64,000 nt of DNA. It comes from Microcyclospora pomicola. Its lineage: Eukaryota; Ascomycota; Dothideomycetes; Capnodiales. The notes under the pieces are model-generated. The model saw nothing but the letters and a program-made list of their open reading frames with translations. It was not told where the DNA came from and did not search any database. The translations under genes were made by a program, and so were the position numbers. Positions 1 through 64,000 of the stretch are shown here, piece after piece; positions within the stretch are counted from its first letter, which is position 1; each line of letters begins with the position of its first letter. The DNA is taken from NCBI GenBank assembly GCA_002786065.1, contig NHNY01000011.1:470316-534315 (forward strand), given 5' to 3'.

Positions 1-1301
1 CTTGTCTGACTCATGCTGCTCACAGCCGCTTCGAATGCTCAGCATCGTGAAATAGGTATTGTCCGATGAGGCGATGATGTGCCCCAGGCCATTGTATTGG
101 TCGGACATTCAGCACCATGGCTGTCAATAGTCGTGGCCTTAAGGAGGGAGATGATGTGTGTTTGGGTCGACAACTTCACCCCATCTGCATGAATCCGTCA
201 ACAACAACATGATGCACAGTCCGTTGGCCGATATCCATCGGTGTTCTGCCTAAGCGGCTCTCCACAGCACAAATACAAGAAGTCTTCAAGGTGAGGCACT
301 TGGGAAGCTTCAGTCGAGCTGTGCGCAGAGAGTTCCACCAAGAATTGTTCAATATCTGCCCTTCGAAGCCATTAGCCGCATCACACAAAGATGCCGCAGA
401 CGCTTCTCGCGGGAAAGGCGGCCACTTCGAGAAACCATTACTGTACATCATCAACTTGTAGCTAATCTGGATTTGCAGATGAAGTGTGACTGATGCGTTT
501 CCATCGAACATGGAGGCATTATAGCTGTTTGAATATCTGTCATCACGCTGGTATCACCACACTACTCCCATGGCTGTAATGGGACATCGACAAGCTACTA
601 CATCGACGACAACAGCTAAGTCTTCACACTTAGTGCCTTGCACTTGTTTCAAGACGGCTCAGAGCCAGTCTCAACCTGGTACTAATGAGGACAGATACCA
701 GAACCATGCAATGTAAGCCACATCCCGTAAGTCGTACGCTCAATTTTCTGGTCTTCATGCTTACTTCCACCTTCATGATGCTTCAGGAACTTTCCTGCAT
801 CTGCTGGCTTTATGTTACGTCGTTTGCAAAATCCAATTGTAAGCGCATTCTACCCTGACCTCGGAAGTACGCCTCTATCCAATACTGGAGACGGTCGGCG
901 ATCTGTAGATGCGCCATCATGCCAAAGCGCTTACTTCACGATGGCTGCGCCATCTATTGGTCCGTTGTATGCATCAGCTTTACAGAGATTGAATAATCTC
1001 GTATGTATTGTCAGGACCACCTTCGACGTCCTCGGTAGCATGCGTAAGCATATACAGCCACTTTCGCGTGGATAGTTCGGTGAGGACAGTTATACACAAT
1101 CTTCAACACGTCTGAGGACAAGGCTGTGCAGGTGAGGACATATTCAGATTTGTTCCCGCAGGTTGCCTATAAATATTTCTCACTGCGCCAATATCCCTCA
1201 ATTCCTCTTCAACCTTCATCAAGATCCCAGATCGTCTCCACCATTCATCTCGCTTTCCACTGCATATTCCCCCCAAGACCTCACAACAGCTTTCGACCGT
1301 C
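1..1301. other. Upstream non-coding stretch
   Basis: No convincing intact gene is seen before the first clear coding region. The only possible coding signal is a weak ankyrin-like frame on the minus strand (separate entry). A TATA-like TATAAATA lies near 1168, about 130 bp before the start codon at 1302, and may belong to that gene's promoter. Confidence 0.4.
176..511 (-). pseudogene. Possible decayed ankyrin-repeat fragment
   Basis: A 111-residue minus-strand frame ends in a segment resembling one ankyrin repeat: GRTP, then R, H and VV at the expected spacing, with Gly 24 residues after the first Gly (codons roughly between 176 and 250). Only one repeat-like unit is visible and the frame stops directly after it. 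No splice sites extend it convincingly in either direction. It may be the relic of an ankyrin gene whose remainder lies left of the window, or a chance match. Confidence 0.2.
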
Positions 1302-3370
1302 ATGCGGTTCAAACACCTCCTCCCCATGGGCCTGATAGGTTCTGCACTCACTCTTGCAATCCCGAAACCACGCATGGTCGGCTCTCCAGCGCAGACCTTG
1401 ACCATCACCCCGACTGGTACGGCGCTGGCTGCTCTGGTTCCAGACAAGAGCTTCTCACCTGGCACTTCCCAGTAAGTACGATCAAACTTGGTGCAATACA
1501 TTGTGCTCACACCTATCGTTTCTACAGGACTGGAATTCCTTCTATTACTCCGCGTGGCAACGATGTTGAGAGTGTCACCAGCACAGACGACCAGAACGCC
1601 AACGACCAGGACACCATCAACTCGAGCATCGACAACCCTAGGGTCAGCAACCAGAACGTCCACGATCAGGTTGCCAACAACCAGAGCGCCGCCAACCAGG
1701 GTACCAACGAGCAGAACCTCAGCAGCGAGACCGTTTCCACCCCCAGCACCAACACCTCATCGTCTGCATCCCAGGCCTCCACGAAATCATCGAAACCAAA
1801 GATCATCCCCATCCCTCTCCCTCTCGGCGTATCGACCAGCTCGGTACCAGGGCATGGGGAAGGCTTTGTCGAGCCCAGCGCTGATGCACCTGTGGAGCCA
1901 CCCGTGAGCCCACCAGTTGAGGCTCCAATCTCGCCTGACATTTCTCCCGCCGACTCGCCTGTCCTCTCTCCGGCTGATTCGCCTGTCCTCTCACCTGCCG
2001 ACTCGCCTGTTCTCTCTCCGGCCGATTCGCCTGTCCTCTCTCCTGCCGACTCGCCAGTTCTCTCTCCCGCCGACTCGCCTGTTCTCTCTCCGGTCGATTC
2101 GCCTGTCCTCTCACCCGCCGACTCGCCTGTTCTCTCGCCTGCCGACTCGCCAGTCCTCTCACCCGCCGACTCGCCAGTCCTCTCACCCGCCGACTCGCCT
2201 GTCCTCTCACCTGCTGACTCGCCTGTCCTGTCTCCGGTCGGTTCGCCTCACCTGTCTCCGGTCGTCTCGCCTGACCTCTCTCCCGCCGATTCACCCGTCC
2301 TGTCACCCGTCGGCTCGCCACCTATCGAGGGTCCCGCCATACCACATGTTGACGCACCTCATCCACCACCGACCTCTGGACATGCGGTCAAACCCGAGAA
2401 GGGTGGACACGTAGACATTCCGTCTGCACATCTAGCTTCGCCTGGTAACTCTATTCTCCATCTGCCAGACTCCCACCCCAAGTCGAAACAGGATGCAGAG
2501 AAGCATAAGAACGATCATGATGACCATCATAAGGATGATGCAGACAAGAAAAAGACCAAGGCGGATGAGAAGAAGCAACACAAAGCGGACGAAAAGAAGA
2601 AAGCGAAGGAGCAGAAGAAGAAAACCAAAGCCGATGAGAAGCAACGCAAGAAGGACGCGAAGAATGAAATGGCAGAAGCAGAAAAGAAGGCAAAGGCGAA
2701 ATACAAGCAACAGCTAGCCGACGACAAAAAGGAAGCAAAGGCAGTAGAGCAACGGAAGCTGGACAGGATCAAGGAGCTCACTGGAGATAACTTCAACCCG
2801 TTCGACAAAGCCCAGAGGGTAGCACTCAAGAAAGCACTGTGGGAGGACACCGTGGCCGAGGCAAAGCGCAAGTATGACGCATACGAGATGGAAAAGGAAG
2901 ACTTCAAGAAGATTGTTAAGGAGAGCATCAAGCAGACAGGTTACCCCAAGAAGCTATCGGAGCCGCGTGTACCTCCAACGAGGAAAGAAGCACTGGCGCA
3001 CGCGCGTAAAGAAGGACTCCGGACAGCAGCCGAGGCAGCAAGAGCCGACCAGGAATTTGCACAGGCTGAGCTCGAAAGGTTGGCTGCACAAAAGAATGTT
3101 CCTCACCCCAAGAAGGCCAAGGCACAACTCGAGAAGATCCAGCAGGAGAGAGAGGCGGGAGATGAGTTCCGCGAGCCAGAACCCAGCAAGGCGATCAAGT
3201 CAGCACTCAAGAAGGGCGGTGTCCCATGGGAGCCAAGCCAAGCCCCGAAAAAATCTCTCAAATTCGATGCCGACGTGAAGACAGAAGATGCTCCGCACCG
3301 CAAATGGGATTTCCAGCCGACGATCGATTGGAGCACCGTGGACGATGGCAAGAAAGCTCTTGGCAAGTGA
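1302..3370 (+). CDS. Secreted repeat protein with SPVLSPAD octads and Lys-rich coiled coil
   Basis: Two exons, 1302-1471 and 1528-3370, with a GTAAGT...CTACAG intron, give 670 residues. The start at 1302 is preferred because it opens with a typical signal peptide (MRFKHLLPMGLIGSALTLA). In order follow an Asn/Gln/Asp-rich low-complexity segment with NDQ/NQN spacing, a Ser/Thr-rich linker, about 16 tandem Pro/Ser octads (SPVLSPAD), and a strongly charged Lys/Glu/Ala region likely to form coiled coil. No Cys-rich or enzymatic domain is seen. Composition fits an extracellular or wall-associated structural protein. The octads form a minisatellite, so length may vary between strains. The function is unknown. 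The gene stands alone, followed by almost 5 kb without a clear gene. Confidence 0.75.
1933..2325 (+). repeat. 24-bp coding minisatellite
   Basis: About 16 tandem 24-bp units encode the octad SPVLSPAD and variants (SPVLSPVD, SPHLSPVV, SPDLSPAD). Units are nearly identical at the protein level but differ at synonymous sites (gcc/gct, tcg/tct), so the array is not freshly expanded. It lies fully within the secreted-protein exon and keeps its frame. Confidence 0.9.
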
Positions 3371-6300
3371 AGTTTGGCGAGACTGTGAAGTTGTTGGAGG
3401 GACAGAATGGTCCGTGGGTGTGTTCGAGATCGTGGTCAGGTGGTGGGGAGGTGTCGACGAAACTGAAGAGACCACGGGAAGTCAAGATCGTCGGATGGGA
3501 AGGCCGGTGGTTGTTCAACATGGTGGTCTGAAGAGCAGACAATTTCGGTGTTCAGCACACCGCAAAGACACTCCTTTAGTGCTTTTCTTTCCTAGGTCCA
3601 TATCAACGCAATGAGTTTTCAGAAACAGTGATTCCCGTAGTCGAGTGATATCCTCCTGCAAAGATGCCAATTCTCCTGAAGAAATTAGGAACATTCGAAT
3701 GCACTGAGAGAGCATTGAATTGCTGATCACGCTGTTGACCTGCCCTTCACATTTGAACAATCGTGTTCGCGTGGCAGGTCCCACATTGATAAATCTTGAG
3801 GCTGTTATGGTTGGTGCTGTGATAGACCTATGTCCCTCTGTGCCGTCCATCTTACCATCGTCAATGTTTTCGAGTCGATGCATATACCTCATATGGCTTG
3901 TCTACATACGCAACGCGACAGATTCGAGTAGTCCTCCGGCGCCTTCTTTTCCGTCTTGGAATGTACGTTTGGTAACAGGTAATTTGCAGTAATTCACCTC
4001 GTGCCCAGTCATCTCGCATTTGTCGCAACCAGGCTCACTCTGGGTGTAGTAGTAGTTGCAGTCAGCAGCTGTATCAAAGAAGAGACCAAGTCTGCCGGGA
4101 TCCGCGAGAAAACTTGCTTGAGATCTGAATGCCCTGCGTCGATAGCGAGGACAGTCGCATCGCGAGGTGTCGGTCAGTCGCCGACAGTCTGCTGCACCAG
4201 GTAACTAATGTAGCTAAACTCAGGACTATCGTACCGGAACAAACCAAAGACTTCGCTGTGAACACCGGCGTCTCGATAGCAACAGCATAGAGACGTGCTT
4301 GCTAGGCAAGAGGGGTCGTGGCAGAGGGTGCCAGCGACGGAAACAAATTGGTCCAGCATGATGACATGAACAATCACCAATGTTCAGCTTGCTATCAAGG
4401 ATCGCATCAAGCCTAGTGAATTGTGTTAGGATCTCGCTTTTCCAACTTTCATGACCGGGTTCTTTGGTCCAAACCATACTTCACAAAGGTATTCTGACAA
4501 CCTCTGGACAGTTTCTCGACTTGCCCGACCATCAACTGCTTTGATCAGAACATTAGCGGCAGTGTTTCGCCAACTTTCTCCTCCAGATGCTCAATCTCAT
4601 AGGACTGTACTTCTTCAGATGTTTTATCGTCACTTCGCCCCCAAATTGTTCTCCTTCAGCTTTGCGCGTAATGTAGATTTGCTTGGACGGAACTCATCGT
4701 ATCTGTATAACGTGGGCGTGATTCGGCCGATCTCATCTTCTGGTCTTGCAAAAGATGCCGCCATTCTGCTGTACAACTGCCCCCCAACGTGCGATTTCCT
4801 TTATGCTATCGCATATCCTGCAGCATCAAGGCCTTGTCGAGCGTTTGAAGCCTGGTGGATACTCTATTACATTGCGCAAGATTAGCTCTGGACAATAATA
4901 TGTTGCGATGAAGCCGCTGACAGACCGAGACGACGGACAGACCAGCGCGTACGTTCCATGTTCGAGACAAAGTCCTCGATCGGTCCTTTTCAAATAATAA
5001 GCCTCTGTTTCAAGGATACCAAAGCGCGGCCAATACAGAAGGCAATGCTGCTATTGTACACTCTGGATCCGATCTCATGCCCAGTGCTTGTTCTTCACAC
5101 TATCGATGGATTTGTTAAATAGCGAGCAATCCGACTATAACCCCCGGGCGCTCTTTACATTCTCACACTTAACATCATATTGATTCGTTTGGGAACATTC
5201 TCTTCTCCTCCAACTCCGGGTAACAAGCTGTGAGTTCAAAGAAGTAAGAAACGCGGGAAAGTACGTAGGACATGGGACTGCGGTATGGCTCGTTCTCGAA
5301 CACATCCTGCTAACGAGCAGCGCTCTACAGCGAGGCCCCGTATGATCTCCATTGCAGCGCTACTATGCGGCCTCGATGACCAAGAACTCCGACAGATCGC
5401 CTATGACCGCAACCGGCTCTCGACATCGTATGGTCCAACACTTTCTTGCATGAAGGCTGCCACCGAACAGCAGCGCTTAAGTCACTTGTTGTCAGTATAT
5501 GTTGCGACTGTATTAGCAGTCGTAAGTAACCACGACTCATCAACATACATGAGTCCATCGACCCGGTGCCTGGAGCTGCATTAGTCGCACCATTTCCCGA
5601 TCGCAGCGTATTAACATCCATGCTGCTTTTGATTCTCTAGGAGCAGAAATTAGGCTCGGACACGTCGTGATAGAGATTTCTAGCAAGTTGTTTGGAGACA
5701 GCGACTTGTGCAGACATAAGCCAATTGCAACGAAAGTACTGAGCGTTACGAGAACTGTTATTACGAGCTACTGTCAGTTTGATCCCTTGAAATGATGCCG
5801 TAAATCCAGCATGTTGCTGTTAGGCTGTAAACTCTTAGGAAGCTGTCTAGAGAGCATGATGTCTAGTCGCTGTCAAGTGATCTCCAGCATGTGCTCTGCG
5901 TTCACGTAGGCTTGGCAATTATCCCAAATTTGACATCAGCTTATCATCATTTTGATAAGTGTAGAAATGATAACACATACGAAAAACGGGTCAAGCAATG
6001 GCACTTTCGTGGACTATTGAGCAGGAATCCAGTATCAATTGATCTGAAAGTGCAGTGCTTGGAATCAGCGGTTTGTATCTCCGTGACGGATCCTAGCAAT
6101 TTTGGGTCGCATGTCTGCAACATCATTGAAAGTACAGTTTCTACACCTGGAAACCGATGCCTTAGCCCGTAGTTGCCATGAAATCAATAACAGGCCATGT
6201 AAGAAGGGTGAAGGAAGCATCTCAAGTCGTCTCAATGACTTGAGTATGCGCGAAAACTCAAGAACGGCGGTTCGATGACTGCGAAGCATCCTCTAGATTT

Positions 6301-8344
6301 ATCCATGCCCAATCACGAATACCAACATGCCTATCCAATGAGCTGTCTGGTTCTTTGTAGAGTTCGCTGGACGGAGTAGGTCGCCGTATCACTACATAGT
6401 GGCATTCCATCTGTGACAAGCGACCATAATTCTAGAACTCCAAGCATCGTCTTTCAAGATGGGCTGTCGGATTCAATGAGCTGCAGAGTTCTATGGGATT
6501 TACCGCTATGGTTCATGCAGTATGGTCTGACAGAAACAGCATGCTCCGATCAACGCGCTGCGACGTCGCAATCTTGCCTCAGTCTGCCAATCCCAAGTGT
6601 AAGGCCTTCGCTGGCAAGCGCTTTCGTCTATGGTCAGACTTCCACTTCGAGATTCTGCTGCTCTTTGTCGTTTGGTGTGTCAAGTGAACACAGCGAGTTG
6701 ATAGGCAGTACGCTCGCATACACATCGTCTGACGTCGCGATCTATTCTCCAGCTCGGCGTTGGACGAAAGGCGGCGTTAGAGGACTTGCCTGACATTTCG
6801 TGGGTCGAGCAATAGTGCGCCATCACCAGGCTTGTGATTATGTCTATGGATGTAGCGGTGGGTACGTCCCGTAGGCATCGCGATCAGACCCTCGTAGCTT
6901 GTATAGTTTATTTACTGCTATCTCCGGTCGCATAGCACGAGCCTTTCAGCACTTTTCGGTCGAGTCTTCCAGGATTAGCCACACTTGGAGAACGCGACTC
7001 CGCGATTCAGGCTAGAGATCATGCGTCAAGAGGAGAATGTCATGTGAAAACGGTCATATGGTGCAACGGAAGCACTCCAGCCTGCGGGTCCCTGCTCTGT
7101 TCGTGGTCACTGCATAGAGCCTCTATATGGCCCGACACTGCCAGCCAATAGGTTCTCGCAATATCGATACCTCAAGCGAGATGAGGCCGTCTCACGCTAT
7201 TGAAGCTCTGGCACAAAAACAATGTTGCACTTGATTCTGATGCTGGCCTACAAATGCAGGAATTATTCCTTGCTCCGGGGCTGGACGAATGTGACATTGC
7301 AGAATGCGCTCTCACGCTCTTTTTCGATTTTAGGTAGGTCGAGGACTTCCAGACTGTAATGGTCGGATGACTTCGTCGCCCGGAGCATGATGTTGCAAAG
7401 GCTTTAAGCAAAGAGCAATGTATGCTAGTCTTACTACCTTGAGCATACATCAATGACTGCCGAAAACCAATCCCATAGGCATACAGGTGGAGTTCAGGGT
7501 CTGAATAGCAAGCAGGCTCCATAACGATCGAGAACTACATCACAGAGAGGGAGAAGCACGGTAGAGAGGCATAGTATGTATGCAGCCTACAATGAAGAAG
7601 CAGTAAGCTAGGGTGTGCCAGTGCTATGGAGCGTCGAGGGATGCTCTACTTTTCCAGATGGAAAGTATCTTCTGGCGGTGCGAACGAGTCTCGTGCTTGT
7701 AAAGCTGCTGGCAACCTTGCTTTATCAGTTCTGGAGATCCGAGCGGAGACAACCCAGAGTTTCCGTTCCTAGTCTATCCAAGCAGACAGGTTTTTCCAAT
7801 GGTCCAATGCGTTTCTGCTTCTGAAAGCTAAGGGCGCCTAACGAGATGATGTCCCCGTGGTAGTCGCCGATGTGGTTTCGGGAACCACGCTGTATCTCGC
7901 TTCTTGGGAGAGGCATCAGCCAAGGACCTGGTTGTGCATGGTAGAAGTGTCATCCGTGCAATCACGAGACTATCCAGTTACCTACCCAAGGTAGCCACTG
8001 TATGAGCTCAGTATCAACAGAGGTATACGATCAGATGATGAACATTAGGCAAAGTACCGTAAGTTACGCTACATGTATGTGTTCCAGAATGCCGACGCCA
8101 TGTGCCTGACGTCACACGGAAGATGGCGTACATGTAAAGAGGGGTCCACATCCGGCCGCAACCCAAAGCCGCCGGTGCATATACCGACAATCTCATCATT
8201 TAAGTCCTCTCCATATACACCTTGTATCCAGTACTCCACAAACGCTACACTACCACGAATACTCGACTACCCTCCAAACAATCGCCCATCACGAATTTCC
8301 TACGCTCCTTCTTCACCAGCGCTCGCGCTTCCAGTCCCGCCGCC
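3371..8344. other. 5-kb gene-poor region
   Basis: No complete gene with recognisable domains is found. Open frames are short (at most about 145 codons), lack supporting splice sites and resemble no family I know. GC content looks ordinary and there is no obvious RIP. A possible decayed minus-strand gene is listed at 3892-4900. The last roughly 250 bp should contain the glutaredoxin promoter and leader. Confidence 0.5.
3892..4900 (-). pseudogene. Possible decayed gene with CCHC-like motif
   Basis: On the minus strand a short frame after a plausible acceptor (TTTGATACAG, near 4070) encodes a Cys/Tyr-rich segment containing GCDKCEMTGHEVNYCK, which has the C-x2-C-x4-H-x4-C spacing of a zinc knuckle. 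It ends in a stop near 3892. Towards 4900 several short stretches in different frames look protein-like (for example EYLCEVWFGPKNPVMK) but are separated by frame changes. This could be a frameshifted relic or a gene with introns I cannot place. Confidence 0.25.
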
Positions 8345-8705
8345 ATGTCCGCCGCAAAGACCAAGGCCCAGGGCATCATCGACGATAACGCCGTCGCCGT
8401 CTTCTCCAAGTCATACTGCCCATACTGCAAGGCCACCAAGTCGCTGTTGAGCGATATGGGTGTCAAGCCATACATCATCGAGTTGGACCAAGTCGGTGAG
8501 TGAGGAACACATCGATGTTACCTCGGCCGAAGACTGACATTGCGCAGATGATGGCGCCGCGATCCAGGACGCACTCGAGGAGATGACGCACCAGCGCTCT
8601 GTCCCAAACATCTTCATCGACCACAAGCACATCGGAGGCAACTCGGACCTGCAGGGCAAGAAGAGCCAGCTGCCCGACCTTCTCAAGAAGGCTGGTGCAG
8701 TATAA
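8345..8705 (+). CDS. Dithiol glutaredoxin
   Basis: Exons 8345-8495 and 8548-8705 join in phase to encode 102 residues, typical of a one-domain glutaredoxin. The active site is CPYC (SKSYCPYCKATK). Later SVPNIFI supplies the cis-Pro/glutathione-binding segment, and IGGNSDL supplies the GG-D motif. The family reduces disulfides and protein-glutathione mixed disulfides using glutathione. The ATG at 8345 has a good context (GCCGCCATGTCC). The frame stays open upstream back to a TAA at 8201 and would encode a basic, Ser/Arg-rich, mitochondrial-presequence-like leader with no in-frame ATG (see findings). The gene converges on the M20 hydrolase, with 87 bp between stop codons. Confidence 0.93.
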
Positions 8706-8792
8706 GAGGTGGACATGAAAGAACAGCGAGAGAGCGATAGTGAGCGTGACAGGAGAGATGGATAGACTATTACATTGTGTAATATAACTCCC

Positions 8793-10231
8793 TCAATCAT
8801 GCTTTGACCGCATCTTCGAGAATTCCCGCTTCACCTCCTCTAAAAGTTGAGGCTTTGTTAGCACGTCGATCGCAGTCATTGCCAACGCTTTCGCAGCTCT
8901 CATAGCTAGTGTGTGAGCCTCCTCGGTCCTGGCGGCTTTTTCAAAGTCAGGAGTGTGAGGGCCACCAAGCTGTTCGCCTTGGTCTCCTTCACTTCTGATC
9001 CAGAAGTCTGCCGAGATGCTGGGCATGGCGTAGCTGACATTCCCCTGATCAGTGCTAGCGTTGGTAGTACTCTCCAGTAAATCGATATCCTCACGACGTA
9101 TATGACCACCAAGACGACTGAAGGCATCACGATAACGACCACCTAGAGCTCGATTCGGCATATGGTCGTCGTACCCACCACCTTCGGTGAGCTTGAGTGT
9201 TGCGCCCGTCGCCGTTGCCGCGCCTTCGAAACAGGCCTTGACACGCTTCAGGAGGGCATCACGACGGGCACGTGAGCTCGAACGTACGACGAAACGGCCG
9301 GCAGCATATTGGTGAATGATGTTCGGGCGAAGACCGCCATTCGTGATCTGTGCTGTCAGATGGTCAGCCTCCCTTCGACAACGGTAGCCTGTGGTCGAGA
9401 ACTGCACACCTTGAATTATGTCACCTCCCTGTGTTTGCTGCCGCAGAACAGAAATACCATTGTAAGCCAAAACGAGCGCATCTAGTGCATTGATCTGTAG
9501 ATCAGTTAGCCTCGAACAAGCATTCCAGACATGCTTGGTCATACTCCTTCCCATGGTCGTGCTGCCGCATGTGCCTCCTTACCGAAATATTCTGCCTTGA
9601 ACGCTCGAAATGCAGCTGTTCGCACGAGTGCCGCATCGTGACCAATGCCCGGATGTGAGATCAAAGAGATGTCAACGTCGTGGTCGCGGTATGCCCCAGC
9701 TTCGAGCAATTTGATCTTGCCGCCACCTCCTTCTTCTGCAGGAGTCCCGAACAACACCACTCTACCGCCCAGATCATGCTGAGAAATGACCGACACTGTG
9801 GCCAATGCTGCCGCAAGGCTCACTACAGCTATCAAGTTGTGCCCACACGCATGTCCAATGCCTTTGAGTGCATCATACTCGGCGTTGAATGAAACGGTTG
9901 GCCCCTTCCTGCCGCTATCCCAAACAGCAACGAAGGCCGTGTCGATACCACAGGCTGAAGGAGTCACGTTCCATTCAGATTGGCCCTTGAGGAATTCCGT
10001 CAGGGTCCTATGGGCGATGAACTCCTTGTACTGCAGTTCTGGATTGTCATGGATGGTCAGACTGATGGTGCGGAAGACATCGCTCATGGCGTCTACGTAA
10101 CGCGAGACATCCTGCAGATATCCACCGATAGTCTCATCCTGATCGCTATCGTGTTGTGAATGCATATTGAAGTCGGTGTTTATCATATGGCTATATGTAT
10201 ACAACCTCGAGCAGCTCAACGAACCCAACAT
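8793..10231 (-). CDS. M20-family amidohydrolase / peptidase
   Basis: Three exons on the minus strand: 10231-9545, 9494-9408 and 9347-8793, giving 442 residues. The fold is a metal-dependent M20 amidohydrolase: EYDALKGIGHACGHN carries metal ligands, TPAEEGGGGK holds the catalytic/metal Glu pair, ISHPGIGHD follows, and GKEAHAAARPWEGINALDA is the dimerisation/lid segment interrupted by intron 1. It resembles the PM20D2/aminoacylase-like branch (amide or dipeptide hydrolysis), but the substrate cannot be read from sequence. Intron 2 is 60 bp, in frame and without stops, and starts with the less usual GTGCAG. It is inferred because its removal restores the family pattern IQG-ITNGGLRPN. Alternative in-frame starts exist near 10186. 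No signal peptide is seen, so it is probably cytosolic. Confidence 0.85.
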
Positions 10232-11360
10232 TGTTCAGACGGGAGCCTTGGCGCATGCATACTCATAGATCTTCTCCGCCACGTCAACAGAGGGAACTCG
10301 CCTCCATAATCCTTACTATACTCAATCACGAAACTCTAGCCTTGAGAGGAGTAGTCCTCAACATTCAGCCAGTCACTAAGCACGGTCTACCAGGCTTCAA
10401 TATGTAGAGTTCGGTATGTTAGCACTAGAGATGAGTTCTCAATAAGCCGACCCATCGATGTGACTTCTCCCAGTCTCATGCGCTGTCCACCTACTGCCGC
10501 TTGTCTCCTGCCGTGTGAAGAAGAAAGCTTATCGTTGCTGATGACAAGCGGGACGGTATCTGGACGAGACTCACTGAAGGCGACATCACTTCTTGTCGAA
10601 CTCTTGTGACATTGGAGACATGATCGATGCATGTGCTTGCCAAGTCGAAATGACGCAACCACAGAAAGTGACATCAAGCAGCACCACATGGCTGCGACTC
10701 GGCGGTGGTCTTGGCGAATTGCCGCTGACGAACTCCGCCCCCCAGCAAATGCCAACAGTCTCGAACACATCACGACAGTATGAGTCTCCGCTCTTGGCTA
10801 TTTCGCCACTCAACCCGCCGACACGCGGGATCGTGGTCTTGGTAGGGCCGGTTGCTATATGTCCTGGATGGCATGTTCTCAGAGCCCTGCCTTGGATATT
10901 ATACCGCCGAACTTCAACATGATGCGATGACCATTGTAACAACGGGACGCATATGTAGCAAGGTTCCAGATGTTTATGCTAAAGCCCACCAAGACCAGCC
11001 GTTCAGAACCTACACCGCGATGTCACAGCTGAGCTCACTTGCGGTACCGCAAGGTCACCACTCAACATACTTTCCGCGTATGCCAAGGCTAAGAACAATG
11101 CTGTGCTTGGCCCAAGACAAATGCCCCTCGGACTGGTCCACAGACAAAGGTAAGAGGTGCAAGCAGTGGAAGTCTGGCTTCATACATAAGATGCCGCGCC
11201 CAGGCTTTTGGTCAAGTAGTTGTCATCCTTCAAACTCCATAGAGTCATTCGCTCTTCGCTATCACACCCGACACACTGAGTAGTCAACCCCCTTCTCACA
11301 CTTACCCCTTGTCTACAAAATTTGCCTTCCACGCGAGTGCACAAGCTCACTATCACCACG
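10232..11360. other. Divergent intergenic region, M20 gene / ENA ATPase
   Basis: No gene is recognised. This 1.1-kb stretch should contain both promoters. Open frames on both strands are short and show no domain signal. A CT-rich leader and CACCACG immediately precede the ATPase ATG at 11361. Confidence 0.5.
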
Positions 11361-14300
11361 ATGGGAGGCGCTCAGCCAGCGCTTGAAGGACATGTCTCCG
11401 GACAAGCCAACAAGCCATTGTCGAAACCACCTCATGCACTTACATGGAAGGTTGTCGCAGAAGAAATCCAGGCAGACACCGAAGATGGGCTGAAATCGTC
11501 CGAAGCCGCCAAGCGTCTCGAAGAATATGGCCGCAACGAGCTCGGTGAGGGCGCAAGCGTCAATATCGGCAAGATTCTCATCCGACAGATCGCCAATGCA
11601 ATGACACTTGTTCTGATCCTGGCAATGGCGGTGTCCTTTGGCATTCGATCATGGATTGAGGGTGGTGTCGTCGCTGCTGTCATCATACTCAACATCTCGA
11701 TAGGAGCCATGCAAGAGTACAGTGCTCAGAAAACCATGGACTCTCTCAGATCGCTAAGCTCCCCGACGGCGCAGACCGTACGAGACGGAGAAAGCATCAC
11801 CATCGCAACCGTTGAGATCGTGCCGGGAGATCTTGTCGAGCTCAAGACTGGCGACACAATCCCAGCCGACATCCGAATTATTGAAGCGGTCAACTTTGAG
11901 ACAGATGAGGCACTTCTCACCGGTGAATCATTGCCCGTGCGCAAGAGCGCAGAAGACGTCTTCGATCCTGCTACCGGACCCGGAGACAGACTCAACGTTG
12001 CATATTCCTCTTCTACCGTCACGAAAGGCAGAGCCACAGGAATCGTCTTTGCAACTGGTATGTTTACCGAGATCGGAACCATTGCTGCCGCTCTCCGGCA
12101 AAAGAACAGCAAGATCAGGCCAGTCAAACGCAATGAGGATGGAGTAGCAAAGCCGCACAGATATGTCCAAGCCGCCATCCTCACCGTTTCTGACGCTGTT
12201 GGCTCATTCCTGGGCATCAACGTCGGTACTCCCCTCCAAAAGAGGCTTTCTCGACTTGCGGTGCTTCTCTTCTTCATTGCAGTCGTCTGCACAATCATCG
12301 TATTGGGCGCGAACGACTTCAGCAACCGACAAGAAGTCATTATCTATGGTGTTGCAACAGGTGTGTGATCACGGTGCGCAATTCCCTCCAGCCAAGCTGA
12401 CATGAACATCTATCTAGGCCTGTCCATGATTCCTGCCTCACTGGTGGTGGTTCTTACCATTACTATGGCAGCTGGTACAAAGCGAATGGTGGAACGCCAT
12501 GTGATTGTTCGAAATTTGAGATCCCTGGAGGCGCTCGGCAGTAAGTACAACTTCTATTGACCATTGTCTTCAGTGAGCTTACCATAATCCCAGGCATCAC
12601 CGACATCTGCTCCGACAAGACAGGCACATTGACGCAAGGCAAGATGGTCGCCAAGAAAGCCTGGATTCCCGCGAAGGGAACATACACTATCGGGGAGACA
12701 AACGAACCATTCAACCCTACCAATGGTGGCATCACCTTCAGCACGAATGAACCGAAAGATATGTCCGAGACAGAGACTGGGGAGGAAAGTGGATACTCCG
12801 AACTTGCTCGCGATAACGAGCCCCTAGCCGACTACCTTCGCGTAGCATCTCTGGCCAACCTCGCCAACGTCCATCAGACGAACGAAGGACAGTGGAACGC
12901 TCGAGGCGATCCAACCGAGATCGCCATCCAGGTTTTCGCGACCCGCTTCAGCTGGAACAGAAGAGATTCTGTTGCTGGAGATCAACCTTCTTGGAAAATG
13001 CTCGCCGAATTCCCATTCGACTCCGATGTCAAGAAGATGAGTGTACTCTACCGTGACAACCACTCCAAGGAACTCCACGTGTTCACCAAAGGTGCCGTTG
13101 AACGTGTGATCACATCATGCACCTCTTATATGTCATCCGCAGAAGACAGTGCTACCGAGATGACCGACGCGTATCGCGATCAGATCCTCGAGAACATGGA
13201 AGGCTTGGCCAAATTGGGGCTTCGCGTTCTCGCTCTGGCAAGTCGCAAGTACGACGAAAGCTACGACGAAGACACTGAGATCGATCGTAGCAAGGTCGAA
13301 TGCAACCTTACCTTCCGCGGTTTGATTGGACTCTACGACCCTCCTCGTCCGGAGTCCGCACCGTCTGTCAAGTCATGCCACTCTGCTGGGATTGAAGTAC
13401 ACATGTTGACTGGAGACCACCCCGGCACCGCTCGCGCAATCGCTGCACAAGTCGGTATCTTGCCAGCCAAGATGAACGAGCTCGGCAAGGACGTAGCCGA
13501 CTCCATGGTCATGACTGCCAGCCAGTTTGACGCCTTGACGGATAGTGAAATCGATCAACTGCCTTGTCTTCCGTTGGTCATCGCTCGTTGTGCTCCAAAC
13601 ACCAAAGTCCGCATGATTGATGCTCTCCACCGACGCAAGAGATTCTGTGCAATGACTGGCGACGGTGTGAACGATTCGCCATCTCTGAAGAAGGCTGACG
13701 TCGGTATTGCCATGGGGCAAACCGGATCTGATGTTGCGAAAGATGCATCCGATATCATCCTCACCGACGACAACTTCGCTTCGATTCTTGCAGCCATCGA
13801 AGAAGGACGTCGAACTTTTGACAACATCCAGAAGTTTGTGCTCCATCTTCTTTCTCAGAACATCGCTCAAGCACTCATTCTCCTGATTGGTCTGGTTTTC
13901 AAGGATTCTGAGAACCTTTCCGTATTCCCTATCTCACCAGGTATGTTGGTTCCCAGGGACAAAACACCATAGACTACTAACACCGTCATCTAGTCGAAAT
14001 CATGTTCATCATCATGGTCACAAGGTACGTTGAAGCCTCGTCACTCAATCCTCCTCACACTTCTCATACTGACTTGTCCCAGTGGTTTACCAGATATGGG
14101 TCTTGGGTTCGAAAGGGCCGCCCCAGATATCATGCAGAGACCACCGCAGAGCCTCAAGCGCGGTGTTTTCACCATCGAGGTCATGTGTGACATGGTCTTT
14201 TACGGACTATGGATCGCTGCGCTCTGCCTTGGCTCTTTCGTCCTCGTTCTCTACGGCTTCGAGGACGGTGGGATCGGCTACCACTGCAACGAAAGCATCG

Positions 14301-14827
14301 ACGGGGGCTGCGACGTCATCTTCCGTGCGCGTTCAACATGCTTCGCAACTTTGACATGGTTCTCTGTCTTCCTTGCATGGGAAGTGATTGACCTCCGACG
14401 CAGCTTTTTCCGAATGCAGCCCGGCTCCAAGCGCATTTTCACACAATGGACGCTCGACATCTGGCGAAACCAGTTCTTGTTCTGGGCAGTCATCACCGGC
14501 TTCATCACCATCTTCCCGATCCTGTACATTCCCGGTCTCAATGATGTGGTCTTCAAGCACACTAGCATCAGCTGGGTATGTATACTGCTGTCCCATCGAC
14601 TCTTCCGAATCCTCAGCTAACTTTCTATACAGGAATGGGCTATTGTGATGATCTCCTCACTCCTATTCTTCATGGGCATCGAATCTTACAAGTTTGGCAA
14701 GCGCATGTACTTCAAGAGGCAGGCGAGGAAGAGCGCTGTCGATGGAAGCGATGCCGAGCGCAGAGTGTTTGCATCATACATGACCGACTCGAGCATGGAA
14801 ACTGATCCGGAAAAGGGCAAGCAGTGA
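11361..14827 (+). CDS. ENA1: P-type ATPase, ENA (IID) sodium/potassium efflux pump
   Basis: Six exons (11361-12360, 12418-12540, 12594-13940, 13994-14024, 14083-14575, 14633-14827) splice in phase to 1062 residues, the usual ENA length. Visible P-type hallmarks: actuator LLTGESLPV near residue 187, phosphorylation DKTGTLTQ with Asp at about 382, KGAVERV in the nucleotide-binding domain, MLTGDHPGTA, and hinge TGDGVNDSPSLKKADVG near 729. The M4 segment reads GLSMIPASLVVVLTITMAAG, lacking the PEGLP of Ca2+ pumps and typical of fungal IID ATPases. These plasma-membrane pumps expel Na+ (and K+) at high salt or alkaline pH. The ATG at 11361 is the first in frame. A 31-bp micro-exon (13994-14024) is needed for continuity. 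In many fungi ENA genes are induced through PacC/Rim101, whose gene lies about 30 kb away. Confidence 0.95.
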
Positions 14828-15002
14828 TATAGAGGATATATGTAATGATGAATATAACGCGCAGCGTATGACTCTTGTACAAGTTCAGATTAAGCATTCA
14901 TAATGGCCACTTCTCATGATCGTCATACAATCGAGATTCACACTCACTTCGAACTCAAGATGGTCTTGACTGTAGCCACGCTTTGTTTCTCTAGATAGGC
15001 AT

Positions 15003-16688
15003 CTACCTTGACCGCAACAACGTTTCGTGCTCCTGCCAGAAGTTCTTGCACGTCAGGTGCATGCTCATGCTATTAACCCACCACTCGCCGAAGCTATCGT
15101 CCACATCCACGTCGACCTTGACCACTCTCTCCTCCCGCTTCAAGCCGCACAGCGCACAGGCATGCGGCGCCGTGAACCCGCCCTCCGTCGCCTTGAGCAC
15201 TTTGACCGGCAAACTTTCCGCAATATCTGGGATCGCGGGCAGTTTGGACGTCACTCCACTGGATTTGGTAGCGTTTAGGGCGGTGACTGCACTGCGCGCT
15301 TTTCCGATCTGGGCTTTCCAAGCTCGCACGGCATCCAGGACTTCGCGGTCTTCGCGCGAAACTTCGGATTTGTCGACGCCTGCGAGTTTCATCCCGCCTT
15401 TGCCACCTGCTGCGGCGGGTCCGATGCGCATCCCCTGAGCGAGGTACTGGTCTCGCTTCCAGCGCAACTTACGGCCGGCGATGATGTGGCCGAGCACGAT
15501 GTTTGCGCCTAGGTAATTGGTGAGGAACTTCCGAGATGCTGGATGGGAGATGAGGATTTGTCTTTCGCTCGTCGAGGCTTTGGAGAATGGGGTGAAAAGT
15601 GCTTCGTTGGCCTGCGTGAGGATGCGAGGGAAGATGGACAGGAGGATCGATGGGGGAGGAATGTTGGTCGGTGGAAGACCTGTTTCTGCGCGAGCTTTTG
15701 CAGGAGCAGACGCCATGGCTGCTGAGGGCTTGGGTTGCTTCTGCGGCGGTTTTGGACTTGGAGCAGGTTTAGGAACGGTTTGCGGACCATCTTCGAAGTC
15801 GTCCCAGGCATCATCGTTGAATGTCTCAGGATCTGGGTCGCGAGGTCTAGATGTCTGGGGCTCAGATTTGACTTGTGGTTGTTTCCTTCTATCAGGAAGA
15901 AATTGGGTTTGCTGCTTAGTGGCACTGTGCAGTGAAACCTTCGATTCATCGTCAAGAGCCAACAAATCTACTGTGCGCATCTGCGGTGGGATCTGCTCTG
16001 GTTGAGTAACCTGAGGTGTATCGCCAGCCTCGAAGTCGCCGAAACTATCATCTTCGACTTCGCTAGGATCATCTGCATCGAATAGCACATTTGGATCTCG
16101 TTCCGGTTTCTCGGCTTTGATTTGGTGAGAGTCTGTCAACGGACTACTCCGACTACCTGCGCGTACAGTAGGAGAGTCGATAGCCTGCAGTACGAGCGCC
16201 GCCCGTGCTTTTTCTTGTTCCTCCCGCTCTGCTTGTTGCTGTGCAATGATGCGTTTCGAGTATTCCATAGCAGCCTCGGGATTAGTGGCCAGATCCATCA
16301 TCTCGTCTGCTCCAGCATTGTACTCGTCGTTGTCATCATCAGCGGAAAATAAAAGATCCATGTGATCTGCAAACGGGTGTCTGCCTACTTGAGGCTGATC
16401 CTGTTTTGGCGGTGGCGCGGAGAATGGAAGAGGCTTCTTCTTGGTGACAGGGTGACCATCCCCCACAGATGGTACTACAGGTGCCCGATCTTGCGCTGGA
16501 ACAGCCACACTTGGAGCAGAAGCATCCTCGAAGTCACCGAAGTCATCATCGTCGTCGCCGTCATCAGTACCCAGGCCATTCACGTCTTTGGAGCTTGATG
16601 GAGGCGGAGTCTTTCCAGTGCTTGGAAGGCTCTTGTTGTCTGGGGAGAGTGTTGGAGACCCAAACGCAGCGAACAAATCACTCGACAT
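15003..16688 (-). CDS. Acidic-phenylalanine motif protein, LAA2/aftiphilin-like clathrin accessory
   Basis: A single exon of 561 residues. The N-terminus is MSSDLFAAFG. Acidic-Phe clusters follow: DDDFGDFED at about 47-55, DSFGDFEAGD near 215, and DAWDDFEDG near 300. FGDF/WDDF motifs in acidic context are the known ligands of AP-1 gamma-ear and GGA domains (aftiphilin, yeast Laa2). The middle is low-complexity Pro/Gln/Lys. The last about 150 residues look folded and contain CALCGLK ... HLTCKNFW, a Cys-x2-Cys/His-x2-Cys arrangement that may bind zinc. Role inferred: accessory factor in clathrin/AP-1 transport between trans-Golgi and endosomes. The assignment rests on motifs, not a family signature. 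It is divergently transcribed from EFG1. Confidence 0.55.
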   Translation of the reverse strand: MSSDLFAAFGSPTLSPDNKSLPSTGKTPPPSSSKDVNGLGTDDGDDDDDFGDFEDASAPSVAVPAQDRAPVVPSVGDGHPVTKKKPLPFSAPPPKQDQPQVGRHPFADHMDLLFSADDDNDEYNAGADEMMDLATNPEAAMEYSKRIIAQQQAEREEQEKARAALVLQAIDSPTVRAGSRSSPLTDSHQIKAEKPERDPNVLFDADDPSEVEDDSFGDFEAGDTPQVTQPEQIPPQMRTVDLLALDDESKVSLHSATKQQTQFLPDRRKQPQVKSEPQTSRPRDPDPETFNDDAWDDFEDGPQTVPKPAPSPKPPQKQPKPSAAMASAPAKARAETGLPPTNIPPPSILLSIFPRILTQANEALFTPFSKASTSERQILISHPASRKFLTNYLGANIVLGHIIAGRKLRWKRDQYLAQGMRIGPAAAGGKGGMKLAGVDKSEVSREDREVLDAVRAWKAQIGKARSAVTALNATKSSGVTSKLPAIPDIAESLPVKVLKATEGGFTAPHACALCGLKREERVVKVDVDVDDSFGEWWVNSMSMHLTCKNFWQEHETLLRSR

Positions 16689-17223
16689 CGTGCAAAGCCG
16701 GGCAGTTGTTTGCCTCTGGACTCGACAAGAGCTTTCGTAGAATTCAGTCTTGGAAAGATATACAAATCAATCATTTGACAAGATGATTAAATGCACAAAC
16801 ATGATGCAGCAACCCTTGGCTATGCTAGAGCATCTTCGTTGTAGACATTGATATGGTTTCTTGACTGGGGTGGACGTCGGCACAGTGGTGTACGGCCCAA
16901 TCACTTCTGAGAATAAGTGATGATTGTAATCGAACCGGTAGTCAAAAATTGAACAGTTCTTGGTGGTATCGATTCCAGACTGTTCCCAGATTACTAGAAG
17001 ACTCCTAAGTGCCTGGAATATACCTTATCCTTGTGCTGGGGAGCGGGTCACTTGGGCAGAACACCAGTGTACGTTCAGTGACCAAATTAGAGTTGCGGTT
17101 CAACCGACACTTTCGGAGCTAAAATTTATCGATAGCATCTCCCATAAATCTCGACCTCTCTCACTCACATTCCAATGAAGTATCTGTTGCGTGCGCACTT
17201 CACCTAAACCAGTGAAAGAGAAC
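16689..17223. promoter_or_regulatory. Divergent promoter region, LAA2-like gene / EFG1
   Basis: 535 bp between two divergent start codons. It contains CCCAATCAC near 16898 and A/T-rich runs (CAAAAATTG near 16944, TAAAATTTATC near 17120). No start-to-stop frame of interest and no RNA gene are seen. Assignment of these motifs to factors is not possible from sequence alone. Confidence 0.4.
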
Positions 17224-18081
17224 ATGGCGAGCAAACGTCCAGCGGTCTCTGTGCATCCCTCACGCTCTGCTCAAGTGCCTGCAGAGCCTTCTCGAAAAAG
17301 GCGCAAGATCAATCCTTATGCTTCAAGCAAGCCTGGACAAGCTAAGACCAACACCAAGTCCTTCAAGAAAGCCCACCCGACAAACGAACTCAAATCGCAG
17401 ATCCGCTCACTCACGCGTCTGCTCGAACATAATGAAGATCTCCCGGCGACTGTGAGGGCTGAGAAAGAACGTGCACTACAGACCGCCGAACGAGAGCTCG
17501 CTTCGACGGTAAAGGCGCAGAAGCGAAGCGACATCATATCGAGGTGGCACAAAGTGCGCTTCTTCGACCGACAGAAGGCGACGAAGAGGCTGAAGAAGGC
17601 TCAGAAGTTGTTGGGGCCAGAGGGTGGCGCAACTTCTGCAGAGCAGGCAGAGGCTGTGCAGGAATGGGAGACTGCAATCAACTATGCGATATACTACCCG
17701 CTCGACCTCGCATACGTACCGCTCTTTCCGACTCGCAAGGGAGGTGCGCAGGAGGCTGAGCCTGAAGATGCGGCCGCGGCTGCGCCTGCGCCTGTAGAGG
17801 TAGAGAGACAGGGAGATCCAGAAATGTGGAAGAAAGTGGAGCAATGTATGCGAGAAGGGACGTTGCAAGCATTACGGGAGGGTGAATTGTCGAAGAACGA
17901 GCAGGATGATGTGGTGGAAGCCAAACGTGATGTCAAGGCTAAGGATAAGAGCAAGAGCAAGAGCAAGAGCAAGATCGGAAAGACACATGACAAAGAAGAC
18001 CGCAAGGGCAGAAGAAACGCCCACGAGGAGGAGAGTGAGGATGACAGTGATGGTGGTTTCTTTACCAAGGATGGAGTTTAA
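17224..18081 (+). CDS. EFG1: rRNA-processing protein EFG1
   Basis: A single exon of 285 residues. The EFG1 family pattern is clear. A basic N-terminus (SRKRRKINPY) leads into a coiled-coil core with LKSQIRSLTRLLEHNEDLPA, then repeated R/E heptads, then the conserved SRWHKVRFFDRQKATKRLKK. Further on come NYAIYYPLDLAYVPLFP and a Lys/Glu/Ser-rich tail (KSKSKSKSK). EFG1 proteins are nucleolar factors needed for early 18S rRNA/40S maturation. The ATG at 17224 (AACATGGCG) is the first in frame; a more upstream non-ATG extension is not needed. Length and order fit fungal orthologues. Confidence 0.88.
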   Translation: MASKRPAVSVHPSRSAQVPAEPSRKRRKINPYASSKPGQAKTNTKSFKKAHPTNELKSQIRSLTRLLEHNEDLPATVRAEKERALQTAERELASTVKAQKRSDIISRWHKVRFFDRQKATKRLKKAQKLLGPEGGATSAEQAEAVQEWETAINYAIYYPLDLAYVPLFPTRKGGAQEAEPEDAAAAAPAPVEVERQGDPEMWKKVEQCMREGTLQALREGELSKNEQDDVVEAKRDVKAKDKSKSKSKSKIGKTHDKEDRKGRRNAHEEESEDDSDGGFFTKDGV

Positions 18082-18359
18082 TTCTCTGCCTTAAGTACAT
18101 CTTTGCTTGCTTTGACTACTACAATCAAGATACCCACATGCAGCGTTCCAGCAACAATCAATCTTGCACGAGTCCTGGGATATCACCTGCGCATAGCCTC
18201 GAAAAGTTAAAGTGGCTACTGTCTGTCTTGCTCCTTCCGACTAACACTTCAAAACCCGTTAGCTCACAATCATTCTCATGTGATACTTAACAGGTCGAAA
18301 CTTCTCGTGCTCTAAAGTTGATCTCAACTTGCATACAACAACTTCCCCACCACTACACC

Positions 18360-19365
18360 ATGCCGACGTTTCGAGGGATCTCCATCAAGCTTCAATCGCA
18401 ATTCGATGCATTGATGATCCCGGAGTTCATACCACGAGACATAGATCAAGGAAACGGTGACCCTTCACATTCATCCACGAACACAGTTCGCGTCGAGATA
18501 CCATGCTACCCCGGCTCACGTTTTTGGATCACCTACGCTTGTCCGCCACCGGTCCCAGCTCACAAGAATACGATTGGGAGCACACCTGCGTACTTTTCAC
18601 GCCGGCATGAGTTGTTTCATGAAAAGAGCGGACAGGCGGTCAGCTACTACTACTTCAAGCTCTACATCCGCGGAACAGCTGAAGCTATCGTCAGCTGGGG
18701 AATCGGCGCGGATCAGGACTGGCAGGGCAAAGTCGGGCATGGGTACTTCGACGCTGGGAAAGATTTTCGAGGGAAGAGAGTGGTAGAGAAGAGGGGTTTG
18801 TTCTTTCCTGTCTGGGAGGAGTCGATGGCAGGGCAAGGATTGGTCGCGGAACACAATCAAGCATTGGAGGTAAAGGTGTTTCGAGCCAAGGACAGGATCC
18901 GCGACACAGTCGGCTACACCCCGAGTCCGGACACGACTGCTTCGGCTGTGAGGTATGCACATCATATACGGTGAGCACTGAATATGAGCTGACGGATTGC
19001 GCAGTTTGGGTAGTGTAGGATTGAGGAAAAGCGGTGAGCGCAGGCGTATGTATACATATGCTCTGCTTGATCCTCTGGATGAACCCTACGCTGTGTTTCA
19101 GTACTCTGTTGAGCGGTGGTGGGAGCCAGGGAGTAGTATCCTGTACTCTGAGGACGGTATTTCTGTGGAGGGAGAAGAGTACTTAGATCAGATGAAACCA
19201 GCTACTGTGCAAGATGAAGACACGGACAACGCGCGTCGGACATCAGACGAACGCTGGGAAGAAGCTCCGAACATCTCTTCCTGCATTGTCTCCCCACTGT
19301 TGGCGGCAGAGGCCAGGGTTTTCGAAGACAGCAGCTCTATCGCCCGCCAGCTTCCGTCAACATGA
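18360..19365 (+). CDS. Uncharacterised fungal protein
   Basis: Two exons, 18360-18952 and 19005-19365 (GTATGC donor, GCGCAG acceptor), encode 317 residues. The N-terminal part alternates strand-like segments (FRGISIKLQ, VRVEIPCYPGSRFWITY, YYYFKLYIRG) with a conserved-looking VSWGIGADQDWQGKVGHGYF. The pattern recalls the all-beta DUF7918-type proteins common in ascomycetes, but I cannot confirm membership. The C-terminal third is charged and probably disordered. No signal peptide, membrane segment or catalytic motif is seen. The CACCATGCC start context is good. Confidence 0.7.
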
Positions 19366-19920
19366 CAGTGTGCTCCATCAGTGCAGTGTACTCAACAGCG
19401 TATGGTAGCGAATAAGCATTACCATACAGGCAACGGTCGAGCAAGCTGTCGAGCCGACATGCGCAATACAATACTTAGGAGCCACTGGGCTCAGCTATGG
19501 TCCCTATGCAGGGCAATCGTAAGACGTGATTCAGATGGCGATCCGCTCAGTTCAGTGGAGTGGCCGTACCATTTCGATTGAGCGAAAGAGTGTTGCAGGG
19601 CAAGGGCCAATTCGAACGGACGCCGCTATATCATCACATTGTCAATTGAACTTGGAGAACTATTCGTGACAGAGTAAAACCGCGTCGTGCTGTTGTGAGA
19701 CCATGCGTTCCATGCTACGGACTCCCACGTGGCTTTTCCGTGGGCATGCTACGCCCGATATAGAAACATCTTTCCACCACCTCAATAAAAGTGCCGCGCA
19801 ATCGCAACGTCGATCATCAAGCATAAGGTATCTTAGTGTTAGTGATCAAGAGTGTGACCATTACTGGAGAGGCCAGCGAGCTTCGTTTCCCATCGTTGCT
19901 ATACCAAGCTGTATTCCAGT
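19366..19920. other. Intergenic, upstream of ferric reductase-like gene
   Basis: 555 bp with no gene recognised. It should contain the terminator of the upstream gene and the promoter of the oxidoreductase. No clear GATA-factor (siderophore regulator) cluster stands out. Confidence 0.4.
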
Positions 19921-21709
19921 ATGGCGTACCACTTCGTGACTCTAAACGACGAGCAGAAACACGCCCGACGTCAAGCGCTGGAGTGGTACGGCTTCCTAGC
20001 ACAACTCTCGATCCTGTTCCCACTTCTGCTGTCTCAAGTCTATTTCTTCGTCGCATGGGTTGATCGGCGGTGGCGGCAGAACTTGTTGAGCTCCAACTCG
20101 CCCAGCTCACCGGATGTCAAGCAAGCACGGCGTAGTGGCGTTCAAGGATGGAGGACTACGGCTCGAAGATGGGCCTGGTGGGGCGGCGACCGGGTGGTAG
20201 TTGGTGGTGAAGCGCTGGGTAGTCGAGCAGAAGTATTGTGCGCGGCGATCTGGTTCTTGTGGTTGATGGCGTTGAGTTTTGTCGATACTGGAGATGGTAT
20301 AGATTCCCGATGCACTCGTCCACAGTGACTTGACTGATCATGGATTCACAGACTACATCCACCTGACCAAACGCTTCGGGATCGTAGCTGCCTCTCAGCT
20401 GCCAATACATTACCTCCTGGCTCTAAAGTCGCCCTACTCTCCTCTGGTCCTGGCATTGCGGAGCTCACACGAGACCTTGAATGTTGCCCATCGGCTTCTG
20501 GGTCAAATTATCACAATTTTTTTCTACGCCCACACGATCCTGTTCATCAATTACTATATCCAGAACTCCATCCTGCTCGCCAAGCTGCAGCAGTTCTACA
20601 TCCTCTGCGGACTGTTCAGCATCGTGGCTTTCACCGTGGTAGGCACGACCGCCCTAGCCCCTGTGCGAAGATGGAGCTACAAAGTCTTCTACACGATACA
20701 TGTCGTGCTCGCTACGGCATTACTGCCTGTCTTGTGGTTCCACGTGTCGCATATCCGGATCTACTTGTACGAGACCGCGGCTGTCTACGCAGTAAACGCC
20801 GTCCTACGCGCATTGAGCTCGAAGAACACAGCCAGCACAATCCGCATCCTACCTGACACGAACCTAGTGGAGGTCGTTGTTCCTGCAAGTCCGAAGCTGG
20901 GTCTATGGCAGGCTGGCCAGCACGCCTACCTCTCTTTACCCGGTCATCCATTCTTGCGGACCTTCCGGAGTAACCCGTTCACCGTTGCATCACTCCCCTC
21001 CGTTGACCGGAAATTGCGCTTCGTCGCTCGGATTCTGGATGGGAACACCGCGAAACTGGCGCAGAGTGTCAAAGGCGCAGGCGAACATAGTGTCACTGTG
21101 GAAGGGCCATACGGCGTGGCCACACACATCGATCGGCTCCTGCAGTATGACCGTGTCCTGCTGGTAGCCGGCGGCGTAGGAGGCACATTTCTCGTGCCTC
21201 TATATCGCCAGCTGCTGGCCGATCTAAGTCCAAGCGCGGGTAGCTATCGAAGATCAAAGATGGCGTTCGCGTGGGCGGTGAAAAGCATTGGAGATGCGTC
21301 CTGGGCTCTGCCCGAGGAGGGCAAGGAGCGCACGGGTTTCGCGGAACGACTGACACTGTGCCTCACCCGAAGTGGCAGCGCTGGCTCCATCGGCTCAGCC
21401 AGTAACGAGCGCTTTGTGCTTGGAGACGACGAGCCGGGCATCGAACTCGAAGAGCACAAGAACTTGCTTGCTGGCGCAGGGGAGCCAACTGCAGACGACC
21501 AAGGAAGCATGTCCGGTCTCAACGTGCAGAGTCGCCGACCAGATCTACCCGCCATCATCGCCGAGACGTTTGCCCACGGTCGACACGAGCGGGTCGCGGT
21601 TGTAGTCTGCGGTCCTCAGCGTCTGAGCAGCAGCCTTAGAGAAGAACTCGGCAAGTATGTTCATAAGGGCCGGGAGGTGTGGTTCTGGGACGAGAGCTTC
21701 GCGCTGTGA
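19921..21709 (+). CDS. Ferric reductase-type transmembrane NADPH oxidoreductase
   Basis: Exons 19921-20296 and 20352-21709 give 577 residues. The N-terminal half has about seven hydrophobic helices. Haem-ligand His pairs are suggested by SHETLNVAHRLLGQ with YAHTILF, and by TIHVVLATALLPVLWFHVSH. Next comes an FAD-binding domain with NPFTVASLP (usual HPFT, here Asn-Pro), then NADPH-binding VAGGVGGTFLVPLY, and a C-terminus VVVCGPQRLSSSLR ... VWFWDESFAL, typical of FRE proteins. Such enzymes move electrons from cytosolic NADPH to extracellular Fe3+/Cu2+ chelates. No signal peptide is obvious and the N-terminal extracellular part is short. The first ATG of the open frame is used. Substrate is not determinable; NOX is less likely because the His spacing and FRE-type tail fit ferric reductases. 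Confidence 0.85.
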
Positions 21710-23778
21710 TCCGACTCCCTGCTCATCTGTATGTACCATGTAAACACACATTTACCATCATCTATGTACCAATGGTGTATCATCCCGCAATCCGCACAGC
21801 GCTGGTCTTGTATCTTCACCGAGGTCCCCTTCCCGCACTAGACACCGAAGAAGTGAACGTACGAGCAGAACAGCTTAGGGTTGAATAGACATGTATTCAC
21901 GTATACTTTCAATAAAGTCCTGCATCACAACTTTACCCTCAATCCCTCGGAGGCAGGTATCTGTAACGAGCAAGTTGAGCAGGAGTAGGACTGAAATCAA
22001 GAGATGATGGCGCGAGCAGTTTCAATAGAAGGCCCGCTCCTCACTCAACCCAGTCACCTCACGTAGTTACCGGTACCTACATACACGCCCCTACCGCCGA
22101 ATCTACCTCGAACCCAGATCTTCAATTCGATATGTCTACGCATTCGAGATGGTCAGTCTCAACGGGGGTCAACCTTTGGCCCAGTTCATGTCCATTACTG
22201 TTCGTTCAGATTTTAGTAGAGTCTTTTCGACGCGGTTAGAACATATCGACATAGCCTGCAAGAGTGCAAGCTGTCCGATCGCCGACTTCTTCCCTCATTT
22301 TGAACGTCTACCATGACAAGCGACGAGATCAAAGTTGACAGGCCACATCCACAGATCCGCAGCCATTCCACCGCGTGCCATCGAGACATCGAATGAGGCT
22401 CGAGTGTGAACGGATCTGTCACTGTGGTGGGTCTGAGCTCTGTGGTCATGGACGATGCCAAGATCCTTGGAAGCGTGCGGATCCAGGCTCAGCATGAACC
22501 AACACCGAGCATGTTCGAACCCACGTTCCGCCAAGGACTTGCCATGGGTGGAGAAGACATGGACGACGCAATTTCGACGATGAAAGTTGGTCGTGTCTAC
22601 TGTGAGTGTGGAGTGGGATTACTATAATGATGGAGATGACGACGAAGCTCGGCGTTGGCGGAATGAAGGCAGACAGTCCCACGTGTAGGCATCGGCAGGC
22701 GGAGGATGGCTACCGGACTACTGTGGATGTGCAGGGATCATGCACAACATGCGCCCAACGTCGACTAACACCGTAACGAACATGCATGAAGCGGGGCGTG
22801 CATGAGGACGAACTGCGCGATGATGGATCGTCGCCGCATTATTGCCCCTCATCGTGTTGCAGAGCTCCGAGCTACTGTGGGTGTGTGGAGTGGAGGGGCG
22901 TGGTATACGAATGCTACTACTGTACATCACTGCCTAGGCACTGGAATGGGACAGTATGAGAAACCGACATCGGAGCAGGGGGCAATGATCTGGTGGCTTG
23001 AGCTGGCGAGCGTTGACTGATAAGGGCCGGGCAGGGTTGGGGTCAGGTGTCTTGATCGCGGGTACAGATGGGGGCGAACATGGCCTGCGTGATCGAGATA
23101 AGCGATCGAAAGGGCTTCGGCGAGCGACGGGAAGACGAGCGAGAGGTTGGAGATGAGACATGGGATATGATCCATGTTGCGCGTGTTACTATTGCGTGGG
23201 TCGGGCTTGTTGGATGGTAGGAATGGGATGCGCGTACAGTATGGGTCGATCGCCGGCGGAGGGTGTCGGAAGTCCGTACATGCACGTCGAGCGTCTCCCG
23301 GTGGATGAATGGAGGCAATCCATGAGCTGAACGAAGGAGAGTTACGGAAGCGATGGACGATATACGGTATGGAAGACGATAGATAGTGATCCAGTATAAC
23401 AGCAGCAGTCGATACGGTCCAAGGCACCAGGTATCAGCCAGTAATCTTCCCGCGTGGCCGTGTGGTTCGGCCTTGCTTCTTCCCGCAACTGGGAGTCACC
23501 CATCATCACGCCCACGCGCACTCCCCCATCATCAACCACCCACTGACTAACCCATCGTCTGCCGTGTGCAGTCCTCTTTCGCTCTTCCACCTCTTCCATC
23601 CAACAACAACAACCACAACATTGCAGTCCATCATCACCGGCAGCTCACTCCTGCTCCTTGCTCCGACACAGCTCCCGACGCGCCTCCAGCCACATCGCCG
23701 ACCGACCACCCGCTCCATCCAGCGACCTCGTCTCCGCACGCGCCTCTGTATCTCCGAGCAGCTTTCTTGCATCGCCAA
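21710..23778. other. 2-kb intergenic region upstream of STB3
   Basis: No gene recognised. AATAAAG near 21910 may be part of the ferric-reductase 3' end. The stretch before 23778 is pyrimidine/ACC-rich and is probably STB3 promoter and leader. Open frames here are shadows without domain signal. Confidence 0.45.
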
Positions 23779-23904
23779 GTGAGTCGCCTCCTCATCCTCC
23801 ATCCGCCTATTCCAACAGCGAATCTTGCGCGCGCTGGTGGTCGTGGTCGGCCATCTGCCTGTCGCCTCTGCGCCACACCTACTGACTCATCTCCGCAACC
23901 ACAG
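23779..23904 (+). other. Probable 5'-leader intron of STB3
   Basis: CCAA|GTGAGTCG at 23779 and CAACCACAG ending at 23904, with CTACTGACTC as branch point about 25 bp before the acceptor, make a good 126-bp intron just upstream of the STB3 ATG (23938). Without it the frame is open upstream but lacks an ATG, so the leader is probably untranslated and spliced. Confidence 0.5.
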
Positions 23905-23937
23905 GAAAGCTCTCTGATAAGACCCGCCCCTCTCGAG

Positions 23938-25128
23938 ATGGCCTCCGCACCAACCACTGGGATGGCGTTCGCCATGCCCACCGCCTTCGTCGACATCCCC
24001 AAGGCGCGCGACCTGTCTGACCTGCGCTCCGGCTTGGCCGAGTGGGAGAAGAAGGCCAGCGCTTTGCTGACACCCCCGAGCTCCATCTCTCCCGATCTCC
24101 CTCCCAACCACAACCACCCCGGTCTGCGCGCTCCGCCGCCGATGACTGGCGAGAAAGAGATGGACCTGGGTGATATCCACGAGCAGTCCGAGAAGCAAGA
24201 CACTCCGATGCTGGCGGAATCATCGAGCATGCCCCTGAGCCGAGGTGCACTCTCCGGCTTGGACGCGTCCGCGGCCATCACTCCGGCGATGCTGGCCAAG
24301 CACCACCTGCCTGCCATCATGCTCGGGAACGGCCCCAAACCCATCCGGGACGTCATGGGCGAGCTGACCCAGTCGGTACCGGGCTTCTCCAGGATCCCCC
24401 CTGCCAAGGCAAGACGTCTCGTGGTCGCTGCCCTTGAAAGCAGGAACGGTGGCGGACCCGACGGCAATGTCGCCTTCTGCAAGACCGGCTGGGGACGGTG
24501 GGATGCACACATCAAGGGTTCTGGCTGCGACTCGGCCGTTGGCTCGTTCAACGATGGCCGCTTCTCGCCACCTCGGAGCGAACATGGCAGCTATGCCTTC
24601 TCCCATACGGACTCTGGAGTACACATGCATGGTCCCCGAGTGCCAGCTCACCGCGATCATCACTCCGGTGGCAGCTGGACTGCTTCCAGCCTGCGGGAGG
24701 AAGACGAGCTGGACATGGACATGGACGTGCCGGAGAACGAAGCCGATAAGATGTCCCTGGACGGCGACTCTATGGGCGAAGAATCCGAAAGCATGAACGA
24801 CGATACCGATGAAGAGGACTGGTCTGCAGTAGGTGCGGATGTGCTGAGGAAGGCTTCATTGCCCACTCCCGGCATGCCCCGCAAGAACTACAACGCACTC
24901 AGTGCCTCGTACAAACAACGATATCCATCAAGCTCTTGGACCCGGCGTCCGTCCAGCAGCTTGACCCGACGTCCATCGGGGATTAGCGAGCGTCGTCCTT
25001 CTTTCCAGTCGTTCCACTCCAAGTCGCTACCTTTTGGTGTCGGCAACATGCAAGCTATGCACCCGGCCATGGCCTCCCCGGCGGAGAAGGACGCGATCGC
25101 AGCACTTTTGAGCATGGGCTCAATGTGA
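23938..25128 (+). CDS. STB3: STB3-like Sin3-binding / RRPE-binding regulator
   Basis: A single coding exon of 396 residues. The conserved domain lies at about 115-190: ITPAMLAKHHLPAIMLGNGP, PIRDVMGELTQSVPGFSRIP, AKARRLVVAALES, then FCKTGWGRWDAH. This matches the STB3 family. In yeast Stb3 recruits Sin3 and binds RRPE elements to control ribosome-biogenesis genes, leaving the nucleus when nutrients are plentiful. The remainder is low complexity: acidic EEDELDMDMDV and Asp/Glu clusters around 265-305, then Ser/Arg-rich RRPSSSLTRRPSG, plausible kinase sites. The ATG at 23938 follows a good context and a leader intron. It converges on DBP8 across 1.3 kb. Confidence 0.8.
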   Translation: MASAPTTGMAFAMPTAFVDIPKARDLSDLRSGLAEWEKKASALLTPPSSISPDLPPNHNHPGLRAPPPMTGEKEMDLGDIHEQSEKQDTPMLAESSSMPLSRGALSGLDASAAITPAMLAKHHLPAIMLGNGPKPIRDVMGELTQSVPGFSRIPPAKARRLVVAALESRNGGGPDGNVAFCKTGWGRWDAHIKGSGCDSAVGSFNDGRFSPPRSEHGSYAFSHTDSGVHMHGPRVPAHRDHHSGGSWTASSLREEDELDMDMDVPENEADKMSLDGDSMGEESESMNDDTDEEDWSAVGADVLRKASLPTPGMPRKNYNALSASYKQRYPSSSWTRRPSSSLTRRPSGISERRPSFQSFHSKSLPFGVGNMQAMHPAMASPAEKDAIAALLSMGSM

Positions 25129-26455
25129 GATGTGTCTCACTGGCGTTCTTGCATTTCCACTTGGAAACCATACCACTTTGGTGTGATTGGTCGGATGAAG
25201 AAAGATACCCCCCGACTTTTCCACCCCCTTATTCTCTTGTTTATGAACGGCACTGGGCACCAGTCTTCGCAAGTCAAGTGCTGACGGAAGATCCTGGATT
25301 GACATGGGTGGCGAACACTCTCCTCACACATCAAATACCACCTACTACATTTCATCACGAACATCATCCACTCTCACCACTTACCCGTCATCCGACGGAC
25401 ATTAACGAATTTCATTTGTCACCACCACCACACAACACGCAATCACGCATTGCATCCCGTTCGAGCAGTCAAAGGATATCGCAAGCTTCATCCGTGAAAG
25501 CGAACCTAGATCTGCCACTGTCGCGGCTGCCTTGCTACCTCATCGGCTACAGAAAACCACACATCAGTCCTGTCTTCATCGACTAGGACACGATACTAAG
25601 CATGTGTTACCATCAACAGCAACACACACATCACAAGATCTGGTACGTGATGAGTACCAGGTCACAATCACAATCACAAGCATGAATGCGAAGCACAAAC
25701 ACGTTCGCATGAGGAAGAACCAAGAAGCATTTAGAGGAGGAGAAGGAAAGTCTTACAAAACGATGACAATCTTGAGCTCGCAGTCATTGGTCACCATTTT
25801 CAGGGTCGTCGTCTGGCTTCCCGCCTGTGCGGATCTATCTGTTCATCTTCACCTGACTGGGCACTGAAACGTGTCTGGGCGGTGCAGAGTCGAAAGATCT
25901 TCGCGGTTCACAGGCGGAGCAGAAGCGGTGAACGACGACCCTCAGAAGTAACAGGTGTGCTAGATTTCATGTTGGAGCTCGATGGAGTTTTTGTAGTCTC
26001 TCTTCTCGAGCGCTTGGCAAAGCTTCTAGGGAGAAATACGTGGTCTATTGAGATAGTCAAGACGGGACTGCATACCTCGCCCGTGCGGTATCGTACTAGG
26101 TAGATCAAATCATTTAGACGCTGCAAATACCTATTCACCTCCATTACTCGCCGTATCTTGTCGCCCTGAGCTTGCACATCTTCTCACCTCCTTCGAAGGC
26201 ATGGGACTCGCAGCAATCGCGCGCCCAGGTTCTTTTCACGGAATGTACTTCGATTCATGTCAGGCCAGGGAGTGTATCCAAAGGCAGAGTGTGGAAGTGT
26301 GATTAATTCCCGTTCATAGATGTACCAAATTTCCGACAGGGAGGGAAGCACAGTTCCTTCTTGGTCCTCTGTCCGCCCCTTCGTTCCGCGAGCATTCTAC
26401 ATCTATCTGTACAGCTGTACATCTACACACCACCCTTTCACTACATACAAGCTCC
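25129..26455. other. Convergent intergenic region STB3 / DBP8
   Basis: 1.3 kb between two stop codons. It carries CA-rich simple sequence (CACAATCACAATCACAAGC near 25665) and no recognisable gene. It should contain both 3' UTRs and terminators. Confidence 0.5.
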
Positions 26456-28009
26456 CTACATCGCCCGCTCCATCCGCCGGACGCGCTTCCCCTTGACGTC
26501 GCGCCCCTCCTCGATCGCCAGCAGCGCCTCGCGCTTCTTCTCCCCGACCTCCTTGAGCGCGTCGCGCACCACGCGCGTCTCGACGTTGACGCCCTCCTCA
26601 GCGTATGCCACCATGGGGGCGCCGACGCGGGCCTCGATGGCGTGGACGAGCGCGACGTCGCGCTGGCCCACCAGGCTGATGCTCGTGCCGTGGCGGCCCG
26701 CGCGCGCCGTGCGGCCGACGCGGTGGATGTAGCTGTCCGGGTCGCGGGGCAGGTCGTAGTTGACGACAAGGGCGATGGCGGGGATGTCGAGGCCGCGGGC
26801 GGCGACGTCGGTGGCGACGAGGATGCGGGCGGCGCCGGCGCGGAAGCGCGCGAGGTTGTCGATGCGGTCGGCGTGGCGCAGCTGCGAGTGCAGCGCGGTG
26901 ACGCGGTGGGCCAGCAGCCGCAGCAGGTACTCGAGGAAGGTGGCGGTGCGCGTGTGGTTGCAGAAGATGACGGTGGGGCGGGCGAGGTTGGCGGGCGTGC
27001 TGAGCAGGACGTGCAGGTATTTCTCCTTGTGCACGACGTTGACGAGCTGGTAGGTCTGCGAGAGGGTGGGCGGCAGGGTGAGGGCGTCGATGTCGACTTC
27101 GCTGATGAAGAGGGGTGGTTTGCTGGCGGGGCGGGGGAGGTCTTTCAGCGCGCGGACTTCTGGCGTGACGGTGGCGGTGAAAAGACAAGTCTGTCGCTTC
27201 TCCGAGGCTGGGACTGCGGAGAGACAGGTCTCGACGTCGGGGAGCATTGATCCTTTCCCCGCTGCGAGGAGCCGGTCGGCTTCGTCTAGGACGACGAACC
27301 GGACGCGACGGAGTCCATGGATCGTGTCCTCGCCAGAGTTCCGGATGTGATCTGCTAGACGACCGGGGGTGGCAATCACGATATGCGGTCGTCGAGCCAG
27401 ACCCAGTGCTTGCTCGCGCATTTCCGCACCGCCAGTAACCAGAACCGCTTTGATGCCTTGTCTGGCGCCGATGGCGAGGACCTGTTCGTAGATCTGTAGG
27501 GCCAATTCGCGCGTGGGCGTCAATATCACAGCATAGATACCGCTGGGGTCTCTCGCCCACTGCTGCAGGATGGGGACAGCAAATGCCACCGTCTTGCCGG
27601 AACCTGTGCGGCTGCCACCAATACAGTCGCGTCCAGAGATGATCTCCGGAATACAGGAGCTCTGAATGCGAGTCGGCTGGCGGATCGCCATGTTCGATAG
27701 TGAGGTTACCAGCCATGAATCGACTCCTAGAGTGGCAAAGGTTGAATTCTTCTCATCGATGGAAGCGCGGATGGTTAGGGGAACTGAGTCGTCTGTAGGA
27801 ACATCTGGTTCTGCTATCACCGCTGGCGCGGGTGCCTTTGCTTTTGCGTTTGCTTTCGTCTTTATTCGAGATGTCGTTGTCGTTGCATCAAATTTACTCT
27901 GTGATCGATCGTTGTCTTCCTCGTGAGAGTGTCGTGATGCTCTACTCTCTGACTCCGAACCATCGCCGCTCTCCTCGGACAGTCTTCTTCGCTTTTGAGG
28001 TCGTTCCAT
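26456..28009 (-). CDS. DBP8: DEAD-box ATP-dependent RNA helicase DBP8
   Basis: A single exon of 517 residues starting at [10 protein letters not shown] (28009); the frame runs further upstream but without ATG. Domain 1: Q-motif region with [11 protein letters not shown] and [12 protein letters not shown], Walker A SRTGSGKT near 136, [22 protein letters not shown] near 240, and motif III reading TAT (LFTATVTPE), as in this subfamily. Domain 2: [35 protein letters not shown]. The tail [15 protein letters not shown] is DBP8-like. The family acts in the nucleolus on pre-40S rRNA (18S maturation) with Esf2. The 3' half is extremely GC-rich, producing long spurious frames on other strands. It shares a short divergent promoter with KRI1. 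Confidence 0.92.
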
Positions 28010-28198
28010 TTCATATATATCTCTATACAGAAATGTCTGCGATCGAACAGACTTCAAGTGAAGTGCATGCGGTCGGAAAAATGTGCGCACAGACCATGTC
28101 GAGAAAATAAATCATTATCGCCGAACTTTCCTCCGCACCTCAGGCTCTTGGACCTTTTTTGCGACAACACAGAAAGATAGCTCCTCACATCTTCAGCC
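28010..28198. promoter_or_regulatory. 189-bp bidirectional promoter, DBP8 / KRI1
   Basis: Only 189 bp separate the start codons of two ribosome-biogenesis genes. It holds TATATAT near 28015, GGAAAAATG near 28076 (a partial match to the RRPE core AAAAATTT) and a T-run near 28155. Shared control is likely from the spacing; individual factor sites are not certain. Confidence 0.6.
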
Positions 28199-30157
28199 AT
28201 GCCTCGACCGAAGAAACGGACCAAGTTGTTGTCCGATGACGAAGCTGGGCCTGACCAAGAGGTTCACGACGGCTTCAGCATCAACGAAGAATACGCTCGT
28301 CGCTTTGAACACAACAAGAAGCGGGAGGAAAAGCAGCAATTGGAAGAGAAGCTCAAGGCTGGTCTGGACGACAGCGACGATGACTCTAGCTCGGAGGACG
28401 AAGATGACGATGCGGAATTAGCTACGGCGGATCTGGACGAAGAGATCATGACCACCCTCCGCGCGATCAAGAACAAGGATCCACGAGTGTACGATAACAA
28501 CGTCAAGTTTTACAAGGAATTCGACCCGGATGCTGTTATGGATGATGTCAAGAGCAAGAAGGACAAGCCTATGCGATTGCATGATTACCATCGGGAGAAT
28601 CTCCTGGCTGGCCGAACAGGAGGAGAGGATGAAGATGATGAGTCGGCGCCAGTTCAGACATACCAGCAAGAGCAGGATGAGCTGAAAGAGGATTTGCTCG
28701 GATCTTTGCACGCTGCGATCAAGCGAGATGATGCGGAAGATGAAGATGATCAGGGCTCTGACGACGACGACTTCTTGGTTGCCAAGTCTAAACCAAAGCA
28801 TGCTTCCATGCCGGCGGCAGCAAAGCCCAAATCGGGCCCCCGAATTACAGACGCAGAGATCGCGGTCGCGGACAAGGATCCCGAGACATACTTGTCGAAT
28901 TTCATGGCTGCGCGCGCCTGGCTGCCTGGTGAGGGTTCTAGATTTGAGGCTTTCGATTCGGACGACAGCGAAGAAGAAGCTCGAGCGGAAGAGTATGAAG
29001 CAGCATACAACATGCGATTCGAAGACCCGGCGACTGCGAATGAAAAACTGCGATCGTTTGCCCGTGATGTAGGGAAGTACGGTGTCAGACGAGACGAGAA
29101 GAGTGTTCGCAAAGTGGCTCGTGAACGAGAACGGGAGAAGAAAGAGGCTGCCAAACGTGAGCGAGAGGAAGGGCATGCTCGTTTGAGGAAGTTGAAGATC
29201 GATGAAGCCGAGCAGAAGATCAACAAAATCAAGGAGGCTGCTGGGTTGAGTGCCAAGGATCTGGACTTGGAGCAATGGCGAGACATCATCGAGGGCGATT
29301 TCAACGACGACGAGTGGGATCAAGTGATGATGCAAAGATTCGGGGACCAATACTACGAAGCCGAGGAGGCGGTTGACTCGGATGTCGAGATGGAGTACGT
29401 GGGGGAGAAGAAGAAGAAATCGAAGAATGTCAAGAAACCGGTATGGGATGATGATGTCGACATCAAGGATCTCGTTTCGGATTTTGAAGATGAGGCCACC
29501 AAGCCGAACGTCGCAATATCATCGGATGCTGAGGACGAAGAAGACGAAGAAGACGAAGAAGACGGCGGAGTTCCCCTCACAGCTCATGACGATGACGATG
29601 AAGAGAAATCGGCAGCGCCCAAATTATCCTCCAAGAAACTCCAAAAAGCCCGCGCCCAAGCCAAACTTGACGCCAAACGCGACGCCCGCCAAACACGACG
29701 CAAAGTCGAAGAGTTCGTCGACGCCAACCTCCCCCTCGACGTCGCCACTGCCAGCAGTAGCAACGGCAACCCAACCAGCCAAGCCTCCGGCTTCCGCTAC
29801 CGCGAGACGTCCCCGACTTCCTTCGGTCTCACGGCACGTGACATCCTGTTCGCGGACGATAGCCAACTGAACCAGTACGCGGGACTGAAGAAGATGGCGA
29901 CGTTCCGGGATGAGGAGCGCAAGCGGCGGGACAAGAAGAAGTTCAGCAAGAAGGGCCGGCTGCGGGAGTGGCGGAAGGAGGTGTTTGGCGATGCGGAGGG
30001 ACCGAGGTTGGAGGATTTCGTGCGTCGTGGGGAGGATGGGGATGCTGCTGCTGGTGGGGAGGAGGGTGGGGAGCAGAAGGTTCCGGACGGCAAGAAGAAG
30101 AAGAAGAGGTCGAGGAAGCGAAAGGCGGCTGCTGTCGCTGGGGAGGACGCTTCGTGA
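28199..30157 (+). CDS. KRI1: Ribosome biogenesis protein KRI1
   Basis: A single exon of 652 residues. The acidic N-terminus contains FSINEEYARRFEHNKKREE, the KRI1 start signature. Mid-protein there is YLSNFMAARAWLPG, then RFEDPATANEKLRSFARDVG. A charged helix (REREREKKEAAKREREEG) leads to KIKEAAGLSAKDLDLEQW, then the conserved GDFNDDEWDQVMMQRFGDQYY and KPVWDDDVDI. The C-terminal domain has FGLTARDILFADDSQLNQY and KKFSKKGRLREWRKEVFG, ending in a Lys-rich nuclear/nucleolar signal. KRI1 is an essential nucleolar protein that works with Krr1 in 40S assembly. A GAAGAC-type simple repeat encodes an acidic run near 29535. It is divergent from DBP8. Confidence 0.92.
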   Translation: MPRPKKRTKLLSDDEAGPDQEVHDGFSINEEYARRFEHNKKREEKQQLEEKLKAGLDDSDDDSSSEDEDDDAELATADLDEEIMTTLRAIKNKDPRVYDNNVKFYKEFDPDAVMDDVKSKKDKPMRLHDYHRENLLAGRTGGEDEDDESAPVQTYQQEQDELKEDLLGSLHAAIKRDDAEDEDDQGSDDDDFLVAKSKPKHASMPAAAKPKSGPRITDAEIAVADKDPETYLSNFMAARAWLPGEGSRFEAFDSDDSEEEARAEEYEAAYNMRFEDPATANEKLRSFARDVGKYGVRRDEKSVRKVAREREREKKEAAKREREEGHARLRKLKIDEAEQKINKIKEAAGLSAKDLDLEQWRDIIEGDFNDDEWDQVMMQRFGDQYYEAEEAVDSDVEMEYVGEKKKKSKNVKKPVWDDDVDIKDLVSDFEDEATKPNVAISSDAEDEEDEEDEEDGGVPLTAHDDDDEEKSAAPKLSSKKLQKARAQAKLDAKRDARQTRRKVEEFVDANLPLDVATASSSNGNPTSQASGFRYRETSPTSFGLTARDILFADDSQLNQYAGLKKMATFRDEERKRRDKKKFSKKGRLREWRKEVFGDAEGPRLEDFVRRGEDGDAAAGGEEGGEQKVPDGKKKKKRSRKRKAAAVAGEDAS

Positions 30158-30582
30158 AGCGTGCCACTCCATGGACGTGTAGAACTTGTGAATATGTTCA
30201 TATGACACTGCCCGGGCATTCAATCAGTCGTAGATGTGTTGAAATTCTTTTTTGCCATATCGATTCCTCATTCCATGATAAGAACCATAGTTAGGAACTC
30301 CAAATATCTCCCTTGCTCGTAGAACACCGGACCCCATTGCTTCCCCCACCCCTACCAACCTGCCAAAAAGACGCCGATGCCTCATATCCCATGTCCCAAT
30401 AAACTCCCACCATATCTGACCTTGACACCTCCTCTCTCTCTCATTGAACCCGAGTCTGGATTCCTCGTCTTCTGATCTCTTCCAATCTTTCCTCTGTGAC
30501 CTTTCTCTCCTGCCTTCCCCTCCGCCCAAATCCTCCCCCTCCCCACTCCTCCCCCTCCCCCTCTCATCCACCCCCCCACGTC
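30158..30582. other. Convergent intergenic region KRI1 / Yippee gene
   Basis: 425 bp between stop codons, with a long pyrimidine tract (C/T over about 30495-30580). No gene seen. The tract would form the purine-rich 3' UTR of the Yippee transcript. Confidence 0.5.
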
Positions 30583-31017
30583 TCACGTCACCGTACAGAT
30601 CAACTCGCCCTCGAGGATGTACTTGCCCTCCTTGTACTTCTCCGTCTGCTCGTAGGCGCAGTCGTACTTCCAGCCGACGACCTCCTTGCACTGGCGGCAG
30701 AAGACGTCGCGCACGACGTGGCGGCCGGTGGTCATGTTGCGCTCCGTCGGGTCGCCGGCTTGCGTGTTGACGACCGCGTCGAAGAGGTAGGCTTTGCCGT
30801 GTTGGCCGCGGAAGTTCTGGGTGAGGACAGAGTTAGGTTGAGGGAGGGTATGGGGTGGGGGGGAAGGGAGTGGAAGGGATGGGGGAGGTGAGGTGGGGAG
30901 AGGGGTGCAAGGACTCACTCGGCTGATGATGGCGTCGTGGTCGGCCAGGTGGGTCTTGCAGTTCTTGCAGCCGTAGATGCGCTTGGCGTCGAGGTAGACG
31001 TTGTAGATCAAGCCCAT
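30583..31017 (-). CDS. Yippee-family zinc-binding protein (MOH1-like)
   Basis: Exons 31017-30919 and 30816-30583 encode 110 residues, the normal Yippee length. The zinc site is made of two CxxC pairs: CKNC near residue 17 and CRQC about 55 residues later. Family landmarks are YGCKNCKTHLADHDAIISR, FRGQHGKAYLFD, GRHVVRDVFCRQC, VVGWKYDCAYE and KYKEGKYILE. Yippee proteins share the CULT/Mis18-like fold; the yeast member Moh1 is linked to stationary phase and stress survival, with molecular role unclear. The intron (30817-30918) is almost pure G/A on the plus strand with a GTGAGT donor. The splice restores continuity ISR|NFRGQ. Confidence 0.92.
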   Translation of the reverse strand: MGLIYNVYLDAKRIYGCKNCKTHLADHDAIISRVSPCTPLPTSPPPSLPLPSPPPHTLPQPNSVLTQNFRGQHGKAYLFDAVVNTQAGDPTERNMTTGRHVVRDVFCRQCKEVVGWKYDCAYEQTEKYKEGKYILEGELICTVT

Positions 31018-33449
31018 GGCTGGGCTGGGGGGGGGAGGGGTGGTGGTGGATGCGATGCGGTGCGATGGGAGGACGGGGATGTGAATTGTTCAGAAGTTCA
31101 AGATATAGGCGGGTCCGGCGGTGGATGAGGTGGATGGAGCGAGAGGTGCACTACAGATAAGACTGGAAGGAGGTGGAAGGAGTAAGGCTGACGAAGATGA
31201 AGAAGTCGAAGAAGAAGTGAAGTCGCCTGCTATCTGGGGAGGACGACCTGACGTTGTGCTTTGCGGTAGCAGCACGAGGCTGGAGCTGGAGTTAAGCTGT
31301 ATGTCTGGACATCAGGCAGACGTCAGCGTGTTCGACGGTCTATCGATGAAGCGGCTGCAGTGGAGACTGACAGAGGCGACGCTTTTTCTTTGGTCTGGAT
31401 TGCTGGTTTGTGGCTGTTGAGGCCGACTTGTAGTCGAGATATCTGCATGAGATAGGAGGATGCTTGTCACGGGGGCGGAGGTGCATAGTGGGACAGCTGC
31501 GGACGGTGAACGTGGGGTCGTGCATACATGTGTCCAGTAGTCAATTTCAGGCCAAGTGATTACTCTACTATCTAGAGCAGTGAATCTATGACATCTTCAT
31601 GTAAGTGAGCCTCGTTGGAGAAACCACCCAACGCATGAGAAGGTACAGCTAGTAGTCATGTCGCAGGTGGTCGACATCTCTCCATCAGTCTACAGATCAG
31701 GTAGGTTGGCTGATACGCGGATGTATCTAGAGATCCGAACATGATTGTATTACAGGTGGTGCTCCTAGGAGCACACATGTTCTCACTTCCTCACGTTACG
31801 TTCTAGCATGCCTGATCAGGCCATCGCCAAAGAGCGAGGATTCACGGTAATGTATACCGGGCTACGGCACCACACTCTAGGCTCGCCATCGCTAATGACT
31901 TTTGGCGGGTGAGTAGCCTAAGGAAAAGACAGACTCGCGGTGGGTTGATATGAGCCACAAAGCCCTGGCTGAGCACTCCTGCGAACATATGTATGCATGC
32001 CGCGTAGAGTATCCAGCTGGTGCAATCAGTTTGTGCTTCCATCTCTGATGCCAACTGATGCACTCAGCTTGGGACCAGTACAGTGACCGCTAATACAGCT
32101 TCCACGTCGACCACGAATCCAGCCAGCCGAGGGTGGTACAGTACCAAAGACGAAGACTGAGACATGTGTTGGATGATGGCCGTCTAGTGAAGCGGGGTTT
32201 CTTTTACCTCATGACACCATTGATGCGCCATATCGGTGGTGCCAAGCATGGACGAGGTGGCAGATGACCGCCATGAGTGGAAGGACAAGTGAAGGATGTG
32301 TTGTTGGCTAGGAGAGGGAGTGCGAGCGTATACATACCTATGTCAGTGTCGACATCAGATCAGATTCGCGAACTCTACATGTAGACAATAATAAGAGATA
32401 TTATCGCCTGATGGCCACCGAGATGCAGCCGGCGGATCCTTTGAAGTCTGCACAGGCACGGACGCGGTGGAGGATGAAATTGAGCTGGGTCTTGACACCT
32501 GGAACCTGCATCTGGTTGCTATTTCCGTCCTCCATCGCTTCACCTCTCGTATTTCTAACCTGACTTCGAGCGACAGTCGCTGCTGTCAGCATGATGTGTA
32601 TATCTGCATCATGTACATCCTCTGGCCAGAATGAGTGGTGCTTCATTCAGTGTTGTAACGCAGACAAGCATCTGCCGACAAGGATCTTGGTAGGATGCGG
32701 TGCAGCCATGTACAGTAAGAATAACGTCGCTACCGTTGCTCCCTTGTACCCGCTCTACATCTCATCTCCCGTTGCCGCTACTACTCTCTCCAGTCTGCAC
32801 CATCTCACGCCCGCCCAATGCCCACCACGAACAATGATCCAATGCACCGCTCCACGATGGTAGTTGTAGATACACTCCCCTCCGCATGAATCTGAACATG
32901 ACCATCACCATGTCTAAACTGTAAAGCAACCGAATGCAAGGTCGTGGATTGAAGGATTGCCCCACACAACTCCCGCTGCAAGCACTTCCGTCGTCCCGTC
33001 TCGTCTCGTCTCGTCTTCCTCATTTCCTCATTCCAGACACCTCACTCGCTTTCTCCATCCTACCCCGACGCCGCCCGTCCACCACTCCTCGCCTGTCTCG
33101 GTGATCCCTCTGCTCTCCATACCCGTCACTCGCTCGACCCCCCGACAGTTACGGCATGACCATCACCAGCTCGAACATTCGCATCCCCGTATAATTGTCC
33201 ATCAACGCGCCCCCCGAGGCCCAAACCCAGCATTCACCACGACATCCTAGCGCTCCTCCCACGGTCGGCCTCGTGTCCGGCGTCCACTCGTTCGATCCGT
33301 CCAGCTACCTTGGCCGAGACCATGCGCAGGTGACCAGCGGCCACACCTCCTCACCTCGTGCATACCGCGCACCCCATCCATCGAGCGGACACATGGGCTC
33401 GCATCCTCGACACGCGAGTGCTCACCGGAAACCAGCCGTGCACGAGGAT
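31018..33449. other. Intergenic region of 2.4 kb
   Basis: No gene recognised. A G-run rich stretch just upstream of the Yippee ATG (31018-31045) and pyrimidine-rich sequence (33000-33120) resemble promoter/leader DNA. From 33195 the frame of the next gene is open but without ATG until 33393, so this part is likely 5' leader. Confidence 0.45.
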
Positions 33450-35275
33450 ATGTCTCCACCACTCAAGAGACGCCGGCTGGACGAACCCGCGGCGGCAGGT
33501 CCAGGCACCGCAGATGCGCAGGCGTCCAGTACACAGGGGCATTTCATCCATAAAGTCAGCAGTCTACCCACCCACTTCCTACGACCAGCCCGCATCCCGA
33601 GCCATGTCGACGAGATCCATATCCACCACCAGGACCGCCAAGTCTCATATGATGCGTTCGGACAGTCGAACAACCGGCGGCAGCTCGGTACCGCCGCAAG
33701 CTCCTCGTCCTCCTCGACGACCACGGACAACCCTCTGCTGTCAGATTCTTCAACAGGCGCAACTGTTGCGGTCAGCGTTGCTGTTGACATAAGCGCGACA
33801 GCAACATCTTCCACGGCATCATCTTCTACGGAATCATCATCTACGGACTCTTCCTCCACGGACTCTTCCTCCACGGACTCCTCGGTGTCGCAGTCCACGA
33901 CCTCGCGTTCTGTGACTGTGTCGTCAACTTCAGAGACATCGTCGGCCACGGACACTAGGAGTGGCTCTTCGACGACGACCTCATCTGCGAGTCGCAGCAG
34001 CTCCGGGTCTCAATCGACGACGGATGCTGCCACATATCCAACCATCACATCAGGCGCCACCAATACATCTTCCACCATTACCACCATTTCTTCCGGGCTC
34101 AACTTCACAACATCAGGTCAGAATCTTTCCACTCATATTCAGCTTCAAAGGCAATCACTGACAGTATCGTAGCCACCACAATTACGTCGGATGGTTCTAC
34201 ATACACCTCTGAAACAACCATTGCATCATCCAGCAGTAGCGCTTTGACCGATGCTGCGTTTGTTTATCTTGCTACCCTCACAGATGGGTCAGTACAGGCT
34301 GTCACCGAGTATGGCTACGTATACACCACCACCTTTTCCGATGGAGAGAAATCCACCATTTCGGCTGCTACAACGACGCATAGAAGTACCACAACCGACT
34401 CCAGTGGCGACGTATCAGTATTTTTAGCGACTGCTTCAACCACAAGCACGTCTGGCGCGACGGATGCCGCCGGGGCTGCAGGAGCCGCGGCACATTCTAC
34501 CAGCACATCGGCGGCACCGAGCAGCACCAGCGCCACGATAGACGCCACCGATAAGCAGTCCGACAGCACTCCCCCAGCAGGCACAATCGCGGGTGGCGTG
34601 GTAGGAGGATGCGCTGGGTTAGCCGCATTACTATTGATCGCCATGCTCTTCGTCCGCTGGTATCGACGGAGAGGGCAACTTGGCCACCAAGCATTACCGC
34701 GCAATCTTGCAGGCCCACAGACAGGTCTGCACGATGCGGAAGGTCCTAGCCGGCCACCACGAGGTCCTGGAATGGCTGAACGCGCCGGTCTGGTTCCACT
34801 GATGGGCGCTTTACCGGCGCTTCTTCGTCCGCACAATCGCAGTAGTGCGGGTACCACATCCGAAACCAGCGAGCGCGGCTTTCAACGAGTATCGGGACGA
34901 AAAATGCCTTCAGCATTCAGTGAAGGCATGCACAGCCCTCCGCCTTCTATGCCACTGACCACACGAGACCGAGACATCAACACGACCTCCTTCTATCGAG
35001 ACAGCGGTGGGTTCTATGGTGGAGAAGGCGAAGTGTTTAGCGATGCGGCCGCTGTTGGCACTCCCACGACGAGTCAGCAGAGTCACGAAGAAATGACCCT
35101 CTCGCCCGGCCCTCGTCGAACACCCACCGTGCATGCCGCTGGGCCTTACAATTTCTCGGTCCCGTCACGGAACGCCGGGTATTCGCCGCCACAGTCCGCG
35201 GCTACGTTTGGATCGTTGGAGATGCCGTCCTCGCTCGACACGAATCGAAACAGCCGCTTTACTGAAGAGGTCTGA
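33450..35275 (+). CDS. Ser/Thr-rich single-pass membrane protein
   Basis: Exons 33450-34116 and 34173-35275 give 589 residues. The N-terminus is basic (MSPPLKRRRLDEP) without a classical signal peptide. A long Ser/Thr mucin-like region contains STDSSSTDSSSTDSS repeats. A second segment FVYLATLTDGSVQAVTEYGY follows, then one strong membrane helix (AGGVVGGCAGLAALLLIAML) directly followed by RWYRRR, and about 170 residues of cytoplasmic tail rich in Ser/Pro. The layout resembles Mid2/Wsc-type wall sensors, though without the WSC Cys domain and without a cleavable signal. Start choice is uncertain: 33393 is also an in-frame ATG with poorer context. Function unknown. Confidence 0.7.
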
Positions 35276-36344
35276 TCAGGGCGTGAATATTCATTCCTTC
35301 AACCACGCAACATAACGATTGATCTGTCTTGGCGTCCATGTCCACATTTGCTGCGTCATCGAAGATGGGAAACCATTCTTCTTTTCCATCCTGCCATTTT
35401 TGCATTCTGGAGCGGGTCAGCGAGGCGTTTTCGGCTGTCATGTCCAAAAGAATCACGACGCTTTCTCTCACAGCATCCATACTCGTTTTATCGAGACTGA
35501 ATCCATTTTCCTTGATGTATACAGACCATGAATCCGATCACTCGCAGCAGGGCAATACCCTACCTTATACCATGCTAGGCTATGCTATGCACTGCTTTTT
35601 CCTCATCCTCCATTGCACGACGCTGGTGTGAGTGTCACGACAACTCACGTTACGCTGAAAATCGTAGGTAGGTATGCTACATAAGTTCCATACTAGCTTC
35701 GGTCCTAGCTTAGCCAGAAGAGCGAATCTATCTATCTACCTCTTAACATCTCTATTTACCAACGTACTTACATGTCCATGAATATCTACCCACCTAGGTA
35801 CCTGCCTATGCTCCACTTCAGGCTGTCATGGTGGAATGCAATAATTCATTCCTCAGGCCCTCATGGATCTCATCGATCGAATCGATCTCATCGACCTCAT
35901 CGACCATCGCCATCGCGCATGAGTGCACTGAAGAGGCGTCAACTCAGCTCCGGGACTAGGTAAGGTAGGCCAGGCTAGGCTGCACTAGAGTATTCTGTGC
36001 GTTCTCTGCATTCTCCGCATTCTGGAGCACTACCTGAGCATTCTTCGCGTCCTCCGCGTTCTCGGGGCGTATCCTGATTGAGGGCGAGTGGAGCTGGAGT
36101 CTCTAAGGTTTTGAGATGTTGAGTAGATGATAAGTGGGTTGGATACCTTATGAGGTGCAGGCGAGGTGCAGGCGAGGTGGGTGGCGCAGTAAGTACAGGT
36201 ATGGTGTGGTATCTTACATGTAGCTAAGCTACCTTACAGCCTACCTTAGGTACGGTATAGGGACTTCGTACTTTACGTCAATAAGGCAGGTACGTGAATC
36301 TCAAGGTTGACGATGTTCGAGGATGGCGTGGAGTTCACCTCAAT

Positions 36345-36383
36345 GAGCGAGCGAGCGAGCGAGTGAGTGGGTGAGTAAGTGAG
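36345..36383. repeat. (GAGC)n/(GAGT)n microsatellite
   Basis: Tandem GAGC units shift into GAGT/GGGT units over about 39 bp. Non-coding. Confidence 0.85.
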
Positions 36384-36521
36384 AAAGGTCAGATGATAGG
36401 TAAGGGGTTGTGGTCGGTGAGTTGGTGGATGATTTGGTTGGTGTTGTACGACATAGATGGATGCATGTCCTTATGGATCCCTGCAGTTTCATCAGACAGA
36501 GCGCGTTTGCTAGGTACCTAG

Positions 36522-36560
36522 TTTGCTTGCTTGCTTGGTCCATAGGTAGGTAGGTAGGTG
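36522..36560. repeat. (GCTT)n and (TAGG)n microsatellites
   Basis: Adjacent tetranucleotide arrays TTGCTTGCTTGCTT and ATAGGTAGGTAGGTAGG, separated by a few bases. Confidence 0.85.
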
Positions 36561-36720
36561 TTGGTTCTCGTTGCGACGTTGCTAAGTACGGTAAGTTGAG
36601 GTACCTTAAAGCGGGAGTAATACGGCTGCCTAGAGGTAGATAGGTCCGGCTGAGGATTGGGGTAGAGGTAGGGATTCTGTGTCAACTCCGAGATAGGTAC
36701 CTTATATGTGCTGTGGTTCG

Positions 36721-36747
36721 GTCAATCGGTCGGTCGGTCAGTCGGGC
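36721..36747. repeat. (GGTC)n microsatellite
   Basis: TCAATCGGTCGGTCGGTCAG, an imperfect tetranucleotide array of about 27 bp. Confidence 0.75.
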
Positions 36748-37052
36748 GATATCTATTCGGTGTTTGTCTTGTAACGATTATACCTGAGGTATAATCACAA
36801 CAGCGACACGAGATTACGATTTGTTTTGTTACGTTTTGCGAAGTGAAGGTTCGAGGTTCTTCATTCACTTACGCCGGAGTTGTGACTGACCGCGAGCTAC
36901 ACGTTACATTTATTGCCACACGAGGGAAGTGGGCACACGTCTACTGTCGTTGCTTGCAACGACCTACGACATTGGAACGACCTGATCCTGTGCGCATCAC
37001 TCGCGAAAACGACACTTTGAAGATACCAGCAACCGCGCAGGAACCTCGAAAC

Positions 37053-37771
37053 ATGGGCAATGAACAATCGCACCTCGCGGTGCTCCGCGCGAAGCTCTCG
37101 GATGTCTTGCCTGCGTACAAAGCGGCCGACAAAGACCCGCGCACGCAGAAGTTCATGAATGCTAAGGATCGGGAACAGTTCATCAGTACGTCGTGAGCAT
37201 TTCTTACTCTTGCTGCTGCTGCTCTGCGCTGCTCGTGATGTTCGAGGCGCGCAGAGGTCAAGAAGAAGGCGAAGAACGATGTGAACGATCTACCTACTGA
37301 CATCACGTCCAAGCTGCGCTTCTCGTCGTACTCAGCAACAACTCGATCCAAACCCTCCATGGTCACGAGTTCGCGTTACTCTACTCCCGGCGTGCGAGCG
37401 CACAGGACCGCATCGTCGCGCGCGTCGTGGCGTCCAAAGACGGCGTCATCCGCGCAAAGGCGGAAGCGACAGGGCAGGGGGACGAGAGCAGCGGGCACGA
37501 CCACGACGAGGCATTCCGCGTGTTGAAGCGGTATGTGGAGGCGCGGTTGGACGACATTCTGGCGTCTGTGCCCTCCCACGGGCCTAACACGCAGGCTGGA
37601 GGAAAGAGTGAAGCGGCGGTACATGAACAGGAGTCTGAGGCGGCGAGCCCGGTGGCCGGCGCAAGTCAGGAGACGTTGATGCCAGAGCCGGTACAGGGAC
37701 ATGGTGTCGCGAGTGGGCGCCAGCGGGAAGAGGCCAGGAGAAACGACGCGCCTCCAGCTTATGACGGATAG
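37053..37771 (+). CDS. Small MGxxxS...PPxY protein with apparent frameshift
   Basis: Exon 1 (37053-37185) begins MGNEQSHLAVLRAKLSDVLP; intron 37186-37254 (GTACGT...GCGCAG) leads to KVKKKAKNDVNDLPTDITSK, LRFSSYSATT. Protein-like coding then continues in a different frame: SIQTLHGHEFALLYSRRASA, QDRIVARVVASKDGVIRAKA, a helical VLKRYVEARLDDILA, and a disordered tail ending APPAYDG, with stop at 37769. The switch falls near 37335-37350 and no intron with normal length and phase explains it. It is therefore a true frameshift, an assembly error, or a less usual splice (for example a donor at GAT|GTGAAC to an acceptor CACGAG, 89 bp). Gly2/Ser6 fits the N-myristoylation consensus and PPAY fits WW-domain (Rsp5-type ubiquitin ligase) binding. 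Family not recognised. Confidence 0.55.
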
Positions 37772-38540
37772 TGGTATGTAGTAATTTGGCCCGGACCTGA
37801 TGCCGCCAGCCTTGCATGGTCTGGCCATGGTTCGTCAACATGCATGACTCTCCAAGCACAAGGTACTTCGTGAAGCTGGGGTATGGGTTCCCGACTCAAG
37901 ATAATCAGTGTGGAGGGGGGTTGGTCGTGTGGGTGAACAGTAATGATGCTACACGTCGAAGGATGCCCAGCACGTGTTCCAGGGGTGAAGAACATGGCAG
38001 AATCCTTCCACCAGCTCTAGTCGGAAAGACTCGGACGCGTCGTAGTACTGTATGTTATACCGCGCTGCCTGCTGGATGTGTCAGCCTGGAGAGGGTGTCT
38101 GAATGTAGATGAGGACAGACATGATAGAAGTAAAGCTGATATAGACAAGGCACGATGATATGTACCTGACATGCAACGGCGGTCATTTTATTATTTCATC
38201 CAAAGACTGGTCCGCGACATTCAATCTGTATACGGGTGCTGCCGCTTGTCATCATATCGCCGCGCATCATTTGTTGTACCTTATTGACGGACACCTGATC
38301 CTCCCACAAACGCTGCCGACTGTTACACATACCAGCTGACAACATCACGAAGACAAGTTCGGAATATACCCAACATACCACCTGTCCTCCGTCCAGCAAG
38401 GTTAAAGCCCAACTCGACCTCAACTAACATCACCCATCCAACATCCTCCCACACAACCCCGAGACATGCTCTCCTGCATACGCAACGTCCTTCTCTCCTG
38501 TGCTGCTTAGTCGGCGCACTCGAACGATAAGACCGCCGCC
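37772..38540. other. Intergenic region upstream of EFR3
   Basis: 769 bp, no gene recognised. The CT/CA-rich sequence from 38400 onward looks like the EFR3 promoter and leader. Confidence 0.45.
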
Positions 38541-41500
38541 ATGCCGAAGACCCATCTGCCGGCGCACATGGACAGCGCTCGTCAGGTCCTGCGCCCCAAG
38601 CATCAACTTCTGATCCTGAAGTGTTATCCGCGTCTCCCCAAGAACAGCGCCGCCGATGTCAGCCCCAACGGCTCCGAGTTGAGCTACCTCCTCTACTACG
38701 CCAGCACTCGTCGAAGCAAGCTGCAGAAAGTGGGCTCATTCCTGCAGAAGAAGACCGCGAACGACGTGTACCGCTACCAATCCGCGCGAGTATTGGTTAC
38801 GTTGCAGATCCTTACGGCGTTGCTGGAGAACAAAGTCGTTGGAAGTGGGAGCGGCTTTGCTCTGATTGCGCCGTATATGCTTCGCATCATCCTCGACATT
38901 CTCCAAAACACCAACGACATCAGCCTCATCGAAGCGAGTACAGTGACGTGGGACGTCTTCTGCAAACACCAGGATCATGCTACGCTAGCTGCAGACTCGG
39001 AGTACCGCGAGCTGTATGAACACGTGGTCAACGACTATGCGCAATATGCGAAGAAAGCCGGCGCCAAATCTCTGGGGAAGTCGACTCAGGCCGTGCATAT
39101 ACAAGATGCGATTCGCTTGCGACAGGCGGGATTGAACGCTATAAGAAGTGTTTTGTCTTCCAACGTGCTCGCATTCGAGACTGGCCGTCAGTCGCTGGAC
39201 TCGGTGGTGCCGGCGATACTCAGCAACCTGCAAGGGGACGATGCTGCATACTTGGAAGGACTGGTTCGGCTGAGCAAGAAAGGGGAGGAGGAGGAGAAGG
39301 CTATGAACCGGAGGCAGAGCATAGCCACACAAAGAACGTTCACCAACGGCACCGACGTCGTTTCAGAGCCGGATCCTAGAGCGGCGGAGGGAACCGTACA
39401 AGACGCGGATGCATTGGCGGAGGAAACCACGGCGGTTCTTGCGCTCGACTGCTTCAAAAATGTCTTTCAAACGGAAAATAGGGCGCAGATCCGTTCAGCT
39501 ACAGTCTCGATTCTTGCCTACTTGAGCGTCACCAGCGACGCGATAAGACCAAAGACGACTGAAAATGTAGGGGCGCGTACGGCGACAGACAGCTGGGCTT
39601 CGAAGCTCTTCGAAATGAGCATTGCCTGGACAGCTGTCCAGGATCGCTTTATCCTTTTAGTGACAGCTGTGGAAACACTTTTGCGGTTGCCTTTGAAAGA
39701 GTCCGACCTCCGCCAGCATCTGCTATACACTAGCATCATCGACCACATTTTGCGTTCTGATCTCAATCTAATTGGCCTGTCTGTCATGGACGTTCTGCTT
39801 GGGCTGATCCAGCAAACCCTCAACGTTCTTCAGCTTGGCAGACCTCCCATGACTGCTCATTCAGCATCGCCTTCTGCCAAACAAGACGACGAACTGAACC
39901 GCATTTCCTCCGCTGTGTCTGCTCGTGGAATCTCCGAAGCTCGTCTACGCCTCGTCGTCAGGCTGAAGGATTGTATAGCAGACTTGGCCACCCATGTCTA
40001 TTACACAGACCAAATCTCGGACATGATCCTAGCAGTATTGCTCCGCCTCAAACCAAACACCTCTCCTAGTGGGCAGGTAAACCCACTGATAACTGCTGCC
40101 GCGATCGAAGAGCCAAGGGCTGCTGTCAATGAGATCGCGTCAAATGTCACTTCCAGCACCAGTCTCCCCACTCGAGGTCGGTCAAACAGCACCAACGGGT
40201 ATTTCTCCTTCGACGTTGCCCGTCAAATCGCTCTCGAGACTGTCAAGGAGATCATCAACGTCGCCAACTCTCACCGCGCCCTTGCGGTCGGAGGTGTCGC
40301 AGATAGCCGCAACCCGATCCCGTTGTCCATATGGGAGGGGACGCAGTGGCTTCTGCGCGACCCAGCCGCAACCGTTCGTCGAGCATATGTCGATGCTCTC
40401 ACCACCTGGCTTGAACTCGAGACGAGGAAGAACGATGCTCGCATCACGCAGCCAAAGCAGAAGCAGAAGAAAAAGCAAGAAGCTGCCAACGGAACATTGG
40501 CGCGCCGTGCTGCTAGTAATGCTTCAGCCCGAGAGCGACACGACAGGAAAGCCACATCTTCTTTCCTCCAACTGCTGCATCTCGCGAGCTACGAGAATGC
40601 TTTGCAATTCGCCGCCACCTCCGAATCCGACATCTTGACCCTTCACCTGTTGCTCTCCACATTCGTGCGACAGCTCGGCGTCAATGCCGTGCAAAGCGGC
40701 CTACCTATGATCATCACTCTACAAGAAGAGATCGCCAAGGTCGAGTCTCCCATCGCGAAAGTTCGGATTGGATCTTTGGTGCACGGTTACCTCTGGACAG
40801 TGATTGAGGTGTTTGAATGTCAGCAAGACGACGTAGGTCGTGATATCCTGGCTGAGATCTTGCGGCGCAAGCAGCACCGCCTGTGGACGCGAGACGTGAC
40901 CTACCCACCAGCGCCTCTAGTGAACATCGCCCCTTTCACGCAATTCCACAAAATGGATGCCGACTTTGTTGCCCGAGAAGAGCTGAAACCATTCGATGGT
41001 CGTCCAGATTTGGTTGACCGGATCGCAGAGGGTTACGAGCAATCAGTGCTGAGCCCACCTACCTCCACCCCTGGATCTCCAAGCCGCAGTTACAGTAACA
41101 GCTTATCACGGCCGACCGAATTGACTCACTTGCGATCCACTTCCTGGCTTGGGGGCAAGCAAGAAGGAGGTCGACCTGTACCTCTCAATACAAAATCCTT
41201 CTATGACACAAAACTACCTCGTCCAGTCAAGGAAGCGATGTTGGTGGTCTGGAGCAAAGAAGAGTGCATCGCCTTGATCGCAGCCACAGCACCGAAATCT
41301 GTATCGTTTAGCGCCAGCCGCTCATCACCATCGAATGCATTGGCGACGGGCAACCATCGCCAGCTTCTCGCTGCAACCAACACTGGGCCCCCGCCTCGAT
41401 CGACGAGTCGGGCTAAGTTGTCGCAAGCGAATCATCGCCAGCAGGCTTTCGGCAACATTGACGGCGCGCGTCTGCACTCTCAGAGCCCCGATCGCCAGTT

Positions 41501-41915
41501 CAGCCATTCTGGCGCAGAAAGCAGTTCGGCAGGCCGGGGCCCTCTTCGCGTTGATGACCTGAAGCGCGTTCTGTCCAACGGTGGCATGGCTGGCGGCAGC
41601 ATCACGACTGCGTTCATCGGGCGTCACAACGAAACATCCGCCGACGATACGGCGAGCGAGAGTCTTGTCGACGCGGAGGAGGACGATCTCGGAAGTGAAA
41701 CGGCCGACACATATCAGCTGATGCCGACTTCAGCAGATATCGTCGCCTCACAGCAGCAAGTGAGCGTAAGCGGCGCATCGAAGTCAAGCGTAGCGTCACG
41801 CGAAACGAAGAAGCTCAGTCGCAATAATCTCTCTGCCTTGCTGGACGGGATCAGCGTTGGGAGCAACGACACGGCCTCGAGAGGACGAGTCGTGAATGGG
41901 ATGCCGCCTTACTAA
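38541..41915 (+). CDS. EFR3: EFR3, plasma-membrane scaffold of the PI4-kinase complex
   Basis: A single 3375-bp exon, 1124 residues. The N-terminal signature is that of the EFR3 family: VLRPKHQLLILKCYPRLPKN, then GSELSYLLYYASTRRSKLQK and VGSFLQKKT. An all-helical armadillo/HEAT-like region of about 800 residues follows (LVTLQILTALLENK, FALIAPYMLRIILDILQ). The C-terminal 300 residues are Ser-rich and disordered. In yeast and animals Efr3 anchors the Stt4/PI4KIIIalpha kinase (with Ypp1/TTC7) at the plasma membrane to make PI4P; the Cys in LKCYP and the basic start fit membrane attachment. Two in-frame ATGs are close together (38541 and 38568). The first has the better context (GCCGCCATG). Confidence 0.92.
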   Translation: MPKTHLPAHMDSARQVLRPKHQLLILKCYPRLPKNSAADVSPNGSELSYLLYYASTRRSKLQKVGSFLQKKTANDVYRYQSARVLVTLQILTALLENKVVGSGSGFALIAPYMLRIILDILQNTNDISLIEASTVTWDVFCKHQDHATLAADSEYRELYEHVVNDYAQYAKKAGAKSLGKSTQAVHIQDAIRLRQAGLNAIRSVLSSNVLAFETGRQSLDSVVPAILSNLQGDDAAYLEGLVRLSKKGEEEEKAMNRRQSIATQRTFTNGTDVVSEPDPRAAEGTVQDADALAEETTAVLALDCFKNVFQTENRAQIRSATVSILAYLSVTSDAIRPKTTENVGARTATDSWASKLFEMSIAWTAVQDRFILLVTAVETLLRLPLKESDLRQHLLYTSIIDHILRSDLNLIGLSVMDVLLGLIQQTLNVLQLGRPPMTAHSASPSAKQDDELNRISSAVSARGISEARLRLVVRLKDCIADLATHVYYTDQISDMILAVLLRLKPNTSPSGQVNPLITAAAIEEPRAAVNEIASNVTSSTSLPTRGRSNSTNGYFSFDVARQIALETVKEIINVANSHRALAVGGVADSRNPIPLSIWEGTQWLLRDPAATVRRAYVDALTTWLELETRKNDARITQPKQKQKKKQEAANGTLARRAASNASARERHDRKATSSFLQLLHLASYENALQFAATSESDILTLHLLLSTFVRQLGVNAVQSGLPMIITLQEEIAKVESPIAKVRIGSLVHGYLWTVIEVFECQQDDVGRDILAEILRRKQHRLWTRDVTYPPAPLVNIAPFTQFHKMDADFVAREELKPFDGRPDLVDRIAEGYEQSVLSPPTSTPGSPSRSYSNSLSRPTELTHLRSTSWLGGKQEGGRPVPLNTKSFYDTKLPRPVKEAMLVVWSKEECIALIAATAPKSVSFSASRSSPSNALATGNHRQLLAATNTGPPPRSTSRAKLSQANHRQQAFGNIDGARLHSQSPDRQFSHSGAESSSAGRGPLRVDDLKRVLSNGGMAGGSITTAFIGRHNETSADDTASESLVDAEEDDLGSETADTYQLMPTSADIVASQQQVSVSGASKSSVASRETKKLSRNNLSALLDGISVGSNDTASRGRVVNGMPPY

Positions 41916-43877
41916 ATCAGCGAAGCCATGATCTGGTGGTTGATGGAGAAGGAGGAGGCCTGGGTACTGGGAAGGGAAGGAAATATCACATGTGATGACG
42001 AATGGCGATGGGTTGAATGAAGGGGACACAAACTTGGTAAAGACATGGTCCAAGAAGAAAGGTTTCAGGACAGGAGGTCTCTTGTTCTGTCGAGGTGGAC
42101 TTGTTTACTTGCGGCGGAGAAGAAGATGATATCCCTTTTTGCACACGTGTATACAGTATCGTGAGTCTCGATCACATGCAATCATGAGTCGGCCATCAAC
42201 GACTTCTCTTGTCTGCTTACTTTCTTAACAGTAGTAGACCTCGTCCCATTCTGTCTTGTCTAGGGTCTTGTTGGTTCGGCATCCTTCTCGTCTGCTTGCT
42301 TGCTTATGCTCGCAAGCAGGAGTCTTCTTCGACGTCAATTCTACTCTGTTCCTACTCCGCCTTTCGATTTGCCGCAGCGTTGCTGTCGTCTTCTGTCCCA
42401 GACATCCCTCAATTCTCCTCATCACTCCCGGTGCTGACCACGCGTTTCTGCACGTACAGCGCGCCGTGGCCAATACCACTGTACACCTTCGCCACCAAAA
42501 CATCTACGTACTGCACCGCGCTCTGACTTGTGGGCGGACCGAGCAGAGCTCACAGACATAGATCAGGTACGCAAGGCCAAGAGTGAGAACTCCTCGCTTC
42601 TACCTCCTTCAGACTGACCATATGCTGATCATTTAATGAATCCAGTCGCTCCTTCCACCACTGTTCGGCCTTCGCCACGCTTTTCTACGCTGCCCGCCCT
42701 ACCATGGCGGCTATCCCATCCTTCGCATGCTCAGTTCCTGAATTCAAGTTTTGCAAGGAGCCGCGGGTGATCGTCTGCCTCCCTGTCGTTGTGACCGGAA
42801 GACCACGTCGTCACTTCGCATATACGCGTGAGCCGGCTGCTTCCTCCGTCGAGGAGATCGGGCGCGGATTGCCAGTTGCTGTACGCCTTCCGCCACGACT
42901 CGGCGTCAGTCCTCGAACGTCCCTCGAGCAAGCTATGGACGACCTTTTCTTCACGTGTGGTCGGGCCGAGCAGACTGCACCTACGGATTACAGCGACGGA
43001 GCGGAGAGAACTTCCACATCGAGTACGCAACTGCAATGGCGAAGTATATGTGAAGGTCTGGAGGGTTCGGCGTGCCGACCGGGCAGACACGGCGTGCAGA
43101 CTCAGGGTATGCAGGCACCTTCCATGTTCACTGTCTTTCATGAAGCATCCCGTAAACGCAAGGGAGAGGATGAGGAGCAGGCAGAACATACATGGATCCG
43201 AGAGGTCAAGTCGCACGGACGCTTTACAGACTTCCCACCATTTGGACCGAATAAGTGGGATCTTAGTGGCGCAACGGCCTCCTTCCCTACGATGCCTGTA
43301 TGTCAGGCCAACGAACAGTGGACGAAGGCGAGGGAGTCCGGTTTCATCCCGCGGCTGTGAAGTACGCATCCATCACCGAAGAAGTCTACGCATAGAGCGA
43401 CGAGGATGTGGCAACGGTATCGTGAGGCTTGCATTATGGAGAACGGCTTGATGAGATTGTGTGGCAGCTATGGGGGTTGCTCACTGAAGACGCCTGGCGT
43501 TGGATCACTTCGTCGGCTTGATGCTACGTGAGAGACTTGAGCATTGGCTCTCGTGACAGATACATGACGCTTCAATACTGCTCGTCTTGATACCATGCCA
43601 GTAAAGAATAAGCGTGAGGACTTCCATACACTCGAGCCATGTCTTTTATCTCTGGTGAACGTCTGCAAGTCCTCGCCGAATGAAATGTCTACGGGGTCAG
43701 CGTTTCTAGACGTCAATGCATAGTTCACCACAAGACGCGATCGTATTGTGAAGGCGCCAATACTTCGTGGCTGTGATGGGTGCATATGGGCTGCGTGCTG
43801 CGTGTCGTCCACACATCATTGAATATCAGGGACAAGCTCTGACGAACAGGAACAAGTGATAGTACAGCGACCGTGTA
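41916..43877. other. Intergenic region EFR3 / pacC, distal part
   Basis: About 2 kb without a confidently assigned gene. A possible small gene is listed at 42704. TCGGxCCGAGCAG-like segments occur twice (about 42533 and 42960) in protein-like contexts (TCGRTEQ and TCGRAEQ), suggesting a local duplication or a decayed gene. Confidence 0.4.
42704..43360 (+). CDS. Possible unrecognised protein
   Basis: A 218-codon frame starting in a strong context (CTACCATGGCG). It has no recognisable domain, and overlapping frames of similar length exist on both strands, so coding status is doubtful. Stretches such as DLFFTCGRAEQTAPTDYSDG and VYVKVWRV (another frame) look protein-like, which could mean a frameshifted relic. 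Kept as a low-confidence candidate. Confidence 0.25.
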   Translation: MAAIPSFACSVPEFKFCKEPRVIVCLPVVVTGRPRRHFAYTREPAASSVEEIGRGLPVAVRLPPRLGVSPRTSLEQAMDDLFFTCGRAEQTAPTDYSDGAERTSTSSTQLQWRSICEGLEGSACRPGRHGVQTQGMQAPSMFTVFHEASRKRKGEDEEQAEHTWIREVKSHGRFTDFPPFGPNKWDLSGATASFPTMPVCQANEQWTKARESGFIPRL

Positions 43878-44267
43878 GCCAAGCATGGCTTATCATCCAC
43901 GTGCTCTATCTCTTGGCCTGCAACAACGCAGATCAAGAATGGACCATGTCAATCACCTCATCTCGCTCCAGCCGCCTCCGCTCTTGGCGGTCCAGCGGAA
44001 CATATCTTGGCAGCTGCGGAAGGAGGTGCGGGCGAGCCACACGTGACTTATGCGAGGAATTATGCACAGTGACATGTCGGGCTCGAATAAGGCAGTCGAT
44101 GGAGGTGGCGGGTGACGTGAGATCCGGGTCGGTCGCGGTACACAAGTCATCGGCGCGACACAGCCCCCTTCGTCTTGGCGAATTCCCGATCCTTTCTCTC
44201 ACTAGCGCAATAGCGGCGTCGCTTGGCAATCTGTCCGCCTTGGCGTTTTTGCAGCGGAATCCTTGGC
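43878..44267. promoter_or_regulatory. Cluster of eight PacC-type GCCAAG hexamers upstream of pacC
   Basis: GCCAAG (PacC/Rim101 core GCCARG) occurs at 43878 on the plus strand. As CTTGGC it occurs at 43912, 43983, 44006, 44174, 44222, 44239 and 44262. The nearest is about 100 bp before the pacC ATG (44368). Chance expectation for a fixed hexamer on both strands over 390 bp is about 0.2. This suggests autoregulation of pacC. Confidence 0.6.
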
Positions 44268-44367
44268 TGTTGGGGTCCCCGCCGGCGACGTATTGCTCGG
44301 TCTTATAGTCGCCTGGTTCTCCCTCGCCCGCCCTTTCTTCCCTGACTCGTCACTCTCTTCCGCACAA

Positions 44368-46415
44368 ATGGACGCTTCACAAACCTCCCAGAGCCTGGCG
44401 CAAGCCGTCCAGGCCGCGACTCAACAGGCTCAGCAACAAGCTCAACAGCCTTCTCCTTCGGTCCAACCACCACACCCGGTACACACCTCGACCATCGACA
44501 ACCTCACCTGCCAGTGGCAAGGCTGCGGCGAACGAACCGAAACCGCCGAAGCTCTTTATGTACGTTGCGCTGCTGTCTTCACTTCTACTGCCTTGCACTG
44601 GCGCTGACATGTCATCCTGCAGGATCACGTCTGCGAGCGCCATGTTGGTCGCAAGAGTACCAACAACCTCAACCTCACTTGCCAGTGGGGTCCTTGCCGC
44701 ACCACCACCGTGAAGCGCGACCACATCACCTCCCACATCCGCGTCCACGTCCCTCTCAAGCCCCACAAGTGCGACTTCTGCGGCAAGGCGTTCAAGCGCC
44801 CGCAAGATCTCAAGAAACATGTCAAGACCCACGCCGACGACAGCGTCATCTCGGGATCGCCTCACCAGGGTCATGGGGTGCGCGCTGGGATGGGTAGCAA
44901 TGGTATGAGCCAGAATGGTGCGTGCGAACAACTTCTTGCTATACTCCCGATTGGACTGCCACTGACAGCTCGCTTTCAGGCTACTACACTGCCGGCCATG
45001 ACAACAGCATGAATCCGTACCCCTCATACCAACCAGGCATGCCCACCGCCGTGGGTGGAGGTTACGCTCAGCACAACAACGGACAGTACGCTGGCTACGG
45101 ATCCGTCAGCTACCCCAACAGTGCCGCTGTCGCAGACCTCCAGAGCATGGACACTCGCCGTCGGGCCATCGAGGCCCTGAACGACTTCCTGGGAGACATC
45201 AAGCGCCGTGCTATCAACCCGAGCACTTACTACGATGTTGGACAGCGCTTGCAAGGCACGTCGTTGCCGCTCCCCGTTGGTACAGGCTACAACACTGGCT
45301 ACAGCACCACCGCCAATACCTACAACGGCATGTCGGCCGCTAGCTTGTTGGAGGCCTTCAACCATGGCGAGATCGGAAGCAATGGTGCCAGCCTCCACGG
45401 TCCCGTCGCCCAGCCAGGTTACTCCCTGCCATTGCCCAACGCCAGGACCAAGAACGATCTCCAAGATATTGACCGCTTCCTCGAGCAGCTTCAGACTACC
45501 GTGTATGAGACGAGCAACCAGGCTGCTGCTGCTGGCGTCCAGCAACCGGGCATGCATGCACAGTACACCGGTGACTATGGCTCGAACCACGGCTCACATC
45601 AATACCAGCGATCTAGCAACAGCCCACCATCATTCCAGAACGTCAGTGGTGCTGGCAGTTTCGGCACATTAAACATCTCAGGGTCGACTGCTGGTCCAGC
45701 GTCCACTGGTTTCGACACCCCCGCACTCACTCCTGCATCGGTCTCTTCTTACAGCAGTTCTGGCCACTCGCCACTCAGCAGTCACGACCGGTCCAGCATC
45801 GGTGGCATGGGTGGCAGTGCCATGTACCCAAGCTTGCCCGCGGTATCAGGCATGTCTGACCTGGGCTCTGGATACCCGACCACCACTTCAGCGCCAGCAT
45901 CCGGTCTCGCATCTGGATTCGATGGTCTCGACGGTCGTCGGTATAGTGGCGGCCGTCTTACAAAGGTCGCACCTAGCCACGACATCGACATGCCAGATGC
46001 TGAAGACCGCGAGACCACCCCGAAGCCGTCACAAGGCCCCGAGTCATCGAGCAATGCCGCCACTAGCATTGACCCTGCTCTCTCGCTTGAGGACCGTGCC
46101 GTTGACTCTCCCGCCGCATCATCTGCCGATGACAAACGGCAAGAGGATTGGGTAGAGAACATCCGTGCCATCGAAGGGCTGCGCAAGTGGATCACGCAAC
46201 GTTTGGAGCAGGGCGACTTTGAAGCGGACGCTGGTGAGGCTCAAGCTGAGCAAGATCCATCTGCCGCCAAAGAGGAGTCCGCGTCGGCGCAGCAAATGGC
46301 CGAGACGGCGAAGATGGTCGAAGACAAGATGGGACACGTGGCTGCAGCCGTTACGGCTTCGACGCATGACGATGCGGCGGAAGACGTCAAGTACCCGACT
46401 CTTCCGGGCGCTTAG
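44368..46415 (+). CDS. pacC: pH-response zinc-finger transcription factor PacC/Rim101
   Basis: Exons 44368-44559, 44623-44917 and 44980-46415 give 640 residues. After a Gln-rich N-terminus come three C2H2 fingers: TCQWQGCGE (about 48) to [28 protein letters not shown] (about 84-110); [20 protein letters not shown] (about 114-136). Then follow the PacC-specific [20 protein letters not shown] and [10 protein letters not shown]. In this family the protein is cleaved at alkaline pH through the Pal/Rim pathway. YPSL (Tyr near 444) and YPTL (near 634) match the YPxL docking motif for PalA/Rim20. The truncated nuclear form activates alkaline genes, including ENA-type ATPases, and represses acid-expressed genes. 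Intron 1 interrupts finger 1. GCCAAG sites cluster upstream. Confidence 0.95.
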
Positions 46416-48359
46416 ACATGGCTTGTTCAGCACTACCGTTTCCCCGTGAATCGGAAGTCGGGCATAGCAACGATGAAACGCAGCGACGGCGTCGGGTGTA
46501 TCACTTAGGTTTGGGTTAAGGTGGCGTGAGGATCGGCCGAGTAGGCCTAAAATGCGAGAGACGGCACCGCTGTTCAGAAACCACGTACATGGCTGCACAC
46601 TTTAGGTCCATGAACAGCGATTTGAGGTTCTTCTTCGTCGCTCTTCTCCTCATTATCTTGTATCTCACGGCTTCTGCTAGAAATTTATGCTTATTCAGTT
46701 TTTACATGATTGTACTTTATGTGCCTGGCTTTATCTACGTGTAGTTGTCATGATGTCTTATGGCAGTCAAGTATTCTGAACAGCAGCAGTTGAGAAATCA
46801 CCTCGTAGTCAAAGGCTACCTTATGCTACTCGTAAATAGTGCATTGCCGACCTCAACCCTATCGTCCTCTTCCTGCCATCCTCCACTCCCCTCCGCTCCA
46901 CCCTTCCCTCGCCTCCCAACGTCCGCAGCTCGTAGCATTCCCTCCCAAACCCCCACTCTCGCCCGCTCATATACCTACCTATCCAAAGCATATACCCTGG
47001 CACAAATATTGTCGTTCAAGTCAATACGACCGCATCTCCGCCGCGCAACCGTTGCAGTGTAACGACACCTAGCGCGGGAGACTGGGGAGCGTAGAGCGGA
47101 AGCGCCAGCTTACGACGGCTGGTGCAAACGACAGAAACGATGGAATCGCTGGCTTATTATTGCACGAATCTTGGAAGCACCCTGTCATCACTACACAGAG
47201 GTCGGACGACTGAGCGTGTCGAATGACTATTGTACTGACTACGGTGGAACGACCTTGGAGGTGAAAGCGTCCGTTGCCTCGAGCTTGTGAGCTAGCGAGG
47301 AGTCAGCTACGGGTGGGATCAGTATTGGGGTTGAGGCTTCGATCACTACGTGAACATTGATATGTTATGTTTGCTTGACTCGATGCTTGGAAAGAAGACT
47401 TGGGCGGACGGGGAGGTCACGGGGTGTATGAGAGTATTCGTTGAGATGTACAAGTGTTGGTACGAGCTACGAAAGCAGGGGGGTGAAAAGGTACCTTACA
47501 TGTGCTCTTCAACGTTAGTCAAGTTGTCATGATTGCGCCTGTGCTGGAGAGTGTTCTGGACCGCCACGCGCGGGGAGGAGACGAGGCATGTAAGAGGCCT
47601 GGTCCGACTTGGGGCAAGAGAGATGGCGTTGTACGGATGGTGAAACAGGCGGTAGGTATGTTGGTGGAGAGATATGGAGTTCGTCGTATGGAGGATTTTC
47701 AAGCGCCGCTGGTGTTCGATTCCGGCCGGCAGATAGAGACGGCGCCGGAGGGTGTCGGAGTACGTGCAAGTCCGTGACCAGCCGGTGCTGGCGGCAGGAA
47801 CAGCTAGGAGGCAATGTGTTGCGGTGGAAGAGACGGTGTCACCAAGGTTCGAAGTCTTGATATTGCACACGAAGTCGCATATGCGTATCGTGGTAGGTGG
47901 CCGAGGACAAGCAGATGGAAGCGAAAGCGACCGGGCAAGGTTTGCTTACGAGTAGATGAGAGCAAAGGCGAGCGTTTGAGGGCTGCTTGAAACGCTTGGG
48001 ATGGGGAGCAAGATCATGGGAGGCGGCATCAGACTGCACTGAGAAGGAAGGTAGAAGTAACGAATACGCGCAGCTAGTAACGATTCTTGGTATTCTGCCT
48101 GCTTACGCTCCATTGAGGAGCTACCCTTTGCTCGATGCCTTTTAATTCCCCGTCGTTTCGTCGTTAATGCTGTTGTCATCATACCCTGGACTGAAGCCCT
48201 TGCGACTCCAGTGTTCATGCTCGGTCGTTGATGAGGCTGAACGTTGACACTTATAATTAGCTTCGTGCATGCTCCTCGATGGGGCAATGCTTTGTCGAAT
48301 TGCCAGGTACTTACATTGCCATTGTCAAAAATAGCGACATGTCTCTCGTGCGTCTAACA
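46416..48359. other. Intergenic region of 1.9 kb
   Basis: No gene recognised. It contains the pacC 3' end and one exact AGGTACCT palindrome at 47489. Open frames on both strands are short, overlapping and without domain signal. Confidence 0.45.
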
Positions 48360-48581
48360 TCATGAGCGGGCACCGGCGGTCTGCTCGGCCTCGATAACGG
48401 GGATGAGATTCGTGAAGAAGTTCTCCACCGTGCGAGTCGCAACGGTAGGAAAGGTCGCCGGGTCGACAGTACTCGTGGGAACAAATATGGGCCAGCTAGT
48501 GATGTCCTTGGCCACAATGGGACTGGCTTGGGCAAGTGCCAACAAGCTTGCGATAGTTGTGAAGGTGAGTGTGAACTGCAT
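48360..48581 (-). CDS. Tiny secreted protein, cysteine-free
   Basis: A 73-residue frame starting at 48581 (CAGTCAAGATG). It opens with a textbook signal peptide, MQFTLTFTTIASLLALAQAS, with predicted cleavage before PIVAKD. The mature part is about 53 residues, rich in Thr/Val/Pro, without Cys (NFFTNLIPVIEAEQTAGARS at the end). On the minus strand a TATATAT sits about 125 bp upstream and TTTATA near the start, consistent with a promoter. It could be a small secreted peptide or a peptide precursor. No KR/KK processing repeats are seen. No homologous family recognised. Confidence 0.55.
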   Translation of the reverse strand: MQFTLTFTTIASLLALAQASPIVAKDITSWPIFVPTSTVDPATFPTVATRTVENFFTNLIPVIEAEQTAGARS

Positions 48582-50435
48582 CTTGACTGATGGTATAAAT
48601 AAGAGAAGAGTCTTGCGTCTTGCGTTTCGATTGAAGGGATGGGGAGAGTTGCGAAGAGATTCACGCAAGTTCCGCATGGCTGTGCATGAATGCTGTGCAA
48701 TATATATCTCTCGGACACTCGCAACCAGGCATCCGGAATGTGACGTGCTGCTTCGCCAGAGCGAACCCTGTGCTGCATACGTACGGAGGATGCGAGTTGC
48801 ATCAGCCATACCGTCACAAACGTGCCGTCACATATCGACGTGCAGGTATGCGGTTGGTCGAGACGTGCACACTGGTCGTCCCTGCGATCAGAAGCAAGCT
48901 CTAGGATCTGCCGGAACTGGTGCGCCATGCCGCACTTATCGTCCGTATCCAGGTGGTTCGGGACATCGCAGGGTACACGCATATTTACCACATGCTGCTG
49001 ACCAGGGTGTCCCGATAGTATGCGGGGAATGAGGTGATATCTGTTGGCTGATCCCGGAGATTCATGTGCGATACTGTCATCAGCAAGGGTTGTGTCATGT
49101 TCCCTGTCCTCGCTCTGGTGCCAGGTCTGTGTTCGTGGACGGCGTCGAGTGTTTCCAGCCGTTCAAATGCCTGCATTCTGTCGTAACAGGTAAACGTGAG
49201 GCTCTCCTGACCGGCGCGCACCTCGTTCTACCTCCCAACTGAAAGTTGTTACATCTTTGAGCCGCTTGTCGTTAGCACAGTAGCACACGCCGCTTCGGAC
49301 CATAGTATCCGGGGATACTCGTCACGTTGGGGTCCGAGTCCATGGGCAGAGTCTTGGGGAGATCATTGGAAGCCTGAGGTGAGTTGGATCGGCAAAGCTC
49401 GGGCGGGCCCTTGCATGCAGCCACTCAGCCTTCCGGGCCTTCGCAACACCTGGGCTTGCGTTATCCCCAACCAGAACGGACGGACGGACGGCTGGAGCAT
49501 TGCGCCATTGGCACAGGCTTGCCGGCCGTAGTGGCCGCAATAGCTTCCTGTGCTGCCGATTTTCAGTTGTCGGAGCGGTTCATGCTAACCTCGATGCGAG
49601 GCTTATATGGGTCTCAACGATGCAACAGTCACGAGCTGCTGCAGAACATTCCACATCGGATCGTCAGACGCAGAGGTAGACGTAAGCGTGTATGCATACC
49701 ACTGATGTCACATCGGGCAATGGTCTGCCGCTCTCGTATCGGCATTCCGGCGTTACACATCGAGATCTGTTCGTTGTTGTCGGCGAGACAGGAAATACAT
49801 CACCCTTGGGAGTACTATGTGATCGAGCTGACTGCAGCAGTGGTAGTTTTGAGGTGGAGTAGAGCTATAGTCTCACCGCTCTGTAGGTTTTCAATGTCGG
49901 CGAGTTCATACACAGGAGTGTGTAAATTACGCCGTCCTGTCACACCATCTATCACCAGTTTGAGGCCACAGATCTGAAACGGTGCCGACACGTTGGACTC
50001 ATCCTGACTTGAGATAGAGTCAGGAGCTCGTGTTGACTGTCTATATAGCTTAGTGAAGTGGTGTTCATGGTTGTCCCAACATTGGGCGGAGCATGCCCAA
50101 AGGCGTCAGCATGTTGCCAAAAACACCACGAATGCACGTACGCTGAGCTGCAGCAGCTCGAGCTAGTTGAGGTAGGTTCCAGGATTAGTAAGTTTCGATC
50201 TGCGTGAAGCTGAAAGCTGAAATGAGAAGTCATGACAATGTTGTGCTTAAACTCTGAGTCGAGCCAAGCGACATTCTTTACCATCACATAGCAGTGCAAG
50301 TACTGCGTCTGTGGACTGCGAGGACTCGACAATCGTCATGTTCTCAGCCAGGTCTGCGTTGACGGAAGCATACACATTGAAGACGTTATTCTTCCATCGG
50401 CATGAGTTATTCCTATGAAGGTGAAGCTCCCACAG
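48582..50435. other. Intergenic region flanking the transposon block
   Basis: No gene recognised. Sequence composition is normal with no RIP. A 197-codon plus-strand frame near 49400 lacks domain signal and an ATG in good context, and is not called. Confidence 0.4.
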
Positions 50436-50765
50436 TTAGCGAGGAATATAGCAGAGATCGAGTGCATGAAAGGAATAGCTCTGCAGATGGCGTTCTTCAG
50501 CCTTCATATCACCACGCATCCTCACCACCTCAATGTGCTCTCGGATCCTGAGCGTGGAAGGACTGCAGAGCGGTCTGCTTTTCTTCCAGCTTGGACATGG
50601 CGTATACTGTACACGACATTTGCTTAGGAGATCCGGTGCGTCTGTGTGGAAGAAGATCGTTTCATGCTTCTTCTCATGATCAAGATCAATGGCGCACTCG
50701 GCGTGACTGGCTGTGTCAATGACTACTCCTGCACGACAGTGGCGGTCCCATGGAGTCACCATCAT
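50436..50765 (-). CDS. Possible small protein next to LTR insertion
   Basis: A 109-residue frame from ATG at 50765, reading MMVTPWDRHCRAGVVIDTAS with a His/Asp/Lys-rich middle and ending CYIPR. Codon composition looks protein-like. The 5' LTR of the Gypsy element lies only 20 bp upstream, so a promoter or upstream exon could have been cut off by the insertion. No family recognised; coding status uncertain. Confidence 0.3.
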   Translation of the reverse strand: MMVTPWDRHCRAGVVIDTASHAECAIDLDHEKKHETIFFHTDAPDLLSKCRVQYTPCPSWKKSRPLCSPSTLRIREHIEVVRMRGDMKAEERHLQSYSFHALDLCYIPR

Positions 50766-50785
50766 GACTAAAACTGACTTCGATG

Positions 50786-50915
50786 TGTGAGAATGATCTC
50801 TGATCAGATGGAACACGTGATGTAGAGCGCACGTGACCAGTCAGTTATGTAGAAAACAATCCCTTGTGTAGGAAGATCTTCTTCCTAAGGCACGTACCCT
50901 CGGAATATTCTTTCA
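50786..50915 (+). repeat. 5' LTR (unmutated copy)
   Basis: 130 bp from TGTGAGAATG to ATTCTTTCA, keeping many CpA and TpG dinucleotides. It differs from the 3' LTR at about 15 positions, each a C or G here and a T or A there. Confidence 0.88.
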
Positions 50916-52199
50916 TCTAGTAGCTAGGTTATTAATCTAAAGGGCACTAGCTATTAGCTAAGGGCCTTTAGAGGCTAATCCTCTATAGCTAGCTAGACTA
51001 ATAATTAAAATAGAGCTAATTAATAGGCAGAATTAAGAAGGATACTAGTCTAAGATAGCCTAATTAACTATTCTAGGCCTAGAATCCTATTAAGCCTACT
51101 AATTAGACTTAAACTATTCTAAGGAACTAATTATTATCTAGTTAATAATAAGTTAAGCTATATTAGCTTAATATAGCTTAATTACAGTACTTACTGCTAT
51201 TTAGCTCTATATTAAGCTTAAATCCTAGTATAAGAGCTAAACTAAGCTATCTAGTATCTCTAATTATAGAGAACAATTACTTTAACTTAGACTAATCTAC
51301 CTAAAGCTCTTCTAACTAGCCTTAGACCCTATTTAAGATTAAACTAGAGGTTATTATATAGCTTAGAAGAAGTATAGAGCTTCTACCTTATCTCTAAGAA
51401 TCTATAGAAGGGTTAGCCTAACATCCTAACTTTAATACCTTAATAGCAACCTTCTAAAGGCTTTAAAACTAGAATTTAGGCCCTTAACTAGTCCTAATAG
51501 AGTCTTAACCTATTCTAAGGAACCCTATACCCCTAATATAACCTCTATAGACTAGCCTATTACTATTATTTATTATGCTACCTTAAGACCTAACTACTAT
51601 AGTTAGGCTAAAGGACCCTAAGGTATATATTAAAGGGCTAGGCAAACTTAAGACTACTACTAGAAATGTAGCCTTTAAGACATAGTAGCTAGAGGTTAAG
51701 AACTATTTAGACTAAATAGAACAGTTCTAGTTTAGGAGACTAATAACTAGTAGAGAAAAGCTTAGATTAGTATTAACATTATTAGAGGATAATAACTTAT
51801 TTATATAGACAGATATATTAAAAGGTATTAGGTTATTATTATTACCTAATTAAGAGGTAAGGTAGGCTAGTTAATTAAACTTCTTAAAGTTTAAACAGAC
51901 TAATCTTAATTAGGATAAGACTAAGAGAAGGAACTTTAAGAGTATAGTATAGAAGACAACTATAAGGAAGTTTATAATTAACTTATAAGCTACCTATAAT
52001 AGGCTTCCTCTACTAAAGAATATAGATATACTAGTAAGAAGGTTCTAAAGTAGTATTAAGACTTAGGTTAGGAATAAACTTAATAAACTCTAAGTCTTAG
52101 TGTTAAATACTCTATACTATAAGTATATTATAAGGGCTATAACTATTAATAAACTTAACTTTTATAATAAGAACTATAGCTATACTATATTGTTAAGAT

Positions 52200-55100
52200 A
52201 ATAAGAGGAAAAACTTAATACTATAACTAACAAGTTTAATTAATAGGAAAAGAAGAATAAGAAGCCTAAACCTATTAATAATAGCTCTAAGGAGAGAAAG
52301 AGATAGAGAAAGCTTTATTATACCTACTAATCTCCTAACTATCTTACTAATAAGTGTCTAAAAAAATAAGTAGTAGTAGCTATAGGGTATTAGCTACTAT
52401 TAGAGAAGCCTAACTTATCTAACTAGTCCCTAAGGACCTAGATAGTCTTAGTAAAGGACTAACAAAGCTAGCTAAATAGTTAGTAGTTAAATATTGTAAC
52501 TTATTAAGTGCCCCTATAGATACTCTAAATCTTATTAATACTACTCTTAAACATCTTACTACTATTAATAATAAGTTATTTACTATAAATAGTAAGATTA
52601 GGCTACCTAATAGAATTAGAAAGGCTAAGTTCACTATTAATAGTAGAGTATCTAGGGTATATATTGCTAGAAAATTAGTAGATAGGTTACCTAATAGATT
52701 AAGAAAATCTATTAATACAATCTAGATTAAATTACCTAATAGCTAGATCCTAAGATTAGATAAGACTATTATAACTCTAATCTCCCTTAGGACCTAGTAT
52801 AATACTCTAACTAGAGTAAGGGTAGTAGATCTAGAGGACTTTAATATAATCCTTAGCTTATTATAGCTTAAACAAGTTAATCCTTAGATTAATTAGCAAA
52901 AGGGAGAGATATACTTAAAGGATAGTTAAGGCAAGTCTTATACAGTTAGGACTTATTCTAAGGTCTTTAATTTAGCTATAACTAGTTATTAAGAATATAA
53001 GTTAATAGACCTCTTAATTCCTATAGATTATATCTAAGAAGATAATTAAGTATATCTTAGCTAGTTTAGGAATAGAGTTATTAAATCTATCTCTATAATC
53101 TAAGAAGGGCTTTAACTAAGAGTAGTTAATCCCTAGTTTTAACCTTTAGTAGATTAATACCTATATCTTTAGAAGGATTCCCTTCCTAATAGGCTTCTAA
53201 AACTAAGGTTTATAGACCATAAAATTAACACTAGAGACTCTAAGCCTATTAACAAGCTAGTATATTAATTAAACCTATAACAACTAGAGGAGCAAGCTAA
53301 CTAGGTCTAATAACTGCTTAATAAGGGACTAGTAAGGCTATCTTTAAGCCCTTAGAGCAGTCTAGTCTTGTTTATACCTAAACCTAGTAGCAATTAGAGA
53401 ATGTGTGTTAACTATAGGGCCCTTAATAAGGTTACTGTTAAGAACATATTTCCCTTACTTAGGATTTAAGACTACCTTAATGCTATTGCTCTAGCTAAGT
53501 ACTTTAGTAAGCTTAACCTTGTTTCTAGATTTTAGTAGCTGTTAGTAGACTAGAAAGATATTTATAAGATAGCTTTTAATACTAGAGATAGTAAATATAA
53601 ATTTATAGTTATGCTATTTAGCTTAACTAATGCTCTATCTTTATTTCAAATATTAATAAATAATTTATTAAGAGATTTGCTCTAGAAATACTATATAGTG
53701 TATCTTAATAACATCTTAATTTACTCTAATTTAAAGGCTGAACATAAATAACACCTCTAAGCAGTATTTTAAAAGCTCTAAGAGGCTAACCTTTTCTATT
53801 CCCTAGCTAAATATAAGATTAGAGTTATAGAAGTTACCTTTTATAGCTACTTAGTAAGGTATAACTAAGTTAAACCTATAGCTAATAAGGTTAAAGCTAT
53901 TACAGACTAGCTATAACCTACTAATATTTAGGAAGTTAGGCAATTCCTTAGTCTTATTAGTTATTATAGGAGATATATCTTAGGGTTTGCTAAAATAGCA
54001 GCCTGCTTGTTAGACTTAATTAAGGAAGATAATGCCCTACTTAGAACTAAAAAGAGAAGGCCTATTAAATAGAATACTAGATATGCTATTGTATTTACTA
54101 GATTAAAATAAGCTATGTTAAGTACACTAGTATTAGCACTACTAAATGTCTCTAAGCCCTTCTAAATAGAGACTAATACCTCTAACTAGGCAATTAGTGC
54201 AGCTCTATATTAACATAATAACAACAATAAGTTGTATCTAGTAGCTTTTAGTAGTAGGAAGTTATAGAATACTAAGCTTAATTACCTAGTTTATAAGAAG
54301 GAGGGCCTTGTAATTAAGGAAGCCCTAAGGACTTAGAACTATTATATAGTTAATAGTTATAAAATCACTATATTAACAGACTATAATAGCCTTAAGTATC
54401 TTAACACTACTACTAACCCTAGTAAAAGAATTGCTAGATAGGTTAAAGAGTTCTAAGGCTATAATCTTAAGATTAAATATAGAAGGGGAGCTAAGGCTAT
54501 TATACCTAATACTATTTTAAGGAGGCTAGACTTTATAGCCTTAATAAGATTTAAGTTAGATAAGACTAAGACCTTCCTAGTAGCAATATATGCCTACTTA
54601 ACTACTAAGGAACTGCTAAAAGACAAATATTTGTTAGAATTAGTTTAGGAGAAGGTAGAACATTTTAAGTTAATCTAGCTACTTAGGGAAGACATTACTA
54701 AGCTTAGATATAGGTTACTAGACAACCTTAGTACTATCCTATTCCTAGAGTATTAGTTAAGATAGGACTTTATTAAGACTATCTATAATTAATATAGTTA
54801 TCTTAGATATCTAGGGTTAATAGGTTATATCTAACATAGAGCTTAGTAGCTAAGAATAGTAGATAATCTTAAGTCTTTTACATATAGGTGTCTAACTTGT
54901 TAATTAGTACAAAAGGTAAAGCTAGACAAACCTAAGAATAGGGAAAAGCAGTACTACTAAGTTAACAACAAGTTGCTACCTTTTAAGAGGTAGGCAATTA
55001 ATGTTATTAGTCTACTTAAAAAGACCCTTAATAGCAATAAATTTATTATTACAGCTATTAATATAGCTATAGGCTAGCTAGTTACTAAAGCTATTCCTAG

Positions 55101-56430
55101 TATAGATAATAAGGCTACTACTAAATTCATTTATAAGGACATATATAGTTTATATAGTCCTCTAAGAGAGTTACTCTCTAACAATAGCAAGAATTTCTTA
55201 TTAAGAGTTATTGCCTACCTTTTAGTATAGTTTAAAACTTATTAAGACTTAACAAGCCCCTACTATCTATAGACAAATAGTAAGGTTAAGAACTTTAATA
55301 GCTCTCTTAGCAAGGTCTTAACTAAGATATGTATTAGTACTAACTTAAGATACTAGGACATATTCTTATATAAAGCTCTGTTATAGTTAAGAAGTAGGCA
55401 GTATACTACAACTAAATTAAGCCTATTCTACCTTATATATAGCTAATATCTAAGGATTTTGTAAGATAAGAATATAATAAGGCCTATTAACATGTTAGTA
55501 GCAGATCTAGATACTAAATTAGTTTAAGTAAGACATATAAGGCAGCTTACAAATAAAAGGTTATTATAGAGAGCTTAAGCTAGAGGCTTAATTAATGCTA
55601 AGATACTTTAACCTAAAGCAAATACAAGGAGAAAGGCTAGTAACTAGGTTCTTTTACAAAACCTAAAACTAACAAAGCTCTAGCCTAAATAGATTAGTCT
55701 ATACTAAGTAGCTAAATTATATTAGCTTAGAATATATACTTTAAGAACACTAACTAGGAGAATTTTAAAGCACTTAGTATATAGGAATAGGCTTATTACA
55801 GCCTATTACAAAAGTGTAAAAGACTTTTAGAATAAGCAGCCTATAAGAAATAATAGAGGCATTATTATAAGTTCCCTAGAAATTAATAATATTCTAGATA
55901 AGTATAATATTAATTATATTAATATTAAAGAATTATTAATATAGTTAGAATAGAAATAGAGGCAACTCTAGGCCTTACTAAAGAAGGATTATGCTTCTAT
56001 AGGAGCAAGAAGGTTCTTAGTAGAGGAGGGAGATTCTATAGTAGTTAATAACAATTCTTTAATTACAAATCTTACCTTAAGGTTAAGGAAGACTAAGGCT
56101 AGATTACAGTCTAAGAAAGGGACTATACAGCTAAATGTGTTAGTTCTAAGAGCCCTAATAGCTGTTACTATTAACAAGGCTCCTAGAGTCTTTAAAGTAG
56201 TAGATAATAGGCTAGATGTTTAGTTAGCACTATAAGGTATGTAGCTTAAGACAACAAGTCTATAAAGATTAGAACTACTAGAAGTAGATAACATAGTTAT
56301 TAATAGACAACATGTTATTAGAACTCTAGAAATACTAGTTGAACTAGAGCTTAACAACTCTAAACTAACTAGGAGGTAGAGACTATTAGGTTTAAGGCAA
56401 AGACCTAGGAAGAAACAACAAAATTAGTAA
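52200..56430 (+). pseudogene. RIP-inactivated gag-pol of the Gypsy element
   Basis: Reading through TAG/TAA codons, one finds a zinc-knuckle region near 52315-52358 whose ligand positions are partly replaced by Tyr. Next are a reverse transcriptase core (NYRALNKV near 53410, and the catalytic box near 53695 reading YLNN, so the Asp pair is Asn), an RNase H region (near 54170-54430) and an integrase with zinc-binding region near 54835-54910. The substitutions are G-to-A or C-to-T type. The frame continues to about 56430, roughly 1 kb beyond the integrase core. It cannot produce active protein. Confidence 0.88.
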
Positions 56431-56511
56431 CTAAGTCTTATTGCATTTTCTATTAAACAAACTGTATAGAATCTAGCTACTTAATATAGCAACTATTGCC
56501 TTAAAGAAACC

Positions 56512-56632
56512 TAAGGATAACTTTTAGAGGAATTAATTATCCTTAATTTATTAAATAAAATTATTAAAACTTAAGGACAACTTTTAGAGGAATCAATCAT
56601 CTTTAATTTATTAAACAAAATCATTAAAACCT
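56512..56632. repeat. Imperfect tandem duplication inside the element
   Basis: Two copies of about 60 bp (CTAAGGATAACTTTTAGAGG... and TTAAGGACAACTTTTAGAGG...) each end near ATTATTAAAA/ATCATTAAAA. They differ mainly by C/T and G/A changes. The duplication lies between pol and the antisense frame. Confidence 0.75.
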
Positions 56633-56678
56633 AAGAAAACACTAAGGATCTCTACTATTAGATTCTAAGAATCTATAC

Positions 56679-57647
56679 TTACTTATCTTCCTCCTCTTTT
56701 ACAATCCTAGAAAGCTCTACATTATTAGTATAAATATTAGGAGCCCTAAACATGTTGTTAAGATCCTAAGGGCTATTAGAGGTATTAATAGCTACTAAAT
56801 TACTAGCTAAGGCAGATTAGAACTAAATAACTCTATTTATTATATTAATCTAAAACCTGCTATTAGTAGTATTAGCTAGGGAAGCAACAGGGATCCTAAT
56901 ATAAAGGCTAGTTAGTGTAGGTCTTATTGTTAGCCCTAAAACAGTTATACCCTTAGGCTAAGGCTAATTGAATTAACTAGAGAAGTTAGTATTATTACTA
57001 AAGCTGTAAGTCCTAGATCTCTAACCTCTTAATAGTAGACTTATAGAAGCCCTAGCTCTTTTGTTACCCTTACTTAAGCTATCTAGATTCCTGTTATTGT
57101 TCTTAAGAGTAGTTTTAGAGACTAAGGAACATTCCTACTACTTGTTAGTAAGTAGATAGTTAGAACAAGCTCTATATACTACAACCTTTCTATAGAGACT
57201 AGTAACTATAGTGCAATTCCTGAACTTCTTGTTAGCAGTTCCCTTAGTACACTTTGTATAAGTATTATTAGTATATCTAGTCCTTCTATAACTAGCTTCA
57301 ATACCTATTGCTACTAAGGAATACTAGGAGAATAATCTAGTAAAGGTATCTTTGTTAGGGTTAAACTCTAAAAGGGCTGTTAACCTTAATAGTCTAGAGC
57401 TAGTAGGGCTAGCATTTACAACATCTAGAAAACACTCCTACTAAGCCTCTATTCTAGTCTTTAGACTATTAGCTCTTAAAATATTAAAGAACTATACTAG
57501 CATACTTAAGCTCTACTTCCTAATCTTCTTAAATTCTACTAAAATATTGGCTTTAGTAATATTGACCCTAGTAGTGTTAGTGTTAGAAGATGTAACTAGT
57601 ACTAAGATCCTAGAGCTAGATAGAGTGTTAATTAGAGTAAAAGACAT
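56679..57647 (-). pseudogene. Antisense RIP-damaged reading frame in the 3' part of the Gypsy element
   Basis: On the strand opposite to pol, from an ATG at 57647 to TAA at 56679, exactly 323 codons stay in one frame. The roughly 15 internal stops are all TAG or TAA, none TGA, as expected if CAG, CAA or TGG codons were hit by RIP. It begins MSFTLINTLSSSRILVLVTS and has a Cys-containing, basic middle. The end AAG|GTAAGTATAG offers a donor site, so another exon may follow. No family recognised. It may be an accessory gene of the element or a captured host gene. Confidence 0.5.
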
Positions 57648-58174
57648 AATAGCTAGGGATTGTTTAGTAAGGAAGAAGGTAGTTTAAAGGCTGTTAAGGT
57701 AGTTAAAGGTAATAATAGTTAAGAAGAAGGAGATTGTTATTATTAAGGTTAATTAAGTAGAAGATATTGTTAATATAAAAGAGATAGAGGATTAGGGGGA
57801 AGGTTATAGACTATATAGACCTTGTTGCTAGCCTAAGGACATATTAGGTACTAACCCCTAAGATTTAGTTAAGGATCTGCTAATTAATTAGGGGAATAAA
57901 GGTGTTATAAGGCACTGAAGTAAAGGCATAAGGCCTTCTAAAGTAAAAAGTAATAGCTATATACCCCTATTAGAGGTTATGCTATTAGCTTAAGTGAATC
58001 TAAAATAGCATAAGATAGTTATTTTTACTAGGGATTACTAAAGGATTTTCTTTGTTTAAAGGCTTATAAAAGGCTATAAGTAAAGTAATAGACTGCTATT
58101 TACTCTATAAAGGCTATATTAAGCCATAAATAACACCCTCTTACTAGGTATTAAGAGATCTTAGTAAGGGAGGA

Positions 58175-58304
58175 TATAAGAATGATCTCTAATTAGATAG
58201 AACACGTAATATAGAGCGTACGTGACTAGTTAGTTATGTAGAAAACAATCCCTTATATAGGAAGATCTTCTTCCTAAGGCACGTACCCTTAGAATATTCT
58301 TTTA
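58175..58304 (+). repeat. 3' LTR (RIP-mutated copy)
   Basis: 130 bp from TATAAGAATG to ATTCTTTTA, colinear with the 5' LTR without gaps. All about 15 differences are transitions of RIP type. Confidence 0.88.
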
Positions 58305-59774
58305 GATAATTGTAGTAGTAAGGTAACATTTACAAGTAGCAGGAGCGTCCTACTAGTAATGTAGAGGTCGGGGGTATAAAATAGACAGGGGTGTAAAATG
58401 CTAGATTCTAAGCTACTACCTTTAATGCATAATAACTTTATAACTACTTAATAAAAAGGCTTAATTCTTAGTTTATATAATAGCTAAGAGCTGTAGTAAT
58501 AGCTGTTTACAAGATCTTCTAGTGTGGCCTTATGTGTAGTATATAGTACATATTAGTTGTTACGACTCGCGACTCCTGCACTAGGGAGCGCGACTCCCTT
58601 ACTGTCATTAGCGTCCTTTACATAGAGTTTCCTTTATAGTTTACAGTATAAGACACACATTCGTCTACTAAGATCATTTTCTACTAGTAGATTAGTATGT
58701 TTTTGCCTGTCTGACGCCTCTAAGGACTCCTAATTGTTACCTCCGCTCCTTATAGGACTCCTCCGCCTACTACCGCGTATAGGAGGAGTCCTCTCTACTC
58801 GCGGCGTGACTACAGGACTCCCTAGCCTGCGACAACATAGTAGCTAGGTTCTATCGAACTAAATCTTACTAATTACTAGCTGTCTTTATATAGCGCTACT
58901 ACAGTCCGATTCTGCAGCGACTAAACGCATTACGGAACTAGCGATTCGTCGCGTACACTTAGTTATTTACTTCGACAACCGTAGTTCGAGGACCGTAAGG
59001 ACTAGTCCTTCCTAAAGCGACACTTAGCAACATACCTCGTTAACATTCTGTCGTTAACTGAACCGACTTCATACGAGTCCTCTACTATCTCCTAAAAGAC
59101 CTCTAGGCAACCCTAACACTCCTTTCCTTGTCCTCCTTTTAGGCGGACTCGTGCTACTAACTATCAAACTAGCTTTAGTATCTCCGCTTCCTAGTCATTA
59201 AAACCGATACCTCCCTAACGTTTCCGACTCGGTGATTATCCTTGTACAAGAGATTGTGAACTTCGCCGACGACCTAGGGCAGGAACGAATTCTAAAGAAG
59301 AAAGATAAGACCGTCGACTTCCTTGCTTCTTTTATAATCTACTACTACCCTAAAGTAGTCGGTTAACAATCTAGGAATTTTCTCGCAAGCTAATAAGGGA
59401 ACGATTACGGGTTCCCTAGGGGCTAGTTAATTGATAAGTCACAGATCACAAGAGCGGCGAAGAGGCTTAGACTCTAGTTTGCGATAGTAACTACCTCTTT
59501 ATACTACTAGGAGGAGTTCCTAAGAATCCTCCTTGCGGAGTCTACCTCCGCATTGAATCTGTCGACATCGCCGCCTCCTCCGACGATCGAAGCTTCTACT
59601 CCGAGTCCTAAAACGATTCTAGTCGAGGGTCGTAAGACAGAGTCGTGTGAACGGCCTCTAGAGACACCCTAGAGTCCTTAGGCGCGAGAGTCGACTCCCT
59701 AACCTCCCTCCTACTTACCTATTATAAGACACACTGTTAACAGTTCCCTAATAGCAGACGTCCCTAGCGCGTAT
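58305..59774. mobile_element. Leader region of a second degraded retroelement
   Basis: Composition changes abruptly after the 3' LTR. CpG is frequent but CpA is depleted (many CTA, TAG), so this DNA was also hit by RIP. It contains GGAGTCCT/AGGACTCC motifs in both orientations near 58720-58800. No LTR pair could be identified. It leads directly into the gag-like frame. Confidence 0.5.
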
Positions 59775-61255
59775 ATGTCCGGAGGACAACCTAGGGACAC
59801 CCGCGAAGTCGAAGACGAGCTGTCCCCTCGCTTCGAAGACACCGATAGGGTGTTCGCTAAGAATCTTGCCCTCTAGTTAGAACTCGAACAGGTGCGTCGT
59901 AAGTTGTAGCGAGCTATAAACTAAGACATCTAGGATTTTGTTAGGAGCCGTAAGAACGCCCCTCCTCCTAAGTAATACCCGCAGCAATAGCAGTACGAGC
60001 GTAAAACGGAGTCCTATAGGGATCCGCGTCCGCTAGCTAAAGAGTATGTTACGATAAGCGACCTGTAGAGGATCCTCGCCGAACACACGCAATCCATTGT
60101 TAGGGAGATAGCTAAAGTCCTACAGCGTAAAGCATAGCCTTACGGTCCCTCTCTAGGCGACTAGGCACCTCGCGGTAAAAGACCTCTAAGTCATTATAAG
60201 GAGCTTCCTTATTTTGCCTACTATAGTGCAGGACGAGATAGCGTAGCGGCAGGACACCTACTAGGTTCGCGTGATAGTTTCTATCTAATAGGAGGAGTCC
60301 CTTAGTTGCGAGACGAGGCGTACTCCCGATCTGATCCTCGCTTAGATATTCCTTCTCGGTACGAAACCCGGAAGGAACCGGAGTTTAAACTAGAGCGCGT
60401 AGGTTTTTTCAATCCGAACCTCGGGCCTAACTATAGTAAAGGAGACGTCGTGCAATACGGCGGAAAGATCTATTACCGTTCGGTCTATATGTTTATCTAA
60501 GCGGCGTTAGATTATGCGATAACTATGCCGGATCATGTAGTCCGCATAAACCTTAACTATTGTTTTCAAGGCACCGCGGCAACCTAGTTTATTCACAGTC
60601 TTCTACTAGAGGTCCGCACGTAGATCCGAGGTAGTAAAGGAATCGAACGTTAGAAACAAGAGCTTTTCAAAAAGTTTAAGATGTCTACAACTAGAGCCAT
60701 AGAAAAGATGCTAGCCTAAAAGTACGACTAGACGTCCGTCAAGAATGGCGAGACCGTAGCCTAGTATATTATAGCGACTATTAGGTACGCGAAGGAGGCA
60801 AACTTCGTTACACTAGAGTAACAGTTGCTAGTAGCCTTTAAAGGTATCGACCTAGATTTGCGCATCAACATCTATCGCCCGAACGCATACACTACACTAG
60901 ACTCTTTCACTAGTAAGTGCGAAGCCTACGCAGAGACCTAGGAAGACTAGGCACGTAAGCGAGCTAATTATTATTCTTATCGTAAGTATGACAGAGACAA
61001 CAGTGATAAAGGGCGATTCGACAGATACGGCCGTAAAGGTCGTGCTACCGAAGGACCTGCCGAAACAGGAAGATTCTCGTCTAATCTCTGTTAGGACGGC
61101 TCTCTCTAAGACACGCGTCGCTAGCGCAACTAGGACGACTAAGCGCGATACTAGGACGAGGGACGAGACCGTTTCAAACCTCGCTACTTAAGAGACGACG
61201 ACAAGAAGGAGGTAACGACTCCTAAGACGACCGGCCCTAGAGGCCACCATGGGGC
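59775..61255 (+). pseudogene. RIP-degraded gag-like gene of a second LTR retroelement
   Basis: From an ATG at 59775 one frame continues for nearly 500 codons to about 61255, interrupted only by TAG/TAA. Recognisable parts include ELSPRFEDTDRVFAKN, EPEFKLERVGFFNPNL, NYCFQGTAATxFIHSL, LVAFKGIDLDLRINIYRPNA and a basic Arg/Asp-rich tail, the layout of capsid-type Gag proteins of fungal LTR elements. No pol follows. The similarity to RIP-marked DNA ends near 61240, where unmutated sequence begins, so the element is truncated. Confidence 0.7.
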
Positions 61256-61290
61256 GGGTTGGGGCGGAGGTGGAGGAAAATTTGGGGCTT

Positions 61291-61358
61291 ACCCAATTGT
61301 TTGGGTTCTTCTATTTAACCTCTATATTGTGCGGGGACCCATGTTATTCGGGTCCCCG
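61291..61358. repeat. Hairpin-forming palindromes in a GC-rich patch
   Basis: ACCCAA-TTGT-TTGGGT at 61291-61306 and CGGGGACCC (61332-61340) facing GGGTCCCCG (61350-61358) with a 9-nt loop. They lie in a patch free of RIP at 61240-61420 that also repeats ATTGGGGAA. This may be the end of a small DNA element. No transposase seen. Confidence 0.5.
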
Positions 61359-61602
61359 GTCCTGAATTTGGGTTTAATTGGGGAAGTTACCCTAATAGAA
61401 ATTGGGGAATGACCGTTAGAGCGTTAGAAGCTACGCTAGCTCTAAAAGGAAGGTTAGACGCTAATCTTACATACTAGTATGAAACGTTTATACTAACGCT
61501 ATTTCGAATGCCAATCACAGTGCCAATCACAGTGCCAATCACAGTGCTGCTTATATCACGTGTAGGAGATAGTTTATAAGACACAAGGCATTACGATATA
61601 GT

Positions 61603-61682
61603 GGGTATCATCGGTTTTTAGTAGCTATCTACGCTACTATATGGGTATCATTGTTGTTTAGTAGCCAACCTTGCTACTAGGA
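61603..61682. repeat. 40-bp imperfect tandem duplication
   Basis: GGGTATCATCGGTTTTTAGT... at 61603 and GGGTATCATTGTTGTTTAGT... at 61643 continue similarly to GCTACTA. It lies just downstream of the first H3-like gene. Confidence 0.7.
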
Positions 61683-61717
61683 GCCTAACTAAGCAAACAG
61701 CCTAGCCTAGTCTAGCC

Positions 61718-62396
61718 TCAATTGCCGTCCATCCTTACAGGGCTCTCCATAAGAAGCTTAAGTAGCTGCATGTCTTTCTGCTGGATAGTGACACGCTTCG
61801 AGTGAATAGCAAGCAGGTTCGTCACTAGAAACAGGGGATTAGCTAAGTAAAAGAACTAGAAGCTAAACAGACGACTTACTCTCGAAGACTCGAACCAAGA
61901 ACGCCTCTGCAGCCTCCTGAAGACACTCAAGCGCGCTAGCCTGGAACCTGAGATCGAACTTGTAACCCAGGCCAATCTCACGGACGAGACGAGCAAAAGG
62001 CGTTCTCGGGATGAGAAGTGAGACACTCTTCTGAAAGTGGCGAATCTCTTTGATTTGAGAGACTAAACACAAGTTAGTAAGTGCCAATCACTATGCCAAT
62101 CACTATTACTCACGCTCTGGCCTGATAGCTTTCTTCTGTCCATGCTTGTTCTTCCTGTACTTTCCAGGGATCTTGTTGAAAGGCACCCAGTCACGACCTT
62201 GTGTGAGCCTCTTACGGACTGTCTTAGACTTTTTTGGAGCGAGAGTCTTTCTTGGACCCTTTCCGCCTGTAGATTTGAAGCCTGTCTGTCTCCTGACTGC
62301 AGTACGCTTGATGGGTGATGCGTCGACCCGGATGCGCGTCGAAGGGGTCTCGCCGTCTTGCTGGGTGGTCGCGGGTGGTGGATTGGCGTCGGCCAT
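61718..62396 (-). CDS. Histone H3 variant: canonical-H3-like tail motif on a CENP-A-like fold
   Basis: Minus-strand exons 62396-62114, 62062-61880 and 61824-61718 (introns 51 and 55 bp, GTGAGT/GTAAGT donors, CTAAC/CTAAT branch points) give 190 residues. The tail is about 95 residues. After a 36-residue extension it reads [19 protein letters not shown], aligning with H3 residues 5-23 (K41 = K9, S42 = S10, K46 = K14, K50 = K18). The fold follows: [10 protein letters not shown] (alphaN), [10 protein letters not shown] (alpha1), [16 protein letters not shown] and [15 protein letters not shown] (alpha2), [11 protein letters not shown] (alpha3). EAAEAF instead of EACEAY/ESVEAY is CENP-A-like, but loop 1 has canonical H3 length. 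The start at 62396 (ACACAATGGCC) is preferred over an upstream ATG at 62630. It is not RIP-mutated, unlike the neighbouring elements. It is probably a chromatin protein; expression unproven. Confidence 0.8.
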
Positions 62397-63259
62397 TGTG
62401 TGGGAGTGTGAGGTACCCAGGATTGTGATTGGCAAGTGATTGGCAGGTATGTAGATGGCGGACGAGTTTTGATGGGTTTCGCAGTGTCTGGCGATGCGAG
62501 GAACGACAGCGGGGCAGCAGGTGTGATTGGCAGTGATTGGCAGCAATGTAGGGCAGCTTGTCAAAAGGATGTGCAGGGGTTTGTCAAAGTGAAGGTGATG
62601 ACTGGTGGAACGTTGAGGCGGTGACGTCATAAAAATTGGGTGGCTGGGGCGGGGTAATCACGTGGCGACCTCTGATTGGTCAGGTAAGCGAACCGTCACA
62701 TGCCTGAAGTGAAGCCTGGGATGTTTTTTCCAAAACCGCTGAGAGTGATTGGCTTTGTGATTGGCAGTGTATGACGCTGAATCCCGCGACATCTGGCAGT
62801 GTGAGCGCATAGCGCGCGAAATAAGGCTGTTGTAGACACTTGTCGCTTTTGGGTAACTTGAAAATAAACCGAAAAATCTGAAAAGCTCTAGGGAGAGGAT
62901 AGTTAGCTTAAGAGCACTATATCGACAACAAGAGCTCGAAAGGACGTACTAATAATCGTTTTACAACTTTCTAGAAGGAGAAATTTAGTTCTTTTGCTTA
63001 TAGCGGGTATAAAAATTTCGTATACATACTAGGTGTGATTGGCAGTGATTGGCAGTAAAGAGTGATTTTTAGCTCATAAGGGGCTACACAAAGTCGTTAG
63101 GTTACGCGAAAATGAATTTCTGTAGATAGCAAGGAACAGTACATGTGGAAGGTGTGATTGGCAGTGATTGGCACTAGTAATAGAGACGATCTCAAAGTAA
63201 AGCTAGAAAAGAATGTTAGCAATTAGGTAATATATACATGTGAATAAAAGGAGCTTACA
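62397..63259. promoter_or_regulatory. Spacer between the two H3-like genes
   Basis: 863 bp forming the promoter of the first H3-like gene and the 3' flank of the second. It contains ten of the TGCCAATCAC copies in five pairs, all in the orientation of the downstream gene, and TGACGTCA near 62622. AT-rich stretches around 62870-63030 carry no gene. Confidence 0.6.
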
Positions 63260-63788
63260 CTAGTCTAGCTCGTAGTATGGGTCGCCATTCATCCTATGTC
63301 GGAGCATCCGGATCAGGCGCATGTCCTTAACTGCCATCGTGACGCGTTTTGCGTGGAGGGTCGCGAGTAAGGACATCTCGAACTCTGTTATAAGAAATGC
63401 CTCCGCAGCTTCCTGTAAGGCTCCTAACGCAGAGCCTTGAATGCGAAGCTGACCCTCTGATGATATATCTGACATTATCTCACGTACAAGACGCGAAAAG
63501 GGAAGGCGCGGTATACATAGAACGGTCGTTTTCTGGATCTGTCGAATAGCGCGTAATGCAGCAGTGCCAGGCTTAAGTCTTCGCTTTTTTCGTGACTGAG
63601 ACTGCTGTCCCATACGAGGTCGTTTTAAAGGGAACTTGACACTGCGTTTTGCTACAAGTTTCGTGCGCCCTTTACGTATGATAGCTAATTTTTTTCGTTA
63701 GTTAGAAGATCGGTGTGTTAAAAGAAGGCATAAATTACATACCATTGCTAGAAGACAATGCAGTAGATGCAGGTGTAAGAGGCGGCAT
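63260..63788 (-). CDS. Histone H3-like protein with extended loop 1 (CENP-A-like)
   Basis: Minus-strand exons 63788-63743 and 63684-63260 (58-bp intron, GTATGT donor, CTAACTAAC branch, ATTAG acceptor) give 156 residues. Including exon 1 supplies a start and a basic tail (NAIIRKGRTKLVAKRSVKF, KRPRMGQQSQSRKKRRLKPG). The fold is [56 protein letters not shown] and VKDMRLIRML. Between REI and ALQE there are 18 residues against 16 in canonical H3, the longer loop 1 typical of CENP-A. The tail has no KSTGGK. FEM and KDM replace the usual FED and KDI, as in the neighbouring gene, pointing to common descent. An internal ATG could give a 117-residue form. Whether it is a centromeric histone cannot be told here. 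Confidence 0.75.
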
Positions 63789-64000
63789 TGTAGAGGGATT
63801 AATAGCTGATAAGGAATGGTAGAGGAGGTCAGAAATCAGAGAGAGAGGGAAGGAGAGGGAAGAGGAGAAGCAATCTAAGAATAAAAGCTTACATATGTTG
63901 AGAATCACGCTAGATCTACGCTAGTGATATCCCTATTATCACGCTTTAAAACTGGTTCTTAAATCGCTTACTTTTGATTTTGTTTATTTATTAATATTGC
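63789..64000. other. Window end, upstream of second H3-like gene
   Basis: AT-rich and G/A-rich sequence, presumably promoter of the second H3-like gene. No TGCCAATCAC copy and no coding signal seen. Confidence 0.4.

Follow-up and report, generated by a model that had tools for sequence, protein, structure and literature searches.

Transposons are normally silenced via the nucleosomes of their host, and mobile elements carrying histone genes of their own form a rare and poorly understood kind, to which a clean case is added here. The class as such, hAT elements with H3-like genes, has already been published, in Pyrenophora in 2013 and in Pseudocercospora in 2019; among the papers our literature searches listed, judged by titles and abstract openings, PMC3538342 and PMC6710886 are the only reports of H3 in hAT elements. 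According to the account of Manning et al. (2013, PMC3538342), a hAT element of Pyrenophora tritici-repentis contains a central ORF and an H3-like gene for which ESTs are reported, and exists in 26 near-identical copies, 10 of a long and 16 of a short form; the encoded protein has insertions in its tail and, as described, belongs neither with H3 nor with CenH3. Dhillon et al. (2019, PMC6710886) describe hAT elements with H3 in six Mycosphaerellaceae (Pseudocercospora fijiensis and five relatives), about 9.5 kb long, with 20-bp inverted ends and 8-bp duplications, each bearing either one H3-like sequence or two, in which case the second contains an insertion of 16 residues; these sequences were held there to be intronless and to result from independent capture of a housekeeping gene.

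In the present work we analysed a stretch of 64,000 nucleotides from Microcyclospora pomicola (the window), at the end of which two H3-like genes, A and B, are found between the inverted ends of a hAT element, as in the published class. The element resembles that of Pyrenophora, as it is described, in gene content and in its open H3 frames, and differs from it in size and gene number (8.26 kb and two H3-like genes here, 5.6 kb and one there; PMC3538342). With the Pseudocercospora elements it shares size and the presence of two H3 genes, but in that description the genes lack introns and all amplified copies are inactivated by RIP (PMC6710886), whereas here A (two predicted introns) and B (one) are both open, and RIP was observed in a single copy, on contig C37, with a trace on C12. 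What is new, as far as sequence analysis tells, is the occurrence in one element of two diverged, open H3 genes with predicted introns, together with a dedicated motif array. An element with two H3-like genes of its own, which stay open despite deep divergence, makes the idea that a transposon supplies its own chromatin directly testable.

Results

Gene A and its tail

The features of the locus are collected in Table 1. The earlier note had placed an H3 variant at exactly the interval of gene A, which on the minus strand starts with an ATG at 62396 and ends with a TGA at 61718. Both predicted introns are of the GT...AG type with branch-site-like motifs (CTAAC/CTAAT), and the frame is colinear with H3 over both predicted splice junctions; the protein matches the core histone family PF00125 of Pfam with an E of 2e-30. 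Gene B (63788-63260), the transposon end at 61238 and the 14 TGATTGGCA motifs were observed beyond what that note had described.

Table 1. Features of the hAT element and its flank in the window (positions count from the first letter of the window)
Feature	Position	Strand	Remarks
Flank of RIP-mutated repeats	52001..61229		AT-rich to 60 kb; hosts the element insertion
Target site duplication, 8 bp	61230..61237		identical eight bases at element left end in C47
Right end of hAT element	61238..64000		right 2,763 bp of 8,259 bp, remainder cut by contig end
Right terminal inverted repeat	61238..61254	+	TAGAGGCCACCATGGGG
TGATTGGCA array	61509..63173		14 copies, mostly pairs/triples 10-12 bp apart, outside coding exons
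TGATTGGCA starts	61509, 61521, 61533, 62082, 62094, 62426, 62437, 62524, 62534, 62758, 63036, 63046, 63155, 63165		
Gene A	61718..62396	-	predicted; H3-like, 190 aa, H3 K9-K23 tail block
Gene A predicted exons	62396-62114, 62062-61880, 61824-61718	-	
Gene A intron 1	62063..62113	-	51 bp, contains two TGATTGGCA copies
Gene A intron 2	61825..61879	-	55 bp
Gene B	63260..63788	-	second H3-like protein, 156 aa, loop 1 with two residues more than H3
Gene B predicted exons	63788-63743, 63684-63260	-	

The tail of A carries equivalents of H3 K9, S10, K14, K18 and K23. The block runs from residue 37 to K55, so that 36 residues precede it, in agreement with the extension reported earlier, and the RP of the fold begins at residue 92. 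The further stretching of the tail, put previously at about 35 residues, turned out smaller: between K23 and P43 there are 38 residues in A vs 20 in H3, a net gain of 18. The KSTGGKAPRK-type block of canonical H3 is present in A and absent from B. Relatives of A in a large protein database, as seen in the 120 matches listed of 1,155, are H3-type proteins with 42-64% identity, and among these 120 there is no ortholog; viral-contig relatives of A or B were not found.

Relation of A and B to H3 and CenH3

The EAAEAFL and FEM motifs, on which a CENP-A-like fold had been proposed for A, are indeed both present there, FEM only after the predicted splicing. EAAEAFL alone, however, is no marker of CENP-A, and the proposed fold type is not supported: loop 1 of A has the length found in H3, with no insertion vs H3.1, its best match among solved structures is H3.1 (107 bits), and the genome has a separate CenH3 gene. 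The CenH3 gene, on contig C34, exceeds H3 in the length of loop 1, and its best solved match is S. pombe Cnp1; it served as a positive control of the solved-structure search, CENP-A being ranked first for it and H3 first for both A and B. CenH3 identity of A was rejected because of the length of loop 1, the ranking of solved structures and the host's own CenH3 gene; plain identity of the fold does not decide A between the two classes (59.1% to H3.1, 59.1% to Cnp1, 54.5% to the host CenH3). The earlier suggestion to look for separate canonical H3 and CenH3 genes was borne out for CenH3, which lies apart from A, and not for canonical H3, which was not found in the assembly by protein, family (PF00125) or tail-pattern search.

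Loop 1 of CENP-A is the region carrying targeting information, and in B it is two residues longer than in H3. In the solved-structure search B nevertheless ranks H3 (98 bits) above Cnp1 (90 bits), and its fold is 54.5% identical to H3.1 and 56.7% to Cnp1. Both proteins thus share with CENP-A/CenH3 the EAAEAFL of Cnp1, and B also the longer loop, but they differ from it in the ranking of solved structures and in being transposon-borne and multicopy, and A additionally in having no loop insertion. The likeness to canonical H3 consists in a colinear fold in both and in the KSTGGKxPRK block in A; the differences are the 18-residue tail insertion and N-terminal extension of A and the replacement of FED by FEM in both. 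The folds of A and B are 54.5-61.4% identical to four canonical H3s which are mutually 91-94% identical, so that on sequence grounds the two proteins fail the near-invariance of canonical H3 (about 90% or more between species). Our comparison supports gene A as a variant of H3 that has diverged but conserves the K9-K18 block.

PF00125 matches B as well as A, and for exon 2 of B AlphaFold predicts four helices in H3 order, at a mean pLDDT of 52, which makes the model too weak to use in a fold search. The folds of A and B are 50% identical to each other. At positions where both leave the canonical set they are identical in 5 of 18 cases (shuffling mean 1.2, P 0.005), but three of these five common departures are residues also found in a CenH3, and the other two were seen solely in A and B: the M of FEM and, between helices N and 1, the P of IPR. 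A tree of the fold places A and B together, apart from the rest, with a support of 78, which is weak given 18 sequences, about 90 columns and long branches. A single capture followed by duplication is a possible origin of the pair.

The hAT element and its insertion sites

A and B sit inside a hAT DNA transposon. The element is found whole in contig C14 (426729-434988), where it comprises 8,259 bp with A and B in the right third. Its ends are 17-bp inverted repeats, the left one (TAGAGGCCACCACGGGG) having one mismatch vs the right one (TAGAGGCCACCATGGGG), and read inward both follow TAGAGGCCACCA(C/T)GGGG, which fits the start of a hAT-type TIR; the consensus of such repeats is short and begins TAGAG/CAGGG-like.

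In a PF00125 search the two stretches of the window recur, with scores that are identical, on ten further contigs, nine of which carry them no more than about 2.2 kb from an end. The right 2,763 bp of the element are common to ten contig ends (C2, C3, C4, C7, C12, C30, C42, C46, C47 and C56) with zero mismatches, except three in C12, and the interior copy of C14 has one mismatch; past base 2,763 each contig end has a different sequence. Left ends are seen on eight contigs, as 850 bp on C14, C47, C36, C22, C10, C6 and C37 (the last at 96%) and as 89 bp on C9. The target duplications of six of the eight left ends match exactly one of the ten right ends each, the copy in the window included; the pair C37-C12 agrees in 7 of 8 bases, the flank of C9 is out of register, with its eight bases occurring in the C4 flank one base off, and the right ends of C7 and C56 are without a left-end partner. 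Ten insertion sites were seen altogether. The matching duplications suggest that C14-C2, C22-C42, C10-C30, C47-C3, C36-C46, C6-C47 and probably C37-C12 are neighbours in the genome, with a transposon copy between the members of each pair.

As nearly all copies lie at contig ends, we also considered a subtelomere repeat, which was ruled out by the whole element of C14 with its inverted ends and by the duplications; the contigs seem to end where the assembly broke at repeats. Open frame, introns and H3-type tail would also be expected if A were an ordinary cellular H3 variant, or the CenH3 of this lineage, lying near repeats by chance. This we regard as hardly conceivable: 11 of 11 copies of A occupy the same place in the same element, the flanks differ from one contig end to the next, CenH3 is encoded separately on C34, and the reading is already refuted by target duplications at six sites. 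The earlier idea of a new type of H3 variant stands in so far as A is a divergent H3 keeping the K9-K18 block; residing in a multicopy hAT transposon, A does not, however, qualify as a cellular variant of H3 as the term is usually meant.

A second dispersed repeat was noticed at L016:1-1229, with 91-95% identity on C56, C45, C3, C1, C11 and C23; it ends where the transposon begins in C14.

Transposase and central gene

The transposase and a central gene are encoded on the strand opposite to A and B. Two separately searched pieces of the transposase match the Pfam families PF02892 (zf-BED, E 1e-4) and PF05699 (Dimer_Tnp_hAT, E 1e-12). In C14, the sole copy assembled end to end, the transposase frame has one in-frame TGA ahead of the dimerisation region; the copy on C37 is free of this stop but has 35 others. 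Scoring the 8,000 database candidates sharing most words with the transposase gave 12 matches, the two strongest, both at 26% identity, being a protein of P. tritici-repentis and a JGI entry that bears the label ribosomal protein S27E. The best named relative, a hAT-like protein of P. tritici-repentis, shows its 26% over 39% of the query and may or may not belong to the published element. The central gene encodes a protein of 359 residues with no Pfam match and no relatives among 7,999 scored candidates.

The motif array

The nine-base motif TGATTGGCA occurs 14 times in the window vs 0.55 expected by chance. The whole element has 37 copies, all but one of which are grouped by two or three at a spacing of 10 to 12 bp, and none of the 37 falls into coding exons (13 are in introns and 24 intergenic), although coding sequence makes up 58% of the element (binomial P 9e-15). 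In the 23.4-Mb assembly all 100 exact matches to the paired motif fall in copies of the element, and a reversed paired-motif control gave zero matches there. The motif contains an inverted CCAAT box, and we take it to resemble NF-Y/HAP sites; a HAP5-like gene of the host, named by eye and matching PF00808, lies at C34:788809. In other hAT elements subterminal repeats bind transposase. By analogy, the array may bind the transposase; a CCAAT factor of the host is the other candidate.

RIP and the age of the family

RIP operates in this fungus. Between the copies of C37 and C14 there are 259 substitutions, 243 of them C-to-T or G-to-A and 231 of these in CpA context, and the C37 copy bears 13 stops in the central gene besides the 35 in the transposase; about 7.2 kb are inserted inside this copy (G000:C37:95269-102469). 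Apart from a trace at its partner C12, RIP was seen in this one copy only. The element in the window is inserted in a strongly RIP-mutated flank (TpA/ApT 1.9-2.0 and substrate index 0.34-0.46 between 52 and 61 kb); the AT-rich block, at 51000-61229, appears by eye to be an LTR retrotransposon remnant. The element itself has a substrate index of 1.07-1.14 vs 1.17-1.23 in host genes and a TpA/ApT of about 1.1 vs 0.54-0.61, and since the latter is above that of host genes, an episode of RIP, light or old, may have preceded the present spread.

Searches of the genome at E 0.001 found no older relics of the transposase and central gene, which match only C14 and C37, nor of B, for which the only matches are A, the host CenH3 and the 11 copies of B already known; for this reason the hAT family seems either to have arrived or to have expanded here recently. 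The perfect identity of copies is a weakened proof of recency: the only differences of C12 are RIP-type changes within its last 14 bases, although its probable partner C37 is RIP-mutated throughout, so that the contig ends seem to represent one collapsed assembly path and the apparent identity may be an assembly effect. The right junction of C14 is probably misjoined as well, because the final 13 bases of that contig agree with the C3 flank, yet the left duplication matches C2.

Discussion

From the analysis above, it would be logical to suggest, and we hold it to be rather probable, that A and B are element-encoded nucleosome subunits aiding the chromatin of the transposon itself. A cellular H3 sequence would have been captured by a hAT element, selection on the element would have kept the genes while they diverged to roughly 55-61% of H3, and the element would then have spread recently. 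Most likely, expression would come in bursts, with the proteins combining with H4 of the host and taking the place of H3 in the nucleosomes of new or mobilised copies. Such nucleosomes may be devoid of the usual contacts or marks (K9-K23 are retained in A but not in B), and the element may in this way stay transcribed or accessible to transposase, with silencing slowed; the paired TGATTGGCA array would probably be the site where the transposase, or else a CCAAT factor of the host, lands.

The main alternative is that a host H3 was captured by chance (transduplication) and is carried unused and drifting. This is how the published Pyrenophora account words it ('may have undergone drift', PMC3538342); it agrees with the report that the amplified Pseudocercospora copies are all inactivated (PMC6710886), and the C14 transposase itself has a stop. 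Two separate H3-like genes that are open, have GT-AG introns and retain a fold identity to H3 of about 55-61% argue against it. In a neutral simulation from canonical H3 to 59% fold identity, with indels left aside, at least one stop arose in 289 of 300 runs, so that such a pair of genes is unlikely to reflect mere drift. Positions invariant over 14 canonical H3s, the host CenH3 and Cnp1 are also preferentially kept, if modestly (39 of 53 in A and 38 of 53 in B; of the 35 variable positions A keeps 17 and B 16; P 0.024 for A and 0.025 for B by Fisher's test). The divergence could also have arisen in a cellular gene before the capture. Taken with these data, an unused passenger appears to us a minor though real possibility, and the published view of accidental capture is brought into question, because the genes here are two, are apparently spliced and stand far from the H3s and CenH3s compared.

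Returning to a role of A and B in chromatin, their target may be conceived more widely. They might dilute or poison H3 or CenH3 nucleosomes of the host genome-wide, for instance at kinetochores, either incidentally or in order to alter chromosome transmission; the longer loop 1 of B is in line with this, and ten or more gene copies could give the dosage, but the preference of B for H3 over Cnp1 (98 vs 90 bits) speaks against it and we consider such an action on the host very improbable. Somewhat less improbable, though still doubtful in our opinion, is an old lineage of histone-encoding transposons, in which transposase, central gene and H3 genes would form a long-lived cassette rather than the outcome of repeated accidental captures, which is the published view, and in which the element's own H3 variants, guided to a private CCAAT-like array, would build a distinct chromatin evading heterochromatin and RIP or opening the copies to transposase.

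Other histones and neighbouring genes

The H3 tail pattern matches only the 11 transposon copies in the assembly. A canonical H4 was likewise not found in the assembly, the sole H4 found being a divergent variant (L055, G000:C55:471600-473300; 74% identity over residues 14-66), possibly a counterpart of the Neurospora H4 variant. An assembly gap is the likely reason for the missing canonical H3 and H4, and we draw no inference of loss. By eye we also recognised, on C13, paired genes for H2A and H2B and, on C34, a gene resembling H2A.Z.

Between 20330 and 46415 of the window Pfam identifies ordinary fungal genes (ferric reductase, Stb3, Kri1, EFR3 and a DEAD-box helicase), two of the seven frames scanned there being without a Pfam match. 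At 1930-2319 the window contains a tandem repeat of a 24-bp unit in 16 copies with 82% matches.
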